A stretch of DNA of 64,000 nucleotides. Source: Fibrisoma montanum (GTDB lineage Bacteria > Bacteroidota > Bacteroidia > Cytophagales > Spirosomataceae). Both the position numbers and the translations under genes were made by a program. Shown here in pieces: positions 1 through 64,000 of this stretch (position 1 is its first letter; every line of letters starts with the position of its first letter). Location: the NCBI RefSeq assembly GCF_003583365.1, contig NZ_QXED01000001.1:1116001-1180000 (forward strand). Reading direction: 5' to 3'. The notes beneath the pieces are model-generated. The model was not told where the DNA came from, did not search any database, and saw only the letters and a list, made by a program, of their open reading frames with translations.

Positions 1-121
1 GAGTAGCTGCGGCAGGGCCACCACCTGCAGCCGCAACCGAATCCTGCGCGTCTGCCTGGCCCCCTAACAGCAACGCCAGAGACAAGGATAGCGCCCCGCA
101 AAGCTTCGATAAGCGACTCAT
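1..121 (-). CDS. Secreted protein, N-terminal fragment (cut by window edge)
   Basis: Only the first 40 codons are in the window, reading off the left edge on the minus strand from ATG at 121. They encode a classical signal peptide: a short basic start (MSRLSK), a hydrophobic core rich in Leu and Ala, and a likely cleavage site after ADA or AQ, followed by an Ala/Gly-rich low-complexity linker. This kind of linker often precedes a domain in exported Bacteroidota proteins such as cytochrome c or OmpA-type proteins, but no domain is visible here, so no function is given. Confidence 0.6.
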   Translation of the reverse strand, partial: MSRLSKLCGALSLSLALLLGGQADAQDSVAAAGGGPAAAT

Positions 122-341
122 TTTAAAAGATATATTAATTGAGTTTGTCAACATATTCACTAATGCCTTTTTACCGGCTCACAAAAGTACGACACGATTG
201 CTGGATAGGCAAAAATTGAGGTTTAGATATTTTTAATCCTCAATTTTATTTATATACATTCTAAGTAAGCCCATTACGGGCTCGTTTTAAGCACATTTCG
301 ATTTCATAACTATTTGTTTAATGGGATGTTCAGGCAAAAAA

Positions 342-389
342 ATTGCCATCTGATTCATTACCTATAAAAAAGGTAGATCAGATGGCAAT
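342..389 (-). terminator. Rho-independent terminator after tRNA-Cys
   Basis: A 13-bp perfect stem (342-354 with 377-389) encloses a second short stem (acct 360-363 with aggt 371-374). On the minus strand it is followed by seven T residues (complement of 335-341). It lies about 40 bases after the 3' end of tRNA-Cys, so it most likely ends that transcript. The rest of the gene-poor stretch between 122 and 427 shows only AT-rich sequence that should hold the promoter of the partial gene at the left edge. Confidence 0.75.
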
Positions 390-427
390 ACGTGTATGCA
401 ACGTACCTGTTGCGCTTACTATGGGTG

Positions 428-498
428 AGGTTCCGAGCGGATTCGAACCGCTGTACGAGGTTTTGCAGACCTCTGCCTAGCCACTCGGCCACGGAACC
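428..498 (-). tRNA. tRNA-Cys (GCA)
   Basis: Cloverleaf read on the minus strand: acceptor stem GGTTCCG/CGGAACC, anticodon stem GAGGT/ACCTC holding the loop CTGCAAA with anticodon GCA, and a T arm with the standard GGTTCGAATCC core. Length is 71 nt with discriminator base T (U73), the typical identity base for cysteine tRNA. The terminal CCA is not encoded, so it must be added after transcription. Confidence 0.95.
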
Positions 499-624
499 TT
501 TTTCCCAAATGCATGAAGACTCCTGAATTTGGGACTGCAAACATACAATTTTATTACATAGATGTGAAGATGCTGGCGTAAAAATTACGACAGTACTTAT
601 ACTTGTATGATGTCGTTAAAGCAG

Positions 625-654
625 AACACCCCACTTTGTCTAAAGTGGGGTGTT
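625..654 (-). terminator. Terminator hairpin after rpsA
   Basis: Perfect 13-bp inverted repeat (625-637 with 642-654) with a 4-base loop, 23 bases downstream of the rpsA stop codon. The T-rich tail on the minus strand is short, so termination strength is uncertain, but the position and stem quality fit the end of the rpsA transcript. Confidence 0.7.
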
Positions 655-677
655 CATATAGTAATGAATAGGCTGTG

Positions 678-2459
678 TTAGTTACGGCCTTCCATTTGCT
701 CTTTCAATGCAGCCAGTGCATCCAGGTCTCCCAATGTAGCACCGCGTTCAGGCTGACTCTGTGTCGGCTTGGCAGACGATCCCGCTTTCGGCTTTTGCTC
801 CTTCGCGGGTTCATTCTTTTCCTGCCACGTTTTCGTGTGCGACAGCATGATCCGCTTCTCTTCTTTTGAGAACTCGGTCACTTTGAAGTCCAGGTTTTCG
901 CCTACTTCAGCCAGCGTACCGTCTTCCTTCGCCAGATTCTTCAGCGATGAGAAGCCTTCAATGCCATACGGCAGTTCCAGCGTCGCCATCTTGTCGGTCT
1001 TGCTCAGGATTGTGCAACGGTGAATCGTTCCAACCGCGAATAAGGTTTCGAACGTATCCCACGGATTTTCCTCCAGCTGCTTGTGGCCAAGCGCCAGACG
1101 ACGGTTTTCAACGTCCAGTTCAAGCACCACTACTTCCAGGTCTTCACCTACCTTGATGAAGTCTGACGGATGCTTGATCTTTTTGGTCCATGACAGGTCA
1201 GATACGTGTACCAGGCCATCGATCCCTTCTTCCAGTTCGAGGAACAGACCGAAGTTGGTCAGGTTACGCACAACTCCTTTGTGGCGAGTTCCCACTGCGT
1301 ATTTAGCCCGAAGTTCAGGACGCGTCCAGGGATCTTCGGTCAGTTGCTTGATGCCCAGTGACATCTTACGATCGTTGCGATCCAGCGTCAGAACAACGGC
1401 TTCGACTTCATCACCTACTTTCAGGAATTCCTGCGGGTTGCGCAGATGTTGCGACCACGACATTTCTGAAACGTGGATCAGCCCTTCGACACCCGGCATG
1501 ATTTCGAGGAATGCACCGTAGTCGGCTACGTTGACGATCTTGCCTTTCACGCGTGAACCCACCTGGATCTCTTCCGACAGGGCATCCCATGGATGAGCCT
1601 GCAGTTGTTTCATACCCAGTGAAATCCGCTTTTTGTCCTCGTCAAAGTCCAGAACAACTACGTTTACTTTCTGATCGAGGTGCAGAACTTCTGACGGGTG
1701 GTTGATACGACCCCACGAAATATCCGTGATGTGCAGCAGACCATCTACACCACCAAGATCGATGAACACCCCAAAGTTGGTCATGTTCTTGATCACACCT
1801 TCCAATACCTGACCTTTCTCGAGGTTGTTCAGGATCTGGGCGCGTTGTGCTTCAAGGTCTTTCTCGATCAAGACTTTGTGCGACACGACTACGTTGTCGT
1901 TTGCATAATTGATCTTGACAACCTTCACTTCCATTTTCTTGCCGACAAAAATGTCAAAGTCGCGAATCGGCTTCACGTCGATTTGCGAACCTGGCAAGAA
2001 GGCTTCAATGCTGTAAATATCTACAATCAGACCACCCTTGGTCCGGCGCTTCACAAAGCCGTCGATAACGAGGTCTTCGTCGAGAGCCTTCTGAATTTTC
2101 TGCCAGGCGGTAATTACCTTCGCTTTTTTGCGCGAAAGCACCAGCTGGCCATTCGGGTCTTCCTGATTTTCTACGTAAACTTCAATCTCATCACCCATTT
2201 TCAGGTCCGGCATATCACGGAATTCTGATACCGGTACCAACCCGTCCGATTTGAAACCGATGTTCAGGATAACCTCGCGGTCTGTGATCCCAACCACCGT
2301 ACCCGTCACCACTTCCTTCTCGTTAACCTGCGACAGGGTGTTGTCGTAGAGTTGCTCCATCCGGCTGCGCTCGTCAGCCGAATACCCGCTACCAAATCCT
2401 TTGTTGTCTGCCCGGTCCCAATCAAAATCCGGCAGTTCGCGTTTCTGCGTTTTGCTCAT
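678..2459 (-). CDS. rpsA: 30S ribosomal protein S1
   Basis: Ribosomal protein S1 binds mRNA at the 30S subunit and helps unfold and place it for initiation. The 593-residue product shows six OB-fold S1 repeats at about 50-111, 130-195, 216-286, 301-372, 388-459 and 475-540. Repeats 3 to 5 are the most regular (for example GVDGLLHITDISW, GVEGLIHVSEMSW, GIDGLVHVSDLSW). The last 50 residues are a charged, Lys/Glu/Gln-rich tail. Length and order match Bacteroidota S1. In this phylum Shine-Dalgarno sequences are rare, so S1 is expected to matter strongly for initiation. The gene has its own promoter, a structured leader and a terminator, so it appears to be a single-gene unit. Confidence 0.97.
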   Translation of the reverse strand: MSKTQKRELPDFDWDRADNKGFGSGYSADERSRMEQLYDNTLSQVNEKEVVTGTVVGITDREVILNIGFKSDGLVPVSEFRDMPDLKMGDEIEVYVENQEDPNGQLVLSRKKAKVITAWQKIQKALDEDLVIDGFVKRRTKGGLIVDIYSIEAFLPGSQIDVKPIRDFDIFVGKKMEVKVVKINYANDNVVVSHKVLIEKDLEAQRAQILNNLEKGQVLEGVIKNMTNFGVFIDLGGVDGLLHITDISWGRINHPSEVLHLDQKVNVVVLDFDEDKKRISLGMKQLQAHPWDALSEEIQVGSRVKGKIVNVADYGAFLEIMPGVEGLIHVSEMSWSQHLRNPQEFLKVGDEVEAVVLTLDRNDRKMSLGIKQLTEDPWTRPELRAKYAVGTRHKGVVRNLTNFGLFLELEEGIDGLVHVSDLSWTKKIKHPSDFIKVGEDLEVVVLELDVENRRLALGHKQLEENPWDTFETLFAVGTIHRCTILSKTDKMATLELPYGIEGFSSLKNLAKEDGTLAEVGENLDFKVTEFSKEEKRIMLSHTKTWQEKNEPAKEQKPKAGSSAKPTQSQPERGATLGDLDALAALKEQMEGRN

Positions 2460-2473
2460 AAAAAAATGTTTCC

Positions 2474-2516
2474 TGACCCACTCGGTACATCAGCCCGTGG
2501 GTCAATGGCGGGCTGA
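2474..2516 (-). promoter_or_regulatory. rpsA leader H-type pseudoknot (candidate S1 autoregulatory element)
   Basis: In the rpsA mRNA leader, UCAGCCC (complement of 2516-2510) pairs with GGGCUGA (2496-2490), and UGACCCAC (2504-2497) pairs with GUGGGUCA (2481-2474). The two stems are interleaved, which defines an H-type pseudoknot: stem 1 of 7 bp, loop 1 of 5 nt, stem 2 of 8 bp, no base between the stems, loop 3 of 8 nt. All 15 pairs are Watson-Crick. Stem 2 is followed at once by AGGAAACA, a T-run and the ATG at 2459. Several ribosomal proteins repress their own mRNAs through leader pseudoknots, and in vitro selected S1 ligands included pseudoknots. Autoregulation here is inference; the pairing is seen. 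Confidence 0.7.
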
Positions 2517-2556
2517 CTTTTGAGGTTTGTGAAAATTATGTTTCCAAAAAGGATTG

Positions 2557-2564
2557 CAAAGGTA
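2557..2564 (-). promoter_or_regulatory. rpsA promoter, -7 element TACCTTTG
   Basis: TACCTTTG on the minus strand fits the Bacteroidota -7 consensus TAnnTTTG. It would start transcription near 2550, giving a leader of about 90 nt that contains the whole pseudoknot. The upstream TTTTG at 2579-2583 is closer than the usual 19-21 bases, so the -33 element is unsure. Confidence 0.5.
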
Positions 2565-2629
2565 AGCAATCTTTCAGCCAAAAAAGTTTCTGAACACCGA
2601 AATTTACAGAGAATCAAGGGGGAAGGGAT

Positions 2630-2695
2630 AAAAGAAGGAGGGAAGAAACAGGAAGTTGCCGGGTTGGCGTTTCCTGTTTCTTCCCTCCTTCTTTT
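2630..2695 (-). terminator. Long terminator hairpin after the HNH gene
   Basis: Perfect 25-bp inverted repeat, purine-rich in the left arm (2630-2654) and pyrimidine-rich in the right arm (2671-2695), loop of 16 bases. It lies 15 bases past the stop of the HNH gene and ahead of the rpsA promoter, so it separates the two units. The arm composition resembles the hairpin at 14893-14979. Confidence 0.75.
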
Positions 2696-2710
2696 CTACT
2701 TTACTCCTTT

Positions 2711-3226
2711 CTAATCAAACACCTTCTCGCGTTTGCTTAAAAATGGCATCCAGCTTTGTTCAAGGGAGCCGGAAAAATCGCGTAAAAAAACCAGAAACGT
2801 AGGTTTGAACGGTTTCTGGCGTAGTTTCATGTTTGCTTCCTCTGGGGTATAATCACCCTTGCGCGAATTACACCTTTTGCAGGCGGTGATCAGATTGTCC
2901 CAACTGGTTTTGCCCCCCCTTGATTTTGGCAGTACGTGGTCGAGTGTAAGATCCTCGGGGGTTCCACAGTACTGGCACCGATGACTGTCCCGCTTGAAGA
3001 TATTCTGCCGGGTAAGCATAACGCCTTTGTACGGCAGGCTGACGTAGCGGTGCAGGCGGATAACCGACGGCATGGGAAACTCGTCGTTGACAGTACGAAG
3101 CGTGAATTGCTCGGATTCAGCGACCAGTTCGGCTTTGTTCAGGTAAACCAGCAAAAACGCTTTGGGAACGGAACAGATGCTAAGCGCACTATAATCTTGA
3201 TTTAAGACTAATACTTTCCTGCCCAT
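2711..3226 (-). CDS. HNH endonuclease family protein
   Basis: The second half carries a compact treble-clef HNH nuclease domain: CQYCG, then LDHVLPKSRGG, then an Asn (WDNL), then CKRCNSRKG. This gives the His of the DH pair as general base and two CxxC knuckles for a structural zinc. The first half (LNQDYSALSICSV and following) matches the N-terminal part usual for a family of about 170 residues that is widespread in Bacteroidota and cyanobacteria. I chose MGRKVLVLN at 3226 (171 aa) because family members begin there; an in-frame ATG at 3274 would add 16 residues that look uncoded. Its substrate and cell role are unknown. It forms its own unit between rpsA and smpB. Confidence 0.85.
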   Translation of the reverse strand: MGRKVLVLNQDYSALSICSVPKAFLLVYLNKAELVAESEQFTLRTVNDEFPMPSVIRLHRYVSLPYKGVMLTRQNIFKRDSHRCQYCGTPEDLTLDHVLPKSRGGKTSWDNLITACKRCNSRKGDYTPEEANMKLRQKPFKPTFLVFLRDFSGSLEQSWMPFLSKREKVFD

Positions 3227-3329
3227 ATATCGGTTAGTCTCCTCTGTTTTGTAGCAAGTTACAGAGTTTTCCACACGGGCGCAAGAAATGAAATAAATAT
3301 TAACAAATTGATTTAACCAGGCAGATTCG

Positions 3330-3791
3330 TTAATACCGCTCCCGCTGCATTTCGCGTTCGACGTCGCGCTCTTTTATGCTTTCCCGCTTATCGTACAGCT
3401 TTTTCCCTTTCGCCAGGGCGATTTCCAGCTTGGCAAAACCACGATCGTTTGTGAAAAGCCGCACAGGTACGATTGTCAGGCCCTGATCCTTCAGCTTTTC
3501 GTTAAGCCGGCGCATTTCGCGCTTGGTCAGCAGCAACTTCCGATCACGAAGGGGCTCATGATTATAGTATGTCCCTTCGGTGTAAAGGGAGATGTTCATT
3601 TGCCGGATGAACAGTTCATCGCCCAGAAAAAGACAGTAGGCATCCTGGAGGTTTACCTTACCCTGCCGGACAGACTTTATTTCGGTACCAGTCAGCGCAA
3701 TACCCGCCGTGTAGGTTTCCAGGAATGAGTATTCGAAGGAAGCCCGGCGGTTACGTATATCAACTTGTTTTGAAATCGCAGCAGAAGCCAT
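3330..3791 (-). CDS. smpB: SsrA-binding protein SmpB
   Basis: SmpB binds tmRNA and brings it to stalled ribosomes for trans-translation. The 153-residue length is standard. Recognisable family features are the N-terminal NRRASFEYSFLETYTAGI stretch, GTEIKSVRQGKVNLQDAYC, the IRQMNISLY segment, the RKLLLTKREMRRL helix, the GLTIVPVRLF strand, and the basic C-terminal tail (KLYDKRESIKERD) that folds into the mRNA channel of the A site. The ssrA gene itself is not in the window. A -7 promoter element lies just upstream. Confidence 0.97.
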   Translation of the reverse strand: MASAAISKQVDIRNRRASFEYSFLETYTAGIALTGTEIKSVRQGKVNLQDAYCLFLGDELFIRQMNISLYTEGTYYNHEPLRDRKLLLTKREMRRLNEKLKDQGLTIVPVRLFTNDRGFAKLEIALAKGKKLYDKRESIKERDVEREMQRERY

Positions 3792-3810
3792 AAATTTTGG
3801 TCAAAGAGAG

Positions 3811-3818
3811 CAAATGTA
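3811..3818 (-). promoter_or_regulatory. smpB promoter, -7 element TACATTTG
   Basis: TACATTTG on the minus strand, 20 bases before the smpB start codon, fits TAnnTTTG. No well-spaced -33 element was found, so the call rests on the -7 match and its position. Confidence 0.45.
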
Positions 3819-3887
3819 CCCAAGTACGACCAAAAACACAGGAAGTTGAAAGGAGGTTTATGATGCGGTGAAATTCACACCAAGAAA

Positions 3888-3964
3888 AAGGTTCAGCGCG
3901 TCGGGGTATCACGCAGGCCGAACTGCATACCAATCGGCCTCTACACCCTGACGCGCTGAACCTT
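3888..3964 (-). terminator. 77-base nested hairpin, terminator of the OmpH gene
   Basis: The outer arms 3888-3907 and 3945-3964 pair over 20 positions with a single G-U, and an inner stem pairs aggccg (3915-3920) with cggcct. On the minus strand the outer stem runs directly into a TTTTT tract (complement of 3885-3889). It lies between the OmpH stop at 3987 and smpB. It is longer and more elaborate than a terminator needs to be. Confidence 0.7.
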
Positions 3965-3986
3965 ACAGGTTGACTAATGGATGAAC

Positions 3987-4583
3987 TTACTTTTTAGGCT
4001 GTTGCTTAGCCTGGTACTCTTTGTTCAATCCTTCCAGAATCTTTTTGGTCTCATCGGCCGACGGATCAGCGAAAAGAATCCCACCGCCTTTGGTGTACCC
4101 CAGCACAAACTCATACTTGTTCTGAGCATTTACCTTTTTGAGGTAATCATAGATCTGATCGTACAGCTCCTGGTTCTTTTTCTGCTCTTCAACGGCAAGG
4201 TTCTGGGCTGCCCGCTCACGATACGCCAACAGATCCTGCTGCTCTTTCTGCAAAGAGGCTTCTGTAGCACGGCCCTGCTCCATCGTCATCGTCTGGGCGC
4301 GCTGCTGAAAGAACGCTACTTTGTTCTGAAGATTACGGCCTTTGGTAGCCAGATCGTTCTCTAACTGGAAGCGCTTGCTTTCCAGTACTTTTTGAGTGTC
4401 TTTGAAATAATCGTATTTAGTCAGCAGGGAGTCAACGTTCACGTACACGATTTCCTTACCTTTTGCTTCGGCAGGTGCAGCAACCGGCTGGGTCTCAGTT
4501 TTCCGATCGTTAAAATGAAGGTAGTACAATACGGCTACTGCGATTGCTAAAATTACGTTCAGCACTAATGAGGCATTCTTCAC
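3987..4583 (-). CDS. OmpH/Skp family outer-membrane protein chaperone
   Basis: The protein of 198 residues starts with a hydrophobic segment (about 6-23) that is a signal anchor or signal peptide. The rest is mostly long charged and Gln-rich helix (about 60-160) with the KEIVYVNVDSLLTKYDYF entry that typifies OmpH/Skp proteins (VDxxKxLxxY-like). Skp proteins are periplasmic trimeric tentacle chaperones that hold unfolded outer-membrane proteins on their way to BamA. The C-terminal KYEFVLGYTKGGGILFADPS is the usual family ending, here with 20 more residues ending in Lys. It has its own promoter and a large terminator, so it is probably monocistronic. Confidence 0.85.
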   Translation of the reverse strand: MKNASLVLNVILAIAVAVLYYLHFNDRKTETQPVAAPAEAKGKEIVYVNVDSLLTKYDYFKDTQKVLESKRFQLENDLATKGRNLQNKVAFFQQRAQTMTMEQGRATEASLQKEQQDLLAYRERAAQNLAVEEQKKNQELYDQIYDYLKKVNAQNKYEFVLGYTKGGGILFADPSADETKKILEGLNKEYQAKQQPKK

Positions 4584-4610
4584 GAGAAAATAATTAGTTA
4601 GTTACAGTTT

Positions 4611-4630
4611 ATCCTACAAAGGTATAGGAT
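4611..4630 (-). promoter_or_regulatory. OmpH-gene promoter with a palindrome around its -7 element
   Basis: TACCTTTG (minus strand, 4624-4617) fits the -7 consensus. Six-base arms ATCCTA (4611-4616) and TAGGAT (4625-4630) flank exactly this octamer and form an inverted repeat. The start codon is 33 bases downstream. Whether the palindrome is an operator is inference. Confidence 0.45.
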
Positions 4631-4634
4631 TTAG

Positions 4635-5000
4635 TTATTCGGCGGGGTGTATGCGGCCCTGATTTTGAACCGCCTGACGAACGTAATAACCAGACAGCCC
4701 GGCTAATCCGCCCACTACTCCGCCCAGCAGCACTGTCACCCCGATCAGCAGCGCCGGCTGATTAGCTTTTACTAACAGCTCGCTCATTCGCCCCGTCAAA
4801 ACACCGTCTGTACGAAATTGAACGACTAATGCGTAGATGAGCCAAACGAGGGCAACGCCAAAAAAACCGGCTCCAAACGCCGATAAGGCCTTTGATCGGG
4901 TAGTCAGACATACCAGAAATGCTACCAGCGCCAGACTCCACCAGGGCAGCAGAAACTGAGCCAGCAAACTAAGCAGAGCGATAAGCAGAAACTGTATCAT
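4635..5000 (-). CDS. Small integral membrane protein, unknown function
   Basis: The protein of 121 residues is almost entirely hydrophobic with four predicted membrane segments at about 3-18, 20-36, 42-65 and 84-108, the last a Gly-rich GVTVLLGGVVGGLAGLSGYY. I do not recognise the family. It starts 15 bases after the penicillin acylase gene on the same strand and is probably co-transcribed with it. Polytopic proteins of this size with a Gly-rich last helix are common hypothetical proteins in Cytophagales. Confidence 0.7.
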   Translation of the reverse strand: MIQFLLIALLSLLAQFLLPWWSLALVAFLVCLTTRSKALSAFGAGFFGVALVWLIYALVVQFRTDGVLTGRMSELLVKANQPALLIGVTVLLGGVVGGLAGLSGYYVRQAVQNQGRIHPAE

Positions 5001-5015
5001 TGTATTTGTAGGGCC

Positions 5016-7457
5016 TTAATTAAGGGTTAGTTTTTTCACCAGCCGCTTATGAGCATCCGTTGGCGACTGAAGATAAAGAAGTTCATAAAGTTCACCTTTT
5101 GCCCACTTCTCAATCATATTTTGGTACAGTGGGCTACCGGGATTGCCAGACTGGCCGCCTGGGTATAAGCCGTATGCTTTAGGCTGCGGCCCCAGTGCAA
5201 CAACCATTCGCCACGACGGCCCCCAGCGTTCGCTGGTTGCATTGACAATGCCGCTTCCTCCGCCTACGTTCAGGTTCAATACGCTGAAAGCATCAAGCCC
5301 GGGTAACAGGTGACGAATGTCAGTGCCCTTGTGCGGCCCCCATGCCCAGCTACGGCCAATTGCACCATGCTGTTTTGCCAGGGTGTCGCAGGCTGCGCTA
5401 AAACTCTGGGTTACTACGTCGATTAGACTTTCACGGGCGGGCGTTCGGACGTTATCGAACCAGCGGGCATTCGGGTCGCGCTGCATCAACGTCAAAGTTC
5501 GGTCAAACGACGGCATGCGCAGGGGTACGGAATCGTTGCCGCCAAACTCATCGTTCCAGACGGTTTGCATGAGCCGGTTCATCCACTCATTAAATATAGT
5601 CGGGCCGATTTCGGTGGTGTCGTTATTCAGCCGCCACGTTTTCAAAACAGCCAGGGCTTTTTGATGATTGCTGTTCAGCGCATCAGCTTTCAGCAACGGC
5701 AGGCAAATGGGCAGAGCATCCGCGGCTTTCAAATTGTAATTGTCGTTCTGTAATTGCCGCAGGCTGTCGACCGTTGCACGCTGCATGGCCGATAGCCGCT
5801 GGTTAATCCGCCGGCCCCGTTCTGATGGCGCAAACTCCCAGTTGATGTAGTACGGATAACTCGGATCGGTCGATGACTGATTGGCCGAGCTGACAAACCC
5901 ACGCGGGGGGTTCTTTACCCGTGGATTCTGATCCGGGGGAATTCGGCCGTGCCAGTCGTCAGCCGGGTTCGTGCCATCAAGTATGAATTTACCCTGGTTT
6001 TTATATTTCAGTGGAAAGTACCCATTTGGCGAAATGGCAATGTCTTTCTGGTTACTGGCGAACACGAAATTCTGTGCCGGAGCCGCGTACTGTGCCAGCG
6101 CTTTGGTATAATCATCGTAGGTTTTGGCCCGGTTCAGGTGATAAAAACACATCAGATCATTGGCGGGCTCATGAGCTACCCAGCGGGCCGCGTGTCCAAC
6201 CGGGATGTTTCCGCGGAAGGGTTGGGTATTCGGCGAGTAGACAACAGGGCCGTGATGCGTATACAATACTGTATCCTGTACCACGGGTTTACCCTTCACC
6301 TTGATTACTTCAATACGTTGGCGGACGGGCTTCCACTGGCCGTCGTGCCAATACGCCTGTCGGCTTGCGTCCTTGAAGCGGACGGTGTAGAAATCGAGTA
6401 TGTCGGCCCCCACATTCGTTACCCCCCAGGCAACATCTTTATTAAACCCAATTACTACGCCGGGAGCACCAGGCAGCGATGCGCCATACACGTTCATGGT
6501 AGGCGTAACGAGTTGAATCTGGTACCAGATCGACGGCAGACTTAAGCCCAGGTGCGGATCGTTCGCAAGAATTGGATAGCCGGTAGCTGACTTCTGAGCG
6601 CCAACAGCCCAGTTATTACTGCCAATCTCCCGGTTCGGCCTTGGGATATGTACGTCAAAGCGGGAAGCCGTTTGATCGAGCAACCGGCCGCTGTCGGCTG
6701 GTGGTTTTGGTAAAGGCAGCGCAGCAAAGTCCCACTTCGTGCCGGGTGGAATGATTGGATCTTCGCGCGTCGGGTAACTGGGGAACAGATCGGCCGTGAT
6801 AGCCGGTCCAAACTTGCGGAGAATGTTAGTCATCTCCAGGTCATCGGCACCGCTGGCGAGCGTGCTGGTCATCTGCTTGAGCAAGTAGGCACACTTGATC
6901 GGAGCCCAGGGCTCGGGAGCGTACCCAAGCAGCTTGTACTCAATGGGGTAATCGGCAGGCGTTAGTTGACTGATCCAGGCGTTTATTCCGGCCGTGTACG
7001 CTTCGACAATCTGGCGGGACGTTGGATTGACCATCATGGTCTGTACGGCCTTTTCGGCACCATAGCCTAGCCCTAGTCGCCGGTTGTATCGATCAAAGTC
7101 CAGCGCCCGTTCGCCCACAATTTCGGACAGCCGGCCCGCTGCGGCATGGGTTTGAAATTCCATCTGCCACAACCGGTCACGAGCCGTCAGATATCCCTGA
7201 GCGAAGTACGCGTCGTAATCGTTTTGCGCAAATACGTGCGGAATTCCAAGGTCATCGAACAGCACGGTGATGGGTGCACGGGTTCCGTTAATGTCAAGCG
7301 TTTCATCAGGCGATGCCGCTGGTTCGGCGTTCTGCCAGAACCCAACAAACGGGCTTAACAAAGGACCAAAGGCTGGAATGCTTCCCCACGGGCGGTTTAA
7401 AGCCCAGACAATTACTAAGGTTATGGTAAGCGACAGTGCAGCTTTGAAATACTTCAT
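5016..7457 (-). CDS. Penicillin acylase family protein (N-terminal nucleophile amidase)
   Basis: Ntn-hydrolase that cleaves amide bonds of N-acyl compounds; in this family the real substrate is often an acyl-homoserine lactone or other acyl amide and not penicillin. The 813-residue precursor has an N-terminal hydrophobic signal segment (about 6-22), the alpha-chain region with YFAQGYLTARDRLWQME, and the self-processing site G279-S280-N-N-W, where Ser280 becomes the N-terminal nucleophile of the beta chain. DPHLGLSLPSIWYQ follows as usual. Family members act in the periplasm as heterodimers. The protein is full length. It probably forms a two-gene unit with the small membrane protein 15 bases downstream. 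Confidence 0.93.
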   Translation of the reverse strand: MKYFKAALSLTITLVIVWALNRPWGSIPAFGPLLSPFVGFWQNAEPAASPDETLDINGTRAPITVLFDDLGIPHVFAQNDYDAYFAQGYLTARDRLWQMEFQTHAAAGRLSEIVGERALDFDRYNRRLGLGYGAEKAVQTMMVNPTSRQIVEAYTAGINAWISQLTPADYPIEYKLLGYAPEPWAPIKCAYLLKQMTSTLASGADDLEMTNILRKFGPAITADLFPSYPTREDPIIPPGTKWDFAALPLPKPPADSGRLLDQTASRFDVHIPRPNREIGSNNWAVGAQKSATGYPILANDPHLGLSLPSIWYQIQLVTPTMNVYGASLPGAPGVVIGFNKDVAWGVTNVGADILDFYTVRFKDASRQAYWHDGQWKPVRQRIEVIKVKGKPVVQDTVLYTHHGPVVYSPNTQPFRGNIPVGHAARWVAHEPANDLMCFYHLNRAKTYDDYTKALAQYAAPAQNFVFASNQKDIAISPNGYFPLKYKNQGKFILDGTNPADDWHGRIPPDQNPRVKNPPRGFVSSANQSSTDPSYPYYINWEFAPSERGRRINQRLSAMQRATVDSLRQLQNDNYNLKAADALPICLPLLKADALNSNHQKALAVLKTWRLNNDTTEIGPTIFNEWMNRLMQTVWNDEFGGNDSVPLRMPSFDRTLTLMQRDPNARWFDNVRTPARESLIDVVTQSFSAACDTLAKQHGAIGRSWAWGPHKGTDIRHLLPGLDAFSVLNLNVGGGSGIVNATSERWGPSWRMVVALGPQPKAYGLYPGGQSGNPGSPLYQNMIEKWAKGELYELLYLQSPTDAHKRLVKKLTLN

Positions 7458-7599
7458 TCGTAGATTAAGAACAGCTACGGGTTAGAATTGTAAAAAAGCA
7501 AATTGTAATTCGTAAATAAAAATTATGCGTTTCGTCCTATGTTGATTTACAGAAACCCGGCTTCGCACAAACGTAACAATACCAAATCGATCCTTTTCT

Positions 7600-7607
7600 T
7601 ACTTTTG
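7600..7607 (+). promoter_or_regulatory. Promoter -7 element TACTTTTG before the glycerophosphodiesterase gene
   Basis: TACTTTTG fits TAnnTTTG and lies 23 bases before the ATG at 7631, in the divergent interval between this gene and the penicillin acylase gene. Confidence 0.5.
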
Positions 7608-7630
7608 GGATAAACTCCGCTTAATGTCCA

Positions 7631-8533
7631 ATGTACTACGTTTCTGCCCTGGTTTTATTACTTGCTTTTGCTCAGGTTCACGTCAATCAGTCTGGTGCTC
7701 CAGCCCCGTTTGATCTTCAGGGTCACCGCGGATGCCGGGGCCTGATGCCGGAAAATACGGTACCTGCTTTTTTGAAAGCCCTTGATCTTGGCGTTACTAC
7801 CCTCGAACTGGACGTAGTGATCAGCAAAGACCGTCAGGTGGTTGTTTCCCACGAACCTTACTTCAACGCGGCTTTTGCTATCAAACCCGATGGTACGCCC
7901 GTGAGCAAAAGCGAACAGAAAACCCTGAATCTGTATCAGATGAACTACGCCGACATTAAACAGTACGACGTGGGCTCAAACGGTAATCCAGCCTATCCTG
8001 AGCAGCAGAAATTGAAGACCCATAAGCCGCTGCTGAGCGAAGTGATTGATCAGGTTGAAGCGTATCGCAAGCAAAAACAACTGCCTTCTTTTTCGTATAA
8101 TATCGAATTAAAAAGCGAGCCCTCCGAATACAACGTGAGTCAGCCCGAGCCGGCACCCTTTGCTGATCTGGTTCAGGCTGTACTGGCCAAACGCGTAAGC
8201 CCCGATCGGATTGTTATTCAAAGCTTCGACTTTGCGGTGCTTCGTCACTACAAACAACAGATCGACGCCGGCAAGTATCCTAAAGTACGTCTGGCGGCTC
8301 TGGTTCAGAACCTGCGCAGCCCAGAACACAACATGGAAGAGTTGGGATTTAAACCTGATATTTATAGCCCTTACTTTAAGCTGCTTAGTCAGGATAAGGT
8401 TGCCAAGCTTCAGGAACAAGGCATGCGGGTGATTCCCTGGACGGTTAATGACCCCGACGACATGAAGCGGTTGAAGGGCTGGGGGGTTGATGGACTGATC
8501 ACGGATTATCCTGACCGAGCAAAAAGTTTGTAA
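7631..8533 (+). CDS. Glycerophosphodiester phosphodiesterase
   Basis: Hydrolyses glycerophosphodiesters, released from phospholipids, to glycerol-3-phosphate and an alcohol. The 300-residue protein has a signal peptide (about 1-20) and then a TIM-barrel GDPD domain: GHRG (His32, Arg33), PENTVPAF (Glu41), LELDV (Glu59, Asp61 for metal), and SHEP (His74). PWTVNDPDDMKRLKGWGVDGLITDYPD is the standard C-terminal barrel signature. The export signal places it in the periplasm or on the surface. It is followed by a GH3-family gene 71 bases downstream, which may share the transcript. Confidence 0.93.
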   Translation: MYYVSALVLLLAFAQVHVNQSGAPAPFDLQGHRGCRGLMPENTVPAFLKALDLGVTTLELDVVISKDRQVVVSHEPYFNAAFAIKPDGTPVSKSEQKTLNLYQMNYADIKQYDVGSNGNPAYPEQQKLKTHKPLLSEVIDQVEAYRKQKQLPSFSYNIELKSEPSEYNVSQPEPAPFADLVQAVLAKRVSPDRIVIQSFDFAVLRHYKQQIDAGKYPKVRLAALVQNLRSPEHNMEELGFKPDIYSPYFKLLSQDKVAKLQEQGMRVIPWTVNDPDDMKRLKGWGVDGLITDYPDRAKSL

Positions 8534-8604
8534 AACATCCGGTATAATCGTAAGTTTCTTAGGTAATACGACACCAACGTCCGGCATTGTCCGTAAATTA
8601 AAGT

Positions 8605-10128
8605 ATGACTTTGCTCAACACCACGCTTAAATGGCTCCTCGAACGACGTCTGCCGCGCATTGAGGCCATGAAGAAGCACCCGGGCGAGGTGCAGCAGCGG
8701 GTGTTTAACCAGCTCATCAGGCGGGGGCGTCGTACTGAATGGGGGCGTCGGCATCATTACAACTCCATACAAACGGTCCGGGATTTTCAGCAACGAGTAC
8801 CTGTTTCGTCGTACGAAGACCTGTTTCCTTACATTGAACGGGTTATGAAAGGCGAGAGTAACGTACTCTGGCCGTCTCCGGTACGTTGGTTCTCTAAATC
8901 ATCAGGGACTACCAACGCCCGCAGCAAGTTTATTCCCGTTACATCCGAATCTCTGGACGAAGCGCATTTCAAAGGCGGCAAAGACCTGATGGCAATGTAC
9001 ATTGCCAACAACCCCGACAGCCGTACCTTCGAAGGTAAGGGATTGTCCATTGGTGGCAGTCTCCACGAAAATCCGTTCAGTTCCGATGGTGTTGTCGGCG
9101 ACGTATCGGCGGTTGTCATGAAAAACCTGCCGAGCTGGGCGCAATACATCCGTACGCCATCGCTCGACGTTGCACTCATGAGCGAATGGGAAGCCAAGAT
9201 GGAGCGCATGGCCGAGGTAACCTCGCAGGAGAACGTAACGAGTATCCTCGGTGTACCGACCTGGGCGCTGGTGTTGCTGGATAAAATCCTTGCCCGTACC
9301 GGCAAATCGAATATTCTGGAAGTATGGCCCAACTTTGAAGTGTTCATTCACGGGGCGGTTAATTTCCAACCGTATCGTGATTTGTTCCGGCAGCAGGTAT
9401 TTCCCTCGTCCAGTGTCCGTTACCTTGAAGTCTATAACGCATCGGAAGGGTTCTTTGCTATTCAGGACGATCTGTCGCGCATAGGCGAAATGCTGCTCAT
9501 GCTCGATTACGGTATTTTCTACGAATTTGTGCCTATGGAAGAAGCCAACCAGCCTTTTCCTAAAGCACTGACGATCGAAGAGGTCGAGCTGAACAAGAAT
9601 TATGCACTGGTAGTCTCAACCAATGGCGGCCTGTGGCGCTATCAGGTTGGCGATACGGTTCGGTTTACCTCGCTTTATCCTCACCGGCTCAAAGTCAGCG
9701 GACGAACCAAACACTTCATCAATGCCTTCGGGGAGGAAGTGATTGTCGAAAACGCCGAAATCGCCGTGACCCGCGCCAGTGAAGCCACCGGCGCTGTCAT
9801 TGCCGACTATACCGCCGGGCCGGTCTATATGAGCAACGGAACGAATGGCCGCCACGAATGGATCATTGAATTTTCGCAGGAGCCCGACAACCAGCAGCGC
9901 TTCAATCAACTACTCGACGAAACGCTCCGCGAAGTCAATTCGGACTATGACGCCAAACGCTACAACGATATGGTGCTGAAACGACCGATCGTTCACGTTG
10001 TACCGCGCGGTACGTTCTACGGCTGGATGAAGCACAAAGGTAAACTGGGTGGCCAGCACAAAGTGCCCCGACTGGCAAACTCCCGCGAATATCTGGATGA
10101 CATTCTGGGGCACCTGCTGGAATTGTAA
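8605..10128 (+). CDS. GH3 auxin-responsive-promoter family acyl-adenylate enzyme
   Basis: The protein of 507 residues is a full-length GH3 family member. In plants these enzymes adenylate jasmonate, auxin or benzoates and join them to amino acids. Visible family features are RWFSKSSGTTNARSKFIPVT (the Ser/Thr-rich ATP loop, about 93-112), YNASEGFFAIQ (second adenylate motif), LVVSTNGGLWRYQVGDTVRF (third motif) and a C-terminal KLGGQHKVPRL hinge segment. Bacterial GH3 proteins are frequent in Bacteroidota; their acid and amine substrates are mostly unknown. Its stop codon directly abuts the stop of the convergent flavin reductase gene. Confidence 0.9.
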   Translation: MTLLNTTLKWLLERRLPRIEAMKKHPGEVQQRVFNQLIRRGRRTEWGRRHHYNSIQTVRDFQQRVPVSSYEDLFPYIERVMKGESNVLWPSPVRWFSKSSGTTNARSKFIPVTSESLDEAHFKGGKDLMAMYIANNPDSRTFEGKGLSIGGSLHENPFSSDGVVGDVSAVVMKNLPSWAQYIRTPSLDVALMSEWEAKMERMAEVTSQENVTSILGVPTWALVLLDKILARTGKSNILEVWPNFEVFIHGAVNFQPYRDLFRQQVFPSSSVRYLEVYNASEGFFAIQDDLSRIGEMLLMLDYGIFYEFVPMEEANQPFPKALTIEEVELNKNYALVVSTNGGLWRYQVGDTVRFTSLYPHRLKVSGRTKHFINAFGEEVIVENAEIAVTRASEATGAVIADYTAGPVYMSNGTNGRHEWIIEFSQEPDNQQRFNQLLDETLREVNSDYDAKRYNDMVLKRPIVHVVPRGTFYGWMKHKGKLGGQHKVPRLANSREYLDDILGHLLEL

Positions 10129-10602
10129 TCACCCTCTCACCAGCTTCTTTTCTTTCAAAAACTGATACGTCATCACGGTCTTATCGGGGTTTAGTACATG
10201 CTGTTTCAGGACCTCGCAAATAAACAGTTCATGGTCGCCGGCGTCGGTGCTATGAAGTACGTTGCACTGAACGTAGCCGATGGCTTCCGTCAGATACGGA
10301 CACCCGCGTTCGTCCAGCGCATAAGGCAGCCGCTTAAATTTATCATGGTCCCGCCCCGATTGCTGCCCCAGCTTTCTGATCAGACTGGTCTGCTCCGTCG
10401 ACAGCAGATTGATGGTAAGCAGGCCGCTTTCCCGAACCAGTTCGATGGTGTAGTCCACTTTGTAGAGCGCCACCGCTACCACCTTCCCACCCATGGCGGT
10501 TTGCGTAAGCCAGGTAACAATGTTGGCATTCCGCCGATTGCCGGCTACGGTCGTTATCGCATGTACATCGTAATTCTTATATTTCAACAATCGCCTGGGC
10601 AT
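10129..10602 (-). CDS. Flavin reductase family protein (DIM6/NTAB type)
   Basis: The 157-residue protein fits the flavin reductase domain that binds FMN and supplies reduced flavin to a partner monooxygenase, or is itself an FMN-binding oxidoreductase. Typical features are the N-terminal TTVAGNRRNANIVTWLTQTA, VAVALYKVDYTIELVRESG, and the DHELFICEVL strand near the end. No monooxygenase partner is nearby. It is convergent with the GH3 gene with no spacing (stop codons at 10126-10128 and 10129-10131), and divergent from ispH. Confidence 0.85.
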   Translation of the reverse strand: MPRRLLKYKNYDVHAITTVAGNRRNANIVTWLTQTAMGGKVVAVALYKVDYTIELVRESGLLTINLLSTEQTSLIRKLGQQSGRDHDKFKRLPYALDERGCPYLTEAIGYVQCNVLHSTDAGDHELFICEVLKQHVLNPDKTVMTYQFLKEKKLVRG

Positions 10603-10666
10603 GAGTTAACAGGTTATTCTGTGAAGTTGAACAAAGCCAAAAACGACTTTGTTGAGTAGATAGACG

Positions 10667-10674
10667 TACCTTTG
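10667..10674 (+). promoter_or_regulatory. ispH promoter, -7 element TACCTTTG
   Basis: TACCTTTG matches TAnnTTTG and lies 45 bases before the ispH start. TTTG and TTG occur a little upstream (10648-10654), but the spacing is shorter than the usual 19-21. Confidence 0.5.
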
Positions 10675-10719
10675 TCCGTTGATAGTCACACATCAGCATA
10701 CTGACTGACGGCCGGCTCC

Positions 10720-11949
10720 ATGAAATCATTCAATATCCCAGAATACTACCGTAGCAGCATCATAACGCCCCTCAAGGAATTCCGGCGGAAACGCGATAAA
10801 CTGAAGCGCGACTTTACGCCAACGTTGCTTGATTTCGGCCCGATCCGGTTTTACATCGCCCGCCATTTTGGCTTTTGCTACGGCGTAGAGAACGCCGTGG
10901 AAATTGCCTACAAAGCCATTGCCGAAAATCCGGGAAAGCGAATTTTTCTGCTGAGCGAAATGATTCACAACCCCGACGTCAATGCCGATTTGCAGAGCCG
11001 TGGGGTTCGCTTTCTGATGGATACGTCTGGTCGTCAGCTTACGCCCTGGTCCGAGTTGTCGCCCGAGGATGTGGTCATCATCCCGGCGTTTGGCACTACG
11101 CTGGAAACGCAGCAGCAACTGGCCGCCATTGGGCTGGATATTGAAAAATACGATACCACCTGCCCGTTTGTCGAGAAGGTATGGAACAAAGCCAGCCAGA
11201 TTGGTCAGAAAAATTATACGGTGGTTGTGCATGGCAAACCATCGCATGAGGAAACCCGGGCTACGTTTTCGCACAGCAAAGAAGGTGCGCCGACCGTGGT
11301 GGTTAAAAACATGGCTCAGGCTCAACGACTGGCTAAATACATCACCGGCGAACTCCCCCGCGACCAGTTTTTTACTGAATTTGCCGGACAGTATTCCGAT
11401 GAATTCGATCCGAGTCGTGATTTGCAGCGCATTGGGGTGGTGAACCAGACCACCATGCTGGCATCTGATACGCAGGGAATAGCCGATTACTTGAAACAGG
11501 TGATGATTCAGACGTACAGCCTGACACCCGATCAGGTTGACGAACGGTTTGCCAATACCCGCGATACCCTCTGCTACGCCACCAATGACAACCAGGACGC
11601 TACGTATGCCCTGCTAACCTACCCGGCCAATTTTGCCGTGGTGGCTGGTGGCTACAACAGCTCGAATACGTCGCACATTGTCGAACTATGCGAAGAACAG
11701 CTCCCTACGTATTTTATCGAATCGGAGCAGAAAATTCTGTCAGACTCGCTGATTCGTCATTTTGATCTCCACACTAAGCAGGAAGTTGTTACGGAAGACT
11801 ACCTTTCGGCAGATCGACCCATTACGGTGCTGCTCACCTGCGGAGCCTCCTGCCCCGACGCCGTAGTCGAAGGCATCCTGGTCAAGCTGGTCAGTTTCTT
11901 TCCCGAAGCCCGTTCGGTAGACGAGGTCATGAACGATTATCAGGCCTAG
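10720..11949 (+). CDS. ispH: 4-hydroxy-3-methylbut-2-enyl diphosphate reductase (IspH), long form
   Basis: Last step of the MEP isoprenoid pathway: reduces HMBPP to IPP and DMAPP with a [4Fe-4S] cluster. The cluster ligands are visible as Cys53 (GFCYGVENAV), Cys148 (TTCPFVEKV) and Cys378 (CGASCPD), with His83 (EMIHNPDVN) in the active site. At 409 residues it is about 100 longer than the E. coli enzyme, with an N-terminal extension and an insert after the second Cys, as in the plant and cyanobacterial-type IspH that Cytophagales also carry. It supplies precursors for menaquinone and carotenoids, for which an enzyme is present at 42725. Confidence 0.95.
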   Translation: MKSFNIPEYYRSSIITPLKEFRRKRDKLKRDFTPTLLDFGPIRFYIARHFGFCYGVENAVEIAYKAIAENPGKRIFLLSEMIHNPDVNADLQSRGVRFLMDTSGRQLTPWSELSPEDVVIIPAFGTTLETQQQLAAIGLDIEKYDTTCPFVEKVWNKASQIGQKNYTVVVHGKPSHEETRATFSHSKEGAPTVVVKNMAQAQRLAKYITGELPRDQFFTEFAGQYSDEFDPSRDLQRIGVVNQTTMLASDTQGIADYLKQVMIQTYSLTPDQVDERFANTRDTLCYATNDNQDATYALLTYPANFAVVAGGYNSSNTSHIVELCEEQLPTYFIESEQKILSDSLIRHFDLHTKQEVVTEDYLSADRPITVLLTCGASCPDAVVEGILVKLVSFFPEARSVDEVMNDYQA

Positions 11950-11978
11950 GCTGGCCATGCACAACCTGGTGATAGCCG

Positions 11979-13685
11979 CTACCTGACTTTGACGACGATC
12001 TGCTGACTTTCGTTGTGCAGCCGGTCAAAAGCCGTGACCGCGTAAACGTACTTCTTCGACGGGTCGGCGGTTTTATCAACGTAACGCGTTAACAACTCAC
12101 CCTGACACACCGCCAGGATATGCCGCGGGTCATCGAGGTGAATCCTGGGTTTTTTCCCCTCAAAGCGGTAGATAACGTAGTAATGAGCGCCATTGCCATC
12201 GGTAGCCGGTTCGGGTTGCTGCCAGAACAACTCAATGCCATCCGACGAATCGGCCGCTTTTAAATCGCGGGGCGGCAAGGGGGGAATACTATCGATCCAC
12301 GGCATGGGCGGCACCAGCGCCGGATACCGATAAAAGCCCTGCCGCAATGAATCCCGAATAAACAACGGATTAGTTTTCAGCGACTTTGCGCTAAAGTAGA
12401 TGCTGCCCGCTACGGCTCGTTGCTGTCGGTTGTAGCGCAGTTGTTCCGGAAATTCTGACGCACTGTACCAGCCTGGATCGCGTTCTGAACCCCGCCCCAC
12501 ACGATACGCGCCGTGACCGATGTACAGATGCCGGTTGCCACAGTTTCGGGTCCACCACTCGACCAGCGTCCGGTACGGTGCCCGACCAAACTGCGTACTA
12601 AAATAGACCTGCGGGGCAATGTAATCCACCCAGCCCTCGCGGGCCCACTTTCGGGTGTCGGCATACAGTTCATAATACGCCTGCCCACCGTTGGTAGCTG
12701 ATCCTTCGGGATCGCTGCTCTGATTTTTCCAGATGCCAAACGGACTGATGCCAAATTTTACGTACGGCTTATTGGCCCGAATGGAGTCGCGAAGTTCCAG
12801 AACAAGCCGATTGACGTTGTCGCGTCGCCAATCGGCTTTTTTCATACCGTTGTAGTTAGCCTGGTATGTGCTATCATCCCGCAGCACCTGGCCGGCAATT
12901 GCATACGGGTAGAAATAATCGTCGAAATGAATGCCGTCAACATCGTAGTTCCGTACTACGTTTGCTACCACACTGGCGATATAGCTCCGCACTTCGGGCA
13001 AACCTAGGTTAAAAAGCTTACGTCCGCCGTATTCCAGAAACCAGCCTGGTTTGCGGAACACAATATTGCTTGGTGCCACGCTGGCGGTTTTACTAAACGT
13101 AGCCCGGTCGAGATTGAACCAGGCATGAAACTCCATGTTCCGGCTGTGAGCCTGTTCGATCATGAAGTCAAGCGGATCGTAGAAAGGCTCCGGGGCTAAT
13201 CCCTGTTGCCCCATCAGCCACTCCGACCAGGGTTCCGAACTTTTAGCGTAAAACGCATCGGCGGCTGCCCGAATCTGCACTACTACCGCATTTAATCCCA
13301 TTTGTTGCTGCTGATCAAAGAGCGCCACAATTTCCTGCTGCTGATCGGCCGGCAACAGCCCCTTTTTGCTGGGCCAGTCAATATTGTCTACGGTTGCAAT
13401 CCAGACCGCCCGGAATTCACGTTTTGGCGGCAGCGGCACCAACGCCGTCAGTTCTTCGGTTTCGACGGTGTCGACCGGCGTCGTAGCAACAACTGGCGGC
13501 CGCGTCGGTACGGGTTTGGCCGCAACTGCAGTAGTAGAGGCCGGTTTGGCTGGATCAGGCTTAACAGCGGTGGCTTTAGGACGGCTTACGGGAGGTTTCT
13601 TTGTAACAACCGGTTTGGGACGGCGGCAGCCATTCCAGAAAAACACGGCTAAAAGCAACGCAAGACAGACAACAGAACGGTACAT
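11979..13685 (-). CDS. Family-10-like glycosyl hydrolase lipoprotein (GHL10/DUF187)
   Basis: A lipoprotein of 568 residues: hydrophobic signal, then lipobox ending in Cys near 20 (FFWNGC), then a long Pro/Lys/Thr-rich linker to about 85. The catalytic-like domain begins EFRAVWIATVDNIDWPSKKG, the hallmark of GHL10 proteins, and includes VQIRAAADAFY, FHAWFNLDRATF, YDVDGIHFDDYFYPY and GISPFGIWKN. The C-terminal 100 residues look like a fibronectin type III domain (PRDLKAADSSDGIELFW). E. coli YngK/DigH, a peptidoglycan hydrolase for denuded glycan strands, belongs to this family, so action on peptidoglycan at the cell surface is plausible. Confidence 0.9.
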   Translation of the reverse strand: MYRSVVCLALLLAVFFWNGCRRPKPVVTKKPPVSRPKATAVKPDPAKPASTTAVAAKPVPTRPPVVATTPVDTVETEELTALVPLPPKREFRAVWIATVDNIDWPSKKGLLPADQQQEIVALFDQQQQMGLNAVVVQIRAAADAFYAKSSEPWSEWLMGQQGLAPEPFYDPLDFMIEQAHSRNMEFHAWFNLDRATFSKTASVAPSNIVFRKPGWFLEYGGRKLFNLGLPEVRSYIASVVANVVRNYDVDGIHFDDYFYPYAIAGQVLRDDSTYQANYNGMKKADWRRDNVNRLVLELRDSIRANKPYVKFGISPFGIWKNQSSDPEGSATNGGQAYYELYADTRKWAREGWVDYIAPQVYFSTQFGRAPYRTLVEWWTRNCGNRHLYIGHGAYRVGRGSERDPGWYSASEFPEQLRYNRQQRAVAGSIYFSAKSLKTNPLFIRDSLRQGFYRYPALVPPMPWIDSIPPLPPRDLKAADSSDGIELFWQQPEPATDGNGAHYYVIYRFEGKKPRIHLDDPRHILAVCQGELLTRYVDKTADPSKKYVYAVTAFDRLHNESQQIVVKVR

Positions 13686-13729
13686 GCAGTAATAGAATTA
13701 GTCTCAAAAATAACGACAGTTGACCACAA

Positions 13730-13897
13730 CTATGCGGACTGGCTCGTTGATTTTTGGTGTTTGGCCGTATTCCGGCAACGGTCGCTGCAATAGATTACGT
13801 TATCCCAATCGCGCTCCCACTTTTTTCGCCACACAAACGGACGCCCGCAGACCGGACAGATTTTGGTCGGTAGCTCATATTTCTTCCGCATTTTCAT
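13730..13897 (-). CDS. DUF2256 family small zinc-ribbon protein
   Basis: A small gene of 55 codons read from ATG at 13897 (an ATG at 13891 is also possible). The product has [20 protein letters not shown] followed by VIYCSDRCR, giving two CxxC-like pairs for one zinc and the Trp-rich core that defines DUF2256. The function is unknown; in many genomes the family occurs near photolyase/cryptochrome-like genes. Here it is divergent, by 68 bases, from a TIGR03643/DUF2805 gene that shows the same association elsewhere. Confidence 0.88.
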
Positions 13898-13965
13898 GCT
13901 GAGGGTAACCGGGTGTTCGTTATCAAAGTTCGAACCATGACCTGTCCCATCGGGTTACCACTAGC

Positions 13966-14253
13966 ATGAAAAGTACCCGCAACGAGTTAAGCCCTGCTGA
14001 TATTGACCGAATTATTGAAATGGCCTGGGAAGACCGAACCCCATTCGACGCCATCGAAGCCCAGTTCGGCCTGGCTGAAGCAGAGGTGATCACCATAATG
14101 CGCCAAGAGTTGAAACCTGCTTCGTGGCGGTTATGGCGCGCCCGCGTGCAGGGCCGGTCCGCCAAGCACCGAGCGTTGTCAGCCGTTGATGATCATCGTT
14201 TTAAGTCATCCCGTCAACGTAACATTTCGCTTAACAAGGTAACTAAACGTTAA
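13966..14253 (+). CDS. TIGR03643 / DUF2805 family protein
   Basis: A protein of 95 residues with the strongly conserved core DIDRIIEMAWEDRTPFDAIE, then FGLAEAEVITIMRQEL, then a basic SWRLWRARVQGR motif and a Lys/Arg-rich tail. The first part reads like a helix-turn-helix (a short helix, an EAQFGL turn, a second helix), so nucleic-acid binding is plausible but not shown. Members often stand beside DUF2256 and photolyase-like genes; no photolyase gene is in this window. Confidence 0.85.
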   Translation: MKSTRNELSPADIDRIIEMAWEDRTPFDAIEAQFGLAEAEVITIMRQELKPASWRLWRARVQGRSAKHRALSAVDDHRFKSSRQRNISLNKVTKR

Positions 14254-14284
14254 TATCAGCATTTGGCCAACAACCTATTCGGCT

Positions 14285-14388
14285 TAATTTTGTGCCGTTA
14301 AAAAACGGAATAGGCACGAATTATTTTGTTTTTAGCAGAAAACCAATATCTTTTTAGATTATTTTTCGCTCAAAAGATAGTAGCTTTG
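14285..14388 (+). promoter_or_regulatory. Two candidate promoters before the Lrp-family gene
   Basis: TAATTTTG at 14285-14292 and TAGCTTTG at 14381-14388 both fit TAnnTTTG. Each is followed by TGCC (positions 14293-14296 and 14389-14392). The nearer one would give a leader of about 30 nt. Lrp-family genes are commonly autoregulated, so two start sites would be natural, but this is inference. Confidence 0.4.
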
Positions 14389-14425
14389 TGCCATTCTGCA
14401 ACATTATTTCAACATTACTTCGTTT

Positions 14426-14893
14426 ATGAGCCACAAGTTAGATCAAATAGATCGCAAGGTTTTAGAGATTCTGCAGTCCAATGCCAAGATAACCAACGCC
14501 CAGCTTTCTAAAGAAATAGGCCTTTCGCCAGCCCCTACCCTGGAACGTGTAAAAAAGCTCGAAACTTCGGGCATAATTCAAAGCTACCACGCCCAGCTTA
14601 ACCGCGAAAAGGTTGGCTTAGGCGTAACAACGTTCGTGATGGTTACGCTGGTTGGTCATAAGAAAGACACCACCATGGCGTTTGTGGAGAAAGCAAACAC
14701 CATTCCTGAAATCATTGAGTGTCATCACATTACAGGATCAGGAGACTTCCTGCTGAAAGTAATTTCTAAAGACATCTCATCGTATCAGGCCCTGATGCTT
14801 GATGTAATCAATGAGATTGGTGAGGTAGCCAGTACGCAAACGATGGTCATCATGTCGACCTTTAAGGAAAGTAAAGTGTTGCCGATTCCTTGA
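14426..14893 (+). CDS. Lrp/AsnC family transcriptional regulator
   Basis: The 155-residue protein has the standard two-domain plan. Residues 1-50 form a winged helix (LDQIDRKVLEILQSNAKI, then QLSKEIGLSPAPTLERVKKL), and residues 65-150 an effector-binding RAM/ACT-like domain (GLGVTTFVMVTLVGH, CHHITGSGDFLLKVISKD). Such proteins bind amino acids or related ligands and assemble as dimers to hexadecamers on DNA. The neighbours give no hint of the regulon. The gene ends inside the first base of a very strong bidirectional terminator. Confidence 0.95.
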   Translation: MSHKLDQIDRKVLEILQSNAKITNAQLSKEIGLSPAPTLERVKKLETSGIIQSYHAQLNREKVGLGVTTFVMVTLVGHKKDTTMAFVEKANTIPEIIECHHITGSGDFLLKVISKDISSYQALMLDVINEIGEVASTQTMVIMSTFKESKVLPIP

Positions 14894-14979
14894 TCAGGAA
14901 AAAAGGATGAGGGGGCGAAAGGAGCAGAAGAAGCTACAAACTTCTCTCTCCTTTCGCCCCCTCATCCTTTTTTCCTGAT
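14893..14979. terminator. Very long bidirectional terminator (32-bp perfect stem)
   Basis: Arms 14893-14924 and 14948-14979 are perfectly complementary over 32 bp; the 23-base loop holds a further agaag/cttct pairing. The stem includes an A6/T6 tract, so either strand offers T residues inside the stem. It fills the whole space between two convergent genes: it begins at the last base of the Lrp stop codon and ends one base before the stop codon of the TPR gene. Confidence 0.85.
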
Positions 14980-14980
14980 G

Positions 14981-16201
14981 TTACTCTCTTCGTTTCCTAC
15001 GCTCCTCGCGCCGTGATTTTTTAGACTCGTCCAGCGCCTTTTTAGCTTCTTTGAACTGGCTCGATTTTCGATCTGCCTTATCCATTACTTCTTTAAAGTA
15101 TGTACGGGCAAGATCAAAGTTCTTTTCTTCCGTGGCAATCTTGCCCAAATTCAGTACCGACGATAAATAATAGCCCGCATCGGTCGAGTTAGTCTGCTTA
15201 GCGTACTCGATCGCTTTCTGATAGTTTTCCCGGGCTACCGGCAAGTTCTTATAGTACAAATGGTTAATATAAGCCAGGATATACGCGGCAGTACGTCCGC
15301 TAACGGCCTCGTAACCAGCCTGTCCCCGTTCAATCTTTGTCAGAATATCTTTCGAAGCGGACTCGGCTTCGGCCAATCGACCACGAACGAAAGCCGAACG
15401 GGCAAAATACCGCTCAAAGAACGGGTTATCCGGAAACTGCTCGGTCATGTACTTTGCCATATCGTAGGCTTTATCGTACTGATTTTCCATGCTGTAGATC
15501 TGCAGCAGGAAATACCGGGCTTCAATCCGGGTATAAAACGCCGAATTAGCGGTCGTTTCAAGTTGTTTGATGCCCTGCGTCTTGTTCCCCTTTGGGAAGA
15601 ACATGAGAATCGGCTTTAACAACGGATAATTCTCGGGAATCCACTGGGAATAGTAATTATACATCCCATCACCGAACAGAAGCTCCGGACTGAATTCGCT
15701 GTTGTTTTTGCACTTATCGAAATACTTGAGGGCATTTTTGCCGGCAACGGTTGCTTTGGCCCACTTTTTCCGTTCGGAATACAAGCGTCCCTTAAACGCA
15801 TAGGCAGCCGCCAGGAAAAATGATGGTTCCAGCTTATTTTCGCTTACATCGTACAGGCGTTCAGCCAGCGTGATCGTCGTATCCATATACGCCAGGCAGC
15901 GATCATCGTAGTCCGTTACGTCCGTATTAGGCACGATCTTCCACCACTCAGCCAGCCCCATCAGGAAGTACGGCATTGGGTGACTTGGGTACCGCACCCG
16001 AAGCCACCGAAACTCCTTGTCGGCTTCGTAGAACTTATAGTTGTACATCTGATTGATAGCCTCAGCAGCTTCAATCTGTACACCGGGGTGTTTTAGCAAC
16101 CCACCGTATTTTTTATCAAACGCCGACGGGTCATACAACGCCTGTGCCTGCGCCCAAAAGGCCAGTCCCATTAGCCAAACCGTCAACACTAGTTTTTTCA
16201 T
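14981..16201 (-). CDS. Exported tetratricopeptide-repeat protein
   Basis: The protein of 406 residues starts with a signal peptide (LVLTVWLMGLAFWAQAQA, about 3-20). The rest is helical and contains several degenerate TPR units, for example AYKFYEADKEFRWLRVRYPSHPMPYF-like at 55-80 and clearer ones at 235-290, 310-345 and 350-385 (LGKIATEEKNFDLARTYF). The tail is a Lys/Arg/Glu-rich stretch. TPRs bind partner proteins, and exported ones in Bacteroidota often belong to envelope or secretion machineries. No specific role can be given. Confidence 0.85.
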   Translation of the reverse strand: MKKLVLTVWLMGLAFWAQAQALYDPSAFDKKYGGLLKHPGVQIEAAEAINQMYNYKFYEADKEFRWLRVRYPSHPMPYFLMGLAEWWKIVPNTDVTDYDDRCLAYMDTTITLAERLYDVSENKLEPSFFLAAAYAFKGRLYSERKKWAKATVAGKNALKYFDKCKNNSEFSPELLFGDGMYNYYSQWIPENYPLLKPILMFFPKGNKTQGIKQLETTANSAFYTRIEARYFLLQIYSMENQYDKAYDMAKYMTEQFPDNPFFERYFARSAFVRGRLAEAESASKDILTKIERGQAGYEAVSGRTAAYILAYINHLYYKNLPVARENYQKAIEYAKQTNSTDAGYYLSSVLNLGKIATEEKNFDLARTYFKEVMDKADRKSSQFKEAKKALDESKKSRREERRKRRE

Positions 16202-16380
16202 CGATTGTTTACAGCCTTTTCTGTCTGTTTGCTTAACAACAAATTGCGCTAAAAAATTTATATCAACGGGCCAGGGGCTGCTACCGCCCGGCTATCGTTA
16301 TCTATAGAACGTAATCAGCGAAAAGTCCGTTTGCTCCCGCTTATTTTTCGGTTATCTTTTGCCTACTGACCCGCCCGCCG

Positions 16381-16388
16381 TATCTTTG
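16381..16388 (+). promoter_or_regulatory. hpt promoter, -7 element TATCTTTG
   Basis: TATCTTTG fits TAnnTTTG and is 20 bases before the hpt start codon. It lies in the 207-base divergent interval between the TPR gene and hpt, which holds nothing else I can identify. Confidence 0.55.
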
Positions 16389-16408
16389 ATCACTCCCTAG
16401 GGCAAAAA

Positions 16409-16936
16409 ATGTTAACGATAAACGATAAGACGTTCGTACCATTCATTACCGCCAGTGCCATCCAGGCACGCGTTCTCGAACTAGCCGAACAGATTAACCA
16501 GGATTACGCCACCAGACAGCCATTGATTGTAGTCGTCTTGAACGGAGCCTTCATTTTTGCGGCTGATTTGCTGAAGAATTTAACGATTCCCTGTGAGATC
16601 ACGTTCATTCGCGTAGCATCCTACCACCAGACTACATCAACCGGGCAGCTCCGTCAGATTCTGGGTCTGTCGCAATCGGTGACCAATCGCGACCTGATCA
16701 TTGTTGAAGATATCGTTGATACGGGGTTTACCATCAGCGAGATTCGCGATCAACTCAACGGCGACAATCCGGCTTCAATAGCCATCGCTACGTTGCTCTT
16801 TAAACCGGCAGCCCTTCAAAAGCCGCTCCACCTTAACTACGTTGGTTTTGAGATTGAAAACCGTTTTGTTCTGGGCTACGGCCTTGACTACGACGGTTTA
16901 GGCCGCAATACGAAAGACATTCTGGTACTGGCCTGA
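16409..16936 (+). CDS. hpt: Hypoxanthine phosphoribosyltransferase
   Basis: Purine salvage: converts hypoxanthine (and often guanine) plus PRPP to the nucleotide. At 175 residues it has the normal length for bacterial type I phosphoribosyltransferases. The PRPP-binding motif LIIVEDIVDTG spans about 96-106. The VVLNGAFIFAADL segment carries the pyrophosphate-binding loop, and FIRVASYHQTTSTG is the flexible loop over the active site. The C-terminal FVLGYGLDYDGLGRN motif is typical. It ends only 13 bases from the convergent nuoD stop codon. Confidence 0.95.
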   Translation: MLTINDKTFVPFITASAIQARVLELAEQINQDYATRQPLIVVVLNGAFIFAADLLKNLTIPCEITFIRVASYHQTTSTGQLRQILGLSQSVTNRDLIIVEDIVDTGFTISEIRDQLNGDNPASIAIATLLFKPAALQKPLHLNYVGFEIENRFVLGYGLDYDGLGRNTKDILVLA

Positions 16937-16949
16937 TCATTCCGTCGGC

Positions 16950-18182
16950 CTACCGATCCACTTCTCCCATCACGACGTCGATCGAACCGATGATAGCCAC
17001 CAGATCGGCCAGCATAGCGCCCCGGCTGATTTCGCTGATGACGGACAGGTTGTGGTAGCTGCACGACCGACATTTGGCCCGAACCGGTACGTCGGACTTA
17101 CCGTCGGTCCGAAAGAAGAAGCCAAGCTCCCCTTTTGCACTTTCGGCCCGTGCGTAGAAGTCCATCGCTTTGGGACGAATTTTCTTGGGCACAAGCGCCT
17201 GCGGATCGTAGTCGCGGGTACGTTTGTGCGTGCCAGTCAGTTGATCGAGGCATTGTTCAATAATGCGTAACGACTCCCGACACTCCAGCACCCGTACGTT
17301 GTTGCGGTCCCAGCAGTCGCCCACCGTACCGACCTGCCCGGTTCCAATCGGTATGTCGAACTCCAGCTCGGGATAAACCGAATAGCCATCGACCCGGCGC
17401 AGGTCGTACCGCAGCCCTGAGCCACGCAGAACTGGCCCAGTACAGCCGTAGTTTATTGCTACCGGCAGGGGCAATACGCCAACATTTGCCGTTCGTTTTA
17501 CAAAAATCTCGTTGTCGATAACGAGTTGCTGAAGTTCATTCAACTTCGGGATGAGGTACTTCGTGAATTCGCGGCAGCGTTCTTCAAAGCCAACCGGCAG
17601 ATCGTAGAATAGGCCACCAATCCACATATAATTATAAAGCATCCGGGCGCCACTTACCCACTCCAGCAACCGTTGAATGTGTTCGCGGTCGCGCATGAGC
17701 CACAGAAACGGGGTATAAGCGCCGATGTCCAGCGCATACGTACCGATAGCGACAAAATGAGCGGCAATGCGGTTAAGCTCGGCCACCAGTACCCGAATGT
17801 ACTCGGTCCGTTTCGGGAGATCGCCCTGAATCCCCAACATTCGTTCGACACCCATCACCCAGGCGTGTTCACTGGTCATGGCCGAGAGGTAGTCGAGTCG
17901 ATCAACAAAGGGTATAGTTTGGTTAAACGGCAGCGATTGCGCGTGTTTTTCGAAGCACCGGTGCAGGTAGCCCAGGTGAGGTACTACGTCAACAATAATC
18001 TCACCGTCGGTCACAACTTCGAACCGGAGTACGCCATGCGTTGAGGGGTGCTGTGGCCCCATGTTCAGGATCATCTGCCCTTCGTCGAGCAACTCAGGCT
18101 GATGGATGTTCGGCTCCGACGCCCGAAAGTGGCCCGGTGCATATTCGTATTCTATGGTTTGTGTTGAGGCTGTCATGTGCAA
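16950..18182 (-). CDS. nuoD: NADH-quinone oxidoreductase subunit D
   Basis: NuoD is the 49-kDa subunit of complex I in the peripheral arm; with NuoB it forms the quinone-reduction site. Conserved features are LNMGPQHPSTHGVLRF (about 39-54), HLGYLHRCFEK, PFVDRLDYLSAM, GWCWDRN-like DCWDRNNVRV, ESAKGELGFF and the C-terminal VVMGEVDR, the normal end. The 410-residue length is standard. The start may be ATG 18182 or ATG 18176. It stands alone between hpt and rpmG, without nuoC or nuoE/F on either side, which is unusual for a complex I gene. Confidence 0.95.
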   Translation of the reverse strand: MHMTASTQTIEYEYAPGHFRASEPNIHQPELLDEGQMILNMGPQHPSTHGVLRFEVVTDGEIIVDVVPHLGYLHRCFEKHAQSLPFNQTIPFVDRLDYLSAMTSEHAWVMGVERMLGIQGDLPKRTEYIRVLVAELNRIAAHFVAIGTYALDIGAYTPFLWLMRDREHIQRLLEWVSGARMLYNYMWIGGLFYDLPVGFEERCREFTKYLIPKLNELQQLVIDNEIFVKRTANVGVLPLPVAINYGCTGPVLRGSGLRYDLRRVDGYSVYPELEFDIPIGTGQVGTVGDCWDRNNVRVLECRESLRIIEQCLDQLTGTHKRTRDYDPQALVPKKIRPKAMDFYARAESAKGELGFFFRTDGKSDVPVRAKCRSCSYHNLSVISEISRGAMLADLVAIIGSIDVVMGEVDR

Positions 18183-18272
18183 TACAAAGGTCGAAAGCGA
18201 ATGCCGTTACGCCAAAAACTTCCTGATTGTGGAACCTTAACCGGCTACAAATCATTACATTTTACAGAAAGA

Positions 18273-18305
18273 TTTTGTCCGATTAAATCGGTTTTCGTAC
18301 TTTTG
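18273..18305 (+). promoter_or_regulatory. rpmG operon promoter
   Basis: TTTTG at 18273-18277, a 20-base spacer, then TACTTTTG at 18298-18305. Both elements and the spacing fit the Bacteroidota consensus. The start codon of rpmG is 29 bases downstream of the -7 element. Confidence 0.65.
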
Positions 18306-18334
18306 CGATCCTATCGGGAAAACGACGTACAGAA

Positions 18335-18517
18335 ATGGCAAAGAAAGGTAATAGAGTACAGGTAATTCTGGAGTGCACTGAGCAGAAAGAGAGCGGTGTA
18401 CCTGGTATGTCGCGGTACATCACTACGAAGAACCGCAAGAACACGCCGAGCCGCATCGAGCGTAAGAAATACAATCCGTTCCTGAAACGTGTAACTGTTC
18501 ATAAAGAAATTAAGTAA
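18335..18517 (+). CDS. rpmG: 50S ribosomal protein L33
   Basis: The 60-residue protein matches L33: [12 protein letters not shown] near the start, [25 protein letters not shown] in the middle and TVHKEIK at the end (KYNPFLKR core). It has a single Cys and no CxxC pairs, so it is the zinc-independent (C-minus) form. In Bacteroidota rpmB (L28) usually comes just before rpmG; here the gene before it is the divergent nuoD, and the promoter starts the unit directly at rpmG. DUF4295 follows after 5 bases. Confidence 0.95.
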
Positions 18518-18522
18518 GCGTC

Positions 18523-18678
18523 ATGGCAAAAAAGGTAGTTGCAACCCTGAAAACGAAGGATAACGGTAAGGCTTTTGCTAAAGTTATTAAGGCCGTTAAG
18601 TCGCCGAAGACCGGCGCTTACACCTTCAAAGAAGAAATGGTTCCGGTTGACGAAGTACAGGCTGCGCTGAAAGGATAA
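18523..18678 (+). CDS. DUF4295 family protein (ribosome-associated gene cluster)
   Basis: A gene of 51 codons, ATG at 18523, 5 bases after rpmG. The product is small and very basic (MAKKVVATLKTKDNGKAFAK at the start, EEMVPVDEVQAAL near the end) and matches the DUF4295 proteins that follow rpmG throughout the Bacteroidota. The conserved position, size and charge suggest a ribosome-associated protein; structures of Bacteroidota ribosomes include an extra small protein, and this family is a candidate, which is inference. Confidence 0.9.
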   Translation: MAKKVVATLKTKDNGKAFAKVIKAVKSPKTGAYTFKEEMVPVDEVQAALKG

Positions 18679-18727
18679 TCCTGTCGCTCAGTGTTCCGTC
18701 AGCTTCCCGTACGTACACAAGACATTC

Positions 18728-18752
18728 AAAGTCCCCACAAGGGACTTTTTTT
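18728..18752 (+). terminator. Rho-independent terminator after rpmG-DUF4295
   Basis: Stem AAAGTCCC/GGGACTTT (18728-18735 with 18741-18748), loop CACAA, followed by a run of seven T. It separates the ribosomal pair from ftsY. Confidence 0.85.
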
Positions 18753-18850
18753 GTTGTAGTTTTGTTTGCAAGCAGTCCGTACGTCGTGCTACCGGAAAAG
18801 AGACTGCCTGAACAGCAGCGGGCCGACCTACGAACTAATTAACTACAGCT

Positions 18851-19807
18851 ATGGCATTATTTGGCTTCTTTTCCAAGGAGAAAAAAGAATCGCTTGACAA
18901 AGGGCTGGAAAAAACAAAAGACAGTTTTTTCTCGAAGCTGGGCCGGGCGGTCGTTGGTAAATCAAAAGTCGACGAAGAGGTTCTCGATGAACTCGAAGGC
19001 GTTCTGATCTCATCGGATGTAGGCGTTGAAACGACCGTCAAGATCATCCAGCGCATTGAGGAACGGGTAGCCCGCGACAGATACCTTGGTACAGACGAAC
19101 TCGACCGGATTCTCCGCGAGGAGATTGCGGCTCTGCTCTCCGACAATAAAACCGTTGACGTAAGCGACGACTTTACCCTTCCGGCCGGCAAGAAACCGTA
19201 CGTTATTATGGTGGTAGGGGTCAATGGTGTTGGCAAAACAACAACAATCGGCAAGCTCGCAGCCCAATTCCACAAGCGGGGTAAGCAGGTGGTACTGGGA
19301 GCCGGCGATACGTTCCGGGCGGCTGCCGTCGATCAGCTTAAGTTATGGGGCAACCGCGTGGGCGTGCCCGTCATTGAGCACGGCATGAACACCGACCCCT
19401 CGGCCGTTGCGTTTGATGCCGTCAAGAAAGCAGTCGATATGGGAGCGGATGTGGTAATTATCGACACCGCCGGCCGACTGCACACAAAGGTGAATCTGAT
19501 GAACGAACTGACCAAGATCAAGCGAGTGATGCAGAAGGTGATTCCGGACGCACCTCACGAAGTGCTGCTTGTTCTTGATGGTTCAACCGGTCAGAACGCA
19601 TTTATCCAGGCAACTGAGTTTACCAAAGCCACCGAAGTATCGGCGCTGGCCATTACCAAGCTCGATGGAACGGCGAAAGGGGGCGTGGTGATTGGCATTT
19701 CGGATCAATTCAGGATTCCGGTCAAGTACATTGGCGTCGGGGAGAAAATCGACGATCTGCAAACGTTCAACAAGATGGAGTTTGTGGATTCGTTCTTTAA
19801 GAAATAA
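18851..19807 (+). CDS. ftsY: Signal recognition particle receptor FtsY
   Basis: SRP receptor GTPase that docks ribosome-SRP complexes at the membrane. The 318 residues contain the N domain (about 15-105) and the G domain: P-loop GVNGVGKTT at 123-131, DTFRAAA (G2 region), DTAGR (G3), TKLDGTAKGG (G4 and following) and the C-terminal GVGEKIDDLQTFN. The long acidic A domain of the E. coli protein is absent; only a short amphipathic helix precedes the N domain, as usual in Bacteroidota. It lies in the conserved rpmG-DUF4295-ftsY-rimO order. Confidence 0.97.
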   Translation: MALFGFFSKEKKESLDKGLEKTKDSFFSKLGRAVVGKSKVDEEVLDELEGVLISSDVGVETTVKIIQRIEERVARDRYLGTDELDRILREEIAALLSDNKTVDVSDDFTLPAGKKPYVIMVVGVNGVGKTTTIGKLAAQFHKRGKQVVLGAGDTFRAAAVDQLKLWGNRVGVPVIEHGMNTDPSAVAFDAVKKAVDMGADVVIIDTAGRLHTKVNLMNELTKIKRVMQKVIPDAPHEVLLVLDGSTGQNAFIQATEFTKATEVSALAITKLDGTAKGGVVIGISDQFRIPVKYIGVGEKIDDLQTFNKMEFVDSFFKK

Positions 19808-19819
19808 GCCTTATTGTTT

Positions 19820-20296
19820 ATGCTACGTCTATGGCTGTGCCTGTTACTCATACTGACACTTAGGTCTTCTTTTGGACAAAAGCCGGCTTCTAAGAAGTCC
19901 CGAACTATGGCCCAAGTCAAGCAGGGCATCTGCGGTACTGTTATTGAGAAGCGGGGTAATTTCATGCCCAGCCCTGGCCAGCAGACACCAAACGGCCAGC
20001 CGGTAGTCCGGGAGGTGGTTATTTATCCGGTATTGAATAACACAAAAGTTAAGTCTACACCCGAGGGCTTTGTCGAATCCACCAATGGAGTGAAGCCAGT
20101 AAAGACAGTAAAGTCTAACAAGCAGGGCCGGTTTTGCGTCAGTCTGCCTGCCGGTCAATACTCAGTTCTGATACGTGAACCCAAGGGGCTATATGCCAAT
20201 ATTTACGACGGCCAGAACAATATTAATCCAATAACGGTGGAGAAAAACCGCTTGTCCCAAACTTCTCTGGAGATTACGCATCAGGCTGCATTTTAG
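19820..20296 (+). CDS. Secreted protein with carboxypeptidase-regulatory-like fold
   Basis: The protein has 158 residues from ATG 19820 (a TTG two codons earlier is less likely). A signal peptide (about 1-20, ending SSFGQ) is followed by a beta-rich region. TMAQVKQGICGTVIEKRGNFMPSPGQ and SNKQGRFCVSLPAGQYSVLIREPKGLYA have the pattern of a CarboxypepD_reg-like domain, which in Bacteroidota occurs on surface proteins. The two Cys residues may form a disulfide. It starts 12 bases after ftsY, so it is probably in the same transcript though its function is unrelated. Confidence 0.75.
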   Translation: MLRLWLCLLLILTLRSSFGQKPASKKSRTMAQVKQGICGTVIEKRGNFMPSPGQQTPNGQPVVREVVIYPVLNNTKVKSTPEGFVESTNGVKPVKTVKSNKQGRFCVSLPAGQYSVLIREPKGLYANIYDGQNNINPITVEKNRLSQTSLEITHQAAF

Positions 20297-20302
20297 CAGT
20301 TG

Positions 20303-20395
20303 ATGACAGCTATGATAATTTTTGGTTTCGTATCCATGCCTTTTGCCTGGCTGATTGTCCGGCGATTGCATTGCTCCGACAAACTGAAGGAGTGA
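20303..20395 (+). CDS. Possible 30-residue membrane microprotein
   Basis: A short reading frame starts 7 bases after the preceding stop. It would encode 30 residues with one hydrophobic stretch (MIIFGFVSMPFAWLIV) followed by a basic, charged end (RRLHCSDKLKE), the pattern of a single-pass inner-membrane microprotein. There is no homology evidence and a frame of this length can arise by chance. The remaining sequence up to rimO shows only a possible promoter-like ACTTTG near 20450. Confidence 0.25.
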   Translation: MTAMIIFGFVSMPFAWLIVRRLHCSDKLKE

Positions 20396-20503
20396 TTTTG
20401 TGTGGCATTAAATTACCGGTTCGATACAAATCCCTGCCTATTCGTACCGAACTTTGCGGCCCAAACTGCCGTTGACTAATCACGGCATTGTACAATTACA
20501 GTT

Positions 20504-21814
20504 TTGAAAACGAAAGGCTTACGTACCAACAAAATTAATATCGTCACACTAGGTTGCTCAAAGAATCTGGTTGATTCGGAGGTGCTGTTTACGCAGCTCA
20601 AGGGCAATGGCTATAATGTGACGCACGAATCGAAGAAAGACGACGCTAACATTGTCGTCATCAATACCTGCGGCTTTATTGACAACGCAAAGGAAGAATC
20701 CGTCAATACGATCCTGCGCTACGTCGACGCCAAAGAAGCGGGCGTGGTAGATAAGGTGTATGTAACGGGCTGCCTGTCGCATCGCTACAAGGATGAACTG
20801 GAAGTCGAAATTCCGACGGTAGATGCCTGGTTCGGCACGAATGAACTGCCCCGGCTGCTCAAGACCCTTAAAGCTGACTATAAGCATGAACTCGTTGGTG
20901 AACGGTTGCTGACAACTCCGGCTCATTTCGCCTACCTGAAAATTGCCGAAGGCTGCGACCGGCCCTGCTCATTTTGTGCAATTCCGTTAATGCGGGGTAA
21001 CCACGTATCCCGACCCATCGACGAGCTGGTGACTGAAGCCAGGTCGCTGGCCCGGCGCGGTACTAAAGAGTTAATTTTGATTGCCCAGGATCTGACTTAC
21101 TACGGTCTGGATCTGTACAAAAAACGGAACCTCAGCGAATTGATGGCCCGGCTTAGCGATGTAGAGGGCATCGATTGGATACGGCTGCAATACGCCTACC
21201 CATCGGGTTTCCCATTGGACGTACTGGATGTAATGCAGGAGCGGCCAAACATCTGCAAGTACCTCGACATGCCGTTGCAGACCGGATCGACCGAACTGCT
21301 CAAAATCATGCGCCGGGGCATCACGCGGGAGAAAACGGAAGCTTTGCTGGAAACCATTCGGGCTAAGGTGCCGGACATAACGCTCCGTACGACGCTGATC
21401 GTGGGACACCCCGGTGAAACCGATGCCATGTTTGAGGAAACGTACGATTTTGTTGAACGTATGCAGTTCGATCGTTTGGGCGTATTTACGTACTCGCACG
21501 AAGAAAACACGCATTCGTTCACCTTACCCGACAACATTCCGGCGGATGTTAAACAAGAACGGGCCGATGCACTCATGGACCTTCAGCAAGGTATCTCGTA
21601 CGAGCTGAACCAGAAGAAAGTCGGGCGGATTTATAAGACACTCTTTGACCGCAAAGAAGGCGGCTACTTCATCGGGCGGACCGAAGCCGATTCGCCCGAA
21701 GTTGATAACGAAGTACTGGTCCCAGCCACGCAATACGTCCGGGTTGGTGATTTTGCTCAGGTTCGCATTACAGAGGCCCACGAATTTGATTTATACGGCG
21801 AAGTTGTAGCCTGA
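20504..21814 (+). CDS. rimO: Ribosomal protein S12 methylthiotransferase RimO
   Basis: Radical-SAM enzyme that adds a methylthio group to an Asp of ribosomal protein S12. The UPF0004 domain carries cluster Cys18 (LGCSKN), Cys56 (NTCGF) and Cys90 (TGC); the radical-SAM motif is Cys151, Cys155 and Cys158 in EGCDRPCSFC; a TRAM domain forms the last 65 residues. The 436-residue length is normal. The frame opens with TTG at 20504 and gives the MKTKGLRTNKINIV start expected for the family, so a TTG start codon is likely. It follows the ftsY cluster. Confidence 0.95.
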   Translation: MKTKGLRTNKINIVTLGCSKNLVDSEVLFTQLKGNGYNVTHESKKDDANIVVINTCGFIDNAKEESVNTILRYVDAKEAGVVDKVYVTGCLSHRYKDELEVEIPTVDAWFGTNELPRLLKTLKADYKHELVGERLLTTPAHFAYLKIAEGCDRPCSFCAIPLMRGNHVSRPIDELVTEARSLARRGTKELILIAQDLTYYGLDLYKKRNLSELMARLSDVEGIDWIRLQYAYPSGFPLDVLDVMQERPNICKYLDMPLQTGSTELLKIMRRGITREKTEALLETIRAKVPDITLRTTLIVGHPGETDAMFEETYDFVERMQFDRLGVFTYSHEENTHSFTLPDNIPADVKQERADALMDLQQGISYELNQKKVGRIYKTLFDRKEGGYFIGRTEADSPEVDNEVLVPATQYVRVGDFAQVRITEAHEFDLYGEVVA

Positions 21815-21883
21815 TTGGTATTGCCCGCGGGGTACGAACCTTGCGGGTTTTTCAGTTGTTTTGCCGAGTAAACCCCACTCCGT

Positions 21884-23434
21884 ATGGATTGTCAGTACGT
21901 ACCGCTGTCAAAAATTGGTCAATTTTCTTCCCTTTTCCTTGATTACATCACCCGAAAAGACAGCTTACAGCCGTTCTACAGCCGTTTTCCTGATCTGGCT
22001 TCATTTGAGCAACAAATAAAAAATCGCTCATTTGATCAGCAACGGCGTCAGGTACTGGTAGATAGCCTTGAGCGTCAATACCAGCATATTGACAATAAGC
22101 CTGACTTTTCGCGCTTACTACAGCCTAATACGTTCGTCGTTACGACGGGGCACCAGCTGAATATCTTTACAGGACCGGTGTTTGTCATCTACAAACTCGT
22201 AACCACGATTAATCTGGCAAAACGGTTGAAGGAAGCCTATCCTGACTATGATTTTGTACCGATTTACTGGATGGCGAGTGAGGATCACGATTTTGCGGAG
22301 ATCAACCACTTTACGCTATTTGGTAAGCATTATGCCTGGCAAACGGAGCAGAGAGGAGCGGTTGGACGAATGAACCCCGCCGAATTGAAAGCGTTGTTCA
22401 GACAGATTCCGGAAAAGCTGACACTCTTTGAAAACGCTTATTTGCAGCACACGACACTGGCCGATGCTGTTCGCTACTACGTTCACGAGCTTTTTGGTAA
22501 AGAGGGTTTACTTAGCCTCGATGCCGACGACGCCAGTTTGAAGCGGATTTTTGCGCCAATCATGCGCGACGAACTCTTTAATCATAAATCCAGTGAACTG
22601 GTACAGCAGCAGACGCAGCGCCTGACCGACCTAGGCTACAAAACGGTAATTACTCCTCGCGATATCAATCTGTTTTTTTTGAACGACCAGCTTCGGGAGC
22701 GCCTTGAACGACTGGACGACGGACGATTCCGGGTGGTTCATACCAAGCAGTACTTTACAGAAGACGATCTGGTGAAGCTTCTTGACGAACACCCTGAGCA
22801 GTTCAGCCCAAACGTAGTCTTACGGCCGCTGTATCAGGAAACCATCCTGCCAAACCTTGCCTATATCGGTGGCCCCTCCGAAATTCCGTACTGGCTTCAG
22901 CTAAAAGGCGTATTTGATCACTACCAGACGCCTTTTCCAATCCTGATGCCGCGAAATTTTGCCATGTACGTTCCGGCGGTAAGTGCCAAGCGAATCCATA
23001 AACTCGGCCTGATGCCCGAGGACCTGTTCGCCGATGAAGTTTCGCTGAAACGCCAGTTCATTGAACAACATACAGCCCATGCTCTCCGGTTTGACAAGGA
23101 AAACGTGCAGGTGAATAAGGCACTGGATGGTATTCTGCACAAAGCAACTGTGGTTGACCCAACGCTCGAACGGGCTGTACTGGCTGAAACCAAGCGGTTC
23201 GCCAACGCAGTAGCCCGGCTGGAAAAGAAACTGCGACGAGCCGAGGAACGCAATCAGGAAACTGGCATCCGGCAGTTGCTGGCCGTAAAACATGAATTGT
23301 TTCCCAACGGGGGTATGCAGGAGCGGACCGAAAACTTCCTGACCTTCCAGTTAAACGACAAAGCCTTTCTGCAAAAGCTGCTTACCGTATTCGATCCGTT
23401 CGACTTCCGTATGCAGCTTTGTCTGGAATCATGA
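21884..23434 (+). CDS. bshC: Bacillithiol biosynthesis cysteine-adding enzyme BshC
   Basis: BshC joins cysteine to GlcN-malate in the last step of bacillithiol synthesis, the low-molecular-weight thiol of Bacteroidota and Firmicutes. The 516-residue length is typical. Recognisable segments are VTTGHQLNIFTGPVFVIYKL (about 86-105, nucleotide-binding-like GHQ motif), PIYWMASEDHDFAEI, and RPLYQETILPNLAYIGGPSE. The C-terminal coiled-coil helix (about 420-465) is also a family trait. bshA and bshB are not in the window. Its stop overlaps the next start (ATGA), so it is translationally coupled to the cyclo-ligase gene. Confidence 0.95.
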   Translation: MDCQYVPLSKIGQFSSLFLDYITRKDSLQPFYSRFPDLASFEQQIKNRSFDQQRRQVLVDSLERQYQHIDNKPDFSRLLQPNTFVVTTGHQLNIFTGPVFVIYKLVTTINLAKRLKEAYPDYDFVPIYWMASEDHDFAEINHFTLFGKHYAWQTEQRGAVGRMNPAELKALFRQIPEKLTLFENAYLQHTTLADAVRYYVHELFGKEGLLSLDADDASLKRIFAPIMRDELFNHKSSELVQQQTQRLTDLGYKTVITPRDINLFFLNDQLRERLERLDDGRFRVVHTKQYFTEDDLVKLLDEHPEQFSPNVVLRPLYQETILPNLAYIGGPSEIPYWLQLKGVFDHYQTPFPILMPRNFAMYVPAVSAKRIHKLGLMPEDLFADEVSLKRQFIEQHTAHALRFDKENVQVNKALDGILHKATVVDPTLERAVLAETKRFANAVARLEKKLRRAEERNQETGIRQLLAVKHELFPNGGMQERTENFLTFQLNDKAFLQKLLTVFDPFDFRMQLCLES

Positions 23435-24051
23435 CCAAGACGGAGCTACGAAAACGATTTCTGGCCAGGCGCAGAGCGCTGTCGGCCGAAGACGTGACCA
23501 AACGTAGTGAACAGATTGCCAACGGTTTTTTTGATTACTTTTTCAACAGCGGTCGAGTCGACCAATACGTTGGCCTGGCGCTCGCCAACGCAACGAATTG
23601 TGTTTACCTGCACACATTTCTCCCAATTCAGCGGCAAAATGAGGTTAATACCTGGCTGATTGTTCATCGTGCATGGCAGGCTTTTCCTCAGGTTCGGGTA
23701 GTAGCGTCCGTGACCGATATAACTACGAACCGGCTGACCCATTGCCTGCTTACGCCCCAGACTGAACTACGCGAAAATCGTTGGGGCATTCCGGAGCCGA
23801 TTTCAGTGGGCCAACCGATCAATCCTGAAGATTTAGACATGGTCCTGGTGCCTTTACTCACATTTGATCAGAGAGGTCACCGAGTTGGCTATGGCAAAGG
23901 TTACTACGATCGATTCCTGAGCGAGTGTCGTCCTGATTGTCTTAAAATTGGCCTGTCGTTGTTTGAGCCGGTAAAATTGATTTCCGATACTGAGCCAAGC
24001 GATGTGGCTTTAAATTTCTGTATTGACCCTGAACAGGTTCACGCATTTTGA
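23431..24051 (+). CDS. 5-formyltetrahydrofolate cyclo-ligase
   Basis: Converts 5-formyl-THF to 5,10-methenyl-THF with ATP. The 206-residue protein starts at ATG 23431, overlapping the bshC stop by 4 bases; the longer frame from 23419 lies inside bshC. Family motifs are the N-terminal RKRFLARRRAL, the HTFLPIQRQNEVNTW strand-loop and the C-terminal nucleotide loop GHRVGYGKGYYDRFL, the clearest signature. A catalytic role in folate metabolism is secure; the pairing with bshC is likely a matter of convenience. Confidence 0.92.
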   Translation: MTKTELRKRFLARRRALSAEDVTKRSEQIANGFFDYFFNSGRVDQYVGLALANATNCVYLHTFLPIQRQNEVNTWLIVHRAWQAFPQVRVVASVTDITTNRLTHCLLTPQTELRENRWGIPEPISVGQPINPEDLDMVLVPLLTFDQRGHRVGYGKGYYDRFLSECRPDCLKIGLSLFEPVKLISDTEPSDVALNFCIDPEQVHAF

Positions 24052-24112
24052 CCTTCGACCTGCTATTGTCCAATTTTCGACGATTCACTTTAGTAAAGCA
24101 AAACTTTCGCCG

Positions 24113-24120
24113 TACCTTTG
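24113..24120 (+). promoter_or_regulatory. asd promoter, -7 element TACCTTTG
   Basis: TACCTTTG fits TAnnTTTG, 50 bases before the asd start codon. A TTTAG-like element around 24089-24092 could serve as the -33 region. Confidence 0.5.
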
Positions 24121-24170
24121 CGTCAGGCCGCCGGATGCGGTCAATTTCACAATAAATTGGCATAAATAAT

Positions 24171-25187
24171 ATGAAAATCGCAGTCGTAGGGGCTACCGGC
24201 CTGGTCGGTGGCGAAATCCTGAAAGTGTTGGAAGAACGCAACTTCCCCGTGACCGAACTCATTCCCGTTGCTTCCGAACGTTCGGTCGGTAAACAGGTTG
24301 AGTTCAAGGGTAAACAGTTCACGGTTGTCAGCTTTGAGGATGCCATCGCAGCTAAACCTGCCATTGCGATCTTTTCGGCAGGTGGCAGCACATCGCTGGC
24401 GCTGGCACCGAAGTTTGCCGAAGCAGGCATTACAGTCATCGATAATTCGTCGGCCTGGCGCATGGACCCGACCAAAAAGCTCGTTGTGCCCGAAATCAAC
24501 GCCAATACATTAACGGCAGAGGATAAAATAATTGCGAACCCCAACTGCTCAACGATCCAGATGGTAGTGGCGCTAAAGCCGCTGCACGACCACTATAAAG
24601 CGAAGCGGATCGTTGTCTCGACGTACCAGTCCGTGACGGGGACCGGTAAGGCGGCTGTAGATCAGTTGTTTGCTGAACGTGAAGGCAAGCAGGAAACCGA
24701 AAAGGTGTACCCCCACCCAATCGACCTGAACGTACTGCCGCACATCGACGTCTTCCTCGACAATGGCTACACCAAGGAAGAAATGAAGATGGTCAACGAG
24801 ACCAAAAAGATCATGGGTGATGATTCGATCCGCGTTACAGCCACGACTGTCCGGATTCCAACGATTGGTGGTCACTCGGAAGCTGTGAATGTTGAGTTCG
24901 AAAACGAATTTGAACTGACCGACGTAGTCGAGTTGCTGACAAATGCAGAAGGGGTTATTGTTCAGGACGATCCACAAAACAAAGTCTATCCAATGCCGCT
25001 AACGGCTCACGGCAAAGACGAGGTGTTTGTTGGCCGTATCCGGCGCGACGAAACACAGCCCAAGACGTTGAATTTTTGGTGCGTAGCTGACAATCTCCGC
25101 AAAGGAGCTGCAACCAACGCTGTGCAGATCGCCGAGTATCTGGTGAAGCATGAGTTGGTTGAGGTTATAGAACGCTCAGCGGTGTAA
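24171..25187 (+). CDS. asd: Aspartate-semialdehyde dehydrogenase
   Basis: Reduces aspartyl phosphate to aspartate semialdehyde with NADPH, the branch point to lysine/diaminopimelate, threonine and methionine. The 338 residues carry the Rossmann start VVGATGLVGGEILKVLEER, the catalytic Cys126 in NPNCSTIQ, the STYQSVTGTGKAA segment and the C-terminal WCVADNLRKGAATNAVQIAE with the catalytic His region before it (GGHSEAVNVEF). The length is that of the bacterial short form. It is flanked by its own promoter and terminator and is likely monocistronic. Confidence 0.96.
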   Translation: MKIAVVGATGLVGGEILKVLEERNFPVTELIPVASERSVGKQVEFKGKQFTVVSFEDAIAAKPAIAIFSAGGSTSLALAPKFAEAGITVIDNSSAWRMDPTKKLVVPEINANTLTAEDKIIANPNCSTIQMVVALKPLHDHYKAKRIVVSTYQSVTGTGKAAVDQLFAEREGKQETEKVYPHPIDLNVLPHIDVFLDNGYTKEEMKMVNETKKIMGDDSIRVTATTVRIPTIGGHSEAVNVEFENEFELTDVVELLTNAEGVIVQDDPQNKVYPMPLTAHGKDEVFVGRIRRDETQPKTLNFWCVADNLRKGAATNAVQIAEYLVKHELVEVIERSAV

Positions 25188-25214
25188 TGAGTTAGCCACA
25201 GAATTAATTTATAG

Positions 25215-25245
25215 AACGTCCGTTCCGTGGAACGGACGTTTTTTG
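25215..25245 (+). terminator. Rho-independent terminator after asd
   Basis: Perfect 12-bp stem AACGTCCGTTCC/GGAACGGACGTT (25215-25226 with 25229-25240), two-base loop, followed by T-rich sequence (TTTTG TTTG). Confidence 0.9.
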
Positions 25246-25328
25246 TTTGTTTAAATTATAACCAGGTAATCAATTCGAATAAGAAAGTATATTTTATCCT
25301 GACACATTGTTTTACTCAACCAGACAAC

Positions 25329-26348
25329 ATGAGAGTTTTTCTCTTCTTGTTTAGCTTCAGCCTGCTTGTGGCTTGTCAGCCCGATAGTGAACCAACATTT
25401 AGTCTTGATTCCCTTCCTACTCCAGCCTCCAGCACGATCCTGACACCCGGCACCGAAATGCTGGATGCCAACGCTCCCACCTCAAGCACGCTGATCAAGA
25501 CGATGGTGGTTCAGTCAACGTATAAGGACACAAAAACCGAAGGGTATCGCTACGAATATCAATATAGCTACGATGCAGGCAATCGGCTGGTTAAGTTAGA
25601 ATTTAACGGGTACCTTCATAAAGATGTCACATCGTCAACGCCTTCTTATGCCAACCTGCAACGTCGGATAGCGACCCTGGATTACAACGGTTCTGGCGAG
25701 TTATCGGCGCTGCACATGGTTGATTATGGCCGAACTGGAAACGTACAACTATCGCTGACGTTTCCAGTTCGCAAGGAAAACGGTGATCTGGTTGTCTATG
25801 GACTGCCCCAATGGTATCCTAATCCGTTTGCCGACCAGCCTATTCTTCGAATTACCCCTGCCGGACAGCTTACGCAACTACCTACCCCTTGGAATGCATA
25901 TCCAAACGTTCAGTTTGCGCTCAACACGTTCAATTACGACGTAGAAGGTAATTTGAAAGCCGTTACGTTCTCCTACGTAGAGCCATCCTACATTAACGCA
26001 AAACAGGAGAAAAAACAGGCTTCCCTGTTGCAACAGATCACACATACTCAGCAAGTACGCAATCCATTTGGCACTAATCCGGCGTATGCAGCCGCTCATT
26101 TTCTAATTCGGGGCGGATTTGAATTCACAGTGATTAGCTGGCTGGACATAGGGAAGAAACTGCCCCTCAACAGCACGCTAACGTTTTATAGTCGTGAGGA
26201 AAGCGGTCCAGGTTATGTGAAAGGCAGTAATGTACAGTCTAGTTATGACTACATTTTTAACGGCAACAACCTGCCTATTCGCCTTAGACGAGTTCAACGG
26301 TCAACTGGCTCCACCGACTACATTGACAATTTTACCTTTACGTATTAA
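25329..26348 (+). CDS. Lipoprotein of unknown function with YD-repeat-like strands
   Basis: The likely start is ATG 25329, giving 339 residues and a clean lipoprotein signal (MRVFLFLFSFSLLVACQ, lipobox LVAC). A frame open from 25227 would place the signal 34 residues inside and is rejected. The mature part is beta-rich; stretches such as YEYQYSYDAGNRLVKLEFNG and ALNTFNYDVEGNLKAVTFSY have the xYxxxGNLxxxxF pattern of YD/RHS-like repeats seen in many Bacteroidota lipoproteins. The function is unknown. The last 10 residues (DYIDNFTFTY) form a strand typical of such domains. Confidence 0.75.
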   Translation: MRVFLFLFSFSLLVACQPDSEPTFSLDSLPTPASSTILTPGTEMLDANAPTSSTLIKTMVVQSTYKDTKTEGYRYEYQYSYDAGNRLVKLEFNGYLHKDVTSSTPSYANLQRRIATLDYNGSGELSALHMVDYGRTGNVQLSLTFPVRKENGDLVVYGLPQWYPNPFADQPILRITPAGQLTQLPTPWNAYPNVQFALNTFNYDVEGNLKAVTFSYVEPSYINAKQEKKQASLLQQITHTQQVRNPFGTNPAYAAAHFLIRGGFEFTVISWLDIGKKLPLNSTLTFYSREESGPGYVKGSNVQSSYDYIFNGNNLPIRLRRVQRSTGSTDYIDNFTFTY

Positions 26349-26598
26349 GTCAACAAAAGCCGTAGCATAACAGCCCGGGGATGCCGTGATGAGTTTGCTA
26401 CCTGAGAAACTACTGGTAAATTCAGAAGACCCCTTATACTACACTCGTACCCAACGGTTTGCAATCACTTTGCATAGCCACTGATTCAGCGATACATTCA
26501 TTGTCGGGTTTGCCCCTTCTAGTTACAGGTTATAATGGATACGGAATGGCCGGGTATAATGCGTAAGGCCTTTTTTGGTATCAGCTTCATAAAACTAA

Positions 26599-26632
26599 AG
26601 GCCGTAACCAGGTTTTAAACTGATTACGGCCA
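26599..26632 (-). terminator. Hairpin after tRNA-Leu
   Basis: Stem GGCCGTAA/TTACGGCC (26600-26607 with 26624-26631), 9 bases past the tRNA 3' end. A T-containing tail (TTTAGTTTTA) follows on the minus strand. The stretch from 26349 to 26598 shows no other gene or signal I can support. Confidence 0.65.
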
Positions 26633-26640
26633 ATTAGTTG

Positions 26641-26724
26641 TGCCGAAGGCGAGACTCGAACTCGCATGCCCGTGAAGGCACACGCCCCTGAAACGTGCGT
26701 GTCTACCAATTTCACCACTTCGGC
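26641..26724 (-). tRNA. tRNA-Leu (CAG)
   Basis: Class II tRNA of 84 nt with a long variable arm (GTGCCTTCACGGGCAT). Acceptor stem GCCGAAG/CTTCGGC, discriminator A, anticodon stem CACGT/GCGTG with loop TTCAGGG and anticodon CAG, D arm with GGTAGAC, T loop TTCGAGT. The CCA end is not encoded. Confidence 0.93.
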
Positions 26725-26805
26725 AGCTCGTTTCCCCTTTGTTTGGGACTGCAAAGATATACGTTGGAGCGCTCTTTTTGCAAGAGAATTCGAAAATTTT
26801 TCTGC

Positions 26806-28143
26806 TTACCGGTCAAAAGAAATCCGTTCGCCGGCTCGGTCCGTCAAGAACTCCCCATTTTCATACACCAGTTCACCCGATACAATGGTGTGGGTAATCC
26901 GAGAGCCGAACGTATACCCCTCCATCGGTGACCAACCACATTGATACAGGATATTTTGTTTTGAAACCGGCGTTTGTTGATCTGTGTCAACTATAACTAA
27001 ATCGGCCCAATACCCTTCGCGTACGTAACCACGGCGATCGATCTGAAAGCAGTCGGCGGGTGCGTGACTCATCTTTCTGACAACCGTTTCGAGCGAAATT
27101 TTGTCCTGCTTAACGAACTCCAGCATCATTAACAATGGGTGCTGCACCAGTGGCAGTCCCGATGGTGCCTGCCAGTACGATTGTTGTTTCTCAGTCCGTG
27201 TATGGGGTGCATGGTCTGTCGCAATGATGTCCAGCCGGTCATCGAGCAGAGCAGCCAGCAGTTGTTCTTTGTGATGGGGACCTTTGATAGCTGGGTTGCA
27301 TTTGATCTGATTGCCCAGCCGGTCGTAGTCCCGACTGTCGAACCAGAGGTGATGGACACAGACTTCAGAAGTGATCCGTTTTTCACGAAGAGGCATATCA
27401 TTCTGAAATAGGGACAACTCATCAGCCGTAGATATATGCAGAATATGGAGCCGCGTGTTGTGCCTCCTGGCGAGTTCAACAGCCAGCGAAGACGATTTCA
27501 GGCAGGCTTCCTCCGAGCGAATCAAGGGATGCAAAGCCGCCGTTGCTGACTCGCCGTATTCCTGCCGGTACCGCTCCGTATTGGCCCGGATAGTCGCTTC
27601 GTCCTCGCAGTGGGTGGCAATGAGCATTGGGCTCTGCCGAAACAGGTCGTCCAGTATCCGTTCGTTATCAACCAGCATATTACCAGTTGACGAGCCCATG
27701 AATACTTTAATGCCACAAACCGTCTTGGGGTCTGTTCGCAACACCTCGTCAAGGTTCTGGTTAGAGGCCCCCATAAAGAACGAATAATTTGCCAGCGACG
27801 TATGGGCAGCAATTTCATATTTGTCGGCCAGCAGCGTTTGCGTCAGCGCATTGGGCACCGTATTGGGCATTTCCATGAACGTAGTAACCCCGCCGGCAAC
27901 GCCCGCTCTCGATTCAGACCGGATAGTTGCCTTGTGGGTTAGGCCGGGCTCACGGAAATGAACCTGATCGTCGATAACACCAGGAAGTAGAAAAGCGCCT
28001 TTAGCATCGATAGCCCGATCAACTCGTTGGTCAGACAAATTACCACCGATGCGCTCAATGAAGCCGTCTTTTACAAGAAGATCCGTTTCAGTGATTGCTC
28101 CTTCATTAACCAATCGGGCATTGCGAATTAATAAACTGCTCAT
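26806..28143 (-). CDS. pyrC: Dihydroorotase
   Basis: Closes carbamoyl-aspartate to dihydroorotate in pyrimidine synthesis. The 445 residues fit the class I amidohydrolase barrel: metal-site start IDDQVHFREPGLTHK (about 57-71), GGVTTFMEMPNT, GIKVFMGSSTGNM with the Lys that becomes carboxylated, ATHCEDE, LHILHIST and DHAPH (proton-transfer Asp). In the first motif the usual HxH reads Gln60-Val-His62, so one metal ligand is replaced; other Bacteroidota dihydroorotases show the same change to my knowledge. An allantoinase or hydantoinase identity is less likely given the conserved FREPG and MPNT. Confidence 0.85.
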   Translation of the reverse strand: MSSLLIRNARLVNEGAITETDLLVKDGFIERIGGNLSDQRVDRAIDAKGAFLLPGVIDDQVHFREPGLTHKATIRSESRAGVAGGVTTFMEMPNTVPNALTQTLLADKYEIAAHTSLANYSFFMGASNQNLDEVLRTDPKTVCGIKVFMGSSTGNMLVDNERILDDLFRQSPMLIATHCEDEATIRANTERYRQEYGESATAALHPLIRSEEACLKSSSLAVELARRHNTRLHILHISTADELSLFQNDMPLREKRITSEVCVHHLWFDSRDYDRLGNQIKCNPAIKGPHHKEQLLAALLDDRLDIIATDHAPHTRTEKQQSYWQAPSGLPLVQHPLLMMLEFVKQDKISLETVVRKMSHAPADCFQIDRRGYVREGYWADLVIVDTDQQTPVSKQNILYQCGWSPMEGYTFGSRITHTIVSGELVYENGEFLTDRAGERISFDR

Positions 28144-28210
28144 AAGCTAAAATCAGCTGATTTGTGCCTACTGTACTGATCAACACAATAGGACGGCGTC
28201 TATGGTATAT

Positions 28211-28250
28211 AAAAGCCATGCTCCCCGAAAGATACTGGAAAGCATGGCTT
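28211..28250 (-). terminator. Hairpin terminator after hemB
   Basis: Stem AAGCCATGCT/AGCATGGCTT (28213-28222 with 28241-28250), 18-base loop, followed on the minus strand by a TTTTATATA tail. It lies 22 bases past the hemB stop. Confidence 0.7.
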
Positions 28251-28272
28251 CGTACCATCTCTTGAGCCGCAA

Positions 28273-29280
28273 TTACGCGGATTTCAGAACCTGAGCGGCT
28301 TCTTTGGCAAAATAGGTCAAGATCACGTTCGCACCGGCCCGTTTGATCGCCATGAGTGATTCCATCATCGCCCGCTCGCCGTCGAGCCAGCCATTACGGG
28401 CGGCTGCTTTGATCATGGCGTATTCACCGCTGACGTTGTAGGCGGCAATTGGCAGGTCGAAGTTATCGTTGAGCAATTTGATTACGTCCAGATACGCCAG
28501 CGCGGGCTTGACCATCAGAAAGTCGGCCCCTTCGGTGTAGTCCAGCTCAGCTTCGATCAGGGCTTCGCGGCTGTTGGCAGGGTTCATCTGGTACGTTTTC
28601 TTATCACCAAAACGGGGGGCTGAATCCAGCGCATCACGGAAAGGTCCGTAGAAAGCACTTGCGTATTTCGCCGAATAGGCCATGATCGCTACGTCGTGGA
28701 AGCCACCCGCATCGAGTACCTGGCGAATGTAGCCCACTCGCCCATCCATCATGTCCGACGGCCCGACAATGTCGGCTCCGGCTTTTGCCTGCGCGAGGGC
28801 CATGTTGCCCAGCACTTCGAGCGTCGGGTCGTTCACAATTTTTCCGTTTTCGACAATGCCATCGTGGCCGTCGGAACTGTACGGGTCCATGGCTACGTCG
28901 GTCATAACCACTACGTCGGGAAAGCGATCTTTGATGGCCTTAACCGCCCGCAGATACAGACCGTCGGGGTTAAAGCTTTCAGTGGCGTATTTATCTTTCT
29001 TCGATTCGGGTAAGTTGGGGAAAAGCGCGAACGTAGTCAGGCCAAGGGCCACACAGTCGGCTACTTCTTCTAAAAGCAGATCAATTGAATACCGATGGAT
29101 TCCCGGCATGGATAGCACTTCGCTGCGGATCCCTTCGCCTTCCAGTACAAAAAGTGGCAGAATAAAGTCGCTTACCAACAGCCGGGTCTCCTGCACCATG
29201 TTGCGGATAGCGGCTGACTGACGATTCCGGCGCGGACGACGGGTAAGTTGTAATTGGGCGATACGCTGTACGTTTGACAT
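28273..29280 (-). CDS. hemB: Porphobilinogen synthase (delta-aminolevulinic acid dehydratase)
   Basis: Condenses two 5-aminolevulinate molecules to porphobilinogen in heme synthesis. The 335-residue protein has the RPRRNR N-terminal arm, the Schiff-base lysines in MVKPALAYLD and AYSAKYASAFYGPFRDA, and the metal region TDVAMDPYSSDGHDG. In place of the Cys-rich zinc site of E. coli and human enzymes it has Asp/Ala, so it belongs to the magnesium-responsive, zinc-independent type. Its promoter (29309-29316) is just upstream, 32 bases from the end of the response regulator gene. Confidence 0.96.
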   Translation of the reverse strand: MSNVQRIAQLQLTRRPRRNRQSAAIRNMVQETRLLVSDFILPLFVLEGEGIRSEVLSMPGIHRYSIDLLLEEVADCVALGLTTFALFPNLPESKKDKYATESFNPDGLYLRAVKAIKDRFPDVVVMTDVAMDPYSSDGHDGIVENGKIVNDPTLEVLGNMALAQAKAGADIVGPSDMMDGRVGYIRQVLDAGGFHDVAIMAYSAKYASAFYGPFRDALDSAPRFGDKKTYQMNPANSREALIEAELDYTEGADFLMVKPALAYLDVIKLLNDNFDLPIAAYNVSGEYAMIKAAARNGWLDGERAMMESLMAIKRAGANVILTYFAKEAAQVLKSA

Positions 29281-29308
29281 ACCTGACTCAAATAGATTGC
29301 TTAGTGAA

Positions 29309-29316
29309 CAAACTTA
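29309..29316 (-). promoter_or_regulatory. hemB promoter, -7 element TAAGTTTG
   Basis: TAAGTTTG on the minus strand fits TAnnTTTG and lies 29 bases before the hemB ATG at 29280, in the 67-base gap after the response regulator gene. Confidence 0.45.
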
Positions 29317-29347
29317 CGAAGCCATCTATTCCGATACCCGCCGTTTT

Positions 29348-30028
29348 TTACACAATTAATTTGAAACCTTCGCCGTGAACGTTCACCAGTTGCACGGCTT
29401 CATCTTCCTTGAGGTATTTTCGCAGTTTCGTTACGTACACGTCCATACTGCGGGCATTGAAGTAGGAATCATCGCCCCACACCATCTTGAGCGCGAAACT
29501 ACGGCTTACCGGCTGGTTGAGATTTTGCGCCAGCAGCTTCAGCAATTCAGATTCTTTACTGGTCAGTTTCTGCGATGAACCATTGTGAGACAGCAGCTGG
29601 TGCGGATAATCGAACTGGAACGACCCGATCTGATATACTGATGGTTCGGGCAAATCGGCCGTACGCTGGTAGCGCCGGAGAATGGCCTGAATCCGCAGCA
29701 ACAGTTCTTCCATACTGAACGGCTTCGTTACGTAGTCATCGGCACCAACCTTAAACCCCTGGATGGTATCCTCCTGCATGGATTTGGCCGTCAGAAAAAT
29801 GATCGGAATTTCGCGCCCCGCCATCCGGACTTCTTTCGCCAGTGTGAAGCCGTCTTTCTTAGGCATCATGACATCGAAGATGCACAGATCATACGAGTTT
29901 GCCATAAACATCTGGAGCCCCTGATTGCCGTCGGTTGCCCGGTCGGTTGGGTATCCTTTCATGGTTAGGTACTCCTGTACTAACTGCCCCAGGTTAGGGT
30001 CATCTTCGACTACCAGAATGTTTGCCAT
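29348..30028 (-). CDS. OmpR/PhoB-type response regulator
   Basis: The 226-residue protein has a receiver domain (1-120) with acidic pocket Glu8/Asp9/Asp10 region (VVEDDPNL), phospho-acceptor Asp52 (CIFDVMMPKKDG), Thr (FLTAKS) and Lys (YVTKPF), then a winged-helix DNA-binding domain (about 130-226; LTSKESELLKLLAQNLNQPVSR, SMDVYVTKLRKYL). It is encoded 32 bases after its histidine kinase, in the order kinase then regulator. The target genes are unknown; the divergent sorting-domain gene at 32134 is a candidate by position. Confidence 0.95.
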   Translation of the reverse strand: MANILVVEDDPNLGQLVQEYLTMKGYPTDRATDGNQGLQMFMANSYDLCIFDVMMPKKDGFTLAKEVRMAGREIPIIFLTAKSMQEDTIQGFKVGADDYVTKPFSMEELLLRIQAILRRYQRTADLPEPSVYQIGSFQFDYPHQLLSHNGSSQKLTSKESELLKLLAQNLNQPVSRSFALKMVWGDDSYFNARSMDVYVTKLRKYLKEDEAVQLVNVHGEGFKLIV

Positions 30029-30060
30029 TGCTACAATAAAACGGTTGAAACAGTCCTTGC

Positions 30061-31956
30061 CTACTCACCGGCCGACTGCGTATATGGAATAAAAACCTCA
30101 AATGAACTACCCTTGCCCGGCTGACTTTCGACCTGAATGTGGCCGTGGTGCTCCTCTACCATCTTTTTAACGTAGCTCAATCCCAGCCCGAATCCTTTTA
30201 CATCGTGCCGGTTACCGGTCGGAACCCGGTAAAACTTCTCAAAGATACGGTTAGTCTGATCTTTAGTCATGCCCAGGCCCTGGTCGGCTACGGTGATGCT
30301 GACCCCCTCGGGCAGGCTACGGGTTTTCAATGTAATGTGCGGTTGGTTGGGCGAATATTTGATGGCATTATCAACCAGGTTATATACGATATTGGTCAAA
30401 TGCACTTCGTCGGCCTCGACCACTTCGTTGTCGGCTTCAAAATCAAGATCAAGTTCACCATCACGCTGTTCAATCTGAAGACCGATGTTGTTGAGCACTT
30501 TCTCGATGACATCGTGAATGTTGACCGACGAGAGCTTCAGTTTTATTTCCCCGCGGTCGAGCAGTGCCATTTGCAGGACCTTCTCGACGTGCGACCCCAA
30601 TCGGCGGGTTTCATCGCGAATAATACCCATGTACCGGGTCAGGCGGGTGGTTGGGCTGCCAGTCGGATCAGCTACCGGTGTATCGGTATGACCCAGTTGC
30701 TCCTGCGCCATCTCAACCGCCAGCGAAATGGTTGAAATCGGCGTTTTGAACTCGTGAGTCATGTTGTTGATGAAATCATTCTTGATATCGGCCAGTTTTT
30801 TCTGCCGGACAATCGTACTCAGGGCAATATAGAAACAAGCCAGAATAACCAGAATCAGCACCGCCGAAGCCGCAAACGTGAAACCCAGCCGGTTCAGAAT
30901 GAACTGCTTCTGGGTTGGGAAGTAGATGTACAGATAGTTTCCCGTTTCGAGCAGGTTGTTGGGAAACAAGGCCGTTTTGTAGCCACTGGCGTTGAACTCT
31001 TTTGGCTCCATACCCAGCGACGTGAATAGAAACGAAGGCCTGGATTTGATCTGGACGCCATAAGCAAACGGAATAGCAATACCCCGCTCCTGCAAGGCCT
31101 GCCGCAAAAGCGTATCCAGTGCAAGCCGGTTGACCCGATCCTCAATTGGTCGATCCGACAACAACAGCCCTTTCAATACGTCCTTGATCATTTGCGACTG
31201 CTCTTCGGTTCGGTGGGTAAAGCCGGCTGCCGTTTTGGTGTTCGCCGGGCTTTTCTGCGCTACAGCCGTGTCCGGCCGATGCTGTTGCTGCCGACGTTTC
31301 AGCCGGGCAGTCTGCTGCTTTTTGGCAGCTTTCTGCAACGAATCCTGCCGACGAGCCGATTGTTTCAACTGTGCATCAATATTCGTCAGCTCACTGCTCA
31401 TGACGTGATCGACCCAGAGTTCAAACTGGCGTTGCTGTTCCAGCTGGGCCTGCCAGTCGCCGGCCACCATCAACTCCTCCTGCTGCCGGAAAAACTCTTC
31501 GACCACAACCATTTGCTCTGCCGATAACGGGCGGGCGGTTGAATGCAGTACGTCGGATTGCACAATAGCTCCCATCGGCTCTGCCCCGCGCAAAGCCGTC
31601 GGGTTGTTATCGCGGGACTGGGGCATGGCGGTCTTGTCGCTGATCGCAACCTGATCGGGCTTTGGTTTACGCGGTTTTGGAGCCGCCGGCTCCGGCAACG
31701 TTTCGTCGGATTTTTTGGCAATAGCCATCAACCGATTCTGCTGATCGTGGGCCTGAATACGTTTCTGGGCCAGGTTCAGAATCTCCTGACGTTCCAGCGT
31801 ACGAACTACCTCCTGCAGGGCATCGGTAACTTTATAATCAAATTGCTCTTTCTGAAGTCGCAGCGCACTACCAATCCAGTACGACTGCAGGCCAACCAGC
31901 CCCAGCAGCCCCACCGCCATCAGCGCTACAATCCAGCGTATGCGTTGTTTAGACAT
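30061..31956 (-). CDS. Membrane sensor histidine kinase
   Basis: The protein of 631 residues has a first membrane helix at about 8-30, a long periplasmic part (31-355), a second helix at about 357-379, then a HisKA domain with His401 (NNMTHEFKTPIS) and an HATPase domain (N box NLVDNAIKYSPN, G1 ADQGLGM, F box FEKFYRV, G2 GFGLGLSYVKKM). The periplasmic part is unusual: it contains Ala/Pro/Lys-rich stretches (about 85-105) and a Gln/Arg/Lys-rich coiled region (about 195-230) and matches no sensor domain I know. It starts a two-gene unit with the response regulator and is divergent from a secreted protein gene. Confidence 0.93.
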   Translation of the reverse strand: MSKQRIRWIVALMAVGLLGLVGLQSYWIGSALRLQKEQFDYKVTDALQEVVRTLERQEILNLAQKRIQAHDQQNRLMAIAKKSDETLPEPAAPKPRKPKPDQVAISDKTAMPQSRDNNPTALRGAEPMGAIVQSDVLHSTARPLSAEQMVVVEEFFRQQEELMVAGDWQAQLEQQRQFELWVDHVMSSELTNIDAQLKQSARRQDSLQKAAKKQQTARLKRRQQQHRPDTAVAQKSPANTKTAAGFTHRTEEQSQMIKDVLKGLLLSDRPIEDRVNRLALDTLLRQALQERGIAIPFAYGVQIKSRPSFLFTSLGMEPKEFNASGYKTALFPNNLLETGNYLYIYFPTQKQFILNRLGFTFAASAVLILVILACFYIALSTIVRQKKLADIKNDFINNMTHEFKTPISTISLAVEMAQEQLGHTDTPVADPTGSPTTRLTRYMGIIRDETRRLGSHVEKVLQMALLDRGEIKLKLSSVNIHDVIEKVLNNIGLQIEQRDGELDLDFEADNEVVEADEVHLTNIVYNLVDNAIKYSPNQPHITLKTRSLPEGVSITVADQGLGMTKDQTNRIFEKFYRVPTGNRHDVKGFGLGLSYVKKMVEEHHGHIQVESQPGKGSSFEVFIPYTQSAGE

Positions 31957-32032
31957 TTTTTTAAGCGCTCGTGCAACCTTTGCCGTTTTCCGGCATCTAT
32001 TGAGAAAACGGATTCAGCAGCAGGTAAAATTA

Positions 32033-32040
32033 CAAACCTA
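32033..32040 (-). promoter_or_regulatory. Promoter of the kinase-regulator operon, -7 element TAGGTTTG
   Basis: TAGGTTTG on the minus strand fits TAnnTTTG; it is 77 bases before the kinase start codon, in the divergent control region shared with the gene at 32134. Confidence 0.45.
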
Positions 32041-32133
32041 ACCAGCTACCGTTAGGCATTTAACAAACTTTAACAGCCGGGCTATCAACGTTTTTCTGAG
32101 ATTCGCACGGTCCCTTTTGTCATCAATAACCCT

Positions 32134-32961
32134 ATGAAAACAACATCTGTTTTTGTATGCCGGTTCGTCCCGGTTTTGTTATTGGCCACTTGCCTGAGCG
32201 TTGTAAGCCAGGCACAACAGAAGCCCAGCGCTAAAGCTGGTAAAGCGAACAAGGAGCAATTCCGCGTCCGGATCATTGAGCGCGACGGCAGTCAGGTTCG
32301 CGAATTGGAACGGACGTATCGGGCTGAGGGTATGTCTGACGCCGAGCGCGACAACATCGTGATGAAACTGGTAGATTCACTCCGAACGGCCCGCAAGGAT
32401 AGCCGCCGGCGTCAGTTGACCATTATCGTAGAAGACCATGACGGCGACCGCGTTGTTACGCGCCGACGTGATAACGCACCCGATGCGTATGCGCGTCGGC
32501 CCAATCGCCCCGGAGAACGTAACTACCGCTTTTATTATACGCCGGAAATGCGCGAATGGGGTTTCGACTTCCGGAATAATATGGATTCGCTGGCCGATCG
32601 GCTGAACCGAATGGAGTTCCGTTTTCCCCGGGACTGGGACCGTCAGCTGGCTCGCCCATTTGACGAATGGGCACGGGGCTTCAACCGGGACATAAAACCA
32701 TCCACGATTCGAAGCCTCGATGTGTACCCGAACAATCCGGACCGCGACCAGCTAAACATTCGGTTTACAGCACCAGCAAAAGGCGACATCAGTATTGTCG
32801 TAACCAATGCTAAAGGAAAAGAGGTAGCCCGCCGGGAGATTAAAGACTTTTCAGGTGAATTTGTAGGCCAGATTGATCTGGGCAAGAAAACGCCGGGTAC
32901 GTATTTTGTAACGGTTACTCAGAACGAAGACGGTGCCGTTAAACGGGTTGTAATTGATTAA
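32134..32961 (+). CDS. Secreted protein with a type IX secretion C-terminal sorting domain
   Basis: The protein of 275 residues begins with a signal peptide (about 1-28, ending VSQAQQ). A charged Arg/Asp/Lys-rich middle part (45-190) has no recognised fold. The last 80 residues match a type A sorting domain: VYPNNPDRDQLNIRF, then VVTNAKGKEVARREI, then GTYFVTVTQ and a basic end KRVVID. Such domains are recognised by the type IX secretion system for export through the outer membrane. It is divergent from the histidine kinase gene and may report to, or be controlled by, that system. Confidence 0.82.
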   Translation: MKTTSVFVCRFVPVLLLATCLSVVSQAQQKPSAKAGKANKEQFRVRIIERDGSQVRELERTYRAEGMSDAERDNIVMKLVDSLRTARKDSRRRQLTIIVEDHDGDRVVTRRRDNAPDAYARRPNRPGERNYRFYYTPEMREWGFDFRNNMDSLADRLNRMEFRFPRDWDRQLARPFDEWARGFNRDIKPSTIRSLDVYPNNPDRDQLNIRFTAPAKGDISIVVTNAKGKEVARREIKDFSGEFVGQIDLGKKTPGTYFVTVTQNEDGAVKRVVID

Positions 32962-32984
32962 TAAGCGTTGGAATTCCTATCCCG

Positions 32985-33017
32985 AAAAGCCGGGTGATGC
33001 TATTTGCCCGGCTTTTT
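32985..33017 (+). terminator. Rho-independent terminator after the sorting-domain gene
   Basis: Stem AAAAGCCGGG/CCCGGCTTTT (32985-32994 with 33007-33016), loop of 12 bases, followed by TTT and an AT-rich tract. Confidence 0.88.
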
Positions 33018-33049
33018 TTAATTTTTAACAAAAAACAAGGTACTATGTA

Positions 33050-33088
33050 TTGCAAGATACCAAATTAAACCTATATCTTTGTGGTATC
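33050..33088 (+). promoter_or_regulatory. Promoter with an overlapping dyad (GATACCA ... TGGTATC)
   Basis: TTG (33050-33052), a 21-base spacer and TATCTTTG (33074-33081) form a well-spaced Bacteroidota promoter. A 7-base inverted repeat, GATACCA (33056-33062) and TGGTATC (33082-33088), sits with one arm in the spacer and the other directly after the -7 element. A repressor bound there would block transcription; that is inference. The start codon of the small gene is at 33108. Confidence 0.55.
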
Positions 33089-33107
33089 AATGTAGAACGA
33101 ATGTGTC

Positions 33108-33371
33108 ATGAAAAAGCTACTGATCGCTGGAATGATGGTTTTGGCCGTGTGCGGTGAAGGATACAGCATGGGGCACCCACGTAATATTTTCGCTGCGCAC
33201 AAGCGGTTAAAGGCTAAGAAAGCCCACACCACAGCATCGATCAGGCCCTCGGCCTGCCGGAACCAGGCAACGGTATCGGCACAACACGATACGGATCTGG
33301 GCACCCAAATTGTGTGTGCCATCAGCAAATCGGCCGCGCGGCTCATCTACAGTACTGTAGTTGCTCAGTAG
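33108..33371 (+). CDS. Small secreted protein, unknown function
   Basis: The 87-residue product has a signal peptide (MKKLLIAGMMVLAVCGEG, cleavage near YSMG). The mature part is basic (HKRLKAKKAH) with two Cys residues (SACRNQ and QIVCAIS) and ends LIYSTVVAQ. I do not recognise it. The strong promoter, the signal peptide and codon use like the neighbours make it a probable real gene. It is convergent with the rhodanese gene. Confidence 0.6.
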   Translation: MKKLLIAGMMVLAVCGEGYSMGHPRNIFAAHKRLKAKKAHTTASIRPSACRNQATVSAQHDTDLGTQIVCAISKSAARLIYSTVVAQ

Positions 33372-33411
33372 TACAGGGCTTCGTTCCGATTAAGCAGCCC
33401 CTGGCCCTACG

Positions 33412-33912
33412 TTAATCGTATACTTTCTTCCCTTTTCTCAGCCAGACGCCCCAAAGGCGCGAATACGCGTGCACTCGCTGGGTTAGTTTCCCCGCATTGT
33501 CAACGACAGGATTTCCCTGATTTACCCACTCGAACAAACTACCGTACAGATTGTGTACGTGTCGGTATCCGGCCGCCTGTAGTTTTTCGCCTACCCGCTC
33601 ACTACGGTACCCAACCGAACAATACAGCACTACGTTTGCCTCTTTAGGTATGTCTGCAACACGCTTCAGGTCAAAGTCGTCGTAGCCAACCCACCGGGCA
33701 TTAGGTAGATGGCTTATGTCATATTCGGTCCGGGCGCGGGTGTCGAGCAGTACTACGTTTTGCATTCGTTTTAGTTCGGTCACACTCACCAACGGTACTG
33801 TTTTCTTGTACATTGTCTCCAGCATTGCTTTGAACGCACCATTTTCCGTTTGTGCAAACACGATCGGCACAGCCATCAGCAACGCACCAATCATAATCCA
33901 ATATCGCTTCAT
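33412..33912 (-). CDS. Exported rhodanese-domain protein
   Basis: The protein of 166 residues has an N-terminal signal peptide (WIMIGALLMAVPIVFAQ, about 4-20) and one rhodanese domain. The active-site loop is CSVGYRSE with the catalytic Cys at its start (ANVVLYCSVGYRS), preceded by VLLDTRARTEYDISHLPNA, the standard rhodanese entry. Periplasmic single-domain rhodaneses transfer sulfur from thiosulfate or persulfide donors; the substrate is not known. The end (SRLWGVWLRKGKKVYD) is a short basic tail. Confidence 0.9.
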   Translation of the reverse strand: MKRYWIMIGALLMAVPIVFAQTENGAFKAMLETMYKKTVPLVSVTELKRMQNVVLLDTRARTEYDISHLPNARWVGYDDFDLKRVADIPKEANVVLYCSVGYRSERVGEKLQAAGYRHVHNLYGSLFEWVNQGNPVVDNAGKLTQRVHAYSRLWGVWLRKGKKVYD

Positions 33913-34174
33913 ACAAATTATTCTAGTTGTATTTAACTAATTTTTGCTTTCATTTTTCACTAACAAAGCAATCCTTATCCTAACTTTGAACAAACCATAA
34001 ATTGCATTATTAAGTTAATAAGGTCCTTGGGTAAACTATAATACTACATTTTTTCGTTAAAAAATTAGACAATTTGACTATTGGCTATCATTTACAATGT
34101 ACATTGGCTACTTTTATGATTCCCGATAATTGAATTAGGTAGCTGACTTGTACTTTTTTACTTACTGAGTACTC

Positions 34175-37100
34175 ATGCGGAACAAGATTGTCCGGCCGAT
34201 ACTCGTTGTCGGTCTGCTGTCCGTCAGTTTATTAACTGCGTTTGGTGTAACAAATCCAGTACGTGTCATCTGGCATCGGCTGTCTGTGACATCTGAACGT
34301 ATTAAATCCATACGGCCCGTCACTTCCACGGCCTATCGCGTTCGTGCGTATGCGAAACCGGTCGAAGTGTTTACGTTGCCCGATAGCGGACAACGCTGGG
34401 TTGATAGTGTCTTCAACACACTGACCCCTGAACAGAAGGTTGGGCAGTTTTTCATGGTAGCTGCGTTTTCTAACCGCAATGCCAACCACAACCAGTACAT
34501 CGAGCACCTGATTCAACACAATCATATTGGTGGTTTAATTTTCTTTCAGGGCGGCCCGTATCGGCAGGCGATGCTGACAAACCGCTATCAGTCTCTGTCC
34601 AAGGTGCCCCTGCTGATCGGCATTGATGGTGAATGGGGGCTGGGCATGCGCCTGGACAGCGCGATGGATTTTCCTAAGCAAATGGCGCTGGGTGCCATTC
34701 GTGATAATGAGCTTATCTTCCGCATGGGAGCCGAAATTGGCCGGCAATGCCAGCGGCTGGGTATCCACATCAATTTCGCTCCAGTATCGGATATCAACAG
34801 CAACCCGGCCAATCCCGTCATCGGTGTGCGGTCTTTCGGGGAATCAAAAGAAAACGTAGCGCTGAAGGCCTCCGCCTATATGCGCGGCCTGCAGGGTAAG
34901 CACATCATTGCCACCGCCAAGCATTTCCCGGGTCATGGCGATTCCAATGCCGACTCGCACCATACGTTGCCGACCATCAGCCGATCGTCGGAGCAGCTTC
35001 GCGACATTGATTTGTATCCGTTCCGGAAACTGATTGCCGATAGTCTGATGGGCGTCGTAACAGGGCACCTCTATGTACCTGTTGTTGACAACACCCCCGC
35101 CCTGGCGGCAACGCTATCGGAAAAAGTAGTAACCGAATTACTCAAGAAAGAACTGGGCTTCCGGGGACTTGTATTCACCGATGCATTGAACATGGGGGGG
35201 GTAAGCCGGTCGCACAAAAACGTAGACATAAACCTGCAGGCGCTGATTGCCGGTAATGATATCCTGCTATACCCGGAGAACGTCAAAGAAGCGACACAAC
35301 GGATCCTGACCGCCGTTCAGCTTGGTGTGATCTCGCAGGAACTCATCGATGAAAAAGTTCGTAAAATCTTGCAGGCCAAGTATTGGGCGGGTCTGGACAA
35401 GTATAAGCCAATTGACCTCAACGGCTTAGCCGCCGACCTGAATTCGCCGGACGCTACATTGCTGAAACAGGAACTCTGCGAACAAGCCGTCACTGTAGTC
35501 AGTAACCAGCAGAACCTGTTGCCTCTGTCACGGCTGGATACGCTCCGGCTGGCCTCTGTGGCTATCGGGGCAAACGCCGGTAACTCCTTCCAGAGCACGT
35601 TAACGCAATATGCCCCGTTCCGGCACATCGCTTCACCAGACAAACCGGCTACCGAAGCCGAGCTGAACGACATTCTGACGCAGATAGGCGATGCCAATAC
35701 GGTTGTTGTCAGCTTCCACCGCATGAGCGAGTCGCCGTACCGGAAATACGGTATCACTAAAACTTCGCTTGACTTGATCACCCGATTAAAACAACGGGGG
35801 GCCAAGGTAATCGTAACGGCCTTCGGATCGCCCTACAGCCTGAATCAGTTCAGCGGGGCCGATGCGCTGTTGTGCGCGTACCAGGACTTTGATGAAATGC
35901 AGCGGGTGGTGCCACAGGTCCTGTTCGGTGGATTGGGAGCCCGCGGTATTCTGCCTATTTCAACCGGCCATCTGAAAGCTGGTCTGGGCGAAACCTTGTC
36001 GCCCGAAGGCCGCCTGTCGATTGGTACGCCGGAAAGCGTAGGTATGAAATCGGCCGTGTTATCAAAAATTGATGGGCTGGCCAAAAATGCGGTTAAAGAT
36101 CGGGTCGTTCCAGGCTGTCAGATTCTCGTAGCCCGCAAAGGAAAAATCGTGTACAGCCAGAACTTCGGCAGCCTGACCTACGCGGCCGGTTCTGAGAAGG
36201 TCACCGACGAAACTTTATACGATCTGGCCTCCCTGACAAAGGTACTTAGCACGCTCCAGTCGGTGATGGTACTTTACGACCGGAAACAGATTGATTTATC
36301 GCAAAAGGCGTCGGCTTATCTGCCTGAGCTTCGGGGTACGAACAAGCAGAATATCACTATTCAGGACTTGCTTTGGCACCAGTCGGGCATGGTTTCGTTT
36401 TATCCAACCACCTGGGATCGTACCCGTACGGTGGGTGGTGGCCTGAAAGCCGAGTACTATAGTGCCGTTCATGACAGTCTGCACACGCTGCAAATTGCCC
36501 CTACACTTTGGGCCGTTCCGGCGTTAAAAGATTCGGTATGGAAATGGGTTGTTCAATCGCCCATGTCGCGTAAGACCGACGAATCGGGTAAGCCTGCCTA
36601 TGTTTACAGTGATCTTAACTTCCTGACGCTGCAGAAAATTGTGGAGCGGGTGACTAAGCAACCGCTGGACAAGTTTGTTACAGAAACGCTCTACAAACCC
36701 CTCGGTTTGCACTCGCTGGGTTTTACGCCACTTCAGCGCCTGACTAATCCGCGTTGTGCGCCTACGGAGCAGGACACGTATTACCGCAATCAGTTGCTGG
36801 TAGGAACAGTTCATGATCAGATGGCTGCTGTGCAGGGGGGCGTATCGGGCCACGCGGGGTTGTTTGGTAATGCCCGCGACATTGCCACGCTGTTGCAGAT
36901 GAACCTTCAAAAAGGCGTGTATGGCGATCAGCGTTTGCTTCAGCCGATGACGGTGCCATATTTTACCCAAACGCTTAGCTCTCGCAGTCATCGGGCTCTG
37001 GGCTGGGATAAACCCAATCCGGAAACGCATAGTAGTGTTTACCTGGCCGAACAGGCCTCACCACGGTCATTTGGCCACACCGGCTTTACGGGCAACGTAG

Positions 37101-37237
37101 TCTGGGTAGACCCTGATCAGGAGTTGATCTTTGTGTTTCTCTCCAATCGTATTCACCCAACGGCCGGCAACAACTCCATCAACACAACCAAGTTACGGCG
37201 CCGGATACACGAATTGATTTACAGCTCCATACAGTAG
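34175..37237 (+). CDS. Fusion of a GH3 beta-N-acetylglucosaminidase and a beta-lactamase-like serine hydrolase
   Basis: The product of 1020 residues has a signal sequence (about 7-25) and two enzyme parts. Residues 75-410 are a glycoside hydrolase family 3 domain of the NagZ type: GIDGEWGLGMRLD, AKHFPGHGDSNADSHHT (catalytic His in the loop, 248-264) and nucleophile Asp336 in FTDALNMGG. Residues 415-610 are a GH3 C-terminal-like domain. Residues 640-1015 are a class C beta-lactamase-like domain with Ser686-x-x-Lys689 (ASLTK), YSDLNF and the FGHTGFTG motif. It likely works on peptidoglycan in the periplasm. The same fusion occurs in other Bacteroidota. The 262 bases before it show only an imperfect promoter (TACTTTTT near 34151). 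Confidence 0.93.
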   Translation: MRNKIVRPILVVGLLSVSLLTAFGVTNPVRVIWHRLSVTSERIKSIRPVTSTAYRVRAYAKPVEVFTLPDSGQRWVDSVFNTLTPEQKVGQFFMVAAFSNRNANHNQYIEHLIQHNHIGGLIFFQGGPYRQAMLTNRYQSLSKVPLLIGIDGEWGLGMRLDSAMDFPKQMALGAIRDNELIFRMGAEIGRQCQRLGIHINFAPVSDINSNPANPVIGVRSFGESKENVALKASAYMRGLQGKHIIATAKHFPGHGDSNADSHHTLPTISRSSEQLRDIDLYPFRKLIADSLMGVVTGHLYVPVVDNTPALAATLSEKVVTELLKKELGFRGLVFTDALNMGGVSRSHKNVDINLQALIAGNDILLYPENVKEATQRILTAVQLGVISQELIDEKVRKILQAKYWAGLDKYKPIDLNGLAADLNSPDATLLKQELCEQAVTVVSNQQNLLPLSRLDTLRLASVAIGANAGNSFQSTLTQYAPFRHIASPDKPATEAELNDILTQIGDANTVVVSFHRMSESPYRKYGITKTSLDLITRLKQRGAKVIVTAFGSPYSLNQFSGADALLCAYQDFDEMQRVVPQVLFGGLGARGILPISTGHLKAGLGETLSPEGRLSIGTPESVGMKSAVLSKIDGLAKNAVKDRVVPGCQILVARKGKIVYSQNFGSLTYAAGSEKVTDETLYDLASLTKVLSTLQSVMVLYDRKQIDLSQKASAYLPELRGTNKQNITIQDLLWHQSGMVSFYPTTWDRTRTVGGGLKAEYYSAVHDSLHTLQIAPTLWAVPALKDSVWKWVVQSPMSRKTDESGKPAYVYSDLNFLTLQKIVERVTKQPLDKFVTETLYKPLGLHSLGFTPLQRLTNPRCAPTEQDTYYRNQLLVGTVHDQMAAVQGGVSGHAGLFGNARDIATLLQMNLQKGVYGDQRLLQPMTVPYFTQTLSSRSHRALGWDKPNPETHSSVYLAEQASPRSFGHTGFTGNVVWVDPDQELIFVFLSNRIHPTAGNNSINTTKLRRRIHELIYSSIQ

Positions 37238-37286
37238 CCGCTATTTTACCGGCTGCTCATCCTATCTCGCTGCAAACGACTTCTGG

Positions 37287-37320
37287 GAATGCCACCTATC
37301 TATCTGATTAGGTGGCATTC
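37287..37320 (+). terminator. Hairpin after the GH3 fusion gene
   Basis: Stem GAATGCCACCT/AGGTGGCATTC (37287-37297 with 37310-37320), 12-base loop, 50 bases after the stop codon. The T-tail is weak (TTATTG). Confidence 0.65.
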
Positions 37321-37420
37321 TTATTGCTATAGGGAAGCAAGAGCCGTGCCTAAATCATAGAGTGAGCTTAGTTGTGGCAAATGAATTAACTTTAGGCCAA
37401 TATATTTATTATTCGAACGT

Positions 37421-40400
37421 ATGAATGGTCGAATCCTTTACTCTTATCTTCTTATATGGCTATTCAGTGTTGCCGCGCTAAGCGAAAGTGCAGCACAATC
37501 CATAGTTACCGGGACGTTAGCAGACAACTCGCTCTGTCAGGGCAATAGCCTGACCGTACCCTTTTCAACAACAGGTACGTTCACGGCCGGTAATATCTTT
37601 TCTGCCCAGCTATCGGACCCGAATGGTACGTTCCCTGCCAATCCCACGGTAATCGGGACGGCTATCGGCAACCCATCGAGCGGAACAACGGTGTCGAACA
37701 GCAGCATTGCGGCCCGAATCCCCGCAAACGCAACCCCTGGCATCAGCTACCGGATCCGGGTGGTTTCGAGCCTTCCCGCCCGAACCAGCACCAACACGCA
37801 GCTGCTTATTATCAACGCTGTTCCAAACCCGCCGACAACCAGTAATCCTTCCCCCTACTGCGAAGGCGCAACGGCCAGTCCGTTATCAGCCACAACCTCA
37901 GCAGGCGGGGTTTTAAACTGGTATGGGACCAATCCGACCGGCGGAACACCTTCCCTTGTAGCCCCTACCCCCAACACCAACACGATTGGTACGACTACCT
38001 ACTATGTGAGCCAGACCGTCGCTGGTTGTGAAAGCAGCCGGGCGAGTATTGTAGTCACGGTAAAGGATGCTCCGCCTGCGCCAGGCACCAGCCCCGTCAG
38101 CTACTGCCAGAACGAAACGGCTAGTCCGCTTTCGGCTTCACCGGTGTCGGGGGCAACCCTGAACTGGTACGGTACGAATGCGACCGGGGGTACAGCCTCG
38201 CCCGTAGCACCGACTCCGCCCACCAGTTCAACCGGTTCGTCTACTTACTACGTCAGTCAGACGCTCAATGGCTGCGAAAGCCCACGGGCCAGTCTGCTGG
38301 TAAGTGTCAATGCAGTGCCGCCGGCTCCAACCGCTACGTCACCAGCCCCTTATTGTGAAGATGCCCCGGCGAGTCCGCTTACGGCCAGTGGGCAGCAATT
38401 GAGATGGTACGGTACGAGCGCTACTGGAGGCACAGCGTCAACGTCGCCTTCGGTTCCAAGTACCGATGTGGTTGGTACCACCAACTACTACGTCTCGCAA
38501 ACCGTAAATGGGTGCGAAAGCCCGCGGAGAGCCATTCCGGTTGAGGTCAAACCGAAACCCGGCGCCCCCACTACGGCCACTGTACCACCTTATTGCCAGA
38601 ATCAGACCGCTGGCCCCTTGTCAGCAACGGCAACCACCGGGGGCACGTTGACCTGGTATGGTACCAGCGCAACCGGCGGCACGGCGTCTTCAGTTGCGCC
38701 CACCCCCGGCACAACTACCGCCGGCATTGTCAACTACTACGTTAGTCAGACGGTGAACGGCTGTGAAGGCCCAAGAGCAGCCATTCCGGTAACGGTCAGA
38801 CCAAGACCGGCCGCCCCCGGAACGAGTCCGGTGAGTTTGTGCCAGGATCGTCCAGCTTCTCCTTTAACCGCTACACCATTGGCCAATGGTACGCTGAACT
38901 GGTATGGGACCAGCCCGACCAGTGGAACGGCGTCTGCTACGGCGCCAACTCCGCCAACAAGCGCTACTGGTTCAAACACGTATTACGTTAGCCAGACGGT
39001 AAATGGCTGCGAAGGCGTTCGAGGTAGTATAGTGGTTACGGTCAATGCGGTGCCCTTATCACCCGTAGCGGCAACACCAGCACCCTACTGCGAAGGTTCT
39101 ACCGCCCAACCTCTATCGGCGACAGGCCAAAATCTGAAATGGTACGGGACCAACGCCACCGGCGGCACGGGTGGATCAACCCCATCGACACCCAGTACCA
39201 ACCTCGTCGGAACGACAAATTACTACGTTAGCCAAACCGTTAGCGGCTGCGAAAGTGAGCGACGGGCCATCCCCGTTCTGGTGAAAGATACACCTGACCG
39301 GCCGGGTGTAACGGCAACTGATTTCTGCCAGAACACGACGGCTCCGGTACTGGCGGCAGCGGCTCAAACCGGCGCGACATTGTCCTGGTATGGTACCAGC
39401 GCAACCGGCGGCACGGCGTCTTCGACTGCGCCAACTCCGCAGAACACCACTGTTGGCACCACGGCTTACTACGTCAGCCAGACCCTGGATGGTTGCGAAG
39501 GCCCACGAGCCGCCCTAAACGTCCGGGTGAAAGCTACGCCCGGTGCACCGGGTGTCAGCCCGATAAGCTTTTGTAACAATGGACCATCGCAACCCTTAAC
39601 AGCCGCTGGAACCAATATCAAATGGTACGATGCGGGTAATAATCTGCTGGGGAACACGCCCACACCAAATACAGGCACTGTAGGCACCCAGGAGTACAAA
39701 GCGTCGCAAACGTCGGGAGAAGGCTGCGAAAGTCAAAAGGCGACGCTAATCGTGACCATTAACGCACTCCCGGCTCCACCGGGTGTCAGCAACGTATCAT
39801 ACTGCCAGGCGCAGACCGATCAGCCCGATCAGGCCGTAGTACCGCTACAAGCCAGTGGTCAGAATCTGAAATGGTATAGTGCAGAAGGCAGTCCAATCAA
39901 CAATACCCCGACGCCGTCTGTCGTACAGGCGGGTACGTTTACGTATCAGGTCAGCCAGACTGTCAATAACTGCGAAGGCGGTAAAGCTAATCTGGTGGTA
40001 ACAGTCAATACGACGGCCCCGCCAACCGTAACCAAAACGCTGGTTACCTACTGCCGCGACGACCAGGCAACCCCTCTGGAAGCGACCCCCGCAACCGGCG
40101 CCAGTTTACGCTGGATCGACCCGTACAATATAGTGACGAATGAAGCACCTACCCCCTACACGCTTAATGCGACCAGGCCCGGTGGCGAGACGTTCTTTGT
40201 TTACCAGATCAACAACGCAACGGGTTGCTACAGCCCTCGGGTATCCATCAAACTGATCGTCAATACGGTGCCGACTTTGTCGTTGCAGGGCTCAAGCCAG
40301 GTGAATCTGGGCCTGACAGCCCCCTTGCAGCTTCAGTTTACAGGCACTCCGCCATTTAGTTATACCTTGAGTGAGGGCTACTCGGGGGTAGTCAACCGCA

Positions 40401-41350
40401 ACGATACGACGATCAACGTACTGCCCCGGCGTAACACAACGTATCAGGTCGCCAGCGTTGCCAACAGTTGTGGCGTTGGTTTACCAGGCAACCCGGCAAC
40501 TGCTGTCATATCGGTAATTGCACCGACCGTAACAACCACGAGTCTGGCCGTTACGACGCTTTGCGCCGGTTCGACCTTCCAGGTACCATTTACCACATCC
40601 GGACCGTTCACCTCGGGCAATCAGTTCAAGGTTGAAATCGCCAGCACGTCCGATACCTCGACCTACACCGAAGTTTCGGCGTTTGCCGGTAGCAGCCCCA
40701 TCACGGCAACCTTACCGCGCACGTTGGCGGGAGGTCAGTACATCGTACGCGTAAAGGCATCGAATCCGTCCGTCCCGGTAATGGGTACCCGCAGCCCAAC
40801 CGTACTGAACGTGCGCCCACAACCGACGGCAACCCTAACCGGCACGCAAAGTATTTACGAGGGCTCACCGGCTAACCTAACGATCTCGTTTGGTGGCGAT
40901 GGCCCGTGGACAATCGCTTATGCCGACAGTGCCCGTACGGTTAATCTTCCGCCAGTCAACAATAATCCGTATCTGCTGGAAGTTCGGCCAACCCGCACGA
41001 CCGCATACCGCATTACGTCGGTCAGCAACAATTGTGGTTCTGGTCCTGTTTCGGGCACAGCCACTGTTACCGTACAGCCGCTGTTATCGGTTGAAGATGA
41101 CCCACTGGCATCCCTGGTTCAGGTGTATCCGGTTCCCACAGGTACGACATTGACCGTAACGGTTGATGTGTCATTAAACCGGCAGCCGGCCGTGCTTACC
41201 CTGACGGACCTGCGTGGGCAGAGTCTTCTTCAGCAAACGACCCGAACCCGGCAGACTGACCTTAATCTGACCAGCCAGCCGGCCGGAACGTACCTGCTGC
41301 GCATACAGGTGGGCGATCGGCAGACAGTCCGGAAAATTTTGAAGCAATAA
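37421..41350 (+). CDS. Large secreted Ig-repeat protein with type IX sorting domain (adhesin-like)
   Basis: A protein of 1309 residues for the cell surface: signal peptide (about 5-26), an N-terminal beta domain (27-133), ten tandem Ig-like repeats of about 81 residues (135-949), two more beta domains (about 950-1215) and a type A sorting domain (about 1225-1309: VQVYPVPTGTTLTV, LTDLRGQSLL, GTYLLRIQ, RKILKQ). Each repeat has the pattern YC-PLSA-LxWYGTxxTGGT-APTP-YYVSQTxxGCE with two Cys that could form one disulfide. Repeats 1-7 are the closest; 8-10 are divergent. A role in adhesion or cell-surface structure is inferred. Its stop codon overlaps the tadA start by one base (TAATG). Confidence 0.88.
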   Translation: MNGRILYSYLLIWLFSVAALSESAAQSIVTGTLADNSLCQGNSLTVPFSTTGTFTAGNIFSAQLSDPNGTFPANPTVIGTAIGNPSSGTTVSNSSIAARIPANATPGISYRIRVVSSLPARTSTNTQLLIINAVPNPPTTSNPSPYCEGATASPLSATTSAGGVLNWYGTNPTGGTPSLVAPTPNTNTIGTTTYYVSQTVAGCESSRASIVVTVKDAPPAPGTSPVSYCQNETASPLSASPVSGATLNWYGTNATGGTASPVAPTPPTSSTGSSTYYVSQTLNGCESPRASLLVSVNAVPPAPTATSPAPYCEDAPASPLTASGQQLRWYGTSATGGTASTSPSVPSTDVVGTTNYYVSQTVNGCESPRRAIPVEVKPKPGAPTTATVPPYCQNQTAGPLSATATTGGTLTWYGTSATGGTASSVAPTPGTTTAGIVNYYVSQTVNGCEGPRAAIPVTVRPRPAAPGTSPVSLCQDRPASPLTATPLANGTLNWYGTSPTSGTASATAPTPPTSATGSNTYYVSQTVNGCEGVRGSIVVTVNAVPLSPVAATPAPYCEGSTAQPLSATGQNLKWYGTNATGGTGGSTPSTPSTNLVGTTNYYVSQTVSGCESERRAIPVLVKDTPDRPGVTATDFCQNTTAPVLAAAAQTGATLSWYGTSATGGTASSTAPTPQNTTVGTTAYYVSQTLDGCEGPRAALNVRVKATPGAPGVSPISFCNNGPSQPLTAAGTNIKWYDAGNNLLGNTPTPNTGTVGTQEYKASQTSGEGCESQKATLIVTINALPAPPGVSNVSYCQAQTDQPDQAVVPLQASGQNLKWYSAEGSPINNTPTPSVVQAGTFTYQVSQTVNNCEGGKANLVVTVNTTAPPTVTKTLVTYCRDDQATPLEATPATGASLRWIDPYNIVTNEAPTPYTLNATRPGGETFFVYQINNATGCYSPRVSIKLIVNTVPTLSLQGSSQVNLGLTAPLQLQFTGTPPFSYTLSEGYSGVVNRNDTTINVLPRRNTTYQVASVANSCGVGLPGNPATAVISVIAPTVTTTSLAVTTLCAGSTFQVPFTTSGPFTSGNQFKVEIASTSDTSTYTEVSAFAGSSPITATLPRTLAGGQYIVRVKASNPSVPVMGTRSPTVLNVRPQPTATLTGTQSIYEGSPANLTISFGGDGPWTIAYADSARTVNLPPVNNNPYLLEVRPTRTTAYRITSVSNNCGSGPVSGTATVTVQPLLSVEDDPLASLVQVYPVPTGTTLTVTVDVSLNRQPAVLTLTDLRGQSLLQQTTRTRQTDLNLTSQPAGTYLLRIQVGDRQTVRKILKQ
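37823..40267 (+). repeat. Ten tandem 81-codon Ig-like repeats
   Basis: The array spans codons 135-949 of the adhesin-like gene. Units are about 243 bases and vary at DNA level, but blocks around the TGG TAY GGT ACC motif are strongly conserved; a 40-base block is identical in unit 4 (38652-38691) and unit 7 (39384-39423). That points to recent exchange between units, as expected for a repeat array that can grow or shrink. Confidence 0.9.
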
Positions 41351-41787
41351 TGCTTACTGACGAATACTTTATGGAAATCGCCCTCGGCCTGGCCGACGAA
41401 GCTGCTGCTGAGGGCGAGATTCCGGTCGGGGCACTCGTAGTATGTCGTAATCGTATAATCGGAAAAGCCCGCAATCAGACCGAGCAGCTCAACGACGTAA
41501 CGGCTCATGCCGAGATGATTGCCATTACAGCCGCCACACAGCACCTTGGCGGTAAATACCTGACTGATTGCACCTTATACGTAACGCTTGAGCCCTGCGT
41601 CATGTGTGCAGGCGCTTTGTACTGGGCTCAGATCAGTCGGCTGGTCATTGCTGCCGACGACCCTAAACGGGGCTACAGCCGCCACTCAGCGCCGATACTT
41701 CACCCCAAGACCCGCGTGGAAACAGGCGTGATGGCCGATGAAAGCCGGGCACTGCTCACGAAGTTTTTTCGGCAGTTAAGAACATAA
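41350..41787 (+). CDS. tadA: tRNA-specific adenosine deaminase TadA-like
   Basis: Converts A34 to inosine in tRNA-Arg(ACG). The 145 residues carry the zinc cytidine-deaminase motif: His53-Ala-Glu55 (TAHAEMIAI) and Cys83/Cys86 (EPCVMCAGAL), plus EGEIPVGALVV near the start and KRGYSRH after the second motif, as in TadA. The start at 41350 overlaps the preceding stop codon by one base, so it is translationally coupled to a gene of unrelated role. The alternative ATG at 41371 would remove the usual DEYFM start. Confidence 0.93.
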   Translation: MLTDEYFMEIALGLADEAAAEGEIPVGALVVCRNRIIGKARNQTEQLNDVTAHAEMIAITAATQHLGGKYLTDCTLYVTLEPCVMCAGALYWAQISRLVIAADDPKRGYSRHSAPILHPKTRVETGVMADESRALLTKFFRQLRT

Positions 41788-41845
41788 ACGGAAAGAGGCT
41801 TGTTAACCCAACCGAACAAACTTCCATTTTAACTATCTTAGTCCA

Positions 41846-42460
41846 ATGGCTTTTGTATTAGAACCGCTACCCTACCCGAGCGACTCGCTCGAACCGCACA
41901 TTGACAAACAGACCATGGAGATTCACCACGACAAGCACCACAATGCGTACGTGACGAACCTCAACAACGCTGTTGCTGGTACTGACTTGGAAAATAAATC
42001 CATCGAGGATCTGTTGACAAACGTCAGCACGGCCCCGGCGGCCGTGCGTAACAACGGAGGTGGCCACTATAATCATACGCTGTTCTGGAACACCTTGTCG
42101 GGCAAAGGCGGTGGCCAGCCCACAGGCGAACTGGCTGATGCAATCAACCAGAAGTTCGGTTCGTTCGACGCTTTTAAGGAAGAGTTTACGAAAGCGGCTA
42201 CTACTCGGTTTGGCTCTGGCTGGGCCTGGCTGATCGTTAAAGAGGGTGGCGAACTGGCAGTAGTTTCAACGCCTAACCAGGATAACCCGCTGATGGACGT
42301 AGCTGATCAAAAAGGCTTCCCCATCATTGGTCTTGACGTATGGGAACACGCTTACTATCTGAAGTATCAGAATCGTCGGCCCGACTACATTGCCGCTTAC
42401 TGGAACGTAGTAGACTGGAACGCTGCTGAAAAGCGTTTTCAGCAAGGAAAACAGCAATAA
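41846..42460 (+). CDS. Superoxide dismutase (Fe/Mn family)
   Basis: Dismutates superoxide to oxygen and hydrogen peroxide in the cytoplasm. The 204-residue protein has the four metal ligands of the Fe/Mn family: His27 ([12 protein letters not shown]), His in [13 protein letters not shown], and Asp and His in [22 protein letters not shown] and the C-terminal [16 protein letters not shown] are standard. The metal (Fe, Mn or either) cannot be told safely; I leave the symbol empty for that reason. A TATCTTAG lies only 4 bases before the start codon and is too close for a normal promoter. Confidence 0.95.
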
Positions 42461-42470
42461 TTGAATACTG

Positions 42471-42550
42471 ATGATGAATTATTAATCAGAATGGCGAAGA
42501 TTTTTTTAAACGGAACGCTTCAGAGCCATTCAAAATTAATAATTCATCAT
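42471..42550. repeat. 16-bp perfect inverted repeat before tRNA-His
   Basis: ATGATGAATTATTAAT (42471-42486) is repeated in inverse orientation at 42535-42550, with 48 bases between. The right arm ends exactly where the tRNA-His -7 promoter element begins. As RNA it could act as the terminator of the superoxide dismutase gene, but no T-run follows; a small mobile-element remnant is another option. Confidence 0.6.
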
Positions 42551-42558
42551 TATCTTTG
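42551..42558 (+). promoter_or_regulatory. tRNA-His promoter, -7 element TATCTTTG
   Basis: TATCTTTG fits TAnnTTTG and is 13 bases before the mature tRNA, the usual distance for a tRNA promoter in this phylum. Confidence 0.6.
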
Positions 42559-42571
42559 CAGTCCCAAAACG

Positions 42572-42645
42572 GTGGTTGTAGCTCAGTCGGTTAGAGCGTC
42601 GGATTGTGGTTCCGAAGGTCGTGGGTTCGAGCCCCATCATCCACC
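42572..42645 (+). tRNA. tRNA-His (GTG)
   Basis: Acceptor stem GTGGTTG/CATCCAC with one T-T mismatch, anticodon stem TCGGA/TCCGA with loop TTGTGGT and anticodon GTG, T arm GTGGG/CCCAT. Discriminator C73 and the G at 42571, which becomes G-1, are the identity pair for histidyl-tRNA synthetase. CCA is not encoded. Confidence 0.95.
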
Positions 42646-42650
42646 CTTCA

Positions 42651-42678
42651 AAAAGCCCTGGCCAAACCAGGGCTTTTT
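42651..42678 (+). terminator. Terminator after tRNA-His
   Basis: Stem AAAAGCCCTGG/CCAGGGCTTTT (42651-42661 with 42667-42677), five-base loop CCAAA, T5 at the end. Confidence 0.9.
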
Positions 42679-42724
42679 CGTGGACCACGGGCAACCTTCT
42701 GGCTAAACTTGTAGTTTGTACTGC

Positions 42725-43387
42725 ATGCCAACGAGTCTCTCCATTTCAGATCGCCAACATGCTAAGGTGCTTACCATCCTGGTTCTGGCGTATCTGGCGG
42801 GTATTATCGGGTTACAGGTACCTCATCTGGCTACTTATTTTCGCCCCCTCAGCCCTATTACGCTCGTAGCCTCCCTAGCCGTTCTGCTGGCGTACCACAC
42901 CGACTGGAAACCAGCCTTTTATGTCTATATTTTCTTAGCAATCGCGACGGGCTATTTCATTGAGGTACTTGGTGTGCAGACAGGCTTGATTTTTGGTCAG
43001 TATGCGTATGGTTCAGGATTAGGCTTTAAGCTTTGGTCTGTGCCACCGGTCATTGGTATCAACTGGCTTACCTTGTCGTACTGCTGCGGCTCGCTGTGCA
43101 ACCGACTCCGTATTCCAACTTTTCTGAAAGTGGTTCTGGCCGCTACATTGATGGTTGGGCTGGATTTTTTTATTGAACCGGTGGCTGTACAACTCGACTT
43201 CTGGACCTGGTTTGGTCAGCCTGTTCCGCTCCGGAATTACGTTGGTTGGTGGTTGGTTTCATTCGCTCTGCTCAGTATCTGGTTCGCACTACCCTTCCGA
43301 AAAGACAACCGAATGGCGGGTTGGCTCCTCTTGCTGCAGTTTTTCTTCTTCCTATTTCACGGCCTGATTTTCCGATTAAACGGCTAG
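42725..43387 (+). CDS. Carotenoid biosynthesis protein (CruF/DUF422 family)
   Basis: A polytopic membrane protein of 220 residues with about seven hydrophobic segments. The family pattern is present: FIEVLGVQTGLIFGQYAYG, then PPVIGINWLTLSYC, then GLDFFIEPVAVQLDFWTW. Proteins of this family hydrate the psi end of carotenoids (1',2'-hydratase CruF) or form related steps; Spirosoma-like bacteria make pink or orange carotenoids. ATG 42725 is preferred to TTG 42716. The downstream neighbour at 43593 is a CarH-like regulator, which fits light- or B12-controlled pigment synthesis. Confidence 0.85.
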   Translation: MPTSLSISDRQHAKVLTILVLAYLAGIIGLQVPHLATYFRPLSPITLVASLAVLLAYHTDWKPAFYVYIFLAIATGYFIEVLGVQTGLIFGQYAYGSGLGFKLWSVPPVIGINWLTLSYCCGSLCNRLRIPTFLKVVLAATLMVGLDFFIEPVAVQLDFWTWFGQPVPLRNYVGWWLVSFALLSIWFALPFRKDNRMAGWLLLLQFFFFLFHGLIFRLNG

Positions 43388-43409
43388 GTGAACAAAACGC
43401 ACAGTTATC

Positions 43410-43477
43410 TTGTTTAACAATCAACCCGGATTTATTAAACAAAAGTAGCTATTTTTAATGGCTGAATGTTTGTTTAA
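43410..43477 (+). promoter_or_regulatory. Three TTGTTTAA boxes upstream of the CarH-like gene (candidate operators)
   Basis: TTGTTTAA occurs at 43410-43417, inverted (TTAAACAA) at 43435-43442, and again at 43470-43477. The first lies within the perfect palindrome TTGTTTAACAA. They stand in the 205-base gap between the carotenoid gene and the MerR gene. Single copies also occur at 314-321 and 25247-25254, so the motif alone is not rare in AT-rich gaps; the clustering is the point. Confidence 0.4.
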
Positions 43478-43592
43478 GTGATTCGTTACTTGTAGATTGG
43501 TCACTATTTTTCATGCCGTGTGTCTGTTCAGTCTTTGGGACTGATATGTACGTACCCTTCGGATACCATCCAAATCGAAACAACCTTGTTCC

Positions 43593-44471
43593 ATGAGTAA
43601 TTACTCAATAAAAGACTTAGAACAGCTTTCGGGCATCAAAGCCCATACGTTGCGGATCTGGGAACAGCGTTACAATATCATTACGCCCAAACGGACAGAT
43701 ACAAACATCCGAACGTACGACGATCAGGATCTGAAACTGGTGTTGAATATTTCGCTGCTGAAAGATCACGGATATAAAATTTCCGAGATTTCGAAGTTGT
43801 CGGTTGAGGAGATGTACCGCGAGGTTATCAAAATATCCGACAAGCAGCTGAATTATCCGGATCAGATTCACGCCCTTACCATATCCATGATCGATCTGGA
43901 TGAGGAGCGCTTTGAAAAGATTGTCAGTACGAATATTCTCCAGTTTGGCTTCGAAAACACGATGATTCACATTGTGTATCCGTTCCTGAGCCGAATTGGT
44001 ACGCTGTGGGTGACGGGGTCGATTGGGCCGGCTCAGGAGCATTTCATCACGAACCTGATTCGGCAAAAAATCATCGTGGCTATCGACGGCCAGGTGAGCA
44101 AGCAACGACCCAACGGGAAGAAATATATGCTGTTTTTACCGGAAGGTGAATTACACGAAATCAGCCTGCTTTTTGCCAATTATATCATTCGCGCCCGCTA
44201 TAACAAGGTCATTTACCTGGGACAAAGTCTGCCGTTCAACGAATTGGTGTTTGCTTATAACGTGCACCGGCCGGACTACATTTTCACGGCTATAACGTCG
44301 GTTCCTTCCAATAATGAGGTGCAACCATACGTCGACCGTATGGCGAAAAGCTTTCCGGAATCGCACATGTTGTTTACGGGCTACCAGATTGTTGGGCAGG
44401 ACATCAACATGCCTGAAAACGCTACCGTTATTAACCAGATCGAAGACTTGATTCGTCTTTCCAGTACGTAG
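43593..44471 (+). CDS. CarH-like MerR-family regulator (putative B12 photoreceptor)
   Basis: The protein of 292 residues has an N-terminal MerR winged helix (SIKDLEQLSGIKAHTLRIWEQRY, 5-27), a four-helix cap (about 85-165) and a Rossmann-like cobalamin-binding domain (175-292). Key CarH residues are visible: Trp139 and Glu149-His150 in the W-x9-EH motif (WVTGSIGPAQEH) and His188 in GELHEIS, the equivalent of the lower axial ligand. The glycine two places after the HE-I of the usual motif is Ser191. CarH binds adenosylcobalamin in the dark, represses carotenoid genes and is released by light. Light sensing here is inference from sequence and from the adjacent carotenoid gene. Confidence 0.85.
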   Translation: MSNYSIKDLEQLSGIKAHTLRIWEQRYNIITPKRTDTNIRTYDDQDLKLVLNISLLKDHGYKISEISKLSVEEMYREVIKISDKQLNYPDQIHALTISMIDLDEERFEKIVSTNILQFGFENTMIHIVYPFLSRIGTLWVTGSIGPAQEHFITNLIRQKIIVAIDGQVSKQRPNGKKYMLFLPEGELHEISLLFANYIIRARYNKVIYLGQSLPFNELVFAYNVHRPDYIFTAITSVPSNNEVQPYVDRMAKSFPESHMLFTGYQIVGQDINMPENATVINQIEDLIRLSST

Positions 44472-44489
44472 TGCGTTAATTGAGTATAG

Positions 44490-45443
44490 TTAGCTCACTA
44501 CGTTGATAGGGCTACCATCCAGAAACGCCTGCAAGTTCTGAACAACCCGCGCCAGCAGACGCTGCCGGGCTTCAAAAGTTGCCCACGATACGTGGGGAGT
44601 AATCAGGCAATTTTTAGCCGTCAGTAACGGGTTATCTGCTTTGGGAGGCTCCACTGATAAAACGTCGATTCCAGCACCTGCAATCAATCCCTGATTCAGC
44701 GCGTCAGCAACTTCAGGTTCATTAAACAGACTGCCCCGACTGGTATTAATCAGGTAGGCAGTCGGCTTCATTTTCGCCATCAGGTGGTAATTCACCAGGC
44801 CAATTGTTTCGGGTGTGGCCGGGCAGTGCAGAGACACAACGTCGCTCTCGGAGAACACAGTCTCAATGTCAACAAATCTGACGCCATCCGCCGACGCCTG
44901 AGTTGGGTGGCGTCGGTTCACCAGTACGTTCATCCCGAACGCACGGCCAATTTCAGCTACTTTCCGGCCAATATCTCCGTATCCAACTAATCCCAGCGTT
45001 TTTCCTGACAACTCCACCAGAGGGGTGCGCCAGTAACAAAAATCCGGCGACTTAACCCACTCGCCGGCATGAACACTTTCATTGTGCAATCCAGCGTGGT
45101 TGGTCAATTCCAGCAATAGCGCAAAGGTTTGCTGTGCTACCGAATCGGTGCTGTAGCCTTTTACGTTGGTGACAACGATACCCTGCTCCCGTGCGGCTGC
45201 TACGTCGATAATGTCGTAGCCGGTGGCCGTGACGCCAATATATTTGAGTCTGGGTAGTTGTTGGAGCAGGCTGCGGTCAAGGCGGGTTTTATTGACCAGT
45301 ATGGCGTCGGCTTCATTAATGCGTTCTGCCAGTTTATCGGCCGGAGTATGATTGTAAAAAACTACGTCGCCTAAAGCCTGCAGAGGAGCCCAGTCAAGAT
45401 CGCCGGGATTGAGTGTATACGCGTCGGGGTAAACAATGGTCAT
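44490..45443 (-). CDS. D-2-hydroxyacid dehydrogenase
   Basis: NAD-dependent dehydrogenase of 317 residues. The Rossmann motif LGLVGYGDIGRKVAEIGRAFG lies in the middle, the catalytic Arg in NTSRGSLFNE, Glu in VLSVEPPKADNP and His in LITPHVSWAT. The exact substrate (glycerate, phosphoglycerate, lactate-like) cannot be read from sequence; the family also includes glycerate dehydrogenase, to which the VGYG and PHVSWAT motifs are close. Convergent with the CarH-like gene 18 bases away. Confidence 0.92.
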   Translation of the reverse strand: MTIVYPDAYTLNPGDLDWAPLQALGDVVFYNHTPADKLAERINEADAILVNKTRLDRSLLQQLPRLKYIGVTATGYDIIDVAAAREQGIVVTNVKGYSTDSVAQQTFALLLELTNHAGLHNESVHAGEWVKSPDFCYWRTPLVELSGKTLGLVGYGDIGRKVAEIGRAFGMNVLVNRRHPTQASADGVRFVDIETVFSESDVVSLHCPATPETIGLVNYHLMAKMKPTAYLINTSRGSLFNEPEVADALNQGLIAGAGIDVLSVEPPKADNPLLTAKNCLITPHVSWATFEARQRLLARVVQNLQAFLDGSPINVVS

Positions 45444-45497
45444 ACAAAAAGAAGAGCGTTTCTCTCGCGATTATACTGCTTTGCTAGCCAAAACCTA

Positions 45498-46466
45498 CTA
45501 CATAACTTGAGTTGTTGCAAACTGAAGTGCCCGGCGTTCGGCGTATGTATACGGATCGCGGGCTACGACAAACCCGACATGGCCGCCAGTACGGGGCGTT
45601 TCCAGATGGATGAGCGGGTGCGTCTGCGCCAGCCATGCGGGCGAGCATTCCGTGGACAGCAATGGATCGTTCTGAGCGTTGAGTACCAGTGTCGGCACGG
45701 TGATCCCAGACATGAAATTTACAGCCGAGGCCTGTTCATAAAAATCGTCGGCATCGCGGTAGCCATTGACTGGAGCGGAAAAAAAATCGTCGAAATCCTG
45801 CCACCGCTTAACCAATTGCAGCTTGGTCATGTCAATCGAACCCGGAAAGCGATCCGCTTTCTGTTGCAGTTTCAGCACAAGCTTTTTCATGAACCGATTG
45901 CGGTAGAACCGGTTCGATGGGCTATCGAGCAAACGAGCGCTGGCACCCAGATCGGTGGGCGACGAAATGGCAATACCACACCGCACTGCATCGGGCAGGT
46001 GACGCCCGTGAACACCCAGGTATTTTAACGTGATATTACCGCCCATACTGTAGCCGACCAGTACAATCTGTTCGTAGGGTCGGGTTCTCAGCGCATGGTT
46101 AATTACGTCGCCAATGTCGCCGATTTCGCCGTGGTTGTAAAGCCGGAACGCCCGGTTCATTTCCCCGCTACACGATCGACAATTCCACGCCAGTACGTCG
46201 AAACCATGCTGAAAGAACAATTTCGCTGCTCCCCGAATGTACTGTCGGTTACTATCGCCTTCGAGGCCGTGCGTTAAAATGACCAGTTGGCGCTGACCCC
46301 GTTCAAGCCAGTCGAGATCCAGGAAATCACCGTCGTTGAGGTCAATTCGTTCGCGTTCGTAGACCACTCCCGTAACCTTGCGCACGACACTCGGGAAGAT
46401 CGTCTGGAGATGACCATTGTATAAAAACGGGGGCGAACCAGGATACGCAGATTTTATAACAGGCAT
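45498..46466 (-). CDS. YheT-like alpha/beta hydrolase
   Basis: The 322-residue protein matches the YheT/EMB8 group. PFLYNGHLQTIFPSV is the characteristic start, followed by LVILTHGLEGDSNRQYI (oxyanion loop HGLEG), NCRSCSGEMNR, the nucleophile elbow VGYSMGGNITLKYLG (Ser in GYSMGG), the acid region LVLNAQNDPLLS and His in TGGHVGF. These are cytoplasmic hydrolases of uncertain substrate, probably esters or lipids. Confidence 0.9.
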   Translation of the reverse strand: MPVIKSAYPGSPPFLYNGHLQTIFPSVVRKVTGVVYERERIDLNDGDFLDLDWLERGQRQLVILTHGLEGDSNRQYIRGAAKLFFQHGFDVLAWNCRSCSGEMNRAFRLYNHGEIGDIGDVINHALRTRPYEQIVLVGYSMGGNITLKYLGVHGRHLPDAVRCGIAISSPTDLGASARLLDSPSNRFYRNRFMKKLVLKLQQKADRFPGSIDMTKLQLVKRWQDFDDFFSAPVNGYRDADDFYEQASAVNFMSGITVPTLVLNAQNDPLLSTECSPAWLAQTHPLIHLETPRTGGHVGFVVARDPYTYAERRALQFATTQVM

Positions 46467-46481
46467 AATATAAACAACGGC

Positions 46482-46489
46482 TAATTTTG
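46482..46489 (+). promoter_or_regulatory. Promoter -7 element TAATTTTG before the membrane protein gene
   Basis: TAATTTTG fits TAnnTTTG, 88 bases before the gene at 46578. ACAACG (46474-46479) and CGTTGT (46492-46497) flank it as a 6-base inverted repeat, which may be chance. Confidence 0.35.
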
Positions 46490-46577
46490 AACGTTGTCTA
46501 TGGTTGACATGGGTAGGGTGATAACAGGACTACCGGCTAAAATGTCCCCTTTAACCCCAGTATTGTTCTGATACGTT

Positions 46578-47021
46578 ATGCAGGCCGCCAAGTATTTCTC
46601 GGTTATCATTGCCAGTACAATCAAATTCATCGGCGGTCCACTCGCCGGGATGGCACTGGGGTTATCATGGCTGGAAACGGCTATCTGTACCGTTACCGGG
46701 ATGATGCTCAGCGTGCTGGCGATTACGTTTGCAGGAGCCGCGCTGGAAGCCCTAAAGCGCCGGTATCAGAAACAGCGCCCAAAGCGGTTCTCGCGCCGGA
46801 CACGCCTGGCGATTCGGGTCTGGAAAGCATCGGGGCTGGCAGGCATTGCTTTACTGACTCCTCTTGTGCTCACCCCAATCGGAGGGACTGTACTGGCCGT
46901 ATCGTTCAAAGTACACAAAGGCCAGATTTTGCTGTATATGCTCATCAGCGCCACTTTCTGGGCTATAATTCAAACGCTGGCTATTTACCAGCTTCCAGTG
47001 CTGAAAGGCTTTTTTAGTTAG
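46578..47021 (+). CDS. Small membrane protein, unknown function
   Basis: The protein of 147 residues has about four hydrophobic segments: 6-22, 28-52, 87-104 and 110-137, with a basic cytoplasmic loop between the second and third (RRYQKQRPKRFSRRTR). The GGTVLAVSF and PLVLTPIGG patterns resemble small-multidrug-export-like proteins (COG2426), but the match is not firm. It is convergent with the glycosyltransferase gene at 47029, 7 bases apart. Confidence 0.7.
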   Translation: MQAAKYFSVIIASTIKFIGGPLAGMALGLSWLETAICTVTGMMLSVLAITFAGAALEALKRRYQKQRPKRFSRRTRLAIRVWKASGLAGIALLTPLVLTPIGGTVLAVSFKVHKGQILLYMLISATFWAIIQTLAIYQLPVLKGFFS

Positions 47022-47028
47022 CCTGTAC

Positions 47029-47799
47029 TTACCGGCTAACCGACTGACTGACGGGTGCGGGCGATTTTTTCCGGAAATCGCCCCTGGAGAAGTACTTCTC
47101 AATCAGGCAATACATGAGGATGAAAAAGTAACGGCTCCCCATTTCCTTGATCTTCAGTTTTGACTCACCATACTTTCGGTTCGTCCAGCTATTCGGCACA
47201 ACCGCGTAGCTGTAGCCACGAACGATTGCCTTCAAGGGCAGTTCGACGGTGAGGTTAAAGTGGGGCGATAAAAACGGCTTTAGCCCTTCCATCGTTTCCC
47301 GCTTATAGAGCTTAAACGCATTCGTGGTATCGTTGTACTTGATCCCGACAACCATTCTGATTATGAAGTTGGCCAGGCGGTTTATGTACTTTTTAACCTG
47401 CGGATAATCGATCACTTTGCCGCCTTTTCCCCAACGCGAGCCAAATACAGCGTCGACATTGGTTTCCAGCATCTTGTTGTAAAACCTGACCAGGTCTTCA
47501 GGATCGTCAGACATATCGGCCATAAACACGGCTACGCAATCGCCCGTAAATCGCTCCAGGCCGTATCGCACGGCATATCCAAAGCCATTAGGCCCCGGGT
47601 TAGTGTAGTAAACCAGCGTCGGTATTTCGGTTTCGGCCAGTTGCTGCAACACACGCAGGGTACCGTCTTTTGAGTTATCGTTCGTAACGCAGATCTCGTG
47701 CGGAATTCCGTGTTTGGCCAGCGTCTGGTAGAGCGTGCGCAGGGTAGGCGGCAGCGACTCTTCTTCGTTATAAGCCGGTATGACGACGCTTAATTTCAT
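47029..47799 (-). CDS. Glycosyltransferase family 2 (dolichyl-phosphate mannosyltransferase-like)
   Basis: The protein of 256 residues has a GT-A fold start VVIPAYNEEESLPPTLRTLY, the nucleotide-sugar metal motif in FMADMSDDPEDLVRF (DxSDDP), and a GFGYAVRYGLERF helix, as in DPM1-type enzymes that charge polyprenyl phosphate with mannose or glucose. There is no membrane segment at the end. It is the last gene of the glycan cluster on the minus strand and could provide lipid-linked sugar for the GT-C-like protein encoded at 51594. Confidence 0.9.
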   Translation of the reverse strand: MKLSVVIPAYNEEESLPPTLRTLYQTLAKHGIPHEICVTNDNSKDGTLRVLQQLAETEIPTLVYYTNPGPNGFGYAVRYGLERFTGDCVAVFMADMSDDPEDLVRFYNKMLETNVDAVFGSRWGKGGKVIDYPQVKKYINRLANFIIRMVVGIKYNDTTNAFKLYKRETMEGLKPFLSPHFNLTVELPLKAIVRGYSYAVVPNSWTNRKYGESKLKIKEMGSRYFFILMYCLIEKYFSRGDFRKKSPAPVSQSVSR

Positions 47800-47871
47800 A
47801 GATAATCTACTAATGAGGAGTTTGACTGATAAAGTTAATGGATTTTCGACAGGGCGAAAATAACTCAGTTG

Positions 47872-48831
47872 TCACTGCTGGTACGGCAGCAGCCGGATCT
47901 TACTGTATAGTTTACTGATTGGAGCGGGCAATAAGTAATCGCGGATAACCACTTTTGTTTTATCCCACTGCGGCCGGCCCAAGTGCAGATATTTCAGGGC
48001 GTAATAAGCCCGGCGGAAATAGCTCTTCTTATACTGCTTCGCGTCCAGCATCATCCGGTAATACCGCGCAATGTTTCTGCGGAGCACCCGGTCGTATTTA
48101 AAATCAAGTTCACGATTAATATCGCGGTACATCTGAATCCGGTTTCGCAGGAAGGTTTCATCGTAGTAATTATCAGCGTAGCTGGCCCCTCCCCGGTTTT
48201 TGCGGTATACCGACATAACGTCCGGAATGTAACCGATTTTCCCCAGTTTAGCCTTGAGTATCAGGCGCGGAATGTCGCCACTTGATGACTCCCGGAACCA
48301 GGCCGGATACTCTTTAATGTTGTTCCGGTACATGGTGCTTGACGTAGCCATGAACCAGATTTCGTCTTCGCCGATCAGGTCATCGACGGTGTAGAACGGT
48401 TTCATATCGTCGCCGTTCACCAGATGGGAAGGCGTGCCGTCTTCGTAGGTAATGAGCGCATTATGAAACACCGTCGAGCACTCGGGATGAGCGTCCAGAA
48501 AGTCAACCTGTTTCTGCAATTTGAGCGAATCGGTCCAGTAGTCATCACCATCCATCAGGGCGTAGTACTCCCCTTTTGCCAGCCTGAGCGTTTCCAGGAA
48601 GTTGATTCCCCCGTTTTTGCCCATATTCCGCGGATGCAGCACACCAATAACCTGATTGGGATACAGCCGTTCGTACTCCTGAATAATTTCCCGCGTACCA
48701 TCACTCGAAAAATCGTCGCCAACCAGAATCTCGACAGGAAACGTCGTTTGCTGCGCAAGCGCACTGTCGATGGCTTTACGAATAAATTTCCGCTGGTTGT
48801 ACGTAATGATCAGAACGCTGACTTTAATCAT
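47872..48831 (-). CDS. Glycosyltransferase family 2
   Basis: The 319-residue protein starts at ATG 48831 with IKVSVLIITYNQRKFIRKAI, the canonical GT2 beginning; a longer open frame to 48915 is rejected because it would cross the promoter and leader hairpin. Nucleotide-binding Asp is in VGDDFSSDGT, and the DxD motif in ALMDGDDYW. The basic tail (240-319) contains many Tyr/Arg residues and probably binds membrane. Sugar and acceptor are unknown. It sits between the putative oxygenase and the DPM1-like gene. Confidence 0.92.
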   Translation of the reverse strand: MIKVSVLIITYNQRKFIRKAIDSALAQQTTFPVEILVGDDFSSDGTREIIQEYERLYPNQVIGVLHPRNMGKNGGINFLETLRLAKGEYYALMDGDDYWTDSLKLQKQVDFLDAHPECSTVFHNALITYEDGTPSHLVNGDDMKPFYTVDDLIGEDEIWFMATSSTMYRNNIKEYPAWFRESSSGDIPRLILKAKLGKIGYIPDVMSVYRKNRGGASYADNYYDETFLRNRIQMYRDINRELDFKYDRVLRRNIARYYRMMLDAKQYKKSYFRRAYYALKYLHLGRPQWDKTKVVIRDYLLPAPISKLYSKIRLLPYQQ

Positions 48832-48843
48832 GTATAAAACGGA

Positions 48844-48889
48844 AACCCGGCTGAAGCTCGAACCGGGTTCACAGTTGGTTACAAAGATA
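48844..48889 (-). promoter_or_regulatory. Promoter and leader hairpin of the glycosyltransferase gene
   Basis: TATCTTTG (minus strand, 48889-48882) fits the -7 consensus. Just downstream, AACCCGG (48863-48869 complement) and CCGGGTT (48844-48850 complement) form a 7-bp stem with a 12-base loop, 13 bases before the start codon. It would therefore be in the 5' leader. It could also end transcripts from the gene upstream at 48937. Confidence 0.45.
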
Positions 48890-48936
48890 AAAACGAATAG
48901 GCGAGTGAACGTCACCTGCCTATCCTTATTTCTCGA

Positions 48937-49761
48937 TTATACGGTAGCTTCCGTAGTTGCTTTCTTGGCAGCCTGAATCTGCTCTTTCCAGCCCTGAGGC
49001 TCTTTGTATTCGGCCGGAGTTCCCCATGGATTGTAGAACGGCAGAATTGCTACCCAACGCCCACGCGGATCGTCCCAGCTGAACCGGTCGGCAAAGCTCG
49101 ACGGGCTCACCCAGTGCGGCAGATCATAGCGGAACAGCAGCAAATCGCCCATATCCTGGAAGCCTTCCGTTTCAATGACGGTGTCATTGATCACGTAGCC
49201 GGTACCACCCGAGTGGTAGTCGCGGCCGTATTGATTAAGCGCCAGAATCTGGCCAACTTTCTGCGGGTTCAGCGGGTGCCAGTGCCGCCCGAAAAAGCTT
49301 CCACCCATAGGATAGTGGGTAACCTGCGGGTGGAAGTAAGCATCGCCTTCCTTAAAACCAAACGCTTCCTGATTGCCCGTCAGCGCATTCCAGAACTTGC
49401 GCATCGGGTCAAAAATGGCCAGCAAGTCTTTTTTATACTCTTCCTCCAGATTAGCCACATCATCGAACGTATGGTCGTGAAAGAGCTGCGGAGCCTGCTG
49501 GATCTTGGCAATGTGCAGACGACGCTTATGCTGGTTGTTCACAAACGTATCAGGTCCTTCGGCAAGCGGGGTTTTCTCGGCCCAGGCACGCGTCGCGTCA
49601 ACGGCTTTCTGGAGTGTTTCTTCGGGAATATTCGTTCTGACGATGACGATATTCGGCTCGTTGACCAAGCGCATCACCTCCTCATACGGAATCTCAGTTA
49701 CGATCTCGCCATTCTTAAACTCGGCGTTAACCTGTAATAAGTACTTCGACAGTTCTTTCAT
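48937..49761 (-). CDS. Putative Fe(II)/2-oxoglutarate-type oxygenase-like protein
   Basis: The protein of 274 residues is not clearly recognised. It has a possible double-stranded beta-helix metal site: HPQVTHYPMGGSFFGRHWHP (His-x-His pair, about 150-170), then GYVINDTVIET and GDLLLFRYDLPHWVSP with a downstream His, then an Arg-rich FSWDDPRGRWVAILPF. This order fits phytanoyl-CoA-hydroxylase-like or cupin-like enzymes, but the usual HxD is not obvious. It has its own promoter (49785-49792) and lies inside the glycan cluster, so a role in modifying a sugar or lipid is possible. Confidence 0.5.
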   Translation of the reverse strand: MKELSKYLLQVNAEFKNGEIVTEIPYEEVMRLVNEPNIVIVRTNIPEETLQKAVDATRAWAEKTPLAEGPDTFVNNQHKRRLHIAKIQQAPQLFHDHTFDDVANLEEEYKKDLLAIFDPMRKFWNALTGNQEAFGFKEGDAYFHPQVTHYPMGGSFFGRHWHPLNPQKVGQILALNQYGRDYHSGGTGYVINDTVIETEGFQDMGDLLLFRYDLPHWVSPSSFADRFSWDDPRGRWVAILPFYNPWGTPAEYKEPQGWKEQIQAAKKATTEATV

Positions 49762-49784
49762 AGTCTATCACTGCAGATTTAGTG

Positions 49785-49792
49785 CAAAAGTA
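49785..49792 (-). promoter_or_regulatory. Promoter of the oxygenase-like gene, -7 element TACTTTTG
   Basis: TACTTTTG on the minus strand fits TAnnTTTG, 23 bases before the ATG at 49761. It splits the glycan cluster into at least two transcription units. Confidence 0.5.
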
Positions 49793-49904
49793 GGATAGTA
49801 ACTTTTTAGAATACAAACGCTGGAAGCTGATGAATGTCAGTCATTCCGGTGACTTTACTCCTTAGTCCGTAACTAACCGGGAAAAGCTGGTGTAAGAACG
49901 ATTT

Positions 49905-50837
49905 TTAGCCGTTAATTGGTTGCGTTGCATACCCGAATCCTGACGCCCCGAAGCCATTTCCATTATAAAACATTATCCACTGGTCACGATGGGGGAAGAT
50001 ATGGCAGTAGTCCATCATCAATGAATCCCAGCCATCGGCCGACCGTTCGATGCCGGCGAGGTTATCTTTCCGGTTCCAGTTGATGCCGTCTTTTGATTCA
50101 GCATAGCCAATTCGGTAGCTCCGCTGCACATCGGTACGGTAGTTCGTCGCGTTACGATAGGAAAAATACATTTTGTACATATCCCCGTCTTTATACACCG
50201 TTGGTCGACCGATGGCGTCCGTAAATTCGTCATAACCGACGCATACCTGCCCCGTACGCTCCCACCGAACCCCGTCTTCAGACTCGGCGTATTTAACATC
50301 GTAGAATGGCTCCGGATGGCCGTTAATTACGTCGATTTTCGTGCAGGACAGGTACCACATCCGCCAGCGATCACCTTCGCGGACAACGCATGGCTGCGCT
50401 ACCCAGACCTGATCATAAATAGACCGATCGAGTAACGGCCCTGTATACTTTCGCTCGAACGTAAGACCTCCGTCACGACTGACCGCCAACCCGATGCCAA
50501 GTCGATAACTGGCCGTTTCACTACGATTCCAACCGGTATAATACAACCAGATTTCGTCGCCGACCGGTAAAAACCACGACGGCATTGCCCCGGATTCGTC
50601 GAACATACCCACGGCTCCGTTCGTCAGGCAAGGTTTGTCGTGAATGTATACGACTTCGCTCAGGTCATCTGGATTCAGTTCAACAAACGATGTCGATGAC
50701 TGGCTTTTTTCGTCGCGGGTAGCAAAATAGACCCGCAGCTTGTTCTCGATCGGAAAGCCGAAGGGAACCTGAGCGTGGGTCCGGCTGAACGGTTTAGAAC
50801 CGTCCGGTTTGTAAATCAGTCCTTGTTTAGTCCACAT
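49905..50837 (-). CDS. Glycosidase-like five-bladed beta-propeller protein (GH43/GH130-like)
   Basis: The protein of 310 residues, from ATG 50837 (MWTKQGLIYKPDGSKPFSR), has repeated strands with SxDG and DG motifs: AVSRDGGLTFERKYTGPLL, KYAESEDGVRWERTGQV, AESKDGINWNRKDNL. These are the blade patterns of glycoside-hydrolase-related five-bladed propellers. The catalytic acids cannot be assigned. No signal peptide is seen, so it is cytoplasmic or released otherwise. In an anabolic glycan cluster it may act on sugar phosphates or be non-catalytic. The longer frame from 50879 runs into the hairpin at 50841-50897 and is rejected. Confidence 0.75.
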   Translation of the reverse strand: MWTKQGLIYKPDGSKPFSRTHAQVPFGFPIENKLRVYFATRDEKSQSSTSFVELNPDDLSEVVYIHDKPCLTNGAVGMFDESGAMPSWFLPVGDEIWLYYTGWNRSETASYRLGIGLAVSRDGGLTFERKYTGPLLDRSIYDQVWVAQPCVVREGDRWRMWYLSCTKIDVINGHPEPFYDVKYAESEDGVRWERTGQVCVGYDEFTDAIGRPTVYKDGDMYKMYFSYRNATNYRTDVQRSYRIGYAESKDGINWNRKDNLAGIERSADGWDSLMMDYCHIFPHRDQWIMFYNGNGFGASGFGYATQPING

Positions 50838-50840
50838 GGT

Positions 50841-50897
50841 ATGAGAAAGAGGAAAGAGAGGAGAAAGAGACGTTAGCATCCCTTTCCTCCTTTTTCA
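50841..50897 (-). terminator. Purine-rich imperfect hairpin between glycan genes
   Basis: ATGAGAAAGAGGAAAGAG (50841-50858) pairs imperfectly with the pyrimidine-rich stretch 50880-50897, with one bulge. It follows the methyltransferase gene and precedes the propeller gene on the same strand. Partial termination between them is possible. Confidence 0.45.
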
Positions 50898-50903
50898 CCT
50901 CAA

Positions 50904-51572
50904 TTAATTTTTTGCATTTTCAAAGGGCACTTTCTCCGCAATAAATAAAAACTGTTTGCCCAGTACCCACCATACAAACGGCATGCGCATGTATAGATTT
51001 ACCAAAAATGGATGGACGGGCAAGCCCCCCCTGAATGACAACGGCAGGAAACGGGCAAACGACTTATTGATTTTAAAGCCGGCCCCGTAGAGGTGCTCGG
51101 CTACGCCCAGCTCTGACAACACAACCGTATGATCTGCAAAGTCGAAATACTCCCGATAGCAGTATTTGAAATTTGGACCGATTACCCCCAGCTTTCCACC
51201 TGGCTTGAGGCAGCGGTACATCCGCTCGAGAAAAAAAGCGACCTCTTCCTGGCTACGCAGGTGTTCCAGAAAGTTGGAGATAAAAACCGCATCGAAATAG
51301 TTTTCGGGAAGTTCTACTTTTAATACGTCTCCTATGACCAGTTTCACCTCCGGAGCAGCAAACTTGCGGACTTCATCGACAATATCGACTGTCCAGCGCT
51401 CTTCACTGGGTACAGCGTTGATAAACTCACACATGCCACCAGCCGAATCCAGAATCCGGACCGGACGGTCTAGTTCTTCGTAGAAATAGTTAGCAATGAT
51501 TTTCCAGATAACTTTCTTCTTATCGTGCGAGACCTGCTGGAATCGGTATTGATAAATACGGTCGTAGTTCAT
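50904..51572 (-). CDS. Class I SAM-dependent methyltransferase
   Basis: The 222-residue protein has the Rossmann motifs of class I enzymes: VRILDSAGGMCEFINAV (motif I, with Asp/Ala-Gly-Gly instead of the usual DxGCGxG), VDIVDEVR (acidic loop), KLVIGDVLKVELPENYFDAVFISNFLEHL (motifs II-III with the LEHL of methyltransferase 11/23) and LKPGGKLGVIGPNF. The substrate is unknown; in this cluster, sugar methylation is likely. The C-terminal segment (MRMPFVWWVLGKQFLFI) is hydrophobic and may touch the membrane. Confidence 0.88.
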   Translation of the reverse strand: MNYDRIYQYRFQQVSHDKKKVIWKIIANYFYEELDRPVRILDSAGGMCEFINAVPSEERWTVDIVDEVRKFAAPEVKLVIGDVLKVELPENYFDAVFISNFLEHLRSQEEVAFFLERMYRCLKPGGKLGVIGPNFKYCYREYFDFADHTVVLSELGVAEHLYGAGFKINKSFARFLPLSFRGGLPVHPFLVNLYMRMPFVWWVLGKQFLFIAEKVPFENAKN

Positions 51573-51593
51573 TAAAATAAAGTAGTGGGTACA

Positions 51594-53273
51594 TTAATAT
51601 TGGTGCGCAAGGGTATCTTGTTTTACGGCTTTTACCCGATCCTCCCGAACATAAATACGGGTATCATTCACCAGACCGATGTATCGATAATGAGCATCTA
51701 CAAATTGTTTTAAGGGCTTTATCATTTCGTGCCCATGCGTCCGGCGGTCGGTCATCCACAGGTTTTGACTACCAACCGCATCCACAAAAACCGGTGGAAA
51801 CGAACGTACGAAATCTGATACGTACCGACGCTGATAGATAGCCTGTAAAGGATGCTCAAACGCACTTCGAATGGTGTGATTCTCAGCAACACCCTGCGGC
51901 ATCTGCGTTTGCACGTAATAGTCACACCGCCAGCCCCAGACGGCCAGTTTCTCGCCCGGTTTTGCATACGATAGGACTGCTTTGGAAACCGGCGAGGGCT
52001 GCACAACCCAGCCCTGCTGCTGATCAGACGGGTAGGCATTGATGGCGATACCTCGCCGATAATTCAACCCCGCCTGTATGCCGAAAAGCAACAGAAAAAC
52101 CGCCGTTACTCCCACACTTACCCAGTGATTTTTCCCCTCATTGATACCCAGCCGCTGCCAGCCCAAGCCCAGCACAAAAAATAACGGACCGGTCAGTAAG
52201 TACAAATAGTGTACGTATTCGGAACCGGTTCGGGTAATGGCATATAACGTAGCGGCCAGCAGAATCCCAATAAACCCGCTTACTTTCAAGGTATCGGTAT
52301 GGGCTTTACTTCCCTGCCGCAGACTGTAGATCATCCCGCCGAGCCAGACGCCGAGCGTTACCTTTACAAGCCAGTCAAATTCGCTGCCTTTTTTGAAAAA
52401 TTCGGGCAGGCGAAGCAGATTTTGTACTGGGTCAGAATTGTTGGCGTATTTAAAATTTCCGATGATGTAGAACGTCACAAAGTCATCATACACGCCGTTC
52501 AGCCTGGCTAAACCAACAAATAGCAACGGAAAGAATACGCTTCCGCCGGCCAGTGCGCCGAGTTGTACCGCTTTGGCCATAGGTGATTGCTCACGGCGCG
52601 TAAGAATGTCTATCCCGACAAACAAGCCCACTACGCCAGCCAGCGGAACGGCCTGCAGCTTACCGAACGGAACCATCCCCAGGAGCAACCCAATCAGGGC
52701 AATAAGCCAGATTGAAGGATTTGTTTTCGCCAGAAGCTTTGCGTACAGATAGTAGGACCCACTTAGCAGAGCCAAAGGCACCAGTTCGCTATTATAATGC
52801 AGAAAATCACCGTTCTGCGTGAAGCCAAACGTAAACACAAACGGCAAGAACGCCACCCGGGCAGCCGCTGAACCAAACCAGTGCGTGGTGGTCTGGAACA
52901 AAAGCCAGAAGCTCAGGGCAACAAGACCAAAAGCCGTCAGGTGGGCTGTAATATAATCGAACGGGAAGCCAATCAGGCCCGGGAGAATCAAGAAATAACT
53001 GTCCAGCGGTCCGCCGGTGGTTCCATCGACTGATCTAAAATAAACCGGATCCTGCCGCAGAGTCATAGCCTGCGTAATCATCTGACTTTCGTCCGGATTG
53101 ATTTCGTAGTTATAGACAATACTGGGCAACCGGAGCAAGAACAGCAATGCCATTGCAGCTACCAGAAAGGTTCGTTGGCTGACTTTGGCATTAATAGCTA
53201 ACCACAAACCACCCCAACACAGTACATAAACAGGCAGCCAGTACAGAATTGGGTATGTGTCAAAACTTGGCAT
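51594..53273 (-). CDS. Polytopic membrane protein, probable GT-C (GT39-like) glycosyltransferase
   Basis: The protein has 559 residues from ATG 53273 and about ten membrane segments followed by a soluble C-terminal domain (about 420-559). Near the start, after the first two helices, the loop YNYEINPDESQMI carries the Pro-Asp-Glu acidic pair typical of the first periplasmic loop of GT39/ArnT-like enzymes, which take sugar from a polyprenyl phosphate. The function is inferred from fold type and context. The frame extended to 53312 lies within the terminator of the epimerase gene and is rejected. Confidence 0.75.
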   Translation of the reverse strand: MPSFDTYPILYWLPVYVLCWGGLWLAINAKVSQRTFLVAAMALLFLLRLPSIVYNYEINPDESQMITQAMTLRQDPVYFRSVDGTTGGPLDSYFLILPGLIGFPFDYITAHLTAFGLVALSFWLLFQTTTHWFGSAAARVAFLPFVFTFGFTQNGDFLHYNSELVPLALLSGSYYLYAKLLAKTNPSIWLIALIGLLLGMVPFGKLQAVPLAGVVGLFVGIDILTRREQSPMAKAVQLGALAGGSVFFPLLFVGLARLNGVYDDFVTFYIIGNFKYANNSDPVQNLLRLPEFFKKGSEFDWLVKVTLGVWLGGMIYSLRQGSKAHTDTLKVSGFIGILLAATLYAITRTGSEYVHYLYLLTGPLFFVLGLGWQRLGINEGKNHWVSVGVTAVFLLLFGIQAGLNYRRGIAINAYPSDQQQGWVVQPSPVSKAVLSYAKPGEKLAVWGWRCDYYVQTQMPQGVAENHTIRSAFEHPLQAIYQRRYVSDFVRSFPPVFVDAVGSQNLWMTDRRTHGHEMIKPLKQFVDAHYRYIGLVNDTRIYVREDRVKAVKQDTLAHQY

Positions 53274-53282
53274 AAGTGCAAA

Positions 53283-53319
53283 ATTAAAAATGTCAGCCTT
53301 TGCGACTGACATTTTTAAT
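53283..53319 (-). terminator. Hairpin after the epimerase gene
   Basis: Perfect 14-bp inverted repeat (53283-53296 with 53306-53319), 9-base loop, stem with A5/T5 tract, 14 bases after the epimerase stop. The next gene starts at 53273, so this may attenuate instead of fully separating them. Confidence 0.75.
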
Positions 53320-53332
53320 AATCTACAACATG

Positions 53333-54406
53333 TTATTTAACGACAGCCAGCCGGGCGGCCATGCTGTCATGGATCTGTACCATCGTTTCTTTCAGGTCGA
53401 ACGTCCAGTGCCAGCCCGGATAGTGCTGCTTGAATTTACTCAGGTCACTCACGTACCAGATGTGGTCGCCAATCCGGTTCGTTTCTGAGTAGGTGTAGTT
53501 CATTTTGTTGCCTGAAATCTCCTCACACAAGGCAATAGCCTCCAGCATCGAGCAGTTGGCGTAGCGACCTCCGCCGGCGTTGTACACCTCGCCCGGACGT
53601 GGGTTCTGGTAGAAGTGCCAGAACATGTTCACCAGATCCCAGCTGTGGATGTTGTCACGTACCTGTTTGCCCTTGTAGCCGAAGATCGTGTACTGGTTGC
53701 CGGTGATGGCGCATTTCATCAGGTACGACAGAAAGCCGTGCAGCTGAGCCCCCGAGTGGTTTGGTCCCGTCAGGCAGCCCCCCCGGAACACGCCCGTCTT
53801 CATGCCAAAGTAGCGGCCATACTCCTGCACCATGATGTCGGCAGCCACCTTCGAGGCTCCAAAGATGGAGTGCTTGGTGTGGTCCAGGCTCATGTGCTCA
53901 TCGATCCCGTTGGCGAAGTAGGGATGGGTCTGGTCGATCTCCCAGCGGGTTTCGGTCTCGATCAGGGGCAGGAAGTTGGGGTTGTCGCCATAGACCTTGT
54001 TGGTAGAGGTGAAGATGAAAACAGCTTCGGGGCAGTACTGGCGGGTCATCTCCAGCAGGTTCAGCGTGCCGACGGCGTTGACCCCAAAGTCGGTGAAGGG
54101 CTCGCGGGCGGCCCAGTCGTGGCTGGGTTGGGCGGCCGTGTGCAGCACGAGCTTGATGTCAGCCCCGTACTCGCGGAAGATGGGCTCCAGTTGAGGGACC
54201 TCACGGATGTCGGCCGTGTAGTGTTTGTAAGTGGCGTAGGAATCGGCCAGGCGGTTGCGGTTCCACTCGGTGGAGCCGTCGGGGCCAAAGAAGTACTGGC
54301 GCATATTATTGTCGATGCCAATGATAGCGTCGAACTTATCGGCGAAAAAAGCAACGGCTTCGCTGCCAATTAACCCGGCTGATCCTGTAACCAGTGCGAT
54401 ATTCAT
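53333..54406 (-). CDS. NAD-dependent nucleotide-sugar epimerase/dehydratase (CDP-paratose epimerase-like)
   Basis: Extended SDR protein of 357 residues. The cofactor motif is [13 protein letters not shown] (6-18), with DNN after the second strand for NAD and [11 protein letters not shown] and [12 protein letters not shown] as in CDP-tyvelose/paratose epimerases. The catalytic motif, normally YxxxK, reads Phe-Gly-Ala-Ser-Lys ([11 protein letters not shown]). [11 protein letters not shown] and DNIHSWDLV complete the active site. The product would be a sugar nucleotide for surface glycan. Codon use in the middle of the gene (GAG, AAG, CTG, GCC and ATC favoured) differs from the genes around it. 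Confidence 0.85.
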
Positions 54407-54530
54407 AACCTTTGTGCGGTTTTATTATAGCTTCTTTACCCAAAAAGTCCAATCAAAGACTGATTAGGCGGCCAAAGTAACGTAAAAAAATTATATTTAA
54501 AGAACCGCTACCTAAAAAGAGGAGCTACAA

Positions 54531-54571
54531 AAAAGCGATGCATGAGCCACAACAGCTTACACATCGCTTTT
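54531..54571 (-). terminator. Terminator hairpin after the small lipoprotein gene
   Basis: AAAAGCGATG (54531-54540) pairs with CATCGCTTTT (54562-54571), followed on the minus strand by TTTGTAG. It separates the lipoprotein from the glycan cluster; the rest of 54407-54614 shows nothing else. Confidence 0.75.
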
Positions 54572-54614
54572 TGCAAGGTTCATCAATACGAACAGTACAG
54601 TAACGGCTGGGCTG

Positions 54615-54866
54615 TTACGCGCCTTCACCGATTGTACCGGCACCAAACAGTTTTTCGCGGATTTTCTGCGTCCGCTCTTCCAGAGCTGGATTTGGCGTGT
54701 ACTTGTATTTTGACTGAATAGCAGCTGAATCTTTGTTAGGACCGTATACATACGGGTCGTTGCCCCGATAGTCAGACTGCCGAATAGTATTATATTTCTG
54801 GTAATCACAAGACGCCAGCGACAGTACCGCGACGACCAGTAATCCTTTACTTAATGCGCTTTTCAT
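54615..54866 (-). CDS. Small lipoprotein, unknown function
   Basis: The 83-residue protein has a lipoprotein signal peptide with lipobox LASC (VVAVLSLASCDYQKYN). The mature part is polar and Tyr-rich (YRGNDPYVYGPNKDSA), with a helical end EERTQKIREKLFG. The family is not recognised, but similar short Tyr-rich lipoproteins are common in Cytophagales. It has a promoter and terminator of its own. Confidence 0.75.
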   Translation of the reverse strand: MKSALSKGLLVVAVLSLASCDYQKYNTIRQSDYRGNDPYVYGPNKDSAAIQSKYKYTPNPALEERTQKIREKLFGAGTIGEGA

Positions 54867-54892
54867 AGCAAGCTGGTTACGAATTGATTCCG

Positions 54893-54900
54893 CAAAATTA
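54893..54900 (-). promoter_or_regulatory. Promoter of the small lipoprotein gene, -7 element TAATTTTG
   Basis: TAATTTTG on the minus strand fits TAnnTTTG, 26 bases before the start codon at 54866. Confidence 0.45.
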
Positions 54901-54964
54901 GTAAACAGTCGTCAGTCAACCGTCATTCGTTCGCAGTTTTTTACAACGAGTTATTACATCCCCA

Positions 54965-56710
54965 CTACGACTTCTTTAACTGCTCAATTTCCTGCCATAC
55001 AAAGCCGATTAGTTCCTGAATGTGCTCCCGTGAAAAATCGAACGGAACCTGAGCCGCATCATAGATTGTCCGGATCGGCGCTTTGTAACCCAGACTCAGA
55101 GCCGCCTTGTAGCCTTGCAGACCTGACACCGGGTCTTTCCGGTAGTTACGCCAGACACCAATGGCTCCCAACTGCGCAATGCCGTATTCAATGTAATAGA
55201 ACGGCACTTCGTACAGGTGCAGCTGCCGTTGCCAGATATAGGTCTTGAATGCCATCAGCCCAGACCAGTCGGTTACGTTATCGCTGAACTGGTCGTAGAT
55301 CTTTAGCCAGTTTTGCTGTCGCTCCGTTATTGAGTGCCCAGGGTTTTCGTAAATCCAGTGCTGGAACTTGTCGATCGTAGCAACCCAGGGCAACGTTTCA
55401 ATAATCGATTCAAGATGCTGGAGTTTGGCCCGGCGCAGTTCGTCCGGATTATCGAAAAATACGTCCCAGTGGTCCATCGACAGCAACTCCATGCTCATTG
55501 AAGCCAGTTCGGCTACTTCCATGGGCGGGTTCCGGAAAGCCTTCAGCGGAAGTTCCCGCGTCAGGAACGAATGGACCGCGTGCCCGCCTTCATGTACCAT
55601 CGTGACCAGGTCGCGCAGGCTCGACGTAGCATTCATAAAAATGAACGGAACGCCAACCTCTTCGAGTGGGTAGTTATAACCGCCGGGGGCTTTACCCTTC
55701 CGCGATTCGAGATCCAGATGACCCATGGCCCGCATGATGCGCAGGTAGTTGCCAAGCTGTACATCGAGCCGATCAAAACAGGCAATTGTTTTTTCCAGTA
55801 GCTCGCTGCCTGATGTAAATGGTTTCAGGGGCGGATGTCCATCAGGGTCAACCTTCGAATCCCAAGGCCGCAAAGGATCAACGCCCAGTTTCTGTTTACG
55901 CTCATCGGCCAATGTGTCCAATAAAGGAACCACTGCCCCGGCCACCGACTCATGGAAGTTGACACAGTCTTCGGGGGTGTAATCAAACCGTCCCAGTGCT
56001 GCGAACGCATAATCACGAAAGTTGGCAAAACCGGCATTCACAGCCACCTGATGACGTAGCGTACGCAGCCGATCGAAGAGTTCATCGAGCGGCTCGTGAT
56101 CCTCATACCGCCGTTCCCAGATTTTACGCCACGCTTCCTCACGTACCGCCCGGTCGGTCGATTGCAGCAAATCGCTGGCCTGCGGCAGAGTGACTTCCTT
56201 TCCGTCAATAACCACCGTCATGGCTCCGGCAATAGCCCCATATTTCCGCTCTTCGGTCTGCATTTCGGTTTGCAGCGGGATGTTCTCTTCCCGGAAAATT
56301 TCGATGGCCTTCTTCATGCCCCGCACCATTACGTCGTAGCCGGCGTCGGTAAGCTGGCTCAGGAACGGGCTATTGACGGCTTTTAGATCTAGATCATTCC
56401 CATACGCCGTCATTTGCGGCTGAATTTCGGCAATGAAAAAATTCAGTTTGTTAATCAGGTCTTCGCTCGACGTATCGCAGGTCATGCGAATGTACCGCCA
56501 GGCAAAATTCTCGGATAAATAGGACTCTAGCTCACTCCGGTCAAGCAACCATTGCCGCAGGTCGTCGGCATTCTCAATAGGCCGGTTTAGCAGATCATCG
56601 TAAAACGGTCTGACGTCGTCCCAGCTTTTCAGATCCATCTCCTCCCCAATGAACGGCCGGGATGGGCGGGTAGGTATTTCCAGCGTTGTATCCTGAATCA
56701 TGTGTTGCAT
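54965..56710 (-). CDS. M3 family oligoendopeptidase (PepF-like)
   Basis: Zinc metallopeptidase that degrades oligopeptides in the cytoplasm. The zinc motif HExxH is present as MVHEGGHAVHSFL, with the third ligand Glu in the following PMEVAELASMSMELL. The length of about 580 residues is that of the PepF/M3B group. Upstream, the long helical N-terminal lobe (YLSENFAWRYIRMTCDTS) and LPQASDLLQSTDRAVREEAW are typical. The start could be ATG 56740, 56710 or 56701; I use 56710. It is divergent from the BlaI-like gene. Confidence 0.92.
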   Translation of the reverse strand: MQHMIQDTTLEIPTRPSRPFIGEEMDLKSWDDVRPFYDDLLNRPIENADDLRQWLLDRSELESYLSENFAWRYIRMTCDTSSEDLINKLNFFIAEIQPQMTAYGNDLDLKAVNSPFLSQLTDAGYDVMVRGMKKAIEIFREENIPLQTEMQTEERKYGAIAGAMTVVIDGKEVTLPQASDLLQSTDRAVREEAWRKIWERRYEDHEPLDELFDRLRTLRHQVAVNAGFANFRDYAFAALGRFDYTPEDCVNFHESVAGAVVPLLDTLADERKQKLGVDPLRPWDSKVDPDGHPPLKPFTSGSELLEKTIACFDRLDVQLGNYLRIMRAMGHLDLESRKGKAPGGYNYPLEEVGVPFIFMNATSSLRDLVTMVHEGGHAVHSFLTRELPLKAFRNPPMEVAELASMSMELLSMDHWDVFFDNPDELRRAKLQHLESIIETLPWVATIDKFQHWIYENPGHSITERQQNWLKIYDQFSDNVTDWSGLMAFKTYIWQRQLHLYEVPFYYIEYGIAQLGAIGVWRNYRKDPVSGLQGYKAALSLGYKAPIRTIYDAAQVPFDFSREHIQELIGFVWQEIEQLKKS

Positions 56711-56806
56711 AGGCGTCGGCCTGTTTCGTAAAAGCTGCAAAAAAGCATACTGATTGATGCCTTACAATAATCCGCTGTAAAAGTTTTTTGTTCAAAGCCT
56801 TGCATT

Positions 56807-56847
56807 TACGAAAAGCTTCGTATATGTTTACTACGAAATCATTCGTA
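56807..56847 (+). promoter_or_regulatory. Promoter and two operators of the BlaI/BlaR1-like operon
   Basis: Two 16-bp dyads of the same form, TACGAA-AAGC-TTCGTA (56807-56822) and TACGAA-ATCA-TTCGTA (56832-56847), lie 25 bases apart centre to centre. Between them is TATGTTTA (56823-56830), a near match to the -7 consensus, and 20 bases upstream is TTG (56800-56802). Operator 1 thus fills the promoter spacer and operator 2 covers the start of transcription. The format resembles the BlaI/MecI TACA/TGTA dyads, so autorepression by the adjacent BlaI-like protein is likely. Confidence 0.75.
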
Positions 56848-56852
56848 CGTTT

Positions 56853-57236
56853 ATGGTAAAACCAACTGACTCCGAACTAGAGATTCTGCACGTATTATGG
56901 GTGAACGGCCCCAGCACAGTCCGGCAGATTCATGAGGAGCTAAGCCGAAACCGTGACATTGGGTACACTACCGCCCTGAAGCTGATGCAGATTATGTATG
57001 ATAAAGGCCTGCTGACCCGCACGGAAGACGCCCGGTCGCATGTGTATACGGCCGCCGTCAGTGAAGAAGATACGCAGCGGAGCCTGGTCGATCGATTTGT
57101 CGAAACTACGTTTCGCGGTTCAGCTTCCAAACTGGTTATGCAGGTGCTGGGCCACCATAAAGCATCGCGCGAAGAGCTGGACGAGATCAAAAATCTGCTG
57201 AAGCAGCTCGATCAGACTAGTCCTGATAAACAATGA
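56853..57236 (+). CDS. BlaI/MecI-type transcriptional repressor
   Basis: The 127-residue winged-helix protein fits the penicillinase-repressor family: PTDSELEILHVLWVNGPSTV, then RDIGYTTALKLMQIMYDKGLL (recognition helix with TTALKLMQ), then a dimerisation part with the SRDALVYTAAVSEEDTQ-like pattern. In BlaI/MecI the repressor is cleaved when the partner BlaR1 peptidase senses its signal. Two dyads directly upstream and the M56 peptidase gene 38 bases downstream complete this arrangement. The inducer need not be a beta-lactam. Confidence 0.95.
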   Translation: MVKPTDSELEILHVLWVNGPSTVRQIHEELSRNRDIGYTTALKLMQIMYDKGLLTRTEDARSHVYTAAVSEEDTQRSLVDRFVETTFRGSASKLVMQVLGHHKASREELDEIKNLLKQLDQTSPDKQ

Positions 57237-57274
57237 ATCTAACGGGTAAATAAAGCGTATAACTCATTCAGTAT

Positions 57275-59749
57275 ATGCAGTTTTCACACTTCCTGTCTGG
57301 CCCCGTAGCCCACGCACTTGGCTGGACGTTACTTCACGCGCTCTGGCAGGGATTTGCCATTGTTCTACCAACCGCCGTTGGACTCCATGTTTTACGTGGG
57401 CGGTCAAGCAACCTCCGCTATCATATCGGGGTAGCCGCTTTGTTTGCTCAACTACTCGTGTCAGCCTTAACATTTGGCTGGTATTATCAACCGTCGGCAC
57501 TGGCAACGGTAGCTAACTCACCGGCTCTGTTAGCCTCTCTGCCGGTTCACTGGCAGCCAGCAACTACCCAACTGCCATGGTACCAGTCGGTTTTGCTATT
57601 TCTGGAAGGCCACCTTACCCAGTTTGTCATGCTTTATCTGACGGGTGTAGCCGTTTTTGGTCTGCGGCTGACGGGCGGCTGGCTCTACCTGCAGCAACTC
57701 CGTCGGGCGGCCACCCGACCGGCTACGGTCCAGCTGATTGCCTTAACGGAACGGCTCCGTGAACGCCTGGCCATCCGGTCGGTTATTCAGGTCCGCGAAT
57801 CGGCGCAGATCGCCGTTCCAATGGTAGTGGGTATGCTGAAACCGGTTCTCCTGCTCCCAATTGGTTTGACCACTGGTCTGAGCATGCAGGAGGTTGAGGT
57901 CGTATTGGCCCACGAACTGGCACACGTCAAACGACACGATTACGCCGTTAACCTGCTGCAATCAGTTGTTGAGGTACTGTATTTTTTCCATCCGGCCCTG
58001 TGGTGGCTATCGGCACGCGTACGGGAAGAACGCGAACATTGCTGCGATGATCTGGCCGTTGAGACTTGTGGCGATGGCCGTGTACTGGCACAGGCTCTGG
58101 CCCGCGTTGAAGAACTACGGCTGGCACAGGCCCCTGCCCTGGCCGTTGCGTTTGCCTCAAAGCGCCAGGAGCTACTGCACCGGGTTCGGCGGGTGCTGGG
58201 CGTACCAACGCGCCCGCTCGTGTCGAATGGCAGTCTGGCCGGTCTGACCCTGGCTACCCTGCTGCTTATGAGCGCGTCGGTTTACGCCGTACAGCAGAAT
58301 GTGAACCAGGAAAAGCGGCCCGAACCTACCATTCGCCACAAGCCAAAAGGCAAAACGGAATTCGGGATGCTGGACAACAGCAACATTGAATACGTGATCT
58401 GGCATGGCAAACGGTTGTCGACGCAACGTATTGGCCAGTTGAAGGAGCAATTGGTTCGGCTTAAGGAAGGCAAATTGCAACTGAGTCAGATTACCAACGA
58501 AACCGACCGGGACATCCTCGAACACATGCTGGAAGCCGGAAAGGGAAACAAGGTTTCGAGTCGGCCTGATACGCTGGCACCGGTCTGGAGTGAACTGGAC
58601 TACAACACGATCATAAAAAGTGCGTTTGAAGCGGCTAACGCGGCCGGTGCCTTTCCGGCAGACGAAGCCGTCATGGCAGGCGTACTGACTAACATTGGAA
58701 AGCTGGACTACAACCGTATCATCGGTAATGCCTTCCGTGAAGTTAAACTGCCAACCCTCAGCGCACTGGATTCACTACCTGAGACCTATTTCGGCGATCA
58801 GCGCCGGCATCTGGATAGCCTGGGGCGCATGATGGAGCAACATCATGCGCAGATGGAAACTCTGCACCGGCAGTTGGAGAAGGCTGAATTTCAGGCGGAG
58901 GAAATGCAACGCCGGATGTCGCTGCTAGATCTACAGAAAAACAACGCGATGCAGCAGCGGCTGGAACTGATCGAAAAACAACGCGAGCAGTTGCAACGTG
59001 AAGAACAAAAAACGGACGAAGAGCTTGAAAAACGCTTCAAGGAATTTGAGCAGAAAATAAAGGACAGCGAGAGCAACGTAGAGCGCTATAACCAGCTGAT
59101 CGAAGACGCTCAGAAGCAGTTGCGGGAGGCCGAGAAACCTCTGGAAGAGCTACAGCGGAAGATGGAACGGCTGGAACAGGAGGTGTCGATGAACGGACTT
59201 GGGTACAACGATAACTTGAATATTAAGTTAAACCGTACGCTAAACGTTGATCTGAACCGCAACCTGAACGGCAGAGCGCTACGTGCTACAACGACACCAA
59301 GAGTACGCCGTCCTGGCTCAGTACGTGGCGCCTTGTCGCCCGTAGCTCCTGTTGTACCCGGTATGGCCACTGCTCCAGGCCCGGTCCCCAGCGTACCAGC
59401 CGTTATTATGCCGGGCGTACCAGCCCCGGCTATGGCCCCTGCACCCCCGAGACCAGGACTTACGCCAAGACCCGGTAGAACCCCGAAAGCCGCAAAACCG
59501 GCAACCTCACCAAAGCCGGCAAAAGAGTCGAGCGTTGTTTATCCCGCAACCGAAGGAGCCGTTTCATTGGCGGAATTAGGTAAGGTAGTCGATCAGCATC
59601 CGGCTATTGAACAGGCTACGTTCACGTTCAAAGCAAATCCTCAGCAGCGGGTTCGGGTACAGGCAGCTATGTTCAGAAAGCATAGCACACCAACCGCTAC
59701 TGCCCCTGTACCCGTAGTAAACGTAGTGGGTACGGCCACGAACCAATAG
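57275..59749 (+). CDS. BlaR1-like M56 membrane metallopeptidase with coiled-coil ectodomain
   Basis: The protein of 824 residues is the sensor-protease partner of the BlaI-like repressor. Membrane helices are at about 12-40, 50-70, 105-140 and 305-325; the zinc motif His213-Glu214-Leu-Ala-His217 (LAHELAHVKRHDY) lies in the cytoplasmic loop. After the last helix the extracytoplasmic part is not a penicillin-binding domain: it has two related LDYNxII units (about 440-495), a long charged coiled coil (about 510-640), a Pro/Ala-rich linker and a short end. Such M56 proteins are widespread in Bacteroidota; the signal is not known. Confidence 0.92.
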   Translation: MQFSHFLSGPVAHALGWTLLHALWQGFAIVLPTAVGLHVLRGRSSNLRYHIGVAALFAQLLVSALTFGWYYQPSALATVANSPALLASLPVHWQPATTQLPWYQSVLLFLEGHLTQFVMLYLTGVAVFGLRLTGGWLYLQQLRRAATRPATVQLIALTERLRERLAIRSVIQVRESAQIAVPMVVGMLKPVLLLPIGLTTGLSMQEVEVVLAHELAHVKRHDYAVNLLQSVVEVLYFFHPALWWLSARVREEREHCCDDLAVETCGDGRVLAQALARVEELRLAQAPALAVAFASKRQELLHRVRRVLGVPTRPLVSNGSLAGLTLATLLLMSASVYAVQQNVNQEKRPEPTIRHKPKGKTEFGMLDNSNIEYVIWHGKRLSTQRIGQLKEQLVRLKEGKLQLSQITNETDRDILEHMLEAGKGNKVSSRPDTLAPVWSELDYNTIIKSAFEAANAAGAFPADEAVMAGVLTNIGKLDYNRIIGNAFREVKLPTLSALDSLPETYFGDQRRHLDSLGRMMEQHHAQMETLHRQLEKAEFQAEEMQRRMSLLDLQKNNAMQQRLELIEKQREQLQREEQKTDEELEKRFKEFEQKIKDSESNVERYNQLIEDAQKQLREAEKPLEELQRKMERLEQEVSMNGLGYNDNLNIKLNRTLNVDLNRNLNGRALRATTTPRVRRPGSVRGALSPVAPVVPGMATAPGPVPSVPAVIMPGVPAPAMAPAPPRPGLTPRPGRTPKAAKPATSPKPAKESSVVYPATEGAVSLAELGKVVDQHPAIEQATFTFKANPQQRVRVQAAMFRKHSTPTATAPVPVVNVVGTATNQ

Positions 59750-59770
59750 TCAGCATCAGTACTTCTGTCA

Positions 59771-59814
59771 CAAACCAAATCGGGCCGGATTGATATCCGG
59801 CCCGATTTGGTTTG
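59771..59814. terminator. Bidirectional 20-bp perfect hairpin between convergent genes
   Basis: CAAACCAAATCGGGCCGGAT (59771-59790) pairs perfectly with 59795-59814; loop TGAT. It fills the gap between the M56 gene and the ferredoxin-reductase gene, which end on opposite strands. Confidence 0.85.
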
Positions 59815-59816
59815 TA

Positions 59817-60899
59817 TTAGTCGATTTCAATCACCACATCACTTGTCAGCGGGTGTGCCACGCAGGTTAATACGTAACCCGCTTTCAGTTCGGCGTCGGT
59901 CAGGCCGTCTTCTTCATCCAGTTTCACCTTGCCCGACGTACAACGGCCCAGACAAGCGGTACACATCCCCGCCTGGCAGGAGTAAGGCAGATCAATGTCC
60001 AGTTCCAGTGCTGCTTCGAGGATCGTCTGATGGGGGGCTACCGTGAACTTATATTCACTGCCTTCATAGAGCACCGTGATCTCCGGATCGCCATCCTCAT
60101 CAACGATACCGCCACCAGCCCCAGCCTCTTCTACCACTTCACCAACGGGAACGGGTGCAGTTACGTAGCTTTCCTTGTACACACGCTCGGACGGCACACC
60201 TAACAACGACAGGGCCGAACGGGCTTCGGCCATCATGCCATCCGGGCCGCACAGATAGAACGTAGCATTCTGCAACTGATACGAATCCAACTCACCCAGC
60301 AGCTTTGTCAGCGAATGCTGGTTGAGCCTCCCTTCGAGGCCACTCCAGCCAAAACCGGGCTGGCTCAATACGTGCGTCACCTGGAAACGATTTTTACCGT
60401 GGGCCTGCTCCATCGCATCCAGGTGCGCCTTGTAAATAATGGATTCCTTAGTACGGTTTCCATAAATCAGCCACACCCGACTGGCCGGTTCTACGTGCAG
60501 AATCGACTTGGCCATCGAGAACAAAGGGGTGATGCCACTACCGGCTCCAATCAGCACGACCAGCCGCCGGTTCTGCGAATCCAATTTAGGAACGAAGGTT
60601 CCCATCGGTTCCAGCGTTTCGATAATGTCGCCGGATTTGATACGGTCACAGAGGTAGTTCGACGCCAGACCGCCCGGCACGCGTTTTACCGATACGGCCA
60701 GCGATACGTCTACATGGGGCGAACTGGCCATTGAATACGACCGCCGGACCTTCTGCCCGTTGATATTCAGCAGGAATGTCAGAAACTGACCGGGCTGGTA
60801 ACGTACTTCTTCGTTGATGGGGTGCCAGAAAGTAATCGTAACGGCGTCCGGCGTTTCACGAACGACGTCTTTAACTTTTAGAAAATATCGATTTGCCAT
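59817..60899 (-). CDS. Ferredoxin-NADP reductase with C-terminal 2Fe-2S domain (PaaE/Hmp-reductase type)
   Basis: The 360-residue flavoprotein transfers electrons from NAD(P)H through FAD to a plant-type 2Fe-2S cluster and a partner. FAD is bound by RRSYSMASSPH (52-62), NAD(P) by VLIGAGSGITPLFSM; the iron-sulfur domain has Cys308, Cys313, Cys316 and Cys346 (SCQAGMCTAC, then LTCVAHP). It resembles PaaE of the phenylacetyl-CoA epoxidase but no paaABCD genes are here, so the partner may be another oxygenase or a fatty-acid desaturase. A promoter (60977-60984) lies upstream. Confidence 0.93.
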   Translation of the reverse strand: MANRYFLKVKDVVRETPDAVTITFWHPINEEVRYQPGQFLTFLLNINGQKVRRSYSMASSPHVDVSLAVSVKRVPGGLASNYLCDRIKSGDIIETLEPMGTFVPKLDSQNRRLVVLIGAGSGITPLFSMAKSILHVEPASRVWLIYGNRTKESIIYKAHLDAMEQAHGKNRFQVTHVLSQPGFGWSGLEGRLNQHSLTKLLGELDSYQLQNATFYLCGPDGMMAEARSALSLLGVPSERVYKESYVTAPVPVGEVVEEAGAGGGIVDEDGDPEITVLYEGSEYKFTVAPHQTILEAALELDIDLPYSCQAGMCTACLGRCTSGKVKLDEEDGLTDAELKAGYVLTCVAHPLTSDVVIEID

Positions 60900-60976
60900 T
60901 GTTTCAGGTTGCGCTTTACTCTTCGGAGCCTGGCCTTCAACGCCATCAGCGGTTAATGGCTCACGTCCGACATCTG

Positions 60977-60984
60977 CAAAAGTA
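60977..60984 (-). promoter_or_regulatory. Promoter of the ferredoxin-reductase gene, -7 element TACTTTTG
   Basis: TACTTTTG on the minus strand fits TAnnTTTG. It lies 78 bases before the start at 60899, in the 109-base gap to the kinase gene. Confidence 0.45.
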
Positions 60985-61008
60985 CGGCAGACCGCCGTTT
61001 AATACGCT

Positions 61009-61851
61009 TTATAAACGGTGAAACTCGACCAGCCGTTCAGCCGGAGCTTTCAAAATATGCCCTACGGTCATGTCCTCCTCAGCCGTTACCTGACTCAGCT
61101 GATCGGCAAAGTAGTAGGCAATGGACCCGACAAAGTGAACCGGCCACTCACCTGCCTCCGGAAACCGACGAACGTAGATGGTCAGAAACGACCGGAAGGC
61201 TTCTTTCACCAGCGTATTAACATACGGATGAGCCAGATGTTCGGTCAGAAAGGGTGTGAACGAAGCGAAGTAGCGATTGGGAAACGGCTTCTGGTAGGCA
61301 TTTTCCAGCAGAGTAGCCCGATCCAGGGCGTAGCGTTCAGCGAATGCGCTGCGCAGGTCGTCCGGCAGCCGCTCCTGAAAATAATCCCGAACGAGCGTTT
61401 TGCCCAGATACCCTCCGCTGCCTTCATCGCCCAGCCAGAAACCCAGCGTCTGAATGCCGCGTGTGATTTGCCCATCGGTGCAGCAGCAGGCATTGGCGCC
61501 GGTTCCCAGAATACACACGATGGCAGCCTCCCGACCAGCCGCCCCCCGGGCCGCGCCCAGCATGTCGCTGTTGACGTCGACGGTTACCAGGTTTGGGAAC
61601 ACTGCCCTGAGCGCATCGGCTACTATGATGTTTACGCTGGGACCACTACACCCGGCTCCGTAAAAAAATACGTTTTGAACAGCCGCTCGGTTAATTTGAG
61701 GGAGCAATTGCAACCGTAGGCGGTCAATTATGGTCTCTGTATTCTGGTAGTACGGATTAAATCCGTCGGTATGCAGGGTCTGAACAGAACCATTGGCAGT
61801 TACTAACCGCCAGTCTGTTTTTGTTGAGCCGCTATCGGCAATGAGCATCAT
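61009..61851 (-). CDS. BadF/BadG-type ATPase, N-acetylglucosamine-kinase-like
   Basis: The protein of 280 residues has an actin-like ATPase fold. The phosphate-1 motif is IADSGSTKTDWRLV at the start; GAGCSGPSVN and VCILGTGANAC (phosphate-2) follow, and QTLGFWLGDEGSGGYLGKTL is the typical N-acetylglucosamine kinase segment. The ending (FVGSIAYYFADQLSQ) is the adenosine-binding region. It probably phosphorylates GlcNAc or a related amino sugar from cell-wall turnover, which would fit the NagZ-like fusion at 34175, though that is inference. Confidence 0.9.
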   Translation of the reverse strand: MMLIADSGSTKTDWRLVTANGSVQTLHTDGFNPYYQNTETIIDRLRLQLLPQINRAAVQNVFFYGAGCSGPSVNIIVADALRAVFPNLVTVDVNSDMLGAARGAAGREAAIVCILGTGANACCCTDGQITRGIQTLGFWLGDEGSGGYLGKTLVRDYFQERLPDDLRSAFAERYALDRATLLENAYQKPFPNRYFASFTPFLTEHLAHPYVNTLVKEAFRSFLTIYVRRFPEAGEWPVHFVGSIAYYFADQLSQVTAEEDMTVGHILKAPAERLVEFHRL

Positions 61852-61914
61852 ATAATTTAATTTATGTGGCGCCAGGCACGATCCAGTGGACGTGCTACGA
61901 TTCGCGAAAATGAA

Positions 61915-62166
61915 TTAGATTAACCGACCTACGGCTTTGAATTTGGCAAAAACCCAGTCGGCATGCGGGGCATCGGTCAGTTCGGCGGTAAGGTCCTGCC
62001 CGGCCCAGTGTTCGTAGTGTTTGCCGTTGCGCCAGAGCCTTGATGCCGATACGTCGTAGATGATGCCCTGGTAGGCGCACCAGATTTCGTCGCGGTCGCT
62101 GCCGTTGCGGAGTGCCAGTTGGGACCGCGTATACGGAGTCAGCAACGGCAGATCAGTAGAATGCAT
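61915..62166 (-). CDS. Cytochrome b5-like heme/steroid-binding domain protein
   Basis: The 83-residue protein consists of one cytochrome-b5-type domain: LTPYTRSQLALRNGSDRDEI, WCAYQGIIYDVSASRLWRNG, then KHYEHWAGQDLTAELTDAPHADW. The heme-ligand His positions are occupied by His in GKHYEHWAG and His in APHADW, so heme binding is possible, though the family also holds non-heme members (MAPR-like). Soluble and without a signal peptide. No partner is evident. Confidence 0.85.
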   Translation of the reverse strand: MHSTDLPLLTPYTRSQLALRNGSDRDEIWCAYQGIIYDVSASRLWRNGKHYEHWAGQDLTAELTDAPHADWVFAKFKAVGRLI

Positions 62167-62270
62167 ACGTCCGTTTAGTCAATCGGAATAATTATTGCTC
62201 ACTTTAGATTGTGGGTGAACACAAATTTAGCGTAACTTTAGCCACTTCTGTTTACATGCAACGATTAACC

Positions 62271-62723
62271 ATGAGAAAGACTTCTCTCCCCTTATTATTC
62301 ACTATAGTAGCGCTGGTAGGTCTGCTGACAGGTTGCAGCAAGGAAAAAACGCCACCTATCACCGAGCGGATTGCCAAAATCTGGACGGCCCGGATCGTGG
62401 AAGAGAATAGTGTGGTGGTGTATAGCCGGGGCGTTACCAACCCTGCTCCCGTTCGGCCTACGTATTCGAACTTCAGACTTGATCTGGTTAACGCACCGAC
62501 GGCCCGTTATACCGAGTTCGATGGCAATACGTTCGTTGGCCAATACACGGTAACGGATTCAAAACTGACACTGACTTCCCTAAACCCTCAGCCTACCGGT
62601 ACTACGGGTACCATTGAGTTTACAATCAACTCAATCAGCGACAACGAATTAGTGCTGACGCGGTCGTCGCAGAGCCAGAAAACGGGTAACTCGACTAATA
62701 AGTACACCCTGTCGAATCCGTAA
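62271..62723 (+). CDS. Lipoprotein with lipocalin-like size and strand pattern
   Basis: The 150-residue protein starts at ATG 62271 (a longer frame to 62211 would displace the signal). Signal with lipobox LTGC (LPLLFTIVALVGLLTGCSKE). The mature part reads like a small beta barrel: ITERIAKIWTARIVEENSVV, then YTEFDGNTFVGQYTVTDSKLTLTSL, then IEFTINSISDNELVLTRS. This matches the lipocalin-like family of Bacteroidota lipoproteins in form. Its ligand is unknown. Confidence 0.8.
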   Translation: MRKTSLPLLFTIVALVGLLTGCSKEKTPPITERIAKIWTARIVEENSVVVYSRGVTNPAPVRPTYSNFRLDLVNAPTARYTEFDGNTFVGQYTVTDSKLTLTSLNPQPTGTTGTIEFTINSISDNELVLTRSSQSQKTGNSTNKYTLSNP

Positions 62724-62747
62724 GGCCCGCAAACCAATTCTTACTTT

Positions 62748-62783
62748 AAGCCGTTCCGTTCATCAGACGGAACGGCTTTTTTG
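62748..62783 (+). terminator. Terminator after the lipoprotein gene
   Basis: Stem AAGCCGTTCCGT/ACGGAACGGCTT (62748-62759 with 62767-62778), loop of 7, followed by a T-rich tail. Confidence 0.9.
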
Positions 62784-62849
62784 TTCCATTTCATCGTTCT
62801 GACTGCCACCTTTCTATTGTCTGGTTGGTAGTCCAGCCTTAATTTAACC

Positions 62850-63872
62850 ATGACTGATCTGAATGCACTTGGCGAAATAGGATTAATTGACCGCATTCGA
62901 CAAGCCACGGCCGCACCAACCCACCCGGAAACCATCCGGGGCATCGGCGACGACGCAGCCGTTTTTGACTGGGGAGATGCCTACGGATTGCTGTCGACGG
63001 ACATGCTGGTCGAGGGCGTCCATTTTGACCTGACCTACGTTCCCCTGAAACACCTCGGCTTTAAAGCGGTGGCTGTAAACGTATCTGACATCGCAGCTAT
63101 GAACGGCCTGCCGGTGCAAATTACGGTATCCGTAGGGCTAAGCAGCCGTTTCCCGGTCGAAGCTGTCGATGAACTCTACGATGGTATCCGGGCGGCCTGC
63201 GAAGCGTACAACATAGACCTGGTTGGGGGCGACACCACCACTTCGCGGTCGGGGCTGATCATCTCAATTTCCGTGCTGGGTAAGGTACCCAAAGATCGAA
63301 TTACCTACCGCAGCACGGCTCAGGTTAACGATGTTATCTGCGTAACGGGAGACCTGGGCGCAGCTTATCTGGGCCTGCAACTGCTGGAGCGTGAAAAACA
63401 GGTGTTTCTGGCCGATCCGAACATGCAGCCAAGCCTGTCGGAAGAACGGTCGTACCTGATTCAGCGCCAGCTACGTCCCGACGCCCGCACCGACGTTGTG
63501 CATGAACTTCGGGACCTGAACATAGTACCCACGGCCATGATCGATATCTCAGACGGGCTGGCTTCGGAACTGCTGCATCTGTGCCGCCAGTCGAACAAAG
63601 GGGCAGTTATCTTCGACGAAAACATCCCTATCGACGACCAGACGTATCTGGCGGCTGACGAATTCAAGATAAGTCCCGTTACGTCGGCGTTGAACGGCGG
63701 GAAGGACTACGAGCTATTGTTCACGGTACGGCCGCAAGAATTCGAGCGGTTGCAGAACAACTCCCGCATTACGGCTATCGGCTACATCACGGCTGATCCG
63801 TCGCAGATTGTACTGGCAACAAAAGCCGGTCAGCAAACGCCTATCCGCGCCCAGGGCTGGCAAAACGGGTAA
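62850..63872 (+). CDS. thiL: Thiamine-phosphate kinase
   Basis: Phosphorylates thiamine phosphate to thiamine diphosphate, the last step of the pathway. The 340-residue protein has GIGDDAAVFDWGDAYGLLSTDMLVEGVHF-like motifs (about 31-58; metal and substrate Asp), AVNVSDIAAMNGLP, GGDTTTSRSGLIIS, TGDLGAAYLGL and MIDISDGLASELLHLCRQS. These cover the complete PurM/ThiL-like fold. The length is normal for Bacteroidota. No other thi genes and no TPP riboswitch are in the window. Confidence 0.95.
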   Translation: MTDLNALGEIGLIDRIRQATAAPTHPETIRGIGDDAAVFDWGDAYGLLSTDMLVEGVHFDLTYVPLKHLGFKAVAVNVSDIAAMNGLPVQITVSVGLSSRFPVEAVDELYDGIRAACEAYNIDLVGGDTTTSRSGLIISISVLGKVPKDRITYRSTAQVNDVICVTGDLGAAYLGLQLLEREKQVFLADPNMQPSLSEERSYLIQRQLRPDARTDVVHELRDLNIVPTAMIDISDGLASELLHLCRQSNKGAVIFDENIPIDDQTYLAADEFKISPVTSALNGGKDYELLFTVRPQEFERLQNNSRITAIGYITADPSQIVLATKAGQQTPIRAQGWQNG

Positions 63873-63881
63873 GCCGGGCTG

Positions 63882-64000
63882 TCACTGCGACCGTACGAAC
63901 TTGATGTAGCAGGCATTGCAGGGAGGAATGATCAGCAGCGAGTCCTGCCGAACGCGCAGGGCCTGCTGAAAACGCACGTTTGCACCGTTGGTCGAAATGA
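63882..64000 (-). CDS. C-terminal fragment of an unknown protein (cut by window edge)
   Basis: The last 39 codons of a minus-strand gene enter from the right edge and stop at TGA (63884-63882). The visible end reads ...GANVRFQQALRVRQDSLLIIPPCNACYIKFVRSQ in two strands with a CNAC pair near the end. It is too short to identify. The frame is open to the window edge and codon use fits coding sequence. It is convergent with thiL at 9 bases. Confidence 0.6.
   Translation of the reverse strand, partial: ISTNGANVRFQQALRVRQDSLLIIPPCNACYIKFVRSQ

Follow-up and report, generated by a model that had tools for sequence, protein, structure and literature searches.

A conserved H-type pseudoknot in the rpsA leader of Cytophagales, a candidate element for autoregulation of ribosomal protein S1

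The rpsA locus and its leader

The window, the whole 64,000-nt (64-kb) stretch of Fibrisoma montanum DNA analyzed here, carries an rpsA gene on the minus strand, with the ATG at 2459 and the gene end at 678. Its product matched NCBIfam model NF004953 (30S ribosomal protein S1) with 917 bits and contains six Pfam S1 domains. The gene and the features of its leader, with the basis for each, are as follows.

2557..2564, minus: Bacteroidota −7 promoter box TACCTTTG, 105 nt before the ATG
2517..2530, minus: A-rich single-stranded tract 5′ of the pseudoknot, with conserved AA...AAA (alignment column counts)
2509..2516, minus: stem 1, 5′ strand TCAGCCCG (pairing and covariation)
2505..2508, minus: loop 1, CCAT, 5 nt with a 7-pair stem 1 (pairing)
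2497..2504, minus: stem 2, 5′ strand TGACCCA(C) (pairing and covariation)
2490..2497, minus: stem 1, 3′ strand CGGGCTGA, with base 2497 common to both stems (pairing and covariation)
2482..2489, minus: loop 3, TGTACCGA (pairing and column counts)
2474..2481, minus: stem 2, 3′ strand GTGGGTCA, whose end is 14 nt from the ATG (pairing and covariation)
2460..2473, minus: A/T-rich spacer to the start codon, with a nonconserved AGGA (leader comparison)
678..2459, minus: rpsA, 30S ribosomal protein S1, 593 aa, six S1 domains (NCBIfam/Pfam)

The leader segment 2516-2474 (minus strand) folds into an H-type pseudoknot with 15 Watson-Crick pairs. In minus-strand reading, stem 1 pairs TCAGCCC(G) at 2516-2509 with (C)GGGCTGA at 2497-2490, and stem 2 pairs TGACCCA(C) at 2504-2497 with (G)TGGGTCA at 2481-2474. 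The pairs G2509-C2497 and C2497-G2481 are mutually exclusive, giving either 8 + 7 or 7 + 8 pairs; in the 7 + 8 form, the loops comprise 5 and 8 nt and no base lies between the stems. An earlier reading of the DNA (the sequence-only reading) had described exactly this 7 + 8 form, and the 14 bases that it counted from the pseudoknot end at 2474 to the S1 start codon were also exact. When at least 15 Watson-Crick pairs were demanded and no more than 1 nt was allowed between stems, the rpsA leader was the sole H-type pseudoknot on either strand of the 64 kb. Nested folding of the single sequence 2440-2560 gave an uninformative z score of −0.9, a value that refers to the plus strand, the gene being on the minus strand.

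The AGGA said to follow the pseudoknot immediately is present but overlaps it, its A being the last stem base, and the stress laid on this motif was not borne out by its distribution. Only 7 of 79 relatives had GGAG, GAGG, or AGGA within 20 nt of the start, and AGGAG or GGAGG was found in 1/79 leaders; a canonical Shine-Dalgarno (SD) sequence is absent, as in the gammaproteobacterial S1 operator. Its lack of conservation led us to reject AGGA as an SD sequence beside the knot, and ribosomes of Bacteroidia reportedly make no use of such sequences (PMC9976891). The 12 nt before the ATG are unpaired, with 78% A+T.

Transcription is predicted to start at approximately 2550, a few bases downstream of the −7 box. 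A TAnnTTTG-type box was found 86 to 136 nt before the ATG and upstream of the pseudoknot in all 79 of the 79 relatives, and the pseudoknot should therefore be transcribed. A start downstream of 2516, named at the outset as an observation that would count against the structure, is at odds with the placement of this conserved box. By eye, many Cytophagales leaders (L006-L085) have a small hairpin in the 40 nt that follow the −7 box, e.g., CCGTTCGGGTGAACGG directly after it.

Across the 79 relatives, rpsA is mostly isolated, the next same-strand open reading frame typically lying hundreds of nucleotides away, and no second ribosomal-protein (r-protein) gene was seen on its transcript; a tRNA-Cys gene lies downstream in 43/79. 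Just upstream of rpsA in the window, 2711-3791 (minus strand) holds a gene for an HNH endonuclease with IscB/Cas9-like HNH similarity, together with smpB. SmpB and S1 are both tied to tmRNA. The interval from the HNH gene to the rpsA promoter contains a long imperfect inverted repeat (2630-2695; 66-base self-match, 84%) that occurs at this one locus only in the host genome and may represent the terminator of the preceding gene; L006 has a still longer palindrome at the equivalent position.

Conservation, covariation, and restriction to rpsA

Eighty rpsA loci, representing the nearest S1 relatives from approximately 13 Cytophagales families, were compared. Start codons of the relatives were corrected by hand, and 79 corrected leaders were scored over their last 66 nt; misses in the first scan often reflected wrongly chosen start codons, the knots being recovered after correction or by eye. 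The best pseudoknot score averaged 28.4 across the 79 relatives versus 17.5 in dinucleotide shuffles, with 63/79 above the 95th percentile of the shuffles and 48/79 above the 99th. As a control for bias, an independent sample of 67 leaders was drawn evenly from Cytophagales, of which 40 exceeded the 95th percentile of shuffles, and some leaders below the threshold show a knot by eye (e.g., L241 and L285). The pseudoknot is absent from a minority of Cytophagales families, and in L275, L277, L289, and L292 an AAAGGAG-like sequence stands in its place.

Typically, stem 1 has 5 to 9 pairs and stem 2 has 4 to 8, with 0 to 3 nt between them, and loops 1 and 3 measure 1 to 5 and 7 to 12 nt, respectively. 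The distance from the pseudoknot end to the ATG is 7 to 14 nt in most relatives (median, 10 nt), a position that we take to be within the 30S footprint. The second base of loop 3 is G in 79/80 leaders, whereas the other loop bases drift. An upstream reading frame from the loop ATG (UGAUGUA) was considered as a leader peptide and rejected, as it occurs in only 40/80 leaders and is spread over all three frames (20/10/10). Some Cytophagales S1 proteins carry N-terminal extensions of roughly 60 to 100 residues (L073, L080, L083, L088, L089, and others), and in these the pseudoknot still adjoins the start codon of the extended gene.

The 80 leaders were aligned with MAFFT on sequence only, and every column pair was scanned for covariation. 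The four top-scoring pairs overall were two from stem 2 and two from stem 1. The covariation score of the proposed pairs was 0.553, compared with 0.251 ± 0.014 after shuffling, and fell to between 0.06 and 0.13 when partners were slid by 1 to 3 columns. Paired cells amounted to 84.9% versus 67.8% in shuffles, and cells changed on both sides numbered 193 versus 76.5 ± 8.6; none of these three values was reached by any of 500 shuffles. The two helices are independently supported, with 84% and 86% of cells paired and changes on both sides in 6/6 and 5/6 pairs, respectively. On the S1-protein tree, column pairs 40-62, 41-61, and 54-83 each require at least 14 changes of Watson-Crick state. In phylogenetically independent comparisons, joint changes stood at 8:0 for pair 40-62 (P = 0.008) and 9.5:0 for pair 54-83 (P = 0.002), with weaker support for 41-61 (7.3:1.1; P = 0.07). 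Covariation of both stems, which the sequence-only reading had proposed as a check, is thus extensive among Cytophagales leaders, and together with the conservation it strongly supports the claim that the rpsA leader contains a functional H-type pseudoknot. The structure is a real, conserved structured RNA.

A covariance model of the leader was built from stem 1 and sequence; such models cannot encode pseudoknots. In the 7.8-Mb host genome, its sole match at an E value of ≤10 was the rpsA leader, and the 16 matches found at an E value of ≤0.1 across 59 Cytophagales genomes all lay upstream of S1. Three of 20 fetched loci had no S1 gene nearby, and their E values (0.19 to 0.30) were at chance level. 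Occurrence of this pseudoknot outside Cytophagales was rejected for the loci of other orders searched (L091-L174), from which the model returned only two weak matches, likewise at chance level (E values, 3.3 and 4.1). Whether a described RNA family already covers the leader had been left open by the sequence-only reading. Rfam 15 gave no match at gathering score for 2460-2560 and none at an E value of ≤10 over the leaders of 11 loci, ruling out a known Rfam family. An S1 leader is also absent from PMC7247131, PMC2864571, PMC8040213, and PMC6429828; an earlier description in Weinberg 2017 is possible.

S1 as candidate ligand and alternative explanations

Unfolding of mRNA on the ribosome is mainly the task of S1, which in gammaproteobacteria regulates its own expression; beyond that group, searches of Rfam and of the open literature yielded no described S1 leader. 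Compensatory sequence changes preserve the shape of the rpsA leader across Cytophagales, a pattern indicative of an undescribed switch through which S1 might regulate its own synthesis. We propose that the pseudoknot, whose two coaxial stems end approximately 7 to 14 nt before the start codon, is a cis-acting leader of the rpsA mRNA and that free S1 would bind it along with the A-rich tract on its 5′ side. Bound S1 would keep the knot closed or occupy it, the mRNA would not be accommodated by the 30S subunit, and S1 would thereby repress its own translation. Under S1 scarcity, limiting 30S-bound S1 would melt the knot, and translation would proceed. Repression by free S1 is favored because of the exclusivity to rpsA, the affinity of S1 for pseudoknots, the autorepression seen in gammaproteobacteria, the absent SD sequence, and the position within the presumed 30S footprint; autoregulation would also fit the isolation of the gene. 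We place the probability that free S1 binds the leader pseudoknot, traps the mRNA, and represses its own translation at roughly 0.6, with S1 as the probable ligand, repression as the probable direction, and trapping as the putative mechanism.

The choice of ligand follows a published rule, as r-leader ligands have been assigned from the sole associated r-protein gene (PMC7247131), and an element that stands before only one such gene is taken to bind its product. Nanomolar affinity has been reported for E. coli S1 and a selected H-type pseudoknot, and the protein also binds the tmRNA, preQ1, and rpsO pseudoknots (PMC7708055). The rpsO knot is melted by S1 on the 30S subunit (PMC3858243), and gammaproteobacterial S1 is a strict autogenous repressor of an mRNA without a canonical SD sequence (PMC10931766). 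A supporting parallel is the differently shaped pseudoknot found at the same place before rpsA in another order. At the same time, S1 binds single strands generally and unfolds pseudoknots as well, so the knot could raise rather than lower S1 dependence; the loop sequence is poorly conserved but for one G, such that a specific protein contact is not evident. The absence of the element from a minority of Cytophagales families likewise counts against the proposal.

Several known systems resemble the Cytophagales leader in part. The gammaproteobacterial S1 operator lies in the leader of the same gene and shares a weak or absent SD sequence and A/U-rich single strands; S1 is the known repressor there and the presumed one in Cytophagales (PMC10931766). 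Compared by description only, that operator differs in being a specific fold with AU-rich single strands to which several S1 molecules bind, and the review does not describe an H-type pseudoknot for it, whereas one is present in Cytophagales (PMC10931766). The E. coli rpsO (S15) leader, also that of an r-protein gene, has its H-type pseudoknot at the ribosome-binding site, and the trapping on the 30S subunit proposed for rpsA is modeled on this case (PMC3858243). Gene and ligand differ, however, and the rpsO knot includes coding sequence and an SD sequence, whereas the rpsA knot ends before the start codon and the SD sequence is absent. The S1 ligands selected by Ringquist in 1995, as relayed in PMC7708055 and PMC3879156, are likewise small S1-bound H-type pseudoknots; they are artificial, and their loops are said there to hold ACA, which is no feature of the Cytophagales family. 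The rpsU (bS21) gene of Flavobacterium johnsoniae is another case of r-protein self-control in Bacteroidota with SD-blind ribosomes, but it relies on an extended SD sequence and lacks a pseudoknot (PMC9976891). Eckert and Weinberg 2020 present 20 r-leader candidates that are also predicted and supported by covariation, several of them from Bacteroidia or Flavobacteria, but none is for S1 and rpsA is not mentioned (PMC7247131). The rpsA leader combines a covarying 5′ untranslated region structure with association with one r-protein gene, the features by which r-leaders are recognized, and is best read as a new family of r-protein leader that is autoregulatory for S1. A compact, rpsA-exclusive pseudoknot is a natural candidate ligand to match the known and unexplained preference of S1 for H-type pseudoknots, and it offers a direct test of initiation control in a phylum reportedly without SD pairing.

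Other explanations account for parts of these data. The knot could be a constitutive initiation element, serving as a docking or standby site for 30S-bound S1 or keeping the start region exposed, with a fixed rate and no feedback. This is in keeping with the docking and melting of structured mRNAs by 30S-carried S1 (PMC3858243), with the pseudoknot required for standby-mediated tisB translation (PMC7708055), and with the A/T-rich, unpaired 12 nt before the ATG, but a general aid would be expected at further genes and the model finds rpsA only; we consider it unlikely while giving it appreciable weight. That the leader responds to another r-protein, or to the 30S subunit in a special state as for bS21/rpsU of Flavobacterium, is improbable. 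Control of rpsU through 30S composition does occur in Bacteroidia (PMC9976891), yet it needs a strong extended SD sequence, which is absent before the rpsA start codon, and neither the transcript nor the motif was seen to be shared with another r-protein gene.

An H-type metabolite riboswitch, like preQ1, SAM-II, or SAM-V, would have a similar overall fold and nearness to the start codon. Here, the stems and nearly all loop bases are free to vary, leaving one near-invariant loop base, unlike a ligand pocket; Rfam gave zero riboswitch matches at an E value of ≤10 over the leaders of 11 loci, and rpsA would be the only gene controlled. A riboswitch was rejected, as conserved ligand-binding loop bases are absent, and its likelihood is judged to be very small. 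Structures at the 5′ end can protect an mRNA, and the 5′-terminal hairpin seen by eye near the start of many leaders would suit an element for mRNA stability or processing without a translational role; the constant spacing of 7 to 14 nt to the start codon fits initiation control better, which makes such an element very improbable. As for functionless similarity, whether from chance complementarity or from inheritance, nothing in its favor was left after testing: it is refuted by the covariation; uniqueness in the window, the excess over shuffles, and the result from the evenly drawn sample also speak against it, and its probability is negligible.

rpsA leaders in other Bacteroidia

A second rpsA knot was observed in L133, L148, L152, L155, L174, L212, L214, and approximately 36 further loci from another order, probably Bacteroidales. 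These leaders carry a terminal hairpin closed by UC...GA and followed by UACAA; in most of them, it lies approximately 15 to 20 nt ahead of the ATG. The loop of this hairpin pairs upstream to give an H-type knot, whereas the Cytophagales loop pairs downstream. The match between loop and upstream segment averaged 14.3 within leaders versus 10.8 ± 0.43 between leaders (z, 7.9; reached in 0 of 20,000 permutations). The ACA reported for the selected S1 ligands does occur here, in ATACAA after the knot. Rfam models covering the knot were absent from the 20 other-order loci scanned; the sole leader-region match among them was a Flavo-1 RNA (RF01705, 58 bits) at L152:179-254, which is located slightly upstream of the rpsA leader and away from the knot.

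The closing UC...GA and the A-rich 5′ flank and 3′ flank of the other-order hairpin resemble those of Cytophagales stem 1 (UCAG...CUGAUGUA). This resemblance is suggestive only of a hairpin common to both orders, with the direction of loop pairing switched. Tentatively, and with the odds against it, an ancestral S1-sensing hairpin might have stood before rpsA in Bacteroidia, its tertiary partner lying downstream in Cytophagales and upstream in the other order while the helix and a role in S1 feedback were kept. If so, these leaders would constitute a natural, specific family of S1 RNA ligands in ribosomes that ignore SD sequences.

A third type of rpsA leader was also seen, in which a short 5′ hairpin is followed by an AAAGGAG-like SD sequence ahead of the start codon, within a class reported to ignore such sequences. 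It occurs in other Bacteroidia (L093, L097-L103, L112-L114, and L142-L144) and in the Cytophagales loci L275, L277, L289, and L292.
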